DNA of 40,840 nucleotides. Source: Clostridiaceae bacterium (GTDB taxonomy: Bacteria > Bacillota > Clostridia > Lachnospirales > Lachnospiraceae). The translations under genes and the position numbers were made by a program. Positions 1 to 40,840 of the stretch are shown here, piece after piece (the stretch's first letter is position 1; each line of letters opens with the position of its first letter). The notes beneath the pieces were generated by a model, which saw only the letters and a list, made by a program, of their open reading frames with translations, was not told the DNA's origin and did not search any database. The stretch spans positions 1 to 40,840 of the forward strand of contig JAJQGL010000110.1 in the NCBI GenBank assembly GCA_021200535.1. The letters are read 5' to 3'.

Positions 1-14
1 CTTTCGATAGTTAA

Positions 15-47
15 AGTCTCAAAAAGTACACTTTTTGAGACTTTTTT
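15..47 (+). terminator. Rho-independent terminator of an upstream gene outside the window
   Basis: AGTCTCAAAAAG (15-26) pairs with CTTTTTGAGACT (31-42) around a four-base loop, and the stem runs straight into a T tract on the plus strand. It most likely ends a plus-strand gene lying to the left of the window. Confidence 0.75.
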
Positions 48-107
48 CCATTGATTACATAAATAATATAGAAAGAACTGGTACAGCGATAAGAACAATA
101 CTCACAC

Positions 108-204
108 AAAAATAACCACCCCTGTCACTGAAGTGAACCCCTTTTTTTAGACAAAATCCACTGTCTAATAAAAAGGGCACTTCACACACTGAGCGGTTAT
201 TTTT
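108..204. terminator. Possible terminator stem interrupted by a small inserted element
   Basis: AAAAATAACC (108-117) is the exact reverse complement of GGTTATTTTT (195-204), with A and T runs outside the stem on both sides, as in a bidirectional terminator. The arms are 77 bases apart because the 56-bp inverted-repeat element at 129-184 lies between them. Without that element and one CAC copy, the loop would be about 18 bases. This is an inference from base pairing only. Confidence 0.4.
129..184. mobile_element. 56-bp miniature inverted-repeat element resembling joined IS3-family ends
   Basis: TGAAGTGAACCCC, a T run and TAGACA (129-152) face the inverted partner TGTCTA, an A run and GGGCACTTCA (162-184). 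The arms match except for a two-base indel and a few mismatches. TGA-rich tips, a run of Cs, a T/A tract and (T)GGACA/AGACA resemble the terminal repeats of IS3/IS150-group elements. CAC lies directly outside each end (126-128 and 185-187), fitting a 3-bp target duplication. There is no transposase. It may be a non-autonomous relic, or only a complex hairpin. Confidence 0.4.
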
Positions 205-253
205 CATTAAATTTATTTTTCATTGAATAATGAAGAGTACCATTAATGAAGCA

Positions 254-376
254 TTATTTAGCAACATGTGCCACTGTATAATTTGAATAGGTGTCCCCTG
301 CCGGTTCATAATCTTCTGTTGCCTGATCTCCCCACATATCCCAGCTTTCGCGCATACCTCGTGCAAAAAGTTCAAT
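254..376 (-). pseudogene. 3' remnant of an unrecognised gene
   Basis: On the minus strand a 40-codon stretch is open and ends in TAA. It has protein-like composition (IELFARGMRESWDMWGD near its start, YSNYTVAHVAK at its end), with several Trp, Tyr and acidic residues that random A+T-rich DNA would rarely give. An in-frame TGA at 377-379 cuts it off and there is no start codon with a ribosome binding site. I read it as the C-terminus of a gene whose front was lost. I cannot name the family, and chance is possible. Confidence 0.35.
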
Positions 377-511
377 TCAAGGTCCTTGACTGCATGCCTC
401 TATACGAGAAAAAATTTTTAACTTTTTTTGTTTTTCACGCAATGAACGGCAAATTTTGTTGTGTATATAGATGAAAGACCTTTGCGCAGCAGGAAAGTAG
501 GATATCAATTT

Positions 512-613
512 ATGAAAAACGAAAACCTGTTAGAAGCGATTGGAAAAATCGACGATAGTCTTGTTCACGATGCTGTTAAAGACGCACAAAAAAATTCAAA
601 ATTAATGGTGTGA
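512..613 (+). pseudogene. Truncated N-terminus resembling Clostridia anti-sigma/membrane regulator proteins
   Basis: A 33-residue open frame begins MKNENLLEAIGKIDDSL and stops at TGA after about 30 plausible codons. In Clostridia, N-termini of the form M-x-x-E-x-L-x-x-A-x-G-x-I-D-D are known from membrane proteins encoded directly after ECF sigma factors, where a basic stretch and a membrane helix follow. Here the frame stops before any helix and no sigma gene precedes it. The A/T-rich stretch at 395-480, ending in TTGTGTATATAGATG, may be the leftover promoter. A genuine 33-residue peptide cannot be excluded. Confidence 0.4.
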
Positions 614-698
614 GCATAGTCGCAGGATATTTCACAATAGAGCCACAATAGCAAGGGCGAACAAAACGCTATTTACAACCTACAAAGAAACAAATTAC

Positions 699-731
699 AA
701 CAGGCTGCCAGATATTCTCCGGCAGCCTGTT
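699..731 (-). terminator. Terminator of pgi
   Basis: AACAGGCTGCC (699-709) and GGCAGCCTGTT (721-731) are perfect 11-bp inverted arms around an 11-base loop. The hairpin lies about 40 bases past the pgi stop codon, and a moderately T-rich tail follows on the minus strand. Confidence 0.75.
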
Positions 732-768
732 CAGATAATAGATACTCAAAGTTAATAAAGAACCTTTT

Positions 769-2118
769 TTACAGCCTCTTCATCAGCTCTTCTCTCTCCG
801 CCTCGTAACCCGGCTTTCCAAGAAGCGCAAACATATTTTTCTTGTAGCTCTCTACACCTGGCTGGTTAAACGGATTAACCCCCAGAATGTAACCGCTGAT
901 ACCACAGGCAAACTCAAAGAAATAGAACAGCTGTCCCAGATAAAATTCATTCTGTTCCGGCACCTTCAATGTAAGGTTTGGTGTGTTGCCGTCTGTATGC
1001 GCCAGCTGTGTTCCTTTCATAGCACTCTTATTGATAAAATCAAGTGTTTTTCCTGCAAGATAGTTTAAACCGTCCAGATCAACCGGCTCTTCTTCCAGTG
1101 TAATGTCCAGCGAAGGAGTCTCTAACTCCATTACTGTTTCAAACATAATACGGCTTCCATCCTGAATAAATTGTCCCATAGAATGCAGATCTGTTGTCAG
1201 ATCAACTGCTGCCGGGAAAATACCCTTCTGATCTTTTCCTTCACTCTCGCCATAGAGCTGCTTCCACCATTCTGCAACATAATGGAATGCAGGTTCATAA
1301 TTGCAGAGAATCTCCACACTCTTTCCTTTTCGATGAAGAATATTGCGGACAGCCGCATATTTCATTGCATCATTTTCAGAAAAATCCCTGTTGAGGCACT
1401 CTTCTCTCATAGAGGCAGCACCTTCCATCAGCTTCGCAATATCTGCCCCACTGACAGCAATCGGAAGCAGCCCAACCGCAGTCAGAACAGAGAAACGTCC
1501 TCCGACATCATCCGGTACAATAAAGGACTCATAGCCCTCTTCTGTCGCAAGCTTCTTCAGCGCACCCTTCTCTTTATCTGTCGTCGCATAGATTCTCTTT
1601 GACGCCTCTTCCTTGCCGTATTTCTTTTCCAGCATACTCTTAAACACGCGGAATGCGACTGCCGGCTCCGTAGTCGTGCCGGATTTGCTGATAATATTAA
1701 CAGAAAAATCTCTGTCTCCAATCACCTCAATCAGCTGTTTCAGATACGTACCGCTCAAATTGTTTCCACAATAATAAATTTCTGGCGTTTTACGGATTTC
1801 CTTAGAAACACTGTTATAAAATCCATGCCTTAAAAATTCGATTGCTGCTCTTGCTCCGAGATAGGATCCTCCAATACCAATTACAAGCAGAACCTCTGAA
1901 TCAGACTGAATCTTTTTTGCCGCTTCCTGAATGCGTCCAAATTCTTCCCTGTCATAATTTACAGGAAGGTCAATCCATCCCAGAAAATCATTTCCTGCCC
2001 CGGTCTTTTTCACCAGAACGTCTCTTGCATCGTTTGTAATTTTTTCCATTGACTGCATTTCATCCTCTGAAATAACACCTTTTGTCAATGCATAATCAAA
2101 CTTTACCTGATTAGACAT
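769..2118 (-). CDS. pgi: Glucose-6-phosphate isomerase
   Basis: Interconverts glucose 6-phosphate and fructose 6-phosphate in the cytoplasm, joining glycolysis/gluconeogenesis to the glycogen enzymes encoded later in the window. The 449-residue protein has the usual length of Firmicutes Pgi. It carries the phosphosugar-binding segment [18 protein letters not shown] (about residues 79-96), a SIS-type [14 protein letters not shown] segment, and a conserved DGNTPNLTL region near the C-terminus. The ATG is preceded by GGAGGAATT, a good ribosome binding site. It is transcribed alone, with a promoter about 100 bases upstream and a hairpin downstream. No damage is visible and the identification is firm. 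Confidence 0.97.
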
Positions 2119-2217
2119 AATTCCTCCATTCTGCCGTTCTCAGCCGGCAACTTATGTATTTTGTGCCATGTCCATCAAATGATGTCGCGGGCAAACAAGC
2201 TTATTATTCCCCAACCG

Positions 2218-2246
2218 TTTATAGTTTAATCAATATTTTTCTGCAA
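2218..2246 (-). promoter_or_regulatory. Vegetative promoter of pgi
   Basis: On the minus strand TTGCAG (2241-2246) and TATAAA (2218-2223) are separated by exactly 17 bases, a good SigA-type promoter. It implies a leader of about 90 nucleotides before pgi, so pgi is transcribed separately from dnaB, which ends just upstream. Confidence 0.65.
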
Positions 2247-2282
2247 ATCAAGCAAAAATATGTTTTTTTATATTTATTTTAT

Positions 2283-3626
2283 CTAGTACCGCCGTTCCTC
2301 CTGGTGGTTTGCAAATTTAGTCAGATGCGGCAGCCACGTCAGCTTCACCTTTCCGGTCGGACCGCTTCTCTGCTTCGCAATAATGACCTCCGCCACATTT
2401 TTTTCTTCCGTATCTGGATTGTAATAATCATCCCGGTACAAAAACATAACAATATCTGCATCCTGCTCGATGGCGCCGGATTCACGGAGATCCGACAGCA
2501 TTGGACGCTTGTCGGGACGCTGTTCTACGGCACGCGACAGCTGGGACAATGCGATTACCGGAACATTTAATTCCCTTGCCATGACCTTTAACGAGCGTGA
2601 GATGTCCGATATCTCCTGCTGTCGGCTCTCGCTGCGCCGTCCGCCGCCGCTCATCAGCTGCAAATAATCGATAATAACCAGATCAAGCCCCTTACTCAGC
2701 TTCAGCTTCCTGCATTTTGAACGCAGCTCTGACGCTGTGATACCGGACGTGTCATCTATAATTAAATTTGTCTTTCCAATCCGACGAACGCTGTCTACCA
2801 AACGAACCCAATCTTCATCCTCAAGATTACCATTACGGATTTTCTGGGAATCTACCTTAGAATTCATTGATAAAATACGCTTCACCAACTGCTCTTTACC
2901 CATCTCAAGGCTAAACATTGCAATCGTACCCTGGCTGTGCAGTGAAATATACTCAATGATGTTAAGCACAAACGCCGTTTTTCCCATGGCAGGCCTTGCC
3001 GCAATCAAAATCAGATCCGATTTCTGCAGCCCGGCAGTCTTAAAATCCAGATCGCGAAAGCCTGTTTCCAATCCGGTAATATGGCCCTCCCTCTTTGATG
3101 CCTGGGAAATCTGGTCAAGCGTCCGGAGTACCACCTGGTCAATCGGCTCAAACTCACCGAAGGAACGCTGCTGCAGCACTTCAAACACTTCCTTTTCAGT
3201 GCTTTCCAAAATTTCTTCTAATGGTTGATTGTCCAGATAGCAGGTATTGGCTGCCTTTTCGGTCGTTCGGATCAGCCGGCGCAGGACTGCCTTTTCACGG
3301 ACAATATCCGCATAGTGTTTTACATTTGCAGATGTCGGCACACTAAGCGTAAGATTTGCCAGAAATTCGGCGCTTGAAAGCTCCGGCGATGTCTGCATCT
3401 CCCGCAGCTTGTTCTGCAGAGTAACCAAGTCGGTTGCAACCCCCTCCTGATACAGATCGACCAGCGCCTGAAAAAGCTCCGCATACTGTCCCTGATAAAA
3501 ATCATCTGCCACAAGAATTTCCGAGCTAACCAGAATCGCATCCTTATCCATAATCATTGAACCGATTACAGCCCTTTCCGCTTCTACACTGTGCGGCGGA
3601 ATCCTTTTTATCAAAGCTTCATCCAT
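2283..3626 (-). CDS. dnaB: Replicative DNA helicase
   Basis: Hexameric helicase that unwinds DNA at the replication fork (called DnaC in Bacillus subtilis). The 447 residues show the two-domain family layout. An N-terminal DnaB domain (about 1-105) contains PPHSVEAERAVIGSM. The RecA-like C-terminal domain has Walker A ARPAMGKTAF near residue 210, Walker B LVIIDYLQLM, and the DnaB motifs LSQLSRAVEQRPDKRP and LRESGAIEQDADIV. The start is fixed by AGGAGAA about six bases upstream of ATG. It sits 29 bp after rplI in the gdpP-rplI-dnaB order that is widespread in Firmicutes, so it is probably co-transcribed from the promoter before gdpP. Confidence 0.97.
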   Translation of the reverse strand: MDEALIKRIPPHSVEAERAVIGSMIMDKDAILVSSEILVADDFYQGQYAELFQALVDLYQEGVATDLVTLQNKLREMQTSPELSSAEFLANLTLSVPTSANVKHYADIVREKAVLRRLIRTTEKAANTCYLDNQPLEEILESTEKEVFEVLQQRSFGEFEPIDQVVLRTLDQISQASKREGHITGLETGFRDLDFKTAGLQKSDLILIAARPAMGKTAFVLNIIEYISLHSQGTIAMFSLEMGKEQLVKRILSMNSKVDSQKIRNGNLEDEDWVRLVDSVRRIGKTNLIIDDTSGITASELRSKCRKLKLSKGLDLVIIDYLQLMSGGGRRSESRQQEISDISRSLKVMARELNVPVIALSQLSRAVEQRPDKRPMLSDLRESGAIEQDADIVMFLYRDDYYNPDTEEKNVAEVIIAKQRSGPTGKVKLTWLPHLTKFANHQEERRY

Positions 3627-3655
3627 GGAAATTCTCCTGTTCTTCTTCTGTCTTT

Positions 3656-4102
3656 CTATTTCTCTTTTACAATCACTTTCAACGTTCCCATTACCTTTGG
3701 ATGTAATTTAATCGGCATATCAAAAATTCCCGGACTTTTAATCGGTACATCCAATACCATTTTCTTCTTATCCAATTCATATCCCAGCTGCTCCTTTGCA
3801 GCCGCCGCCAGCTCCTTTGTCGAGACGGAACCAAAACTCCTTCCTGCAGAACCGGTCTTAATAAATACCGTAATCGATTTATCCTTTAATTCCTCTGCAA
3901 ATGCCTCTGCTTCCTTCAGCTTCTCTAACGCAAGCTTCTCCTGATGCTGTTTTTGCAGCTTCAAATCATTTTTATTTTTCGCCGTTGCTTCCACGCCCAG
4001 CTTCTTTTTCAGCAGGAAATTTCTCGCATATCCCTCACTAACCGATACCATTTCGCCTTTTTTTCCCAATGACTTTACATCTTCCAATAAAATAACTTCC
4101 AT
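3656..4102 (-). CDS. rplI: 50S ribosomal protein L9
   Basis: Structural protein of the large ribosomal subunit that binds 23S rRNA and influences frame maintenance. The 148-residue protein starts [17 protein letters not shown] and continues [14 protein letters not shown], the N-terminal rRNA-binding signature of L9. A long charged helix (about residues 40-75) joins it to the C-terminal domain, which contains [16 protein letters not shown]. Its ATG overlaps the stop of gdpP by one base (TAATG), which indicates translational coupling. Family length and motifs are normal. Confidence 0.98.
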
Positions 4103-6150
4103 TATGCCTCTCCTTCCGTAATCATGTTATCAATCGTCTCACGGATAACCGCCTTTGCTTCCTCCATGCCCATATCTTTCAGCTGTGCTCCCGCCACATT
4201 AATGTGGCCGCCGCCGCCCAGACGTTCCATCATCACCTGAACATTCAATTCATCAATCGAGCGTGCACTAATATATATTTTCCCATTGTATTTTGTAAGC
4301 ACAAAGGATGCCTTTACCCCATTGATATCCAGAAGAGAATTTGCAATCTTCGCACCTAAAATCGTTGGGCTTTCCACCTTTTCCGCAGAGCTTTCTGCAA
4401 TCGCATATTCTCCCAGATAAAGCTCTGTATCCTGAATTGCCGCTGCCTTGATTTTATATTCTGTAATATCTTCACGGAAAAATTTGCGCACTCGAACCGC
4501 ATCGGCTCCGCTTCTGCGCAAATACGCCATTGCCTCAAAGGTGCGCACCCCTGTTTTATTTGAAAAAAAGTTTGTGTCAATCATAATGCCCGCATACATT
4601 GCCTCTGCTTCCGCAGCCCGCAGGCGCAGACCATTACCAATATACTGTGATACCTCTGCCACCATCTCACAGGCAGAGGATGCATATGGCTCAAGATAAA
4701 AGAGCACTGCTTTGGCAATCGCATCCCCGGCCTGGCGGTGATGGTCAATCACAACCACTGACTGCGCCATGTCGATTAACTCCGGACACTCCGTATAATC
4801 TCCTTTGTTTACATCCACAATCACCAGAAGCGTCGTATCATCCACCAGCTCTTTTGCCTGTTCATTGTCAACAATCATGTCCTTTTCATATTCTTTTGAG
4901 TCAAATCTTTCCCGAATCGGCCTGACAGAAGATGTCACTTCATTTAAAACAATGTGCGCCTTTCGGTTCAATGTCCTGGCTATCCGATATATGCCGACAG
5001 ATGCGCCAAAAGAATCCACATCACCAATCGAATGTCCCATCACAAGAACACGTTCCTTCCCCTCAATCAATTCTTTCAGAACATGCGCTTTTACTCTTGC
5101 CTTTACCCTTGTATTTCGCTCAATCTGAACGCGCTTTCCGCCAAAAAACTGTTCTTTATCCCCATTTTTGATCACCGCCTGATCGCCGCCTCTGCCCAGA
5201 GCGAGGTCCATTGCAACGCGCGCCCACTCATAGCGCTCCGTAAAACTGCCATTTCCCACACCAATGCCAATGCTGATTGTTGCACTCTGGTCATTGCCGA
5301 GATTAATATTTCGAATTTCCTCCAAAATCGAGAAACGTTCGCTAATCAACTTCTCCAGATGGCTTTGCTTAAAAACAAAGAAAAACTTATCCTTTTCCAG
5401 CTTTTTGGAAACAGCGTCCATTGCCTGCATATATTTGTTGACCTTGCGGTCGATCAGCGCCACAGTCAGGGACTGACGCACTTCATCAATGCTCTCAATC
5501 AGCTCGTCATAGTTATCAATATACAAAAGCCCAACCACAAGATTTTCTGCCTCGCGCGCCTTTTCAAGATTGATAACCTCTGTTTCTTCATACATATACA
5601 TTGCGATAATACGCTGCGTATTAATAACCTGGTCAAATACCAGTGAATTATCCCCTACGCCCAGGCCCCTGTCCACAATCAGCTGTAATGTACAGCTGTA
5701 ATAATGTCCGCCGGCCTCTACATGTACCGTTTTTTCCTCCGGAACCTTTGGCAGTTTGTTGTAGGTAATCTCCGGAAATATATTGGAAATACCGCGCCTT
5801 GCCGCTTTTTTGTTGACAATAATGTCAAGAAATTTGTCATTTCCCCACAGAAGCTGCCCATCTTCGCTCAAAACAGCATACGGAATCCCCATCTCTTTGA
5901 ACAGCGTCATCTGCATCTGCCCATAATTCGCCGCAAACTGAATCAGATCCCGGCGGATTTTTTTACGCCCGGTAAAATGAACCAGCAAAGTCGCCAGCAG
6001 ATAAATACAAAAATAAATGCCTGCAAGAACACACGCCTTCCGGTTCACAAAAAACAGCTGGATGCACAGTGCCGCAAACAGGAGATTCAATATAAGCGGC
6101 CATGTAAGATACGCCCGCAGCGTCCCCCTCAATTTTAGTCCTCGTCTCAT
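4102..6150 (-). CDS. gdpP: Membrane-anchored cyclic-di-AMP phosphodiesterase (GdpP/YybT family)
   Basis: Hydrolyses c-di-AMP, the second messenger that controls potassium, osmotic and cell-wall homeostasis. The 682-residue protein has two N-terminal membrane helices (about 15-60), a PAS-like domain (about 75-170), a GGDEF-type domain without a normal GGDEF motif (about 175-330), and a C-terminal DHH/DHHA1 phosphodiesterase. Metal-binding motifs are visible: [20 protein letters not shown] and the DHHA1 loop [12 protein letters not shown]. The degenerate GGDEF is normal for this family. The ATG follows a GGAGGG site. It is the first gene of the gdpP-rplI-dnaB operon and has a strong promoter. 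Confidence 0.95.
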
Positions 6151-6194
6151 AAATGCCCTCCATATCAGAACATATCCTGACTATTAACCTATAA

Positions 6195-6223
6195 AGTATA
6201 GCATTTTTCTATATATCAGTCAA
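6195..6223 (-). promoter_or_regulatory. Strong vegetative promoter of gdpP-rplI-dnaB
   Basis: On the minus strand TTGACT (6218-6223) and TATACT (6195-6200) are 17 bases apart, close to the SigA consensus, about 40 bases upstream of the gdpP start codon. Confidence 0.8.
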
Positions 6224-6257
6224 TCTGCGGGGGGGTTCAGGCAACCGCTCTTTTCTT

Positions 6258-7118
6258 CTATTTTTCCCAGCGTCCGGATGCCCCGCACGGCAATACCAGA
6301 CCATTCTCCGATACCGGCAGCCCAATTTCCTGTGCCTCAACCCTGCCGCCAAACCGCGGCACCAGCTCCAGATTCATCATATAAGACAATACCGCCGGCT
6401 GCAATCCGGTTGTATAAGAATTGAGCAAAAAAAACAGCGGATCATCTGACAGAATCTTTGTACAGAGCTGCACAAGCGGATGAATTTTCTCTTCGATTTT
6501 CCAAATTTCCCCCTTTGGACCGCGCCCATAGGAAGGAGGATCCATAATAATTGCATCATAGTGGTTTCCACGGCGGATTTCCCGTTCGACAAACTTCACG
6601 CAATCGTCCACAAGCCAGCGGATGGGAGCATCTTTTAATCCGGAAGCAGCCGCATTTTCCTTTGCCCATGTCACCATCCCCTTAGATGCGTCTACATGCG
6701 TGACCTGCGCCCCATTGGCAGCGGCAGCGAGAGTAGCGCCGCCGGTATAGGCGAACAGGTTTAATACCTTAACCGGCCGGCCGGCATTCAAAATCTTGTT
6801 TCCAAACCAGTCCCAGTTGACCGCCTGCTCCGGAAACAATCCGGTGTGCTTAAACTGAAAAGGCTGCAGCCGGAAGGTTAATGTTTTATAATGAATCTGC
6901 CACGTATTAGGCAAATCAAAAAATTCCCAGTCACCGCCTCCTCTGCTGCTGCGGTGATAATGCGCATTTCGGTTTTTCCATCCGTCATGCTCCTTCGGTG
7001 TAGTCCATATCACCTGCGGATCCGGGCGCACCAGCAGATATTCGCCCCAACGCTCCAGTTTCTCCCCCTCCGATGTATCAATCACTTCATAATCTTTCCA
7101 GTTTTTTGCAATCCACAT
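6258..7118 (-). CDS. Class I SAM-dependent methyltransferase (RlmI/RlmK-like)
   Basis: Probable RNA methyltransferase of the family that includes the 23S rRNA enzymes RlmI and RlmK. About 286 residues. The Rossmann fold shows SAM-binding motif I (VLNLFAYTGGATLAAA), an acidic motif (THVDASKGM) and the catalytic-loop motif IIMDPPSYGRGPKGEIW. An N-terminal segment with ERWGEYLLVRPDPQVIW precedes the fold, while the PUA domain found in full-length RlmI is absent, so the exact target is unknown. I place the start at 7118 rather than 7142: GAGGAG lies 11 bases before this ATG, whereas the outer ATG has no ribosome binding site. It is a single-gene unit. Confidence 0.85.
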   Translation of the reverse strand: MWIAKNWKDYEVIDTSEGEKLERWGEYLLVRPDPQVIWTTPKEHDGWKNRNAHYHRSSRGGGDWEFFDLPNTWQIHYKTLTFRLQPFQFKHTGLFPEQAVNWDWFGNKILNAGRPVKVLNLFAYTGGATLAAAANGAQVTHVDASKGMVTWAKENAAASGLKDAPIRWLVDDCVKFVEREIRRGNHYDAIIMDPPSYGRGPKGEIWKIEEKIHPLVQLCTKILSDDPLFFLLNSYTTGLQPAVLSYMMNLELVPRFGGRVEAQEIGLPVSENGLVLPCGASGRWEK

Positions 7119-7145
7119 AAACGATAGTTCTCCTCTTATCATTTT

Positions 7146-7260
7146 ATCATGAAGCAGAGCTTCATGATCGTTATCTACTCATGCTTTCGCGCTCTGTCGC
7201 TGCTTACGCAGCTGTTCATGATCTTGCTGCGCCCTCACATACAGGCATACTCAGTCCGCT
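7146..7260. repeat. Intergenic palindromic element upstream of the methyltransferase
   Basis: ATCATGAAG (7146-7154) and CTTCATGAT (7160-7168) form a perfect 9-bp hairpin with a 5-base loop. It is followed by G+C-rich text containing GATCTTGCTGCG and TGCGCCCTCACAT. The first string recurs at about 22420 and the second at about 14010, suggesting a degenerate dispersed repeat family. I see no gene here. Confidence 0.45.
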
Positions 7261-7310
7261 TATCATTTTATCATAATGCTTTTGGGAACTCAATAGCAGG
7301 CGATTTTCAT

Positions 7311-7389
7311 CACGGAACAAACTGCAGATATACGGAATGAACAACAAATTTTTTGTTGTTCATTCCGTATATCTGCAGTTTGTTCCGTG
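7311..7389. repeat. Perfect 38-bp inverted repeat with a 3-base spacer
   Basis: Every base from 7311 to 7348 pairs with 7389 to 7352; only AT-TT at 7349-7351 is left as a loop. The arms begin CACGGAACAAACTGC and end GAACAACAAA. No T tract follows, so it is not an ordinary terminator. It separates the methyltransferase from the ketoacyl synthase/receptor pair. Each arm contains two similar halves (CGGAACAAAC and CGGAATGAAC). Confidence 0.9.
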
Positions 7390-7534
7390 TATATTGTGTT
7401 TTTTCATACATATAATTTATACTGAAAATACATATATTTTTGTATAACGGAAAAGGAACATCTTACTACAGTTTAAAATCAGTGTCAACAAGGTACGGAA
7501 AATGAATAAAAAACAAAGGAGGGATGACGACTGC

Positions 7535-8530
7535 ATGAGAAATGTCAAAATAACCGGCACCGGAATTTACATTCCCAGCAACAAAGTATACAACGAAGAC
7601 ATTGATGCGCATTTTGAAAAAAGAGGGCTGAATGCACATAATCTGATGGAACATCTGGGGAGACGAAAGCGGTACTTTATTTCCGAAGGAGAAAATGCAA
7701 TCAGTATGTCTTGCAATGCGATTGAGAATTGTATTAAAAAAAATAACATTGATTTGAGCGAAGTAGAACTGTTAATCTTTTGTTCCGATACTCCTGAATA
7801 CTTAACTCCGTCAAACGCCATGAAAATAGTTGGCCTGTATGGTGATAAAATGAAAAATGTACAGATGGCTTTTGATGTAAATTCTAATTGTACAAGTATG
7901 ATTCAGGGGCTTGATATTGCAAGTAAATATATGAAAGCAGACGGGATAAACAAAGCGCTGGTCATAGGCTGTTTTTGTATATCCCCCGCAACCTTATGGT
8001 CAGATACTGTCGTTTATGCAAACTTTGCGGATGCCGCTGCATGTGTTGCATTACATTCTGAGGAAAATGAAATAAAATGCGGAATTTTGGATACCAAAGT
8101 AACCATCAATGCGGCATTGCACGAATATGTGACATATCCAAAATGCGGCATGTCCCAGGTTCCATTAAAGCGAATTGAACCAAACCAAAAAAGGCTCGAA
8201 TGGAATCCTTTTTCATTGGATGCACTGCCTCAATGCTGGACGGAAATGATTACGGATGTCCTGAAACGAAATTCGTATACGCCGGAAGATGTGGATTATT
8301 ATATTTTCTCACAACTAAGTGACAAATATAATATGGACACACTGGATTTGCTTCATATTCCGGAAAACAAATACCATTTTGTCGGCAGGGAATACGGTTA
8401 CACGGGGAATACATGTCCTGTTTTATGTTTAAACAGAATGTGGGACGTCTATTCCAAGCCGGGAAATATAATTATTTTTTGTACGATTGGCGCAGGAGCA
8501 GCAATGATTGTTCAGCTATATAAATTTTAA
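7535..8530 (+). CDS. Ketoacyl synthase III-like (FabH superfamily) enzyme with altered triad
   Basis: Thiolase-fold protein related to 3-oxoacyl-ACP synthase III, 331 residues. The start at 7535 is chosen because AAAGGAGGG lies 12 bases upstream; an in-frame ATG at 7502 has no such site. Family features: [18 protein letters not shown] at the start, nucleophile Cys119 in [12 protein letters not shown], Asn292 in [11 protein letters not shown], and the C-terminal glycine loop [13 protein letters not shown]. The FabH motif with the catalytic His (HQAN) reads FSQLS here, so Ser259 replaces His. Normal decarboxylative condensation is therefore doubtful. Acyl transfer or another thioester reaction is possible. 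No acyl-carrier or fatty acid gene is nearby. The chemoreceptor gene follows after 19 bp. Confidence 0.8.
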
Positions 8531-8549
8531 TGATTGGAGAAAACAAATT

Positions 8550-10091
8550 ATGGAAAAAAAAGAATTTAAAACTGCATTGGAGGATTACATTAATAAAGTT
8601 TACGTAACGGTACTGCTGCTGGTGCCCGGCGCCTGTGAATGTGCCGGTCTTCTCTTTACAACAGAGAAAATACTGGGATTATTTCCGACAGTTAGCTGGA
8701 CAGCCCTACTGATCTTTGACTTAACCTGCCTGATCTATCTGGGAATTGGCGTTTATTTTGTCAAAACCGGTTTTATAGATGGGCTTGTAAACCCTAAAAA
8801 ATTAAAACACGGAAAAATATTTTTGGTTGTTATCATGTTTATTCAATACAATTTTATACAGTTCATGATACCATCCACTGAATTTTGGGGCTTTGTATTT
8901 TTATTTATATTGGCAGTTACATTTTTTCTTGATATTAAAATGGTCGCTTTTACTTCAGCCGAATTGTGCATATCCGTAATTGCCGCATGGATCATAAGAG
9001 GTGACTGCCTGCTTCCGGTTAACGATGAATTGTTTTACCCGAATATGGTAAACCGGATTGTTTGTCTTTCCTTAACAACTCTCTTTATCTTAGTATTAAC
9101 GTTTTTCGTAAGTTATTTTTTAGTAAACGCCAAAAAAGATGAGATGCAGAAAAACAACGATAAGGTACAGAATGTTTTACATAATGTTACAAATATTTCA
9201 AAACAACTGGCAGATGCGAGCCAGGTGCTGCTTGATACATCTCAGGTGGAAAGCGCATCTACCGAGGAGCTCTCGGCTATTAGTGTAACCTTATTAGAAA
9301 ATAACGCATCTATGCTGGAGAAGTCAGATCACAGCCAGGGTAATTTAGCCGGCCTGGAGGAAAACAGCAAAGAAATGGGCGACAAAATGCAGGCTGTAGA
9401 TAATATATCAAAAGATTTATCTGAAATCTCCGAATCCAATGAACAGGCGTTAGGCAACCTGATGGAAATGAGCCAAAAGGCAGAAGAATCAACAAACAAA
9501 ACAATACAGGTAGCAGAAAAATTAGTGCAGGAATCGCAGGCGATCGGAACAACCCTGGATATTATCAACGGAATTGCTGACTCCATTAATCTGCTCGCAC
9601 TGAATGCTTCCATTGAAGCAGCGCGTGCAGGAGAAGCAGGTAAAGGGTTCGCCGTGGTTGCACAGGAAATCGGGCATTTAGCTGAAAATACAAAAGAATC
9701 CCTAAAGGATATCAATAATGTAGTAACCATTATTCAGGAAGGTACAGAGAATGTATCCAACAGCATGCACGAAAATGCAGAACAGCAATTAGGCCAAAAT
9801 AAATTAATAGAAGATACCGTTGCCAGCGTAAGAAAAATGATCGCTTTGTTGAAAAGCTCCATTCAGGCAGTAAAACAGGCAGACATCATTTGCGGCCGGC
9901 AAAATGACATTATTTCTGAAACCGTATCTATCAATAAAGATATTGCCGTATCCATTCAGGATGAAAACGACAAATTCACAGATATTACAAATATGGTACA
10001 GGGAAATGCGGAGGAAATTGAAAAATTATCTAACCAGGTTGAAAAAATTAATAATATGATTCTGCAATTAGAAAAACTGTTAGACGAATAA
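8550..10091 (+). CDS. Methyl-accepting chemotaxis-type membrane receptor
   Basis: Integral membrane signal transducer of about 513 residues. The N-terminal 200 residues are hydrophobic with about six predicted helices (around 18-38, 47-72, 88-105, 110-130, 133-152, 170-195), so the sensor lies in or near the membrane rather than in a periplasmic domain. The remainder is a cytoplasmic coiled coil with the conserved MCP hairpin tip [20 protein letters not shown] followed by [16 protein letters not shown]. No clear HAMP domain is visible. The start at 8550 is preceded by TTGGAGA; a longer frame from 8508 overlaps the upstream gene and has no ribosome binding site. It probably forms an operon with the ketoacyl synthase-like gene. 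The ligand is unknown. Confidence 0.88.
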
Positions 10092-10125
10092 AAGATGATA
10101 TCACTGCAGCAAAGTGCTATAATAG

Positions 10126-10154
10126 TTGACTTATAACCCATTTCATATTATATT
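10126..10154 (+). promoter_or_regulatory. Vegetative promoter of the zinc-ribbon/TPM gene pair
   Basis: TTGACT (10126-10131), a 17-base spacer and TATATT (10149-10154) give a good SigA promoter 50 bases before the start codon at 10205. The intervening leader ends in the strong site AAAGGAGG. Confidence 0.75.
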
Positions 10155-10204
10155 TTAACTATTGATGAGGAAATTCTAACCACTGGTGCAAAAGGAGGAT
10201 TTCT

Positions 10205-11290
10205 ATGAACTTGCACTTTAAATGTCCAAAATGCGGTGCCAAAATGGACTTTGATGCACCTTCCGCAAAATTTTTCTGCCGCAGCTGCCATCAGGAGGCA
10301 GCTGTGGCAAACTACCAAAACAGCTTTCAAACAAGCAATGTTATACAAAAAACCTCTAGCTATGATGACGAAGAGGCAAGACAATATATTTGTAAAAAAT
10401 GCGGCTCTGTGATTGTCACAGATAACCGCTCTGCAATCACGCATTGTCCATTCTGCAATGGGCAATCTTCTCTTGGCGGCCGGATTGCCGGAGAGCCATC
10501 ACCGACTGCCCTGATTCCATTTACCATATCCCAAAAAAACGCGTTAAAAGCATATCGAAAATGGAAACTCCGTCTGATTCTTTCACCAAAAGAACTGGCC
10601 AAACAACAAAAAAATAAAAAACTGATTCCGGTATATCTTCCTTTTTGGCTCTATGATTTGGAGTGCCATGGCGAAGCCAGATTATCTGCAGAAACGGCAG
10701 CCGCCCCAAAACCAGACGAAACTGCAAAAGCCGCAGCCGCTCCAAAACCAGACAAAAATACAGCAGCGGAAATAAAACATTTTGCCCTGTACCGTCAGGG
10801 ACAGATAGCACTTCCGGCTCTTCCACTATACTCCGGAAAAAGCATCGACAAAAAACTGATTGCTCATCTGCCTCCCTATGACATGCGGCAAAAGAGAGAA
10901 TTTGAGCTTGGCAGCCTGGCCGGACGCCTCTCTGAAAAATGCGCCTATTCCGCACAGGAATTGCATCCGCAGGCCGAAAAAGCAGCTAAGACAGCTATGG
11001 ACGATTATCTCAAAACCGATCTGTCTGAATATACCTCTGCCGCAATAGAAGAACGTGATTATCAGGTTACGGCAGTACAGACAGAATACCTGCTCTGTCC
11101 GGTATGGCTCGCATTCTGTGACTCGCAGGATCCGGATTATATGTTTTTGCTCAATGCACAAAATGGAGAGCCTGCGCTTTTGCCTCCTGTCTCAAAAGCA
11201 AAAGCGGGCGTTGTTGTTTTTCTTATCGCCGTATTCGTTTTTCTTATTCTACGGCTGATTACAGTATTGATGGGAGGTCCTTTGATATGA
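10205..11290 (+). CDS. Zinc-ribbon protein with a C-terminal membrane helix
   Basis: Function unknown. The 361-residue protein has two N-terminal zinc ribbons: CPKCGAKMDFDAP with CRSC (residues 8-29), and CKKCGSVIVTDN with CPFC (about 61-82), a pattern often annotated as TFIIB-type zinc ribbon. The middle is mostly globular, with an Ala/Lys/Pro-rich duplication (AAAPKPDETAKAAAAPKPDK) near residue 165. A single hydrophobic helix lies at the C-terminus (about 336-355). It overlaps the next gene by four bases (ATGA), so the two are translationally coupled. Clostridial proteins of this type are often encoded beside TPM-domain proteins, as here, but their role is not known to me. Confidence 0.75.
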   Translation: MNLHFKCPKCGAKMDFDAPSAKFFCRSCHQEAAVANYQNSFQTSNVIQKTSSYDDEEARQYICKKCGSVIVTDNRSAITHCPFCNGQSSLGGRIAGEPSPTALIPFTISQKNALKAYRKWKLRLILSPKELAKQQKNKKLIPVYLPFWLYDLECHGEARLSAETAAAPKPDETAKAAAAPKPDKNTAAEIKHFALYRQGQIALPALPLYSGKSIDKKLIAHLPPYDMRQKREFELGSLAGRLSEKCAYSAQELHPQAEKAAKTAMDDYLKTDLSEYTSAAIEERDYQVTAVQTEYLLCPVWLAFCDSQDPDYMFLLNAQNGEPALLPPVSKAKAGVVVFLIAVFVFLILRLITVLMGGPLI

Positions 11291-11961
11291 AAAAAGCACG
11301 AAAAGCAATCGGCATCTTAATTTTTTTCTGTCTCACTATACCATTTTGGGGGACACGGCCTGCCAGTGCCAAAACTGTAATCGCTGACGGCGCCCAGCTT
11401 CTGTCTACGGACGAACTTGGAACGCTGGAAGAATCGTGCGACCGGGTAGAGGACCGCTTCGATACCTCCGTCTACATCATTATTTCACAGGAGCTTGGGG
11501 AAACGGACGATTATAAATCCTACGTCAATCAGATTGCAAAAGACGAAAAATCGCCGGAAAACTTAATCATTCTGCTGCTTAGTGTCAAGTCCGACGACCC
11601 TTTTTGTTTTATAAAATGTTATGGAAATCCGAAGAAAAACCTGACGCAAAAGCGCTGCAGCTCTTTTGCCGCACAGGTTGAGAAATATGCCGCACAGGAT
11701 AATGCATATGACGGGCTTGAACAATTTGTAGATAATGTTCTGGAATATATCAACCGCAAACCATCTCTGGACGGTTTGCAATATCACACAATGCTGCATT
11801 TACTGTTCGCTGTGTTACTGGGCTTTCTTACACTTTGGATACTGTGCGGCCGCCGGCCTGCACCGGTTCCTGCGCCCCAGATTGACAAGGACCGCTCGCA
11901 TCGGCTGGGGCAGATGGATCTTTTCATGCACTCAACCAGCGATTCCCAATCAACTTACTAA
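11287..11961 (+). CDS. TPM-domain (YgcG-like) membrane-anchored protein
   Basis: The 224-residue protein has a signal peptide (MKKARKAIGILIFFC, ending near PASA, residue 28) and a TPM domain (about 32-160) starting VIADGAQLLSTDELGTLEE, with YIIISQELGETDDY in the core. A membrane helix follows at about 174-193, then a short cytoplasmic tail. TPM-domain proteins have been linked to membrane protein or photosystem maintenance, and phosphatase activity is known for a plant member; the bacterial role is unclear. Its start overlaps the stop of the zinc-ribbon gene. Its last 38 bases overlap the 3' end of the convergent GGDEF gene. Confidence 0.75.
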   Translation: MKKARKAIGILIFFCLTIPFWGTRPASAKTVIADGAQLLSTDELGTLEESCDRVEDRFDTSVYIIISQELGETDDYKSYVNQIAKDEKSPENLIILLLSVKSDDPFCFIKCYGNPKKNLTQKRCSSFAAQVEKYAAQDNAYDGLEQFVDNVLEYINRKPSLDGLQYHTMLHLLFAVLLGFLTLWILCGRRPAPVPAPQIDKDRSHRLGQMDLFMHSTSDSQSTY

Positions 11962-13960
11962 TTTTAAGAAGATATTCCTTCTGGTCATCGCTCCAGCTGT
12001 AATTTTCCTGACAAATATCATATATAATAATTGCCTGACACACTTCATCCGACACCACCGGGCAAATCAGGCTGGAGCAGCCCTCCAACAACAGCGGGTT
12101 ATCCCCAAACTGCCAGAAAAAATCACGAAATGCCCCGGTTGTATTATCTGTAATGCGGCTGCGCTCAAAATTTGCCAGAAAAACATCCCTGATCTCCTGT
12201 GACATCTCCAGTACATAGCCTTCTTTTTCCGGCAGGACAGACCAAATAACATCCGGCGCCGCATCCTCTTCCTGATGATGCATCGGGTATATCCGCACGC
12301 TGTCCAGCTCAAAAAATTTTCCGACCTGCTCCAGTGCCATACGGATGCCGCTGCGGTAATCCTTTGTACTGATCATCAGATTTGACAGGCTGTTAATGAA
12401 AAGAATTACACCGTCCCTGCGCCGGCGTTCTGTAAGGCTGCTATACCGGACGTCGCCGCGAATCGAAGCATTTTCCCTCTCAGATAATTTTTCATAATCA
12501 AGAACCTCCGCCTCTGATTTCACATAACGCAGCGCCACAGTGAATAAATCGTCGATTTTTTCCTCACCCAGATAATATCCAAAATCATAGACAAGCTGGT
12601 TGACCTCTTTCTCACCGACATACAGCACACGCAGCTTATCATTGAGCTGATACCGTATCATACGGCTGTCCACTGCATCACAGTCCTCAATATAAACCAG
12701 AAATACAGCCTCTGACAGACGGCAGGTCATAACGCCTTCCCCCTGCGCTGCTTCTTTGATCACTTCCGCTATATTTAAAATAACATACTCTGTATATACA
12801 TCTCCGTAGCACTGTTTGATCTGATCAAAATTTGTGATATGTATAATCATGATCTGGTGCGTTTTTTCAACATTCTGCACACCGCTCTGGCTCAAAATCC
12901 TCCGAAGGCTGGAATAGTTGTACATACCGGTCAGCGCATCAAAGTTTTTCGCCTCCTCCGCCTTGATCTCCGCCGTTTTCTGTTCCGTAATATCCCTGAT
13001 TTTTCCGACAACCGTCAATGGCAGACCTTCTTCATTCCAAATGATATTGATCTCAAAAAACGCCCAGATGCCATATTCTTTCGCACCCTCGGAAAAAGAA
13101 AGGCACAGCTCCGTCTGAATACCGCTCTCGTCCGTCTCCTTCATCGTGGTATATTTTTCCACTGCATCTATGCAGTCGCGCTCCACCCAGTTGATCTGGC
13201 CAATGTATTGCCTGAAATTTTCAATGACAATATCCTTTCTGGCCCAACCGCGAATCGTGCCATTTGCCGTATACAAATCATTCTGAATATCATATTCAAA
13301 TAAAATGTCATTTGTTGCGTTAATCGCCATCTGCAGCTTCATATCCCGCTTTGTCAATTCTGCAATCATGTTTTTTTGCTGCAGCAGAAACTGGTGGGTT
13401 CTGTCTGCCAGCTTATACAAAAAAAGCAGGCACACAATAAACTCAATCGTAAAACCCAGCGCAAGCGGAATATAAGTTTCCCAGACACTCTCCTCCGGAT
13501 GACGGATATCTCTCGTCTGTACACAGCGGAAATAATAAGAGATCAGATAGCCAATATAAGAAATCACGACAATCACGGACGTTAATTTTTTATCAAAATA
13601 CAGGCAGCTTACAATCCCCGCCAGAATAAACGTAATATAAATGCCGACATAATATTCTGTCCCCAGGAGACTTACCACCAAAATAATACAAATCAGCGCA
13701 TAATATTTTATAAAATGCTGATTTTTGACAACCTTGCAAAAAAAATAGGGAGTCAGGGTGCAAAAAGAACCTATAATCGAAATCCCCAAAACTACTTTGC
13801 GTGAAAAATTAAATATCCCAAATACATTTATCAACAACATAACTGGAATAATCAAAAAAACGCAGGCAATCGCCCGACAGACAATCTGATTTACCTGTTC
13901 TTCATTTTTTTCAAAAAAACGATCCTCTTCCTGTACTCCCTGCCTATTCGTAGTATACAT
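11924..13960 (-). CDS. Membrane sensor with PAS, degenerate GGDEF and GAF domains
   Basis: The 678-residue protein has an N-terminal membrane region with about six helices (residues 30-190), a PAS domain (about 208-335, starting AINATNDILFEYDI and ending at GKIRDITEQ), a GGDEF-type domain (about 345-500, starting NFDALTGMYNYSSL) and a C-terminal GAF-like domain (about 530-678). The GGDEF catalytic loop reads RLSEAVF, so the GG(D/E)EF residues are missing. Diguanylate cyclase activity is therefore unlikely; a receptor or scaffold role is more plausible. It stands alone on the minus strand and converges with the TPM gene, overlapping it by 38 bp. The input signal is not evident. Confidence 0.85.
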   Translation of the reverse strand: MYTTNRQGVQEEDRFFEKNEEQVNQIVCRAIACVFLIIPVMLLINVFGIFNFSRKVVLGISIIGSFCTLTPYFFCKVVKNQHFIKYYALICIILVVSLLGTEYYVGIYITFILAGIVSCLYFDKKLTSVIVVISYIGYLISYYFRCVQTRDIRHPEESVWETYIPLALGFTIEFIVCLLFLYKLADRTHQFLLQQKNMIAELTKRDMKLQMAINATNDILFEYDIQNDLYTANGTIRGWARKDIVIENFRQYIGQINWVERDCIDAVEKYTTMKETDESGIQTELCLSFSEGAKEYGIWAFFEINIIWNEEGLPLTVVGKIRDITEQKTAEIKAEEAKNFDALTGMYNYSSLRRILSQSGVQNVEKTHQIMIIHITNFDQIKQCYGDVYTEYVILNIAEVIKEAAQGEGVMTCRLSEAVFLVYIEDCDAVDSRMIRYQLNDKLRVLYVGEKEVNQLVYDFGYYLGEEKIDDLFTVALRYVKSEAEVLDYEKLSERENASIRGDVRYSSLTERRRRDGVILFINSLSNLMISTKDYRSGIRMALEQVGKFFELDSVRIYPMHHQEEDAAPDVIWSVLPEKEGYVLEMSQEIRDVFLANFERSRITDNTTGAFRDFFWQFGDNPLLLEGCSSLICPVVSDEVCQAIIIYDICQENYSWSDDQKEYLLKISKLIGNRWLSA

Positions 13961-14063
13961 CGAAACCCTCTTTTCATTTTTTTCTGATTACAATAGCAAA
14001 ATTAATACTTATTGCGCCCTCACATGTAAGGCATGCTTCGCATGGTAATCTTTATTATAACAC

Positions 14064-14100
14064 AAAAAAACTCCAGAGCATACCGCTCTGAAGTTTTTTT
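14064..14100. terminator. Bidirectional terminator after rnfB
   Basis: AAAAAAACTCCAGAGC (14064-14079) pairs with GCTCTGAAGTTTTTTT (14085-14100) with one mismatch and a 5-base loop, flanked by A and T runs. It lies about 35 bases past the rnfB stop and would end the rnf operon. Confidence 0.85.
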
Positions 14101-14134
14101 ATATAAAAATAGTAACAGCCCCGCTGTAATCATC

Positions 14135-14926
14135 CTACTGTGCCATAATTATCTTCTTTGGACACTTCTCTGCACATTTCCCGCATCCGGTACACTTGCT
14201 CTGGTCAATGTGCGCAATATTGTTCTCCACTGTGACTGCATCAAATTCACACTGCTTTGCACAGATGCCGCAGCCAATACAACCTACATCACACACTGCC
14301 ATGACCTTCGGCCCTTTATCCTGATTCGAGCACCGCACTGCGTATTTGGCATCATAAGGAACCAGCTCAATCAATGCATTTGGACATTGCTGAATACATT
14401 TGCCGCAGGCAACGCATTTTTCCTGATCCACAACAGCAATCCCCTGCTGCACATGAATTGCATCAAACTGGCATGCAGCTACACAAGAACCAAAGCCCAG
14501 ACATCCATATGCACACGCCTTATCTCCTTTTCCCGGTATTGCCGCAGCGCTCCTGCAGTCAGAAATACCAAAATAATTTGCCTTAATATCTGCTTTATCG
14601 CAGGTGCCGGCACATTTTACAAAAGCAACCATCCTGACTGCATCTCCGGCTTCCACGCCCATGATAGAACCAATCTTTTCTGCCGCTGCCGCACCGCCGA
14701 CCGGACAGGCGTTCACTGGCGCTTCCCCTGCTGCAATCGCTTTGGCAAGCGCATCACATCCTGCATATCCACAGCCGCCGCAGTTATTACCCGGCAGCTC
14801 TCCGCGTACCGCGACTTCTTTTTCATCTACCGGCACGGAAAACTGGATGGCCGCGATTCCGAGGAGAATTGCAATAACAAGTCCTGTTGCACCAATAATC
14901 GCTGCTGCGATCAAAACCTCTGTCAT
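14135..14926 (-). CDS. rnfB: Rnf complex subunit B, polyferredoxin
   Basis: Carries electrons from ferredoxin into the Rnf complex on the cytoplasmic face. The 263-residue protein has one N-terminal membrane helix (about 4-26), an Fe-S domain with NNCGGCGYAGCDALAKAI and a downstream CP (about residues 47-75), and then a row of Cys clusters. These include CVACGKCIQQCP, CIGCGICAKQCE and the C-terminal CTGCGKCAEKCP. This is the normal layout of clostridial RnfB. It is the last gene of rnfCDGEAB and lies 15 bp after rnfA. The ion exported (Na+ or H+) cannot be told from this subunit. Confidence 0.96.
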   Translation of the reverse strand: MTEVLIAAAIIGATGLVIAILLGIAAIQFSVPVDEKEVAVRGELPGNNCGGCGYAGCDALAKAIAAGEAPVNACPVGGAAAAEKIGSIMGVEAGDAVRMVAFVKCAGTCDKADIKANYFGISDCRSAAAIPGKGDKACAYGCLGFGSCVAACQFDAIHVQQGIAVVDQEKCVACGKCIQQCPNALIELVPYDAKYAVRCSNQDKGPKVMAVCDVGCIGCGICAKQCEFDAVTVENNIAHIDQSKCTGCGKCAEKCPKKIIMAQ

Positions 14927-14941
14927 ATCATCTCCCCCTTT

Positions 14942-15514
14942 CTACAAGCCTGCAAATCCGCAGAATGCAATCGCCATAAGGCTGGCTGTTATCAGTACAA
15001 TCGGAGTGCCCTTAAACGACTCCGGAATATTATTGTGCTCAATCCTTTCACGGATACCTGCCAAAATCGTAATGGCAATCAAAAATCCAATCGCTGTAAA
15101 TATACCGCACACAAGACTTTTCACAAAGTTATATCCGTCAGTAATGTTGTTGATCGCCACACCCAAAACTGCACAGTTTGTAGTGATCAACGGCAGATAA
15201 ACACCCAGGGAAGCATGCAGTGCCGGCATATATTTTTTTAATGCCATCTCCACAAACTGCACCAGTGCTGCAATGATCAGAATAAATGCAATCGTCTGCA
15301 GATAGTCAAGTCCCAGCGGAACAAGAATAGCATAATAAATCGGATAGGTAATCGCACATGCAATCGCAATAACAAATGTTACCGCAGCCCCCATTCCGAC
15401 AGCTGTGCCAACCTTCTTCGACACACCCAGAAACGGACATATCCCGAGGAACTGACTAAGCACTACATTGCTCACAAGCATAGAAGAAATCATAATTCCA
15501 AATAATTCGCCCAC
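14942..15514 (-). CDS. rnfA: Rnf complex subunit A, membrane protein
   Basis: Integral membrane subunit of the ferredoxin:NAD oxidoreductase, about 190 residues and six helices. In known Rnf and Nqr structures RnfA pairs with RnfE in inverted topology and the two share an intramembrane [2Fe-2S] cluster. The candidate ligands are visible here: Cys26 in LGICPFLGVS and Cys114 in TTNCAVLGVA. The length is normal. It lies 5 bp after rnfE and 15 bp before rnfB in one operon. Confidence 0.96.
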   Translation of the reverse strand: MGELFGIMISSMLVSNVVLSQFLGICPFLGVSKKVGTAVGMGAAVTFVIAIACAITYPIYYAILVPLGLDYLQTIAFILIIAALVQFVEMALKKYMPALHASLGVYLPLITTNCAVLGVAINNITDGYNFVKSLVCGIFTAIGFLIAITILAGIRERIEHNNIPESFKGTPIVLITASLMAIAFCGFAGL

Positions 15515-15519
15515 TTAAA

Positions 15520-16356
15520 TCAATCCTCCTTTTTTCCCAGCGCATCAGAGGATCCGGCTGCTTCGTTCTGCTTTGCCGCCTCCGCTGCCTTCGCTTCTTT
15601 TGCCGCTTTCGCTTTTGCTGCTGCCTCTTTTGCCGCCTGCGCTTTCGCTGCCTTCGCCGCTACGCGCTCTGCCTCAATCATACCCTTATTGGCCGCGCCG
15701 CTGCATCCAATACAGCCGGCACAGTCACCGCCGCAGGATATGCCGTCCGCATCTGTTCGATTGGTCGCTGACGGCATCTTTAACTTGTTCTGCAGTGCTG
15801 TCAGGAATGCCAGTACCAAAAATGCCCCCGGTGCCAATACGAAAAACGTAATGTGGTAGTCTTCCGGAATAAACGTTATTCCAAAGATAGAACCTGCTCC
15901 TATGACTTCACGGCAGATACCGATACAAGTCAGGCCCAGTGTAAATCCAAGCCCCATTCCAAGACCGTCAAATAACGAAGCAAGCGGAGGATTTTTCGAA
16001 GCGTATGCCTCTGCTCTCCCGAGGATAATACAGTTTACCACGATCAGTGGAATATATACTCCCAATGACTGGTCCAGGGACGGGATAAACCCTTTTAACA
16101 AAAGCTGAATCACGGTCACAAAGGAAGCTACAATTACAATAAATGCCGGAATACGCACGGTGTCCGGAATTACCCTGCGAAGCAGGGAAATAAACAGGTT
16201 AGACATAACCAGCACAACCGTAGTGGTCAGTCCCATGCCCAGACCATTGATTGCAGTAGACGTAACTGCCAGGGTCGGACACATACCAAGCATCATCACA
16301 AAGGTGGGATTTTCTGTAATGATACCATTTTTCAAACGTTCTATACATGTATTCAT
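15520..16356 (-). CDS. rnfE: Rnf complex subunit E with a Cys-rich, Ala/Lys/Glu-rich tail
   Basis: Membrane partner of RnfA in the Rnf complex. The core (residues 1-195) is typical and keeps the probable [2Fe-2S] ligands Cys26 (MMLGMCPTLAV) and Cys109 (VVNCIILGR). At 278 residues it exceeds the usual length of about 200. After the last membrane helix it has a C-x3-C-x2-C-x2-C motif (CGGDCAGCIGC, Cys208, 212, 215, 218), then about 50 residues of mostly Ala, Lys and Glu, which probably form a long charged helix in the cytoplasm. The tail could bind a metal or Fe-S centre; that is inference. It ends 5 bp before rnfA. Confidence 0.93.
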   Translation of the reverse strand: MNTCIERLKNGIITENPTFVMMLGMCPTLAVTSTAINGLGMGLTTTVVLVMSNLFISLLRRVIPDTVRIPAFIVIVASFVTVIQLLLKGFIPSLDQSLGVYIPLIVVNCIILGRAEAYASKNPPLASLFDGLGMGLGFTLGLTCIGICREVIGAGSIFGITFIPEDYHITFFVLAPGAFLVLAFLTALQNKLKMPSATNRTDADGISCGGDCAGCIGCSGAANKGMIEAERVAAKAAKAQAAKEAAAKAKAAKEAKAAEAAKQNEAAGSSDALGKKED

Positions 16357-16367
16357 AATGATCCCTC

Positions 16368-17018
16368 CTATTCTGATAATGATGCAGCAAACAGCAGCAC
16401 ACCGTTTACTGCTCTGGTCACTGCACGGCTGGTTATCGTAGCGCCGCTGATGGCTTCTATATCACCGCCGTCTTTATCAACACTTACTTCATCGGACGTA
16501 TTTCTCCCCAGATATTGGCCAATAAACGAATCCTTGAGGTCCTCCTCGCTATCCTGCCCCTTTGAGCTGTTCTGACCCAGACCCGGTGTCTCATTGCTGC
16601 AGTCCGTCACCCGAATGCCAATGATGCTGCCATCACTGTCAATCGCAACCGCAAGCTTTACAGCGCCGCCATATCCTTTCCCGCTGACCGTTGCGACATA
16701 TCCGCCCTTGTCAGCCACAAGCACTTCGGAAATTTCAACGTCTGACAAATCTTCGCCGGAAGCCGTTTGAACCGTTCCGGCAGCCAGCTTTTTCTGAAAT
16801 GCCTTAAGCTTTTTATTAATCTCTTTATCTGATTTAAAATCCGCGCCCTCATATACCTGTTCATATGCCTCATTTTTTGCGATCTCTTCCTGTTCCTTAA
16901 TCTTTGACTCTGTAAGCTTATTTACACCGCCAAGGCAGATACCCGCAATCAGTGTAATCAGGAACAGGCAAATCGTATCATGGACCAATGTATTTTCTTT
17001 TTTCTCTTTATTTGCCAT
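16368..17018 (-). CDS. rnfG: Rnf complex subunit G, FMN-binding
   Basis: Extracytoplasmic subunit that carries covalently bound FMN. About 216 residues: one N-terminal membrane anchor (about 15-37) and an FMN-binding domain ending in the flavinylation motif SGATITS (near residue 200), where Thr is the expected attachment site. I place the start at 17018 (MANKEKKEN), since GGAGGG lies eight bases upstream; a longer frame from 17039 extends further into rnfD. Even so it overlaps the end of rnfD by 11 bp, which suggests coupled translation. No flavin transferase (ApbE) gene is seen in this window. Confidence 0.94.
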   Translation of the reverse strand: MANKEKKENTLVHDTICLFLITLIAGICLGGVNKLTESKIKEQEEIAKNEAYEQVYEGADFKSDKEINKKLKAFQKKLAAGTVQTASGEDLSDVEISEVLVADKGGYVATVSGKGYGGAVKLAVAIDSDGSIIGIRVTDCSNETPGLGQNSSKGQDSEEDLKDSFIGQYLGRNTSDEVSVDKDGGDIEAISGATITSRAVTRAVNGVLLFAASLSE

Positions 17019-17988
17019 CTTTGATTCCCTCCTTTCCAAACGGAGTCGGAATCGTCACCCGCTCAATTAATGGTACTAACAGGTTACAGATAATAATTGC
17101 ATAGGACACTCCCTCGGCAGATGCACCGAATACGCGGAACACTCCGGTAAGAATACCCAGAAAAATGCCAAATACAATCTGTCCTTTCGGGGTAATCGGG
17201 CTTGTCACATAATCCGTTGCCATAAAGAACGCACCCAGCAGCAGACCGCCTCCGCACAGCTCCATCGCCAGATAATTCAGATCAAACCCATGCCCGCCGA
17301 ACAGCAGCATGAATATAGCAAATGTTACAAGATATGTAACCGGAATCTTCAGGGAAATAATTCGGTGAATTAACAGATACGCTGCCCCGATCAGCAATGC
17401 CAGAGCAGAGGTTTCACCGATCGTTCCCGCTATATTTCCAAAAAACATATCCGCAAGGTTTGCCGTTTCGCCGCTCTTAATCGCTGCCAGCGGCGTTACC
17501 GTCGTAATCGCATCCAGTTCTTTACCGGACTGATAGTGTAAGCCAACCGGCCCATTGTAAGCAAAGGATGTCATCTGACCGGCAAAGGAAACCATCAAAA
17601 AGCATCTTGCTCCCAGTGCCGGATTCATAAAGTTCTGGCCAAGTCCGCCAAACAGCTGTTTCACAATGATAATCGCAAAGACGCTTCCAAGAATCGCCAT
17701 CCACAGCGGAAAGCTTGACGAAAGGTTCAATGCGAGAAGCAATCCGGTCAATACTGCGCTTCCATCACTTACCGTAAGCGGCAGCTTCATACATTTTTCC
17801 CATATATATTCCGCCAGCACACAGGTGACAATACACGTTACAATCAAAAGCAGTGCATTTATACCAAAATTCCAGATGCCAAAGACTGTAGCAGGTATAA
17901 GCGCAATGACCACATCCCACATAATACTCTGTGTTGTAGATCCGTCACGGACGTGTGGTGATGATGAAATATTTAATAATTTACTCAC
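17008..17988 (-). CDS. rnfD: Rnf complex subunit D, membrane flavoprotein
   Basis: Multi-helix membrane subunit of the NqrB/RnfD family that carries flavin and takes part in ion translocation. The 326 residues contain the family segments SPHVRDGSTTQSIMWDV near the N-terminus, SDGSAVLTGLLLALNLSS (about 75-92), NPALGARCFLMVSFAG and ATDYVTSPITPKGQIVFG. Length and motifs are normal. It lies between rnfC (15 bp gap) and rnfG (11 bp overlap) in the operon. Confidence 0.95.
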   Translation of the reverse strand: MSKLLNISSSPHVRDGSTTQSIMWDVVIALIPATVFGIWNFGINALLLIVTCIVTCVLAEYIWEKCMKLPLTVSDGSAVLTGLLLALNLSSSFPLWMAILGSVFAIIIVKQLFGGLGQNFMNPALGARCFLMVSFAGQMTSFAYNGPVGLHYQSGKELDAITTVTPLAAIKSGETANLADMFFGNIAGTIGETSALALLIGAAYLLIHRIISLKIPVTYLVTFAIFMLLFGGHGFDLNYLAMELCGGGLLLGAFFMATDYVTSPITPKGQIVFGIFLGILTGVFRVFGASAEGVSYAIIICNLLVPLIERVTIPTPFGKEGIKDGK

Positions 17989-18003
17989 GTTACATTACAC
18001 CTC

Positions 18004-19326
18004 CTATTTCTTTTTTCTCTGTGCTGCTACATACTGGCGGGCCTGCTTAAACGTCTGTGTCAGAGGGCGCTTTGCCGGACAGACAAAGGTACAGCTTCCG
18101 CACTCGTAGCATTCCATGCCGTTTAGCTTCACAAATGTATCATAGTCATTGTTCTGTGCTGCCTCTGCCATCTTCTGAGGAACCAGATTCCCCGGACAGG
18201 CGGCGACACAGCGGCCGCAGCGGATACACGGAGTAGGGTCATTTGCCGCTACTTCATCCCTGGTCATCGCCAGAATCGAAGAAGAAGTTTTCGTGACAGG
18301 CACGTTGAGATCATACATCGCAAATCCCATCATCGGGCCGCCGGAAATAATCTTTGCCGGATCTTCACGGTAACCGCCTCCCTCCTCCACCAGCTCCGCA
18401 TGGCTGCATCCAAGCCGGACATTGACATTGATCGGACGGTTAAAGGCATCGCCGGTCAGCGTCATAACTCTGGTAATCAGCGGTGTCTGCTTACAGACAG
18501 CACGGTAAACCGCAATCACCGTAGAGACATTGTCTACAATACATCCAACATCTGACGGAAGCTTTGCAGAATATATCTTTCTTCCCGTTGCGGCTGAAAT
18601 CAGGGTACGCTCGCCGCCCTGCGGATATTTTGTCTTGAGCACCTTCACCTCAATCCGGTTTTCCCGCTGGACAACAGATTCCATCTTTGCAATCGCCTCC
18701 GGCTTATTGTCCTCAATACAAATCAAGCCCTTTGCCTTGTCAAAAAGCTTCAAAATAACCTTCAGTCCCTCGACAATCTCCTCCGGACATTCCAGCATCT
18801 GACGGTAATCTGATGTCAGATATGGTTCACATTCTGCGCCGTTTACCAGAATATAGTCAATCTGATCCGGCTCTTTCGGCGTCAGCTTTACGCTGGTTGG
18901 AAAACCTGCGCCTCCCATACCGACAATCCCTGCCTCTTTGACTATTTCACGGATTTCATCCTTTGACAGCTCTGTATAATCACGGTATTCTCCCAGCCCT
19001 GGAATCCCCGTGTACTCACCATCGTTGTCAATTACAACACATGTTGCCTTTGAACCGTTTAAAAGTGTTCTTGGCTCTACCGCCTTCACCGTACCGGATA
19101 CGGAACTGCAGATATTAGCAGAAATAAACCCGCTGGCTTCGCCAATCTTTTGCCCCACTAATACCCTGTCACCTTTTTTCACAATCGGTGTCGCCGGCGC
19201 GCCAATATGCTGAGCCATCGGAAATACCAGCTCGCCTTTCGGCTGCACCGTCTTGATCGGCAGATCACTTGATAATTCTTTTCCTTCGTAGGGATGTACT
19301 CCCCCGCGAAACGTTGCATTACTCAT
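18004..19326 (-). CDS. rnfC: Rnf complex subunit C, NADH-binding
   Basis: Cytoplasmic subunit where NAD(H) reacts, with homology to complex I NuoF. The 440-residue protein contains IVGMGGAGFPTSVKL (flavin/nucleotide-binding region, about residue 133) and NGAECEPYLTSDYR. Two [4Fe-4S] ferredoxin motifs follow: CIRCGRCVAACPGNLVP (about 368-384) and CYECGSCTFVCPAKRPL (about 407-423). It is the first gene of rnfCDGEAB. The ATG is preceded by AAAGGGGAA. I could not find a convincing -35/-10 pair in the 140 bases upstream; an isolated TATAAT lies at 19364-19369. Confidence 0.96.
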   Translation of the reverse strand: MSNATFRGGVHPYEGKELSSDLPIKTVQPKGELVFPMAQHIGAPATPIVKKGDRVLVGQKIGEASGFISANICSSVSGTVKAVEPRTLLNGSKATCVVIDNDGEYTGIPGLGEYRDYTELSKDEIREIVKEAGIVGMGGAGFPTSVKLTPKEPDQIDYILVNGAECEPYLTSDYRQMLECPEEIVEGLKVILKLFDKAKGLICIEDNKPEAIAKMESVVQRENRIEVKVLKTKYPQGGERTLISAATGRKIYSAKLPSDVGCIVDNVSTVIAVYRAVCKQTPLITRVMTLTGDAFNRPINVNVRLGCSHAELVEEGGGYREDPAKIISGGPMMGFAMYDLNVPVTKTSSSILAMTRDEVAANDPTPCIRCGRCVAACPGNLVPQKMAEAAQNNDYDTFVKLNGMECYECGSCTFVCPAKRPLTQTFKQARQYVAAQRKKK

Positions 19327-19475
19327 TCCGGTTCCCCTTTCTGTATTTTTTTACCTATAACCCATTATAGATTTTTATGCCATGCCTTATATTTCTATAC
19401 CTCAGCACAAGATCTGTTTCCTGTTATAGATCAATGCATGCAATGCGTCCTGTCAAGATGAATTTTTAAACAATA

Positions 19476-19562
19476 GGTTACTATTCACAGCTCATTTTGC
19501 TGCGCCGGACAGCTTGCTGGACGCTTCCCCGCATGTTGATGAAAAAACTGTGAATAGTTACC
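19476..19562. repeat. Imperfect inverted repeat in the rnfC upstream region
   Basis: GGTTACTATTCACAG (19476-19490) and CTGTGAATAGTTACC (19548-19562) are 15-bp arms with one mismatch, enclosing 57 bases that include GCTGCGCCGGACAGC and AGCTTGCTGG. It carries no gene and no T tract, and may be a dispersed palindromic element. The rest of 19563-19713 is A-rich with nothing recognisable. Confidence 0.5.
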
Positions 19563-19713
19563 AATAGAATCCACTACAATGCGCCTTTAATTGTAGCATT
19601 TTTACAAGAAAAGGTCAACCTTGATTCGACCCGCTTCGCGGTTATGGAAAAACAAAAACTCTGGAAAAAATAATAGACCCTGGAAACAAAAACTTCGAAA
19701 AATAATAAATTAC

Positions 19714-19806
19714 AAAAAAATTCCTCTTCAGCACGATAATCGCTCTGAAGAGGAGAGGGGTTTGAGGGGTATATCTCGTTACTTATTAAAAGTAACTTGA
19801 TAACAC
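19714..19806 (-). ncRNA. Candidate small regulatory RNA, about 93 nt, with two ACCCCUC motifs
   Basis: On the minus strand a strong promoter (19811-19839) is followed about 95 bases later by a clear terminator, with no usable coding frame between them. The predicted RNA has a 5' hairpin (GTTACTT...AAGTAAC, 19796-19778) and an unpaired pyrimidine-rich stretch (19777-19754) containing ACCCCTC twice, nine bases apart. A terminator stem follows (CCTCTTCAG 19753-19745 with CTGAAGAGG 19731-19723), then seven T (19720-19714). C-rich single-stranded motifs that pair with Shine-Dalgarno sequences are known in Gram-positive small RNAs such as RsaE/RoxS. A shared ancestry is not claimed. I know of no Rfam family that it matches. 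Confidence 0.65.
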
Positions 19807-19810
19807 TGTT

Positions 19811-19839
19811 AATATAGCATAGAAAAAATTAGATTGCAA
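19811..19839 (-). promoter_or_regulatory. Promoter of the candidate small RNA
   Basis: On the minus strand TTGCAA (19834-19839) and TATATT (19811-19816) are spaced by 17 bases, a good SigA promoter. It points away from the cysteine hydrolase gene stop and into a stretch with no gene, which is the main reason for proposing a small RNA. Confidence 0.75.
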
Positions 19840-19932
19840 GAGAGAAATTCTAAAAAAAATCTAATTTTACTGACATTTTTATACAAAATTCTTTTATAAT
19901 ATACAAAATCTAGCTTATTTTGTTGAAAGCAA

Positions 19933-20451
19933 TCATTCTCTGACATCAATCTGACACATTCGCATCGCATCCAGCGCCTTTTTATGCGTCTCCGGCGTTA
20001 CTCCGGCACAACAGGACGCGTCAACCCGGATTGGCGTTTCCGGGAAAAATGCTTTTAGCAGCAACGCATTAGAAATCACACAAATATCCGTACATAACCC
20101 CACTAATTCAATCTCTTTGGCATCTTTTAGATGCTCCGGCAGCCTGACCGCTCCAAATGACGGCTTTTCCACAACCAGAACGCCCATATCCGCGTACCGC
20201 TGCAATTCCGGAACCAGCTCCCAGCCTGCCGTCCCCTTAATGCAATGTTTCACCGGCAGCTTTTTGCCCTCCTGCGTCTGCAGATAATCTGCAGTATGCG
20301 TATCCTTTGTAAAAATCATAAAGCTGCCCTGTTCCCACTCTTCCTTTAGCTTTTGCAAAAGCCTGGGCAGCATTGCCTGCGCTTCCTGCGTTCCTAACGC
20401 CCCATCTACAAAATCCCTCTGCATATCTACCACAACGATTGCTTTTTTCAT
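19933..20451 (-). CDS. Cysteine hydrolase of the isochorismatase/nicotinamidase family
   Basis: Small cytoplasmic amidase-type hydrolase of about 172 residues. The family triad is visible: Asp in VVDMQRDFVDGAL (about residue 9), Lys in VEKPSFGAV (about 100) and the nucleophile Cys in LVGLCTDICVISNALLLK (about 128-130). Nicotinamidase (NAD recycling) is a plausible substrate assignment, but family members act on several amides. The start at 20451 (MKKAIVVVDMQ) is chosen because AAAGGGG lies about ten bases upstream; a longer frame to 20523 would run into the sigma-28 promoter region. It is divergent from the FliD_C-like gene. Confidence 0.85.
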   Translation of the reverse strand: MKKAIVVVDMQRDFVDGALGTQEAQAMLPRLLQKLKEEWEQGSFMIFTKDTHTADYLQTQEGKKLPVKHCIKGTAGWELVPELQRYADMGVLVVEKPSFGAVRLPEHLKDAKEIELVGLCTDICVISNALLLKAFFPETPIRVDASCCAGVTPETHKKALDAMRMCQIDVRE

Positions 20452-20507
20452 CCTGACGCACCCCTTTCTGCTGTACCAGTATTTATTTCTTCTATAATTA
20501 TATCGGT

Positions 20508-20534
20508 TAAATTTATAGAACAATCAGCCGATAT
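20508..20534 (+). promoter_or_regulatory. Sigma-28 (SigD/FliA) flagellar promoter
   Basis: TAAA (20508-20511), exactly 15 bases, then GCCGATAT (20527-20534) matches the flagellar sigma-28 consensus TAAA-N15-GCCGATAA at 11 of 12 positions. It lies 94 bases before the FliD_C-like gene at 20628. The -10 element is also half of an inverted repeat, ATATCGG (20500-20506) with CCGATAT (20528-20534), so a weaker reverse promoter for the divergent hydrolase is conceivable. Confidence 0.85.
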
Positions 20535-20627
20535 GATTAATAGTACAATGTTTATGAAATACCTGATATATTTTGTTGTACAAAAGAAAGAATAACTGAT
20601 TTGCATATTTAGACAGGGAGGAATCAT

Positions 20628-21260
20628 ATGACCATATCTGCTTCCAATACAAACTATGACGCTTTATTAAAGTGCTTTTACTCTTCAAACCGCTCTGCCA
20701 GAGTGAGTTATACACGCCCAACACTAAACACAACCGAGCTGGTAAAAGCAGATTCCGAGGCAATGCACAAAATTGCCAAAAACCTGCGGGATTTGGAGTA
20801 CAGCACAGACAACGGAACAGCAATTTATAATAATGTAAAAGCCCTGGTTGAAACCTACAACAATCTGGTTGACAGCACGGACGAGATCAATTCCAGTAAA
20901 ATTACCAGACTGCAGAAAAACCTTTCCAACACGCTGAAGGACTACAAAGATGATCTCGAAGATATCGGCATCAAAGTGACCTCTTCCGGCAAGCTGGAAT
21001 TGGACAAATCAACGCTTTTAAGCACATCCGCATCAAAGATCGGAAAGGTTTTATCAGATTCACAATTTACAGAGCGCACTATAAGCTATACAAAACGAAT
21101 TAACCGAATCGCTGATAATTTGCTGCACACAGGCTCTTCTGCCGGAAAAACCACCGTGCAGACTGACAGTGTGGAAACAGACAGCGAAGAGACTGACAGT
21201 GAAGAGACTGCGGCGATTCTCGCTTCTCTGTTCTCATCAACGATTGACGTAAAGCTTTAA
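20628..21260 (+). CDS. Orphan FliD_C-like flagellar protein
   Basis: The 210-residue protein has no signal peptide or membrane helix. Residues about 60-140 resemble the C-terminal domain of the flagellar cap protein FliD: NNVKALVETYNNLVDST, a helical stretch, then LEDIGIKVTSSGKLELDKST, the diGI-x-dG-L-ld pattern of FliD_C. The N-terminal half lacks the rest of FliD, and the protein is less than half FliD length. A Thr/Glu/Asp-rich tandem tail (SVETDSEETDSEET, about 182-195) precedes a short hydrophobic end. GGGAGG lies before the ATG. The sigma-28 promoter supports a late flagellar role, perhaps cap-like or filament-associated. The stop is 2 bp from the convergent lgt-like gene. Confidence 0.7.
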   Translation: MTISASNTNYDALLKCFYSSNRSARVSYTRPTLNTTELVKADSEAMHKIAKNLRDLEYSTDNGTAIYNNVKALVETYNNLVDSTDEINSSKITRLQKNLSNTLKDYKDDLEDIGIKVTSSGKLELDKSTLLSTSASKIGKVLSDSQFTERTISYTKRINRIADNLLHTGSSAGKTTVQTDSVETDSEETDSEETAAILASLFSSTIDVKL

Positions 21261-21262
21261 AT

Positions 21263-22036
21263 TTAAAAAGGAGAGATCGAAGTTTTTTTCTGTTTTTTCC
21301 TTACCGCCAATACCGCGGTGAGAAGAAACACGATCACAACGGAGATAATCTGCGAGGTTGATAAAGCCCCTAAATTCCCCCGAATCTGATCTCCCCGGAA
21401 AAATTCAAGGACAAAACGAAAAATTGCATATGCATATCCATAGATAAAGATGCTGTTTACGGCATCTTTATTTTTCATGGAACGGCGGAAAAGATACCCT
21501 GCCAGCAAAAAATTAATCCCGGCTTCGCATAACTGAACCGGAAACAGCGATACGTCATTTGGCGCAAAAAGCGCATTGTGGTAAACAATATGCGGAAAGC
21601 CATTGTACGGAATGCCATAACAGCAGCTTGCAAAGTGACATCCCACCCGTCCAAACGCATGCGCTATCGGCAGGGCAAATATGCATTGGCCCACATAGGG
21701 CAGCACGGAAATGCGGAATCCCTTCTCCAGCACAAGCAGCCCCAGTACACCCCCGATCAAACCGCCATAAAAAACAAAGCCTGAACCAAAAACCATCTTT
21801 GCGTATGCTGCATCTGCCATCCTGCTCCAATCAATCTCCTTAAAATTCTGGAGCAGATAGAGCAGCTTCGCGCCGGCCACACCAAAGCCGACAATGACTG
21901 CCGCAATAATATATGCGTCGTTGACATCCAGCCCCTTCTTTTTTACCGTATAAATAGAAAAAAAGCCTGCCGTAACAATTCCCACGGCAATGCAAAGCCC
22001 ATACATCGGTATATGAGTTCCCGGAAAATATAACAT
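21263..22036 (-). CDS. Lgt-family (prolipoprotein diacylglyceryl transferase-like) membrane protein
   Basis: About 257 residues with seven or so hydrophobic helices. The layout follows Lgt: YGLCIAVGIVTAG at the start, GGLIGGVLGLLVL in the middle, the arginine-containing loop HAFGRVGCHFASCCYG, and FFRGDQIRGNLGALSTSQ near the end. Classical Lgt has GR-x-GNF-x-N-x-E-x-x-G at the arginine loop; here Asn and Glu are replaced and Cys residues appear. It may thus be a paralogue with a different substrate rather than the housekeeping lipoprotein enzyme. The ATG at 22036 follows GGGGAGGA; a GTG at 22054 lies upstream of that site and is rejected as the start. Confidence 0.8.
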   Translation of the reverse strand: MLYFPGTHIPMYGLCIAVGIVTAGFFSIYTVKKKGLDVNDAYIIAAVIVGFGVAGAKLLYLLQNFKEIDWSRMADAAYAKMVFGSGFVFYGGLIGGVLGLLVLEKGFRISVLPYVGQCIFALPIAHAFGRVGCHFASCCYGIPYNGFPHIVYHNALFAPNDVSLFPVQLCEAGINFLLAGYLFRRSMKNKDAVNSIFIYGYAYAIFRFVLEFFRGDQIRGNLGALSTSQIISVVIVFLLTAVLAVRKKQKKTSISPF

Positions 22037-22063
22037 TTGTTTTCCTCCCCGCACAAAGAAAAG

Positions 22064-22089
22064 AAAACTGCCCTGTATTGGGCAGTTTT
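22064..22089 (-). terminator. Terminator of the small membrane protein gene
   Basis: AAAACTGCCC (22064-22073) and GGGCAGTTTT (22080-22089) are perfect 10-bp arms with a 6-base loop, and a T-rich tail follows on the minus strand. It lies 22 bases past the stop codon at 22112. Confidence 0.85.
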
Positions 22090-22111
22090 ACTGTTTTTCA
22101 CTATAAATTTT

Positions 22112-22363
22112 CTATAGATATTCTAAAGGAATCCCTAAAGAAGCTGCGCATCCAACACATGCAATGTATCCAATTACGGAAAGAACAACACCTATGATGG
22201 AACAAGCCAGACCTGCAGTAGCCATACCTGCCTTTTCCGGATCACGTCTTCCAAGCGCTCCTAAAACAATGCCAATAATACCAACAACCGGACCAATATA
22301 CCAGATCCAGCATGTAACAATCGAAATAATACCCAATACCAATGCTGCGACTGCCATTTTCAT
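22112..22363 (-). CDS. Small membrane protein, DUF4190-like
   Basis: The 83-residue protein has two hydrophobic helices. The first half, MAVAALVLGIISIVTCW to GIIGIVLGALGRRDPEKAG, and the second, MATAGLACSIIGVVLSVIGYI, show the repeated Gly-rich A-L-V-L-G-I-I-S pattern of DUF4190 proteins. Its function is unknown. The ATG is preceded by GAAGGAGAA. The gene is transcribed alone from a TTGACA promoter about 100 bases upstream, and it has its own terminator. It is divergent from cysQ and shares the TTTAAG operator region with it. Confidence 0.8.
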   Translation of the reverse strand: MKMAVAALVLGIISIVTCWIWYIGPVVGIIGIVLGALGRRDPEKAGMATAGLACSIIGVVLSVIGYIACVGCAASLGIPLEYL

Positions 22364-22467
22364 TTCTCCTTCCTGTGTATTAAAAAATTCTTTTATCCGA
22401 TCAGGAATCCAGAAAACCCTGATCTTGCTGCGTCCCCCGCATGCAAAGCATGCACGGCTCGGTTACC

Positions 22468-22497
22468 ATTATGCCATAATTCGACATATCATGTCAA
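22468..22497 (-). promoter_or_regulatory. Promoter of the DUF4190-like gene
   Basis: On the minus strand TTGACA (22492-22497) and CATAAT (22468-22473) are 18 bases apart. The leader of about 100 bases to the start codon contains the palindrome GCATGCAAAGCATGC and the string GATCTTGCTGCG, which recurs near 7230. Confidence 0.7.
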
Positions 22498-22503
22498 TGT
22501 TTT

Positions 22504-22531
22504 TTTAAGATTTCTTTAAGATTTCTTTAAG
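22504..22531 (+). promoter_or_regulatory. Triple TTTAAG-N5 direct repeat between two divergent promoters
   Basis: TTTAAG occurs at 22504-22509, 22515-22520 and 22526-22531, each pair separated by the identical five bases ATTTC, an exact 11-bp period. The last copy ends one base before the -35 element of cysQ; the first begins six bases from the -35 of the divergent gene. TTTAAG-N5-TTTAAG is the established site of the response regulator CiaR in streptococci; OmpR-family regulators commonly bind such 11-bp repeats. Which regulator acts here is unknown. Confidence 0.7.
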
Positions 22532-22532
22532 G

Positions 22533-22561
22533 TTGACATTGTGATAGAATCGTGATAAATA
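22533..22561 (+). promoter_or_regulatory. Promoter of cysQ
   Basis: TTGACA (22533-22538), a 17-base spacer and TAAATA (22556-22561). The leader then forms a G+C-rich hairpin, AGCCGCC (22570-22576) with GGCGGCT (22604-22610), not followed by a T tract, before the AAAGGAG site of cysQ. Confidence 0.75.
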
Positions 22562-22650
22562 TGATTATAAGCCGCCCCCGGACAAACAGCAAAACCACGG
22601 GAAGGCGGCTGGCCAGACACAAAAAATAAATAACGCAAAGGAGACCTCCC

Positions 22651-23427
22651 ATGAACCAAAAAGAAATTCTAGCTGTCTTAAAAGAGCTTGCCATCTCTGC
22701 AGGCCGCACCATCATGGAAATCTACGAAACCGACTTTGATGTGGATTACAAAGCAGATGAATCACCGCTCACCATGGCGGACAAAAAGGCAAATGAACTG
22801 ATTGTAACAGGGCTGGCAAAATCTTTTCCAGATTATGCCATTCTTTCCGAAGAGGTAAAAGATGATAAAAAAAGAATGGAAAATGATTACTGCTTTATTG
22901 TAGATCCGTTGGATGGCACAAAGGAATTTGTCAAACGAAATGGTCAGTTTACCGTTAATATTGCGCTGGTGTACCAAAAACGTCCGGTTGTCGGCGTAAT
23001 TTATGTGCCGGTTACAAAAGCGCTTTACTTTGCTTCAACAGAAGAAGGCGCATATCTGCAGCAGGGAGACCATACCCGAAAGCTCACCGTTTCCGACAAG
23101 TTAGATTCCCTGATCTGGGTAGGAAGTAAATCCCATTCCTCTGAAAAAGAAGAAAACCTGATTGCCGCACACAAAGAAAAAATCGCAGAAACCATCTCCG
23201 CAGGCAGTTCATTAAAGGGCTGCATGGTTGCCGAGGGAAAGGCAGACGTATATTATCGCTTCGGCCTGACATGCGAATGGGATACTGCTGCCATGCAATG
23301 CATTGCAGAACAGTCAGGCGCGCTCTTCCGTCAGATGGACGGCACGGAAATGCTGTATAACCGCGATAACACGCTGAATGAAAAAGGGTTTTATATCGTA
23401 AACCGCCCAGAAAACATCTGGGTATAA
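22651..23427 (+). CDS. cysQ: 3'(2'),5'-bisphosphate nucleotidase / inositol-phosphatase family
   Basis: Probably removes the 3' phosphate of PAP, a by-product of sulfate assimilation and carrier-protein activation. The 258-residue protein has the metal-dependent phosphatase signatures of the family: LSEEV (about residue 67), DPLDGTKEFVKRNGQFTVNI (about 88-107) and, near the C-terminus, EWDTAAMQCIAEQSGA (about 210-225). The extra KEFV after DGT favours CysQ over inositol monophosphatase. The start is fixed by AAAGGAG ten bases upstream. A divergent regulated promoter drives it alone, and no sulfate genes are adjacent. Confidence 0.9.
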   Translation: MNQKEILAVLKELAISAGRTIMEIYETDFDVDYKADESPLTMADKKANELIVTGLAKSFPDYAILSEEVKDDKKRMENDYCFIVDPLDGTKEFVKRNGQFTVNIALVYQKRPVVGVIYVPVTKALYFASTEEGAYLQQGDHTRKLTVSDKLDSLIWVGSKSHSSEKEENLIAAHKEKIAETISAGSSLKGCMVAEGKADVYYRFGLTCEWDTAAMQCIAEQSGALFRQMDGTEMLYNRDNTLNEKGFYIVNRPENIWV

Positions 23428-23432
23428 AAACC

Positions 23433-23560
23433 CATAAGCAAATTAGCTTTCGACAATAAGTAATCCATAAACAAATTAAGCTTTCGGCGATAAGTAATTC
23501 ATAAACAAATTAAGCTTTCGGCGATAAACAATTCATAAACAAATTAAGCTTTCGGCGATA
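23433..23560. repeat. 34-bp direct tandem repeat, about four copies
   Basis: CATAAACAAATTAAGCTTTC followed by GGCGATAAGTAATT repeats head to tail. The key CATAA starts at 23433, 23466, 23500 and 23534; the first unit has several changes and a one-base deletion, and the last three are nearly identical. It lies between the cysQ stop and the following terminator. There are no spacers of differing sequence, so it is not a CRISPR array. Confidence 0.9.
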
Positions 23561-23576
23561 AATATAGGAAAACAAA

Positions 23577-23611
23577 AAAGCACTCCAAATTTTTAAACAT
23601 TGGAGTGCTTT
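23577..23611 (-). terminator. Terminator of the C1 peptidase gene
   Basis: AAAGCACTCCAA (23577-23588) and TTGGAGTGCTTT (23600-23611) form a perfect 12-bp stem with an 11-base loop. A run of T follows on the minus strand just past the peptidase stop. It could also stop plus-strand cysQ transcripts. Confidence 0.85.
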
Positions 23612-23627
23612 GCTTCTGTGTTACCTC

Positions 23628-26300
23628 TCAGCTTTTAATAACAAGCTTGAATTTTCCTTTTTTGGTATTTTTATCACACCCGGCCGATAAACTGACCGAT
23701 AATGTCTTACCGGACTTCACCTTAAAGGCTGTCAAAATCCCCTCAGAAACCTCAATCTGAAAATGTTGTCCATCACTTTCATCCTGCGTCACCGTAATAT
23801 ATTTTTGATATTTTGAAGGCACCGTTACAGAATAGCCAATATCATCTGAAGTAATCTCTTCTAATGTATTTTTCTTTTTCGTTGCCGTTCCGATTGTCCC
23901 TTTGACGTAAATATCTGCGTCCCCGCCCTCTGATACGGAAGCCGAGGTATATTGTACTGTTGTATCCGTGACATCCGCATTTGCAGATTTATATATTCTG
24001 ACAGCCGTCGGCGCCGTTCCAACATGCACTTTTGTTACGGCGTAATCAGTCTGTCTGTCGAGGCATCCCTGTATATCATATACAGACTGCGGGTAATACA
24101 ATACCCACACATATACGTCCCCTTCTGCTTTCGGTGAAATAGTCACTTTACTTCCGGAAGCCTTTGCCTTCACAATGCTTTCTGCATCATCATCTGTCGT
24201 AGTGGCTGTTCCATCAATTCCCAGGGATGGCTTAACAAAATCTGTGGTAACAACAGCAACATACTTTCCTTTTGTCACCGATTTGACTGTACCCTTTTTC
24301 TTATTCAGCCATGCCCATGAATACGTTTTCTCCATATCAATATACAGGCTTCTTGATTTATAATTAGTCCGTACCCCGTCCACTTTCACAGAGCCGCCGT
24401 TGAGGTAAACCTCCGTGCCATTCACTCCCGGCCCTGTCGTTTTTTTCGAATCCGTATATAAATTGTAGGAAGAAACCTTGCTCAGGCAGCTCGACAAACA
24501 CCGCACGGCCCTCTTCACAGCAGCGCTTTCTTCCGCCTTTTCTGCATATGTAATCTCTAGCTGCAGCGCCTCCCATGCATCGCTTCCCGCAATTTTTTCC
24601 ACCGTACTCTGTGTCAGCTTCTTTGCCTGTGCTAACAGATTATCCAAAGAGCTTGTGTCGTCATCCGTATCGGACGTATATGCATAAATTCGCGCATTTT
24701 TTACTATTTTTAAATTCTTTGACGTGGCATCCGCCCATGCGCTCCCCAGATAATAATATGTCTGGCCGGCGCTTTCGGAAGCTCCGCTGGTGCCTTCTGT
24801 GTCAAAATAGGCTGTTCCGCCCTCTGTGTTCGTCAGCGTCACAATAATACTGAAATACTGCCCTTCCTGCAATGCCACAGAAGTCCCCAGATCAATCATA
24901 TGAAATCCCGCCGCCAGATTAGAAACGGTAGTAACGGATTTTTTGGTTCCGCTTGCAGGAGAAGACATTGCCGTATCACTAACGTATACAGTTACTTCTG
25001 CGTCAATGGCATTTCCAACTGCATAAATGCCTGCTGCCTTCAACGTCTCATCCTCTTCAGACTGGTATACGTTTGCTGCTGTAACAGCAGAATCCCCTAA
25101 GGAAAAATAAGCGTGACCGCTGCCGCCTGTATACTGATACGTGCGTCCGTAGGAATTGCTGTCGGTCATATCAAAGGCGCCAATCTGCGAAAGCGACGGC
25201 TCATAGTATGACATCCAAAAATATCCGGCACTGTCTAAGCCACTGCCCGTTCCCCAGCTGTTCCGAACCAGCCATGCCCCATCACCAACAGGTTCGTTGG
25301 TAAAATTATCTGAAGAATAGCTGTCATCCCAGCCAATAATACAGATGCCATGGTTTACGCTTCCCCCTTTGGAGCAATAACTGAACCCGCCGGATGAGAT
25401 ATCAGATGAGATCTCATTGTAATAAGCATCATTGGAATAATATGACGCCGCTGCCGCACCGTAAGCCTTAATCATGCTCTTAACTGTTTCCACATTGCTG
25501 GCAGTGGTGCCGCTGTAGCTTGAAAGATATATATAATCATGCAGCTGCGCTACCGAAGAATACCTCTGTTCCTCTGACAAAGTCCCCATCGCAGATGTTG
25601 TGTCGTACGGCGCCTGTTCCTCAAACTCCATTCCGCTGCTTCTCGCCAGATAATCCGCCACCTGAGCGTTATTGCCGCCAGTGTATGCAGCCTTTGCGGA
25701 TGTCTTTTTATCACCGTCGCCATATGAAATATCCGTTTTTTCCGTAGAATATGAATTATGTGCAAACCATGCCAGGTGCCTTTCCGACAAATCAATCGTA
25801 CTGGTCGTATAATTTCCGGTCGTGATAGAAGAATTATTTTTTACAATATTCGTCTCAATCGCTGCTGTTGCGGCAAATGCCCAGCACACTCCCCACGTTC
25901 CCTGATTCCTGACCTCTGACGGAACATAGGAACTGGTATAGGCAGAAGAGCTGGAAGATTGTTTGAGCTTTATCGAACCCTCAATACTCTCTATGACGCC
26001 GCCATCCTCCACCGCTTCCTCTGATTTTGTCAGCGACGCAAGATCAACCTCTTTTCCGCTGCTGTCTACATATTTCGTATTCTGCAGTCCATATGCAGAC
26101 ACACTTCCCTTGTTTACCACAGAAACCGTCTGCATCCCCTTGACACCGCTGCCGGATGAGACCGCCTTACAATCCGCCGGCGACACTGCAGCTGCCGAGG
26201 CCGAGGCGTTCTCTGTAAGATTCCCCTGCACCAGGCTCAGCGCCAATGACAGGATTAATCCACCGGCAAGCATTTTTTTACATATGACTTTTCTTTGCAT
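23628..26300 (-). CDS. Secreted papain-like (C1 family) cysteine peptidase with surface domains
   Basis: Large exported peptidase of about 890 residues. A signal peptide (about 1-37, with LAGGLILSLALSLVQG) is followed by a propeptide-like region. The C1A catalytic domain (about 122-385) has Gln133-Cys139 in NQGTWGVCWAFA, His317 in SVNHGICIIGW and Asn347 in WLVRNSWGTG, so the triad is complete. After it come a lectin-like beta domain (about 385-545), a short helical linker (about 550-605) and further beta-rich segments to the end. No LPXTG or membrane anchor is visible, so it is probably released or held by binding domains. The ATG at 26300 follows AAGGAGG with good spacing; another at 26309 abuts that site. 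It is the last gene of a same-strand run after flagellin. Confidence 0.9.
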   Translation of the reverse strand: MQRKVICKKMLAGGLILSLALSLVQGNLTENASASAAAVSPADCKAVSSGSGVKGMQTVSVVNKGSVSAYGLQNTKYVDSSGKEVDLASLTKSEEAVEDGGVIESIEGSIKLKQSSSSSAYTSSYVPSEVRNQGTWGVCWAFAATAAIETNIVKNNSSITTGNYTTSTIDLSERHLAWFAHNSYSTEKTDISYGDGDKKTSAKAAYTGGNNAQVADYLARSSGMEFEEQAPYDTTSAMGTLSEEQRYSSVAQLHDYIYLSSYSGTTASNVETVKSMIKAYGAAAASYYSNDAYYNEISSDISSGGFSYCSKGGSVNHGICIIGWDDSYSSDNFTNEPVGDGAWLVRNSWGTGSGLDSAGYFWMSYYEPSLSQIGAFDMTDSNSYGRTYQYTGGSGHAYFSLGDSAVTAANVYQSEEDETLKAAGIYAVGNAIDAEVTVYVSDTAMSSPASGTKKSVTTVSNLAAGFHMIDLGTSVALQEGQYFSIIVTLTNTEGGTAYFDTEGTSGASESAGQTYYYLGSAWADATSKNLKIVKNARIYAYTSDTDDDTSSLDNLLAQAKKLTQSTVEKIAGSDAWEALQLEITYAEKAEESAAVKRAVRCLSSCLSKVSSYNLYTDSKKTTGPGVNGTEVYLNGGSVKVDGVRTNYKSRSLYIDMEKTYSWAWLNKKKGTVKSVTKGKYVAVVTTDFVKPSLGIDGTATTTDDDAESIVKAKASGSKVTISPKAEGDVYVWVLYYPQSVYDIQGCLDRQTDYAVTKVHVGTAPTAVRIYKSANADVTDTTVQYTSASVSEGGDADIYVKGTIGTATKKKNTLEEITSDDIGYSVTVPSKYQKYITVTQDESDGQHFQIEVSEGILTAFKVKSGKTLSVSLSAGCDKNTKKGKFKLVIKS

Positions 26301-26394
26301 TGCTCTCATCCTCCTTGATTTTTCAATGCGCCATCTTCAATCTGTAAACCGAATCAATGGCTGGGTTGTTTGTTTTTGATGGTATGGACTGCTG

Positions 26395-28335
26395 TCACAA
26401 TCCCTGTAAAAGTTCCAGAATTCCTTCAGGCTGACGGTTGGCATTGGCAAGCATTGCCTGTATCGCCTGCTCTATAATAGACGCTGCTGAAAGCGTTACT
26501 ATCTCATCCGCCATATCCAAATCCCGTATTCTGCTCTCTGATTCCTGCAGATTTTCCGAGGTATACGCATTGACTTCCCTTGCATGCTCCATTCTGTTAT
26601 TGTATGCACCAAATAAGCTTCTCTGTGCCGATACAATCTCAGATGCCTGCTGAACGGCCGCAATCGCCTGGGTCGCTTCCTTGCCCGTCAATACATTGGT
26701 GTCCTCAATGCCGAGATTTCCAAGCCGCAGCGATTCATATACCAGATGAATCACCTGTCCGGCATTCGCACCTTCCTGAATCAGCAAATCGTGGGTTGTC
26801 TTATAGACCGGCACATCAATCATACTGGTTTTTGCAGTGGTGCTGTACATATACTGATAGGAACGGGAAGGCGAATTGCTGGACTTATTCCCTTCATAAA
26901 CATCAATGACCGTGCTTGTATTCAAGGCATCCTGCACCCGCTGCATCAAAGACTCCGCCGTGTCATCATGATACACCGATACCGTCATCGTTATGGTGCC
27001 GACGGATGTGCTGGTCCGCCCGCAGTAATTATATGCACTGTCTGCCTGCAGGGAAAAGCTCAGCACCACATAACCGTTGCCATCTGCATCCTTTGTCAGG
27101 GAATAGCCGGTGGAATTTGTGATAGAACTCGTTACACCAGCAAGCGTTGCCGAACCGTAATAAAGCAGCGTAGATTTTCCCTTATATTGTTTGCCATTTG
27201 AAGTATAGGTGTAATATTCCCACCACTTTCCTTCATCCTCTTCGTCTTTGTCCGTACTGTAATAATACAAGCTGCTGGATGTCGCCGTTACCCCTCCGAT
27301 GCCCGGCATGGTAAAATGAAGCGTCCACCCCGTATTCTCTGTCGTATCCGTATAAGTGGGACAGCCAGTCACATTTGTCCCGTTTTTTACATCCGCTTCA
27401 ATCCAGTCTGTATCGTATTCCTCTACATTGCGGTCACTGGCAAGCTCCGCCAGATAATTGGTGCTGACCGAAAAAGATACCCCCGATGTCGATGTATATT
27501 CAACATACTCCGAAGAACCCACACCTGTGCTGTAACGGACGCCATCTACCGCTTTTGCAATATCTTCTACCGTTGCCTGCTCCAGCATGGTCCAGCCAAT
27601 TTTGTAGTTAATCCCGACTGCATCCGGATACTTGGTGTAATCCATGTAGTCCGCTATATTCATGCTAAAGCTCAGCGACCCCATCTCATCCCAGCTCACC
27701 AGCTCCGTCTCATAGTTTACATTATCATAACCCGTCCATGTTACCTTAAAACCATAGGTGTCCGGATCGGCCGGATCCGTTCCCTGTACAGCAATGGTAT
27801 ATCCGCCATAGGCAATGGCTCCTTTGTTTGTGTTATCTACATAAAGGGTCTGGCTGGAACTGCCGGTCAGCGTAACCGCCTGCTTCGACTCGGTTCCAAT
27901 CTGCACCTTGTTCTGGTTTTCTGTGTCCCATATTTTAATTGTATTATATTCTGTTTCCGTAAAAATCCGGTCGATTTCTTCTTTTAACATCTGTACCTCA
28001 GCATCCAGGCATTCCCTGTCATCTGAAGTATTTGTATCATTTGCCGCCTGGACAGCCAGCTCCTCAATCCGGTGAAGTATATCCTGTACTTCCGCCAGAG
28101 CCGCATCCGCCACCTGTACATAACTGATACCCTCTTCAACGTTCTGCACACCGCGGTCAAGGCCCCGTATCTGGCCCCGCATTTTTTCAGAAACGGAAAG
28201 TCCCGCTGCGTCGTCCGCAGCACGGTTTAGCCTATATCCGCTGCTGAGCTTTTCCAGACATTTTAATTTGGATTTTTCAACTCCCTTTAATGCCCTATTC
28301 GCCCCCAGCGCCGACATATTGTGCTGAACCTGCAT
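26395..28335 (-). CDS. Flagellin with a large variable central domain
   Basis: Filament subunit. The N-terminal D0/D1 region (about 1-160) starts MQVQHNMSALGANRALKGV and contains EKLSSGYRLNRAADDAAGLS. The C-terminal region (about 555-646) has ESRIRDLDMADEIVTLSAAS and ends in LANANRQPEGILELLQG, as in other flagellins. About 390 residues of Thr/Ser/Tyr-rich sequence between them form the exposed domain, making the protein (646 residues) much longer than simple flagellins. Cys30 in the N-terminal helix is unusual. The ribosome binding site is AAGGGGGGAAGG. It lies 66 bp after dacF and no sigma-28 promoter is seen in that gap. No other filament genes are adjacent. Confidence 0.95.
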   Translation of the reverse strand: MQVQHNMSALGANRALKGVEKSKLKCLEKLSSGYRLNRAADDAAGLSVSEKMRGQIRGLDRGVQNVEEGISYVQVADAALAEVQDILHRIEELAVQAANDTNTSDDRECLDAEVQMLKEEIDRIFTETEYNTIKIWDTENQNKVQIGTESKQAVTLTGSSSQTLYVDNTNKGAIAYGGYTIAVQGTDPADPDTYGFKVTWTGYDNVNYETELVSWDEMGSLSFSMNIADYMDYTKYPDAVGINYKIGWTMLEQATVEDIAKAVDGVRYSTGVGSSEYVEYTSTSGVSFSVSTNYLAELASDRNVEEYDTDWIEADVKNGTNVTGCPTYTDTTENTGWTLHFTMPGIGGVTATSSSLYYYSTDKDEEDEGKWWEYYTYTSNGKQYKGKSTLLYYGSATLAGVTSSITNSTGYSLTKDADGNGYVVLSFSLQADSAYNYCGRTSTSVGTITMTVSVYHDDTAESLMQRVQDALNTSTVIDVYEGNKSSNSPSRSYQYMYSTTAKTSMIDVPVYKTTHDLLIQEGANAGQVIHLVYESLRLGNLGIEDTNVLTGKEATQAIAAVQQASEIVSAQRSLFGAYNNRMEHAREVNAYTSENLQESESRIRDLDMADEIVTLSAASIIEQAIQAMLANANRQPEGILELLQGL

Positions 28336-28401
28336 TTACCTTCCCCCCTTAAAAATGCATTTGCCGTAATACCCATAACAAACCGCTGCACCCAGATAAA
28401 A

Positions 28402-30168
28402 TTAAAAATCAAAAAAGTTTTTCCCAAAGCTTTCTTTCGTATTTTTATGTCTTTTGTGGTAGCGTACTCCCCGCTTGTTTTTTTTCTGTCCGTCTGCCGT
28501 CTTTTGTTCGTAATTCCGGTTGCGCCGTCTGGTCTTTTTCCGTCCTGCTTTCCGCTCACGGCTGGCATTGCGCAGATTCCGCTGATAATTCCGTCTGCCC
28601 CGCTTGCTGCGGTAACCGCCGCTGGGACGCCGCTTGAGGCTGATATGCGGCAAATGAACCCTGCGAATCAGTAGCGTCAATAAAAAGATCACGAAAACCG
28701 CCGCCAAAAGCAAAAGGATTATCCGCACAATCCGAAACTGGAAAAATCCGGTTATTCCATTTTTTATTTTTCGCCACAAATTTGCTTTCTGCGCATCGCT
28801 TTCTTCTGTCGCCTTAATGCTCTCAATCTCCTGATCTACTATCTGCCGTGAAGCAGAATCCAGCTCAATCCGGCTGTCAGAATCTTTCTTTGTATATATT
28901 ATATCGGTCGATCCCACGGTTTTCCCGCCATAGGTATAAGTGACCGTGCCAATTACATTGTCACCCTCCGCCAGCGTAACGTCCTCGTTGTATTTAATCT
29001 TCTGCTTTGCGCTTGACAGCTCCACGCCCTTCGGCAGAACGACAGAGGACTCTGTATCGAGATGAACCGGGGATTCCTCTGTGTTAAAATAGCTTCCATA
29101 GGTGTTAAATAATTCTCCGGTAACTGTGCTCTCTTCCCCATCCAGCGTATATTTTTCATAGTTCTCAAAGCCAAAATTCAGCAAAGACGTTGTATCTGTG
29201 TATTCGTTTGGCTCACCGTAATCCGGATTGGATGACTTCATCACGACGCAGACCAGCTGCATTCCATCCTTTTCCGCATAGGTTACCAGCGTGTTTCCCG
29301 CAGCCTGGGTATACCCTGTCTTACCGCCAATACAATATTTATACTCATATTCCGGATGCTGGTAACCATTAATCATCTGGTGATGGTTATTCCATGTCCG
29401 CTCCATCTTATGGGTATTGGTCGGCTCCATCAGATAGCTTTTCGTTCCGGTTATCTTGCGGAATGTCGAATTTTTAAACGCCTCCCTGGAGATCACCGCC
29501 ATGTCATACGCACTGGTATAATGCTTTGTATCCGGAAGTCCGTTCGGGTTGTTAAAGTGCGTGTCCGTCAGGCCAAGCTCCGCCACCCTCTCATTCATCT
29601 TCTGGACAAACTTTTTTGTGCTTCCGGAAATATGCTCTGCAACGCCCAGACAAACCTCATTTGCTGACTCCAGCATAATCGCATACAGACACTGCTCAAC
29701 GGTCATTTTCTCACCGACATCCGTATAGATCGTAGAGCTTCCGGATTCAATGCCGTATACAGCAGATTCTGAAAAGGTAACCGTCTCGCTCATGGAGCAG
29801 TTCTCTGCTGTCAGCATAGCCGTCAGAATTTTTGTGATACTGGCGGGATACTGTTTTTTGTGGCTGTTCAGCTCATATAATACCAATCCGGTAGACAGCT
29901 CCATCACAACCGCAGACTCGCACGAAAGCGTGCTTTCTTTCGGCCCGGATGGCCAGCTGACCTTTTTGCTGCTCTTTTTTTGGGATTCCGAAATCAACGT
30001 CCCGCCGTCGGAAAGTCCGGCAGCGGAAACGGTATCCGTCAGCAGCAGGGCACTGCACAATATTGCGAACAGCATTACATGCAATCGTTTCTTTCTCTGA
30101 TCTTTTGTAAAAAGTTGCTTCCTTTGCAGTGCCGCTCCCACGCGGTGCTCTCTTTTCTTCTTATGCAT
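28402..30168 (-). CDS. dacF: D-alanyl-D-alanine carboxypeptidase (penicillin-binding protein, DacF type) with a basic tail
   Basis: Trims the terminal D-Ala of peptidoglycan side chains outside the membrane. The 588 residues comprise a basic N-terminus with a signal helix (about 30-50), then the peptidase S11 domain with active-site motifs SITK (Ser110), SAN (168-170) and KTG (283-285). A C-terminal beta domain (about 345-450) precedes a membrane helix near residues 480-502. About 85 residues then follow, dominated by Arg, Lys, Asn and Gly (KRRPSGGYRSKRGRR and similar). This cytoplasmic, probably disordered tail is longer and more basic than the short amphipathic anchor of typical DacF. It starts 4 bp after glgB. 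The symbol indicates the family only. Confidence 0.92.
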   Translation of the reverse strand: MHKKKREHRVGAALQRKQLFTKDQRKKRLHVMLFAILCSALLLTDTVSAAGLSDGGTLISESQKKSSKKVSWPSGPKESTLSCESAVVMELSTGLVLYELNSHKKQYPASITKILTAMLTAENCSMSETVTFSESAVYGIESGSSTIYTDVGEKMTVEQCLYAIMLESANEVCLGVAEHISGSTKKFVQKMNERVAELGLTDTHFNNPNGLPDTKHYTSAYDMAVISREAFKNSTFRKITGTKSYLMEPTNTHKMERTWNNHHQMINGYQHPEYEYKYCIGGKTGYTQAAGNTLVTYAEKDGMQLVCVVMKSSNPDYGEPNEYTDTTSLLNFGFENYEKYTLDGEESTVTGELFNTYGSYFNTEESPVHLDTESSVVLPKGVELSSAKQKIKYNEDVTLAEGDNVIGTVTYTYGGKTVGSTDIIYTKKDSDSRIELDSASRQIVDQEIESIKATEESDAQKANLWRKIKNGITGFFQFRIVRIILLLLAAVFVIFLLTLLIRRVHLPHISLKRRPSGGYRSKRGRRNYQRNLRNASRERKAGRKKTRRRNRNYEQKTADGQKKNKRGVRYHKRHKNTKESFGKNFFDF

Positions 30169-30172
30169 TTAT

Positions 30173-32401
30173 TTATCCCTTATAATCAAATCGGTATACA
30201 GTAACAGATAACGGCGGCAAATTCATCATGATGGAATATTTTTGGCCGTCGTACGCTTTCTTTTTGGCCGTCAGTGTCTTTGCATTGGCGATGCCATTGC
30301 CGCCAAAACGCTTTTCATCTGATGACAGCAGCATGGTATACCTTCCCTGGCTCGGAACGCCCACCAAAAATTTATCACGCTGTATCGGCGTAAAATTGCA
30401 GACGAAAAGCAGCTGGTTTCTCTTGGATGCGCCGCGTCTGACAAAGCTGACAACACTCTGCTCCGCATTGTCTACACTCATCCATTCAAATCCCATCACA
30501 TCATAATCATTGATATATAGTGCCTCATATTTTTGGTATAACACATTTAATTCCCTGACATAGCTCTGCATCGCTTTATGCTGCTTCTCACCCAGCAGCT
30601 CCCAATCCAGACTGCGCTCTTCACTCCACTCGCGAAGCTGCGCAAATTCCTGTCCCATAAATAACAGCTTTTTGCCCGGATGCCCATACATAAATCCGTA
30701 GGCTGTCCGCAGACTGGCAAACTTGTCATCCTCCAGACCCGGCATTTTGTTAATCATGGAACATTTTCCATGTACCACCTCATCATGCGACAGCACCTGA
30801 ATAAAATTCTCACTGTATGCATACTGCATACTAAACGTCAGACGGTGATGGTTCCCGGAACGGAACAGCGGGTCCATTGACATATATTCAAGAAAATCAT
30901 TCATCCATCCCATGTTCCATTTAAACGTAAAACCAAGCCCGCCAAGCGCAACCGGTGAGCTGACGCCTGCCCACGCCGTAGATTCCTCTGCAATCATCAT
31001 TGCACCCGGAGCGCGCTCTTCACACTGTGCATTCATATGATGGAAAAATTCAATCGCATCATAGTTTTCATTGCCCCCGTCTTTATTCGGAAGCCATTCC
31101 CCATCATTTTTGCCATAGTCCAGATACAGCATCGAAGCAACCGCATCTACGCGCAATCCGTCAACGTGAAACTCATTCAGCCAAAAAAGCCCATTGGCTA
31201 ACAAAAAGTTTTCTACTTCTTTTTTCCCGTAGTTAAAAATATAAGTTCCCCAGTGCGGATGCTCCCCGCGGCGCTTGTCCGGATGCTCATACAGGGGTTG
31301 TCCGTCAAAATTTCCAAGGCCATGTGCATCTTTTGGAAAATGGGCAGGTACCCAGTCAAGAATAACGTGGATGCCCTTTCCATGCATGTAATCCACAAAA
31401 TACATGAAATCCTCCGGCGTACCATACCGCTTGGTTGGCGCATAGTAGCCCGTTACCTGATATCCCCAGGAACCGTCAAACGGATGCTCTGCAATACCCA
31501 TCAGCTCAATGTGGGTATATCCCATGTCCAAAACATAGTCTGCGATCATCGGCGCAAGCTCACGATAGTTGTAAAATCCGTCCTCCGTGCCGTCGTCTTT
31601 CTTTTTCCAGGAGCCGATATGCATCTCATAAATTGCCATCGGCTCTTTCCGAAGGGTTTCTCTCGTTTCTTTTCTGCGGGCTGCCATCCATTTGGTGTCT
31701 TTCCATTGATACCGTGTCAGATCTGCCACGACAGATGCATTGTTCGGACGCAGCTCAGCGCTGTTGGCGTATGGGTCAGCTTTCATCAGCAGCTCTCCCT
31801 TACGCGTTAAAATCTGAAACTTGTAAACAGCGCCCTCGCCGACTCCCGGAATGAACAGCTCATATACACCGGATACCTCTAATGTACGCATCAGGTGAAG
31901 CCTTCCATCCCACATATTGAAATCCCCGACAACGCTCACCGCTCTCGCATGCGGCGCCCACACTGCAAAATAAGTACCCTTGATGCCGTTTATTGTCATT
32001 GGGTGCGCGCCAAGCTTTTTATAAATTTCATAGTGCTTTCCCTCTGCAAAAACGTACAAATCCGCACTGGTAATCTGCGGGGAAAACGAATACGGATCGT
32101 GTGTAACAACAACGTCGTTTTCACCGTAACAGATACGAAGCTGATAATCGCTGGTATAGTTTTCCCCGTCAACATAATATCCGAAAAAACCGCTCCCCGG
32201 TTCTACCTCTTCCAGCTCCAGCTCATTTTCTCCCTTTGCGTCTGTCACAATAACGCGCTGTGCCTCCGGCCGGTATACGGTAAATACCTGCCCTTTCCCA
32301 AACTGATGTAATCCCAATATATTATGCGGCGCATTGTGGCAGCCTGCCAACAGCTCGTCAAACTCTACCCAGTTAATCCACTGATCCATTTTTTCCTGCA
32401 T
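30173..32401 (-). CDS. glgB: 1,4-alpha-glucan (glycogen) branching enzyme
   Basis: Creates alpha-1,6 branches in glycogen. About 742 residues: an N-terminal extension and CBM48 domain (about 20-210), the GH13 barrel and a C-terminal beta domain. Catalytic motifs are visible: nucleophile Asp in VDGLRVDAVASML, Glu in MMIAEESTAW and transition-state Asp in VLSHDEVVHGK. The barrel also contains MGYTHIELMGIAEHPFDGSW. I use the ATG at 32401 (MQEKMDQW), which has GGGGG eight bases upstream; an in-frame ATG at 32416 contains that site. It lies 41 bp after the phosphoglucomutase gene and 4 bp before dacF, so these genes are probably co-transcribed. Confidence 0.96.
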   Translation of the reverse strand: MQEKMDQWINWVEFDELLAGCHNAPHNILGLHQFGKGQVFTVYRPEAQRVIVTDAKGENELELEEVEPGSGFFGYYVDGENYTSDYQLRICYGENDVVVTHDPYSFSPQITSADLYVFAEGKHYEIYKKLGAHPMTINGIKGTYFAVWAPHARAVSVVGDFNMWDGRLHLMRTLEVSGVYELFIPGVGEGAVYKFQILTRKGELLMKADPYANSAELRPNNASVVADLTRYQWKDTKWMAARRKETRETLRKEPMAIYEMHIGSWKKKDDGTEDGFYNYRELAPMIADYVLDMGYTHIELMGIAEHPFDGSWGYQVTGYYAPTKRYGTPEDFMYFVDYMHGKGIHVILDWVPAHFPKDAHGLGNFDGQPLYEHPDKRRGEHPHWGTYIFNYGKKEVENFLLANGLFWLNEFHVDGLRVDAVASMLYLDYGKNDGEWLPNKDGGNENYDAIEFFHHMNAQCEERAPGAMMIAEESTAWAGVSSPVALGGLGFTFKWNMGWMNDFLEYMSMDPLFRSGNHHRLTFSMQYAYSENFIQVLSHDEVVHGKCSMINKMPGLEDDKFASLRTAYGFMYGHPGKKLLFMGQEFAQLREWSEERSLDWELLGEKQHKAMQSYVRELNVLYQKYEALYINDYDVMGFEWMSVDNAEQSVVSFVRRGASKRNQLLFVCNFTPIQRDKFLVGVPSQGRYTMLLSSDEKRFGGNGIANAKTLTAKKKAYDGQKYSIMMNLPPLSVTVYRFDYKG

Positions 32402-32442
32402 ATGTTTTACCCCCATATTTTATTCCGCAATTCCGTAAGTTT

Positions 32443-34176
32443 CTATACCTCTGAAACCAAATTACTGGTTACCGCCGCTGCCATCTCTTCTGATTTCTTT
32501 TCCGCATCCTGCAGGGACTCTCCAACAACACCGTAATAAAACTTGATCTTTGGCTCTGTGCCGGAAGGTCTGACGCACATCCATACATTGTCTGTCATAT
32601 CAAAATAGAGTACATTTGATTTCGGCAGCCCGGTCGGTTTCACTGCTCCGGTTTCCAGATCCGTAACCGTTCCCGTCTGATAATCACGGAATGAGGTTAC
32701 GCGGTGACCGCAAAGCTCTTTCGGCGGGTTTGTCCGGAGAGTTGTCATGATCTGCTGAATCTTCTCCAGCCCCTCAATCCCTTTCATCGTAACTGCCTGT
32801 ACGCCGTCTTTATAATAGCCATATCTCTCATACATCGCAATCATTGCATCCCAGAGAGTCATGTTCTTTGTCTTGTAATACGCTGCTGCCTCGCACAATG
32901 CCATGGTAGCGACAATCGCATCCTTATCTCTCGCATGTGTCCCGATCAGGCAGCCGTAGCTCTCTTCAAAACCGAACAAATACTGTCCCTTTCCGCTTGT
33001 CTCAAAGCCCAGAATCTGCTGTCCGATATACTTAAAACCGGTCAGGACTTCAATCAAATCCACATCGTAATATTCTGCGATTGCATCCGCAAGATTTGAA
33101 GTTACAATCGTCTTGATCAGCTTTCCATCTGCCGGAAGCCCTCTCGTCTCCTTTATCTGAGAAATTTCATAATCTGCCAGCAGGCAGCCTGACATATTTC
33201 CGGTAAGTGTAATATATTCGCCGCTCTTTGTATCTTTTACATAAACCCCCAGCCTGTCTGCATCCGGGTCGGTTGCAAGCACAAGATCGGCATCCTTTTC
33301 CTTTGCAAGCTTCAGCGCAAGCTCAAATGCCTCCGGCGCCTCCGGATTTGGATAGCTGACGGTTGGAAATTCCCCATCCGGAAGCTCCTGCTCCGGTACT
33401 ACATAAACATTCTCAAAACCAATTTCTTTCAAAACGCGTCTTGCCGGAATATTTCCGGTGCCGTGGAGCGGCGTATAGACAATCTTAAGCTCCTTGCCCA
33501 TTTCTTTTATGCTGTCCCAATGGATTACCTGCTTCTTTAACTCTTCAATATATTTGTCGTCAATCGCTGCGCCAATCTGCTCATACAGCCCTTTTGCTTT
33601 CGCCTCAGACTTGTCCATTGTTTTCACTGCCGCATAATCCGTAACTGCTTTTACCTCATCCATAATGCCGCTGTCGTGCGGAGGCGTAATCTGTGCGCCG
33701 TCCTCCCAATATACCTTGTAACCATTGTATTCCGGAGGATTGTGGCTCGCCGTAATATTAATGCCCGCCGTACATTTTAACTCTCTGACCGCAAAAGATA
33801 ATTCCGGTGTCGGACGAAGGGATTCAAATACATATGCCTTAATGCCATTTGCAGCAAGGCAGAGCGCTGCCTCATCGGCAAATTCCGGAGACATTCTGCG
33901 TGAGTCAAATGCAATCGCCACTCCCTGCGGCTGCTTTCCCGCCTTGATAATATAATTGGCCAGCCCCTGCGTTGCCTTGCGGACTGTATATATATTCATA
34001 CGGTTGGTACCCGCCCCGATAATGCCGCGAAGTCCTGCCGTACCAAATTCCAAATCCTGATAAAACCGCTCTTTGATTTCCTTTTCATCTTCCGCAATGG
34101 ATTCTAATTCTTTTTTCGTATCCTCATCAAAATAAGGGTTTGCCAGCCATGCCTCATAGGTTTCTCTGTAATTCAT
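32443..34176 (-). CDS. pgcA: Alpha-phosphoglucomutase / phosphohexomutase
   Basis: Interconverts glucose 1-phosphate and glucose 6-phosphate, linking glycogen synthesis to Pgi. The 577-residue protein is typical of the long Firmicutes PgcA type. It has FGTAGLRGIIGAGTNRMN near the N-terminus, the phosphoserine loop TASHNPPEYNGYKVYW (Ser144), the metal loop DPDADRLGV and the C-terminal phosphate-binding loop RPSGTEPKIKFY. The ribosome binding site is AAGGAGG. It is the first gene of a likely run pgcA-glgB-dacF, with a promoter about 75 bases upstream. Confidence 0.95.
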   Translation of the reverse strand: MNYRETYEAWLANPYFDEDTKKELESIAEDEKEIKERFYQDLEFGTAGLRGIIGAGTNRMNIYTVRKATQGLANYIIKAGKQPQGVAIAFDSRRMSPEFADEAALCLAANGIKAYVFESLRPTPELSFAVRELKCTAGINITASHNPPEYNGYKVYWEDGAQITPPHDSGIMDEVKAVTDYAAVKTMDKSEAKAKGLYEQIGAAIDDKYIEELKKQVIHWDSIKEMGKELKIVYTPLHGTGNIPARRVLKEIGFENVYVVPEQELPDGEFPTVSYPNPEAPEAFELALKLAKEKDADLVLATDPDADRLGVYVKDTKSGEYITLTGNMSGCLLADYEISQIKETRGLPADGKLIKTIVTSNLADAIAEYYDVDLIEVLTGFKYIGQQILGFETSGKGQYLFGFEESYGCLIGTHARDKDAIVATMALCEAAAYYKTKNMTLWDAMIAMYERYGYYKDGVQAVTMKGIEGLEKIQQIMTTLRTNPPKELCGHRVTSFRDYQTGTVTDLETGAVKPTGLPKSNVLYFDMTDNVWMCVRPSGTEPKIKFYYGVVGESLQDAEKKSEEMAAAVTSNLVSEV

Positions 34177-34248
34177 GAATAAATCCTCCTTCTTTTAATG
34201 CGGGCTGCACTGCACAGCCTCAGTGATGCCTCTTTCCTCTGTTTTTTT

Positions 34249-34277
34249 AGCATATCATGTTCCCGTCCGTCTTGCAA
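34249..34277 (-). promoter_or_regulatory. Promoter of pgcA with a flanking direct repeat
   Basis: On the minus strand TTGCAA (34272-34277) and TATGCT (34249-34254) are 17 bases apart, with TGA before the -10 as in an extended -10. The -35 lies inside one copy (34265-34285) of a 21-bp direct repeat; the other copy is at 34298-34318, 33 bp away, with 18 of 21 bases matching. Confidence 0.55.
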
Positions 34278-34319
34278 ACAAAATACTGCATTATTTCGTC
34301 CTTCCTGCAAACAAAATAA

Positions 34320-35669
34320 TCAGTCGCTGGAGGTTGTCGCCGATGGCGTCGCTGTCGCTGACGATTCCACCAGATCATCAAACGAAAGCGTAACATCCTT
34401 GTCGTCATCCAGAATATCAACGGAATAACTTTTTGTGACATATCCGTCATCACTCAGCGTTATGGTCTGGGAACCAATGATTTTTGTAAATGTACACGGA
34501 GTAAGCCCTTTATATACATTATCCAGATAAACTTCAACCCCCACCGGCGCAGAAACCGTAATGGTATGGTCACTGTCAATCTGTTTGGTAACTGTATCAT
34601 CATCGCTTTCCGAAGATTCTGTCGCCGATGGCGTTGCTGTCGCTGACTCATCATCCTCCGTCTCCGCCACCTCTTCAACAAGGTCAATCGTTATCGTCTT
34701 GGAAGGCTCCTGTACATTCAGCACGCCGGAATACGTCTCGTAGCCGGTCAGCGAAACCGTGATATTATATTTCCCGTAATTTAATGTAATTGGCTTTGTG
34801 TAATCAACCGATGTGCCGCTTATGGTCAGATCGGCGCCATCCGGCACAATGTTAAACGTGATCTCCCCGATATTGGTTGTCGTTGCGACATAGTCGCTAA
34901 AATCAACCTCAACCTCTTTATCATTTTCGACATTTACTGTCTTGGTTGCCGTCATGCCTTTCTTTGTCAGCGACAGGCGATACGTGCCCTCTGCCGCTGT
35001 AATCAACATATTTTCTGTGATCTGGACAATGATTTTATTGCTTACAACCGCCATTCCGCCAACGAAGTCATCATAATTTTTCAGACGGATGTAACCGTGC
35101 CCGGAGGTCCTCACAACTGAGTATACATAGATTCCAATGCCGCGCACAGTCAAAACATCCTGATCACTGTATTCCATCTGGGAGATTTCTTTTTCGCCCG
35201 ACGAGAAAAAAGTCGTATCGGTATATTTGTAACGCTCTCCTGCCACTTTCATCATGCTTTCATCACTGGAGAAGGAGAATTTGGAAACATCCTGATATTC
35301 CCACGCATCTTCCGGCACTTCTGCCGTCACAATCTTCGCATCCCTGATCTGATAGGAAATGTCCAGAATCATCCCCAGTGAAACCGATTCGCCGGAAATC
35401 TGCTCTTCGTATTTGTCCGTAATAACAGAGGAAGAACCATATGTCAGCGTACTGACTATGCTCTGGTCCATATCCTGTATCAATAACTGTTTCTGTTCCT
35501 GATCGTTTTCTACAACAATTCCCCTTAATGACTGCGTCTGTTCTGCCTCCGCCTCACTCCCGCTGTCTGTCGCATCGCTTTTTGCAATGCTGCACCCGGT
35601 TACAGACAAAAAAATCAGTAAAAGACAGCCAAAAAGGACTGCATGATATCTGCTTGTATCTTTTTTCAC
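34320..35669 (-). CDS. PEGA-domain lipoprotein
   Basis: Extracytoplasmic lipoprotein of 449 residues. The signal peptide ends in lipobox LSVTGC (Cys26). The middle (about 50-220) is beta-rich and unrecognised, including QLLIQDMDQSIVSTLTYGSS. Two PEGA domains follow: one with VPDGADLTISGTSVDYTKP and GKYNITVSLTGYETYSG (about 275-335), one with APVGVEVYLDNVYKGLTPC (about 375-435). An acidic Ser/Thr/Ala linker lies between them, and a copy of its SATATPSAT block ends the protein. PEGA domains are beta-sheet modules of surface proteins; the binding partner is unknown. The start is GTG, preceded by a weak GGGG site. It lies 81 bp after the CotS-like gene. Confidence 0.82.
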   Translation of the reverse strand: MKKDTSRYHAVLFGCLLLIFLSVTGCSIAKSDATDSGSEAEAEQTQSLRGIVVENDQEQKQLLIQDMDQSIVSTLTYGSSSVITDKYEEQISGESVSLGMILDISYQIRDAKIVTAEVPEDAWEYQDVSKFSFSSDESMMKVAGERYKYTDTTFFSSGEKEISQMEYSDQDVLTVRGIGIYVYSVVRTSGHGYIRLKNYDDFVGGMAVVSNKIIVQITENMLITAAEGTYRLSLTKKGMTATKTVNVENDKEVEVDFSDYVATTTNIGEITFNIVPDGADLTISGTSVDYTKPITLNYGKYNITVSLTGYETYSGVLNVQEPSKTITIDLVEEVAETEDDESATATPSATESSESDDDTVTKQIDSDHTITVSAPVGVEVYLDNVYKGLTPCTFTKIIGSQTITLSDDGYVTKSYSVDILDDDKDVTLSFDDLVESSATATPSATTSSD

Positions 35670-35750
35670 ACGAAAACCCCATTTCGAATTGTTTTATGGC
35701 AAGCGCCCGTACAACGCTTTTTCGTTCATTTCATCATATCATAATCGGAA

Positions 35751-36761
35751 CTAAATTAAAAGTCCTTTTGCCGCTTGTAAAAATTTTCTTCTGTCCTCTT
35801 CCTGTGATGCTATCTTTAACAGTTTTTCATAGTTTTTGCCCGACATCCATGATTTTTTACCATTGTAATAAAAGTTAATCTGCTTCCAGAATTTTTCTGG
35901 AAAGAGAAGCAGCACATACAAAAGCTCCGCCTCTTCTTTTTGTAACGGGCGCTGCTTTTGATAGGCTTCCAGCTGCATCAGCCCAAGCTTTGTGTTCCAG
36001 CTGTTTTTCTCCATTGTTTTTCGCAAAAAATCATACAGATCATTAATCTGGAGTCCAATCTGTGCATTTTGAAAATTTGTCGTAAAAATATACTTTTCCC
36101 CAAAAATTACATTGTGATAATTATAGCTTCCGTGACATACGCTTCCCCTGTCCTTTTTTGTCTGGTTAAGCTTCTTAAGGTCAAGCTTCTCAAGATATTC
36201 CTCTGCTTCCTGCGCCTGTTCAAAAAAATGCTGAAACTGCTGCAGAATGCACATCTCCATATCGTTTTTTTTCTTTTTTTTGCGGATATAATTATACGCA
36301 TGCTTCATTTCCATTTTTCTTTTCTGCAGCGTGTTTTCCAGCATTTCATCCTCATGCCGGCCGCAAGCTGCGTCCTCTTCTCCAGAGGCAAAAGAAAAAT
36401 CGCAAAGCAGGCCGTGCAGATACGCCAGATGCTTTGTGGCCTGATTTACATCATTTCTGTCCCGGAGGCTGCATTCCCTGCCCGGAAACCATTGCCTTAA
36501 AAGCATACGGTTTCCCTGTCCATCCCGTGTCAGCATTTCCCCTTTTTCATTTGGAATCCCTTTGTCAACCGCACGGCAGCCCTGTTCCATCAGCCGCGCC
36601 TTTACCGCTTCCTGAAACAGAAGATTTCTGACACTGTCCGAATAACCTGTCAATGTGTAGATACCGTTTTCCGCTTCTAAAAGGATTGCCCCACGTATTC
36701 TTTTCTTCCCGGTGAACGTGATGGGATATTCTTTTAAAACGTCCTCTATTTTTTCTTCCAT
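35751..36761 (-). CDS. CotS-family spore coat protein, kinase-like fold
   Basis: About 336 residues related to the CotS/YutH spore-coat group, which has an aminoglycoside phosphotransferase-like fold. The catalytic-loop region reads SVCHGSYNYHNVIFGEKY, followed by NFQNAQIGLQINDLYDFLRK and MEKNSWN, the characteristic family stretch; the loop Asp after HG (HGD in kinases) is Ser. The acidic DFG-type residue is also not evident, so catalysis is doubtful. An internal segment (about 150-215) is rich in Lys and Glu. I take the ATG at 36761 (GGAG six bases upstream); an in-frame ATG at 36773 is possible. No other coat gene is adjacent. It suggests a spore-forming ancestry. Confidence 0.75.
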   Translation of the reverse strand: MEEKIEDVLKEYPITFTGKKRIRGAILLEAENGIYTLTGYSDSVRNLLFQEAVKARLMEQGCRAVDKGIPNEKGEMLTRDGQGNRMLLRQWFPGRECSLRDRNDVNQATKHLAYLHGLLCDFSFASGEEDAACGRHEDEMLENTLQKRKMEMKHAYNYIRKKKKKNDMEMCILQQFQHFFEQAQEAEEYLEKLDLKKLNQTKKDRGSVCHGSYNYHNVIFGEKYIFTTNFQNAQIGLQINDLYDFLRKTMEKNSWNTKLGLMQLEAYQKQRPLQKEEAELLYVLLLFPEKFWKQINFYYNGKKSWMSGKNYEKLLKIASQEEDRRKFLQAAKGLLI

Positions 36762-36776
36762 GATAATCTCCATTCT

Positions 36777-36907
36777 GGAGCGTTTTACGCGACGAGGCGA
36801 TGAGAAATTTGCGAAGGCAATTTCTCATCTGTCATCAAGGCTAATTTGTGACGCTCCGGCACAAATAGCCGTGTGAAAAATCAACACATCAGTGTGATTT
36901 TTCACAC
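36777..36907. repeat. Cluster of three hairpins between the CotS-like gene and pckA
   Basis: Arms GATGAGAAATT (36799-36809) and AATTTCTCATC (36819-36829) are perfect. GGCTAATTTGTG (36839-36850) pairs with CACAAATAGCC (36860-36870) with one bulge. GTGTGAAAAATCA (36871-36883) and TGATTTTTCACAC (36895-36907) are perfect. An outer pair, GGAGCGT (36777-36783) and ACGCTCC (36851-36857), encloses the first hairpin and competes with the second. None has a proper T tail. Confidence 0.8.
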
Positions 36908-36981
36908 TACCCTCCTGCGAAATGTAGAGATAACTGCTCCTTTCATCTTATGCAGAAGGAAGGCAAAACATGCAGAAAAAA

Positions 36982-37015
36982 GGCGCCCCGGAGAGTATAC
37001 GCTCTCTGGGGCGCC
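36982..37015 (-). terminator. Terminator of pckA
   Basis: GGCGCCCCGGAGAG (36982-36995) pairs with CTCTCTGGGGCGCC (37002-37015) with one wobble, and a run of T follows on the minus strand. It lies 23 bases past the pckA stop. Confidence 0.92.
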
Positions 37016-37038
37016 TTACAATGTCTGTCTGATTCGTC

Positions 37039-38643
37039 TTACAGCTGTGGTCCAGCGGAAACCAAAGCCTTTCCAAGTTCATTGCCTTCGTATTTTGCAA
37101 AGTTCTTGTTGAAACGCTGTGCCAGATCCTTTGCTTTTGCATCCCACTCGGAAGCATCTGCATAAGTATCGCGAGGATCAAGGATTCCGGAATCTACACC
37201 CGGAAGCTCTGTCGGCACTTCAAAGTTAAAGTACGGTACTTTCTTAGTCGGTGCTTTCAGGATGGAACCATCCAGAATTGCATCGATGATACCGCGGGTA
37301 TCGCGGATGGAAATACGCTTGCCTGTTCCATTCCAGCCTGTATTAACCAGATATGCTTTTGCACCGCTCTTTTCCATCTTCTTAACAAGCTCTTCTGCAT
37401 ACTTCGTCGGATGCAGCTCGAGGAATGCCTGTCCAAAGCATGCAGAGAATGTAGGCGTAGGCTCTGTAATGCCGCGCTCTGTTCCGGCAAGCTTTGCTGT
37501 AAAACCGGACAGGAAATAATATTTCGTCTGTTCCGGAGTTAAGATTGAGATCGGAGGAAGCACTCCAAATGCATCTGCTGACAAAAAGATTACATTTTTT
37601 GCTGCAGGAGCAGAAGAGATTGGACGAACAATATTTTCAATATGGTTAATCGGATAAGATACACGTGTATTCTCCGTAACACTCTTATCTGCAAAATCAA
37701 TTTTGCCCTCGGCATCCACTGTAACATTTTCTAACAGCGCATCCCGTCTGATCGCATTGTAGATATCCGGCTCAGACTCTTTGTCCAGATCAATAACCTT
37801 TGCATAGCAGCCGCCCTCAAAGTTGAAAACGCCGTTGTCATCCCAGCCATGCTCATCGTCACCGATCAGCAGACGCTTCGGATCGGTTGATAACGTTGTT
37901 TTACCTGTACCGGAAAGACCAAAGAAAATTGCCGTATTTTCACCATTCATATCAGTATTTGCAGAACAGTGCATAGAAGCGATACCCTTCAGCGGTAAAT
38001 AGTAGTTCATCATGGAGAACATACCTTTTTTCATTTCTCCGCCGTACCATGTATTCACAATAATCTGCTCACGGCTTGTAATATTGAACATAGCCGCCGT
38101 CTCAGAATTCAGCCCTAACTCTTTATAATTCTCTACCTTTGCCTTAGATGCATTGTAAACAACAAAATCCGGCTTGAAATCCTTCAGCTCTTCTGCAGTA
38201 GGTTTAATAAACATATTTGTAACGAAATGAGCCTGCCATGCAACCTCGACGATAAAACGGATTGCCATGCGGGTATCTTTGTTTGCACCGCAGAATGCAT
38301 CTACCACATAAAGCTTCTTATTGGAAAGCTCTTTTTGGGCAATCTTTTTTACTGCATCCCATGCTTCCTGCGTTGCAGGATGATTGTCATTTTTATACTC
38401 ATCTGATGTCCACCATACTGTGTCTTTGGAATTCTCATCCATTACAATAAATTTGTCTTTCGGAGAACGTCCTGTATACACACCAGTCATTACGTTCACT
38501 GCTCCCAGCTCAGTTACCTGACCTTTTTCATAGCCTTCCAGTTCCGGCTTGGTTTCTTCTTCATACATAGTTTCATATGATGGATTATACACGAGCTCTG
38601 TAGTTCCTGTAATACCATACTGCGTTAAATCAATGTTTGCCAT
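37039..38643 (-). CDS. pckA: Phosphoenolpyruvate carboxykinase (ATP)
   Basis: Interconverts oxaloacetate and PEP with ATP/ADP; in anaerobes it may run toward oxaloacetate during fermentation or toward PEP in gluconeogenesis. The 534-residue length is normal for the ATP-dependent type. Motifs visible are the P-loop [16 protein letters not shown] (about residue 242), the metal site [20 protein letters not shown] and the nucleotide-binding segment [14 protein letters not shown]. The N-terminal region has [17 protein letters not shown], the substrate-binding Arg segment. The start ATG follows AGAGGTTAAGG. Its own promoter overlaps the end of the upstream gene, and it has a strong terminator. Confidence 0.97.
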
Positions 38644-38793
38644 AGTACCTTAACCTCTTTTCTTTATTTTTATTTTTAATATATACTTATGCGTATAATG
38701 CATATAACTGCCAAATCACAAAGTAGCCTTTACCCTCTCTTCGCCCTTTTACCGTACAGCTGTTTGCCACTATAGGTAAGGCATTTTTAGTTC

Positions 38794-38822
38794 AGTATAG
38801 TGATTTTTACACCAAAAGTCAA
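38794..38822 (-). promoter_or_regulatory. Promoter of pckA overlapping the stop codon of the DUF885 gene
   Basis: On the minus strand TTGACT (38817-38822) and TATACT (38794-38799) are 17 bases apart, close to the SigA consensus. The -35 overlaps the TGA (38819-38821) of the upstream gene. The leader of about 145 bases contains GCCTTACC and GGTAAAGGC, which can pair. A second, weaker pair, TTGTGA with TTATAC, lies nearer the start codon. Confidence 0.75.
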
Positions 38823-40675
38823 GCATTTTTCTGCTCGTCAATCCAGTCCTGCAGGCGGTCCTGGATAACTGCGAACGGGCTGGGGCCAATCGAGAGGAAA
38901 AATTCATGGAAGTCTTTTAGGACAAATTTGTCTCCTAAACTATCCTGTGCCTCGTCCAAAAGCGCTTCAATCTCCAGATAACCGAGCGCATACGGCATAT
39001 ATGCAGCCGGTTCTGCCACCATCGAGTCAAAAATGGTCCGCGTACTGCTTTTGCTAAAGCCATAATCCTCCAAATACTCGTTTAACTCGTCGTAATCCCA
39101 CCCCAGATAATTGACACCCAGATCTGCCTTTGCATACAGATAAAGGGTGGTAAGGGTATTTGCGCAGAGAAGATCTGCGACATCCTGATCAATTTCTGCC
39201 AGATCATAGCTGTATACCTCCGCATATGTTGCCCAGCCTTCTGTATAGCCGCTGACTTCAATCAGGCTGCGCAGCGGATTCGGATTCGTTTCGTTAAAGT
39301 AGCACGTCTGGTACAAGTGCCCCGGATAGCCCTCATGCGCAATCGTAGTAAAGGCTTTCGATAAATCATATTCATCACTGTTGTTGATATACATTATGTT
39401 ATCCGTGTAGTTGTCAATCGCAGGCGTCAGATAAAATGCCGGGCTCATATACTCTTCCTGCGATTCATCTACCGTCTTTATCTCACAGGAAATGCTATCA
39501 TCCAATGCCGGAAAGTCCTTTAAAATGGCCGTTTTCAAATGTTCCATCGCAGTCTGCGGCGTATCGTATTCATATGTGACATCCTGTGCATCATAATATG
39601 CGTCCGGCTTTTCCGAAACAATCTGCGCCATGACCGATGTTTCTTCTTTGATCTTCTCGTCCAGCAGCTCTTCAATTTCCTCCGGCGTGCGGCTTGAGCC
39701 CGTCTTGCGTTTTACCAGATAGGTATAGTATTCCTTTCCCTTTTCCAAATAAGACAGCCCGTTTTCATTTTTCCCGGTTCCTTTTAATTTTTTCAATCCC
39801 TTAACCAGCGTCTCGTAGGCCGGTATCATTTTATTTAAAATCGCTTCTTTATTTTTTTCAGAATATGTTTCTTGCTCCTTCTGCGTAAGGCCGTCCACTT
39901 CTTTTATCCGCTTATCAAAAACAGAGATCAGATAAAAATCCTCCGGCGTTTTTATCAGCTCGTTACACTGGTCAATAATCGCCTGCACCGTTGTGTCGCT
40001 CATAAAAATGCCGTCCTCCGACTTTTTCTTTTCCATCTCCAAAATCTGTTCAAAACAGTCCGGAACCAGTGCGACCAGCGCAAGATATTCCTCAACCTCT
40101 TCCTTTCCGTAAAAATTATATTCCGATAAAAGCACCGGCAGCTGCGCCTGCAGTCCGGAAGTTGGGCTAAGATATTCTGTATATTCTATAAAATCTGCTG
40201 ACTCCAGATTCTGCTGATACATCAGATAAATGATATCATAGATTAGCTGCTGCTCCTGTGTCAGCTTGTCATAATCATAGGTTTCCAGCGTGGCGACCCG
40301 ATTTTCAGAAACCATCAGGCTTGCCTCCAGAGCCTCTGTCGTATAGTCGCCCAGCGTCGGCTCAATTTCTTCAATGCCATATGCTTCCCGATCTTTAACT
40401 ATATAGTTCAGCGTCACGGAATCATCCGTAACCTCTTCCCTGAAAATTTCCTGAATCAGCTCATCAAAATCACTCTGGGCCTCCTCCTCTGTTCTGGAAT
40501 CCTCTACCTTTGGATGTGTAATCGTATCCAGCGATTCCTGCCCATTGTTTCCCTGATAATATATAATGCCGCCCAATGCAATCAGGCAAAGGCACAGCGC
40601 AAAAATCCGGATTCGGCGCTTTCCCCTTTTCCCGGAAGCGTCTTTCCATTCTACCTGAATCTGATCTCTTTTCAA
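38819..40675 (-). CDS. DUF885 family, probable membrane-anchored metallopeptidase
   Basis: The 618-residue protein has one N-terminal membrane helix or uncleaved signal (about 23-40, IFALCLCLIALGGIIYY), so the remainder is extracytoplasmic. The DUF885 domain fills residues 60-615, with the hallmark HEGYPGHLYQ (His near residue 447) and the downstream EGWATYAEVYSYDL. These resemble zinc-peptidase motifs; peptidase or amidase activity is inferred for the family, and the substrate is unknown. The start is TTG at 40675, preceded by GAGGAG eight bases upstream; no ATG fits. The 48-bp tandem repeat lies directly upstream. Confidence 0.88.
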   Translation of the reverse strand: MKRDQIQVEWKDASGKRGKRRIRIFALCLCLIALGGIIYYQGNNGQESLDTITHPKVEDSRTEEEAQSDFDELIQEIFREEVTDDSVTLNYIVKDREAYGIEEIEPTLGDYTTEALEASLMVSENRVATLETYDYDKLTQEQQLIYDIIYLMYQQNLESADFIEYTEYLSPTSGLQAQLPVLLSEYNFYGKEEVEEYLALVALVPDCFEQILEMEKKKSEDGIFMSDTTVQAIIDQCNELIKTPEDFYLISVFDKRIKEVDGLTQKEQETYSEKNKEAILNKMIPAYETLVKGLKKLKGTGKNENGLSYLEKGKEYYTYLVKRKTGSSRTPEEIEELLDEKIKEETSVMAQIVSEKPDAYYDAQDVTYEYDTPQTAMEHLKTAILKDFPALDDSISCEIKTVDESQEEYMSPAFYLTPAIDNYTDNIMYINNSDEYDLSKAFTTIAHEGYPGHLYQTCYFNETNPNPLRSLIEVSGYTEGWATYAEVYSYDLAEIDQDVADLLCANTLTTLYLYAKADLGVNYLGWDYDELNEYLEDYGFSKSSTRTIFDSMVAEPAAYMPYALGYLEIEALLDEAQDSLGDKFVLKDFHEFFLSIGPSPFAVIQDRLQDWIDEQKNA

Positions 40676-40696
40676 AACAGCTCTCCTCTCTTTTTT

Positions 40697-40840
40697 GTAA
40701 AATGCCGCTAATATACTGTCTTATGTTCTCACTTTTCCTCTTCTGTAAAATACCATTAATATACCGTCCTATGTTCTCACTTTTTCTCTTCTGTAAAATA
40801 CCATTAATATACCGTCCTATGTTCTCACTTTTTCTCTTCT
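40697..40840. repeat. 48-bp direct tandem repeat reaching the window edge
   Basis: Three head-to-tail copies start at 40697, 40745 and 40793, each beginning GTAAAAT and ending CTCTTCT. The two distal copies are identical; the one nearest the gene has several substitutions. The third copy ends exactly at the window edge, so the array may continue. Because 48 is a multiple of three, one minus-strand frame stays open through all copies, with a 16-residue period (KRKSENIGRYINGILQ). It may be intergenic, or the 3' end of a gene beyond the window. Confidence 0.9.

Follow-up and report, generated by a model that had tools for sequence, protein, structure and literature searches.

Several small RNAs (sRNAs) of Firmicutes carry C-rich motifs, and those of RoxS (PMC4409812) and LhrC (PMC4132741) bind Shine-Dalgarno sites. 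In RoxS, the CCCCUUUGUU motif is duplicated, and the RNA depends on one C-rich region both for binding the ppnKB mRNA and for stopping initiation (PMC4409812). LhrC of Listeria possesses three redundant CU-rich (UCCC) sites, of which one separates two hairpins and another belongs to the terminator, and these sites can bind a target upstream of its start codon (PMC4132741). The CsfG and FsrA RNAs of Bacillus subtilis harbor C-rich regions that are predicted to be single-stranded (PMC8216469, PMC4409812), and CsfG has conserved CU-rich stretches (PMC3574147).

We report here that a stretch of DNA located between two genes of a gut bacterium is, as judged from its sequence, most likely a small RNA gene common to related species. 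Similarly to RoxS/RsaE of Bacillus and Staphylococcus, the predicted RNA is Gram-positive and bears repeated C-rich modules (twice CCCCUUUGUU in RoxS, twice ACCCCUC here). It comprises two hairpins around an invariant, repeat-bearing C-rich stretch and thus has the anatomy of the C-rich sRNAs of Firmicutes. As judged from sequence, its gene stands alone and its C-rich stretch is conserved and mostly single-stranded, two features that it shares with the mechanistic class of the anti-Shine-Dalgarno members of that group. However, it differs from each described system. First, it gave no covariance match to RsaE/RoxS, its module is another one, and it occurs in Lachnospiraceae, not in Bacilli. Second, LhrC has five homologues, whereas we found one clear copy in the own genome and no Rfam match. 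Third, CsfG is under the control of sigma-F/sigma-G (PMC8216469), whereas the box found here is an extended -10 of the sigma-70 type, and neither CsfG nor FsrA gave an Rfam match on either strand at E values up to 10. We class the RNA as a putative new sRNA family, of a mechanistic kind already known but separate from RsaE/RoxS, LhrC and CsfG.

Across the window, i.e. the whole stretch of 40,840 nucleotides that was analysed, no Rfam family reached its gathering score. A cmscan of positions 19600-19950 with 4227 Rfam families, on both strands and at E values up to 10, returned only SpF36, U7 and MIR8562, all far below gathering. We take the RsaE model to belong to the scanned set, and Rfam presumably contains a ylbH model; this same scan yielded no RsaE/RoxS match and, on either strand, no CsfG/ylbH-type match. 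Among the papers listed by a literature search, judged by title or abstract start and with most subscription papers outside its reach, none describes such an sRNA in Lachnospiraceae.

The features of the locus are as follows.

19811..19839, minus strand: sigma-70-type promoter TTGCAA-17-TATATT with an extended -10 TG (TGCTATATT), seen in the sequence; the box is conserved across the core-bearing loci
19714..19805, minus strand: predicted small RNA of about 92 nt, with a 5' end inferred from the promoter; fold z = -6.7
19772..19802, minus strand: 5' hairpin, from the fold; predicted in 20 of 20 homologues of differing sequences
19755..19770, minus strand: C-rich core with two ACCCCUC copies, unpaired in the own-genome fold
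19750..19774, minus strand: invariant 25-nt stretch AUAUACCCCUCAAACCCCUCUCCUC, identical in 17 of 17 loci
19714..19754, minus strand: intrinsic terminator, a hairpin (14 pairs, one mismatch) followed by seven T, from the fold
19933..20469, minus strand: isochorismatase-domain protein (PF00857, E 4e-27), the upstream neighbour, outside the RNA
19590..19618, minus strand: separate promoter-like site TTGACC-17-TACAAT, past the sRNA terminator and ahead of rnfC, from sequence; probably the rnf promoter

The TTGCAA-17-TATATT promoter of the original prediction, which gave no strand, is indeed present, at 19839..19811 of the minus strand, and the predicted RNA lies on that strand too. No open reading frame (ORF) of at least 80 amino acids overlaps 19327..19932. 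Taken alone the promoter is little proof, because the 17000-22500 region contains 15 promoter-like sites versus 10.1 +- 3.9 expected. The fold of 19805..19709 is at -30.4 kcal/mol (z = -6.7), a stability equalled by none of 200 shuffles. It reproduces the 5' hairpin, the C-rich region with two ACCCCUC copies and the terminator hairpin with seven T that had been predicted, except that the terminator stem (19754..19722; the seven T, U in the RNA, at 19720..19714) is not perfect as claimed: it has 14 pairs and one A.G mismatch. Within AUAUACCCCUCAAACCCCUCUCCUC, the AUAU can be drawn into the 5' hairpin, the middle is unpaired and the final five bases make up the base of the terminator stem. The covariance model matched 19714-19806 at 103 bits, the own sequence being part of the model's input.

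When 28 genomes of the genus were searched with the DNA sequence, 18 gave a match, the own genome included; one match (in G019), which covers positions 5-48 of the query only and does not comprise the core, was dropped. The exact 16-nt core ACCCCTCAAACCCCTC occurs in 17 of the 28 genomes, and in all 17 loci AUAUACCCCUCAAACCCCUCUCCUC is invariant over its 25 positions, versus a mean column identity of 78%. In every core-bearing locus a TG-N-TAnnnT box ends 3-4 nt before the hairpin anchor, and 13 of these 17 loci also have a TTG upstream of the box at a spacing of 17 nt. A scored promoter scan gave a weaker signal against shuffles (mean 9.55 versus 8.02 over 20 loci), the three diverged loci described below scoring below their own shuffles. 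The original prediction, against which a lack of conservation of the promoter, the C-rich motif and the stem in related genomes would have told, was thus not refuted by the comparison within the genus.

The four species without the -35 TTG (L004-L007) have instead direct repeats, TTGTCC/GTGTCC, about 11 bp apart and upstream of the -10 box. This arrangement recalls a response-regulator site and might hint at a signal.

Both hairpins vary in sequence yet retain their pairing. In the terminator, changes on both sides occur in eight of the 15 consensus pairs, 94.6% of the cells are paired versus 48.8-51.5% when slid, and on each of five measures none of 500 shuffles scored as high. The lower seven terminator pairs are nearly constant; the start of their 5' arm is supplied by the UCCUC end of the invariant stretch, so that the sequence itself may be under selection there too. 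The arms of the 5' hairpin pair with a mean of -10.09 kcal/mol with their own partner and of -6.12 +- 2.95 kcal/mol when swapped between species (n = 380), a comparison that stands with single folds as the evidence for this hairpin, which MAFFT left unaligned and RNAalifold did not show. The 16-nt core is fully unpaired in 12 of the 17 folds; its first two bases are paired in the other five, and its remaining 14 nt are unpaired in all 17. Together, the conservation and the covariation strongly support, at the level of sequence comparison, the predicted independent small RNA with single-stranded C-rich motifs. We also considered a coding reading, from ORFs of 53-63 amino acids that run through or touch the core in five loci (L080, L089, L091, L093 and L095), and rejected it because the interspecies differences in hairpin length are not divisible by three and the stem changes are compensatory.

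A covariance model search of the 11 genomes that are devoid of the exact core identified three diverged copies, in G011, G001 and G009 (E 1.8e-6 to 7.7e-6); five weaker matches in core-less genomes (E 0.03-0.21) were rejected on reading. All three copies possess AGAUAUACCCCUCAACCCC(A)ACCCC between the 5' hairpin and the terminator hairpin; they retain AUAUACCCCUCAA, CCCC-type runs replace the second ACCCCUC, and the first CUC is predicted to pair in two of them. G001 and G009 share the gene order nusG-rplK-rplA-F0-F38-sRNA with the core-bearing locus L089 (L091 has one extra ORF), where NusG, L11, L1 and F38 (an LPG-synthase-C protein) were named by Pfam on the core-bearing relatives. What the G011 locus has in common with these two is limited to the downstream side, namely the gene that follows the RNA and others beyond it. 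F0 is a protein of 210 amino acids without Pfam match (20628-21260, plus strand, in the window) that is found near the sRNA in nine of the 17 core-bearing loci and, among the three diverged ones, in two. In the loci of the diverged copies (L190-L192), TGTATAATA also stands at a distance upstream and another inverted repeat precedes the C-rich stretch, so that their RNA may be longer.

In total, 20 of the 28 genomes of the genus have a copy (17 with the exact core and three diverged), and no copy was found in the other eight (G002, G003, G004, G007, G013, G015, G019 and G020). In a tree of RnfC proteins, which covers 27 of the 28 genomes (G007 had no match) and the root of which is not known, six of the eight copy-less genomes form one clade (97/94). 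On this tree the core-positive label, with diverged copies counted as negative, requires two changes versus 8.4 on shuffled labels. As judged from these sequences, the distribution of the sRNA fits a vertical inheritance with few losses.

Exact and near-exact core patterns revealed no convincing copy outside the genus. First, in 397 genomes of the family (two of them from this genus), the 23-mer within three mismatches matched the own genome only. The pattern ATATACCCCTCA-N{0,7}-CCCC in the family genomes hit the own locus and one other place, which was rejected; a candidate homologue in G240 was rejected on reading. Second, the exact 19-mer was found in 20 stretches over 84,980 species, of which 16 are the genus loci and four are scattered; about two are expected by arithmetic, and the four scattered stretches (L059, L060, L076 and L077) have no matching hairpins by eye. 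The sequence is present in the records of strains D16-36 and D16-51. Third, the weak covariance-model matches in the family (L020 and L021) have no core; this family-wide search, in which 10 candidates were scored per genome, is insensitive and leaves room for more diverged copies elsewhere. Fourth, for 55 viral stretches that the core pattern itself had picked out, the top score with the model was 26.7 bits, and the four that were read (L243, L265, L228 and L240) were rejected. Fifth, blastn matches in plasmid and phage records span at most 25% of the query. In the own genome, a model search at E values up to 10 gave seven matches. Two of them are the RNA and, on the opposite strand, its terminator; the remaining five are weak (best E 0.033) and on reading have no core.

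By analogy with RoxS/RsaE or LhrC, we propose, with a probability of about two in three, that the RNA is a stand-alone trans-acting base-pairing sRNA covering G-rich Shine-Dalgarno sites. Its own promoter would drive its transcription and its intrinsic terminator would end it, both being conserved in sequence. The 5' hairpin and the terminator, the pairing of which is backed by compensatory changes, would serve as bookends that presumably protect the RNA from RNases. The invariant C-rich stretch, with its two ACCCCUC modules, would pair with GAGGGGU-type Shine-Dalgarno regions on a limited set of mRNAs, and this pairing, as in the analogous systems, would block the entry of ribosomes.

The binding of ribosome-binding sites, already put forward in the original prediction, is plausible by analogy, and the C-rich stretch does pair best at -25..-1 of the genes, as seen in 226 own-genome gene starts (taken from the window and 20 stretches of that genome, which together make 287,821 bases or about 10% of it). 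Pairing at -12 kcal/mol or lower concerns 12.4-12.8% of the gene starts in three windows from -25 to +4 versus 0.9-5.3% in 25 other windows, a peak that is partly circular, because the gene starts were partly chosen by their anti-Shine-Dalgarno score. However, the real motif is no better at these gene starts than shuffled ones (mean of -9.13 versus -9.90 +- 0.94 kcal/mol for 20 shuffles), so that composition alone explains the peak. It is worth noting that GAGGGGT occurs upstream of none of the 226 genes, which argues for a selective RNA rather than a general anti-Shine-Dalgarno mimic. As GAGGGG is found upstream of only two of these genes, a regulon of GAGGGGT-type sites would be small.

No target common to several species was found in the comparative searches. 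The best-placed candidate, a gene resembling FAD amine oxidases (named by eye) with GAGAGGGG, was rejected, being full-length in the own genome only and reduced elsewhere to short stretches. The pattern GAGGGGTTTG-N{0,14}-ATG, searched in 13 of the 17 core-bearing genomes, matched 14 places, four of them with an ORF of at least 50 amino acids starting at the matched ATG (L120, L121, L126 and L127); these four ORFs are unrelated by eye. In four core-bearing genomes GAGGGGT-N{3,9}-ATG gave 84 matches versus 132 for the reversed control pattern. Reading 68 of the 84 revealed 34 with an ORF of at least 50 amino acids, and among the 32 distinct ORFs none was related to another (blastp, E 1e-3). Near-matches to the core or its complement were not in excess in the 28 genomes either (33 non-exact matches versus 86 for the reversed control pattern). 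The replacement of the second ACCCCUC in the diverged copies, and the predicted pairing of the first CUC in two of them, likewise weigh against the proposed mechanism.

A further suggestion, which we hold tentatively and with the odds somewhat against it, is that the RNA represents a riboregulator family passed on vertically within a single genus of Lachnospiraceae. With its two identical ACCCCUC arms, one RNA would grip a rare GAGGGGU class of ribosome-binding sites, or else hold two sites, or two mRNAs, simultaneously. If true, the genus would have a post-transcriptional regulon outside any described family. In the Lachnospiraceae, a major group of gut commensals, the invariant core, the covarying hairpins and the partly conserved gene order offer a defined starting point from which a post-transcriptional regulon could be mapped, and the alignment of the sRNA is a basis from which others can rebuild the model.

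The invariance over 25 nt, including the AAA linker and the AUAU flank, would exceed the need of a short seed, and no common mRNA target emerged, two points in favour of an alternative that we regard as unlikely: the C-rich stretch of the conserved RNA would bind a protein, as a decoy or a scaffold, or another G-rich RNA, as a sponge or as the sponged partner, rather than many Shine-Dalgarno sites. There is a precedent for the latter, as RosA is a G-rich sponge of the C-rich RoxS and FsrA in B. subtilis (PMC8216469). However, no protein candidate emerged, and for a G-rich partner the 23-mer, within three mismatches, matches only itself in the own genome. The sole near-complement in the own genome, C44:21836, is its one place with a single mismatch to the 16-mer (about 0.07 expected by arithmetic); its other strand, GAGGGATTTGAGGGGTTAATG, could pair at -30.3 kcal/mol, but the site reads as part of an ORF of 79 amino acids, with no clear ribosome-binding site and no relatives among the loci examined.

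Two other alternatives to the trans-acting sRNA invoke the adjacent genes, and both are very unlikely, because the neighbours vary, some upstream ORFs are on the opposite strand and a separate box precedes rnfC. Across the 17 loci, F0 is found in nine, the isochorismatase gene in six and rnfC, within 7 kb, in seven, some contigs ending early. That the RNA is the 3'-end product of the mRNA of the upstream gene, or merely the terminator of that gene, could be suggested by the isochorismatase gene, which in this locus and five others lies upstream in the same orientation, but the extended -10 box of its own in 17 of 17 loci and the opposite-strand nearest upstream ORFs in three of them (L085, L087 and L088) make this highly improbable. 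Even less credible, and largely refuted, is the reading of the RNA as a leader or attenuator that acts in cis on whatever gene lies downstream, here the rnf operon. It is true that rnfC comes next on the same strand, with an ORF start 445 bp from the core in the own genome, and is within reach in the seven loci mentioned above, but elsewhere the uvrC region (L089, L091 and L093), pantothenate genes (L082 and L083) or opposite-strand ORFs (L084 and L094) come next, and the terminator and the separate promoter-like box intervene before rnfC. By a strict pattern, such a box occurs upstream of rnfC in 16 of the 28 rnfC loci. The metabolic or redox role that the original prediction drew from the location between rnf and the isochorismatase gene is consequently not supported, since the neighbours change and rnf has its own promoter-like box. 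Lastly, a chance combination of promoter, C-run and terminator without function, conceivable where promoter-like sites are common, is already refuted, as far as sequences tell, by the invariant core, the covarying hairpins and the copies in 20 of the 28 genomes.

The surroundings of rnfC and of the sRNA show some other repeats. The rnfC box, TTGAC..TGNTACAAT, has in several loci (within L160-L187) a TTGAC..GTCAA inverted repeat, which is possibly an operator, and the ribosome-binding region of rnfC, AGAAAGGGGAACCGGA, recurs across the rnfC loci with few changes. The intergenic segment 19477-19561 is an element of 85 bp bounded by the inverted repeats GTTACTATTCAC..GTGAATAGTTAC. Four of the 20 own-genome stretches (L096, L102, L112 and L114) each contain a single half-site of it, and the element may belong to a small repeat family. 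Pairs like GTTACT..AGTAAC occur upstream of rnfC in some relatives.
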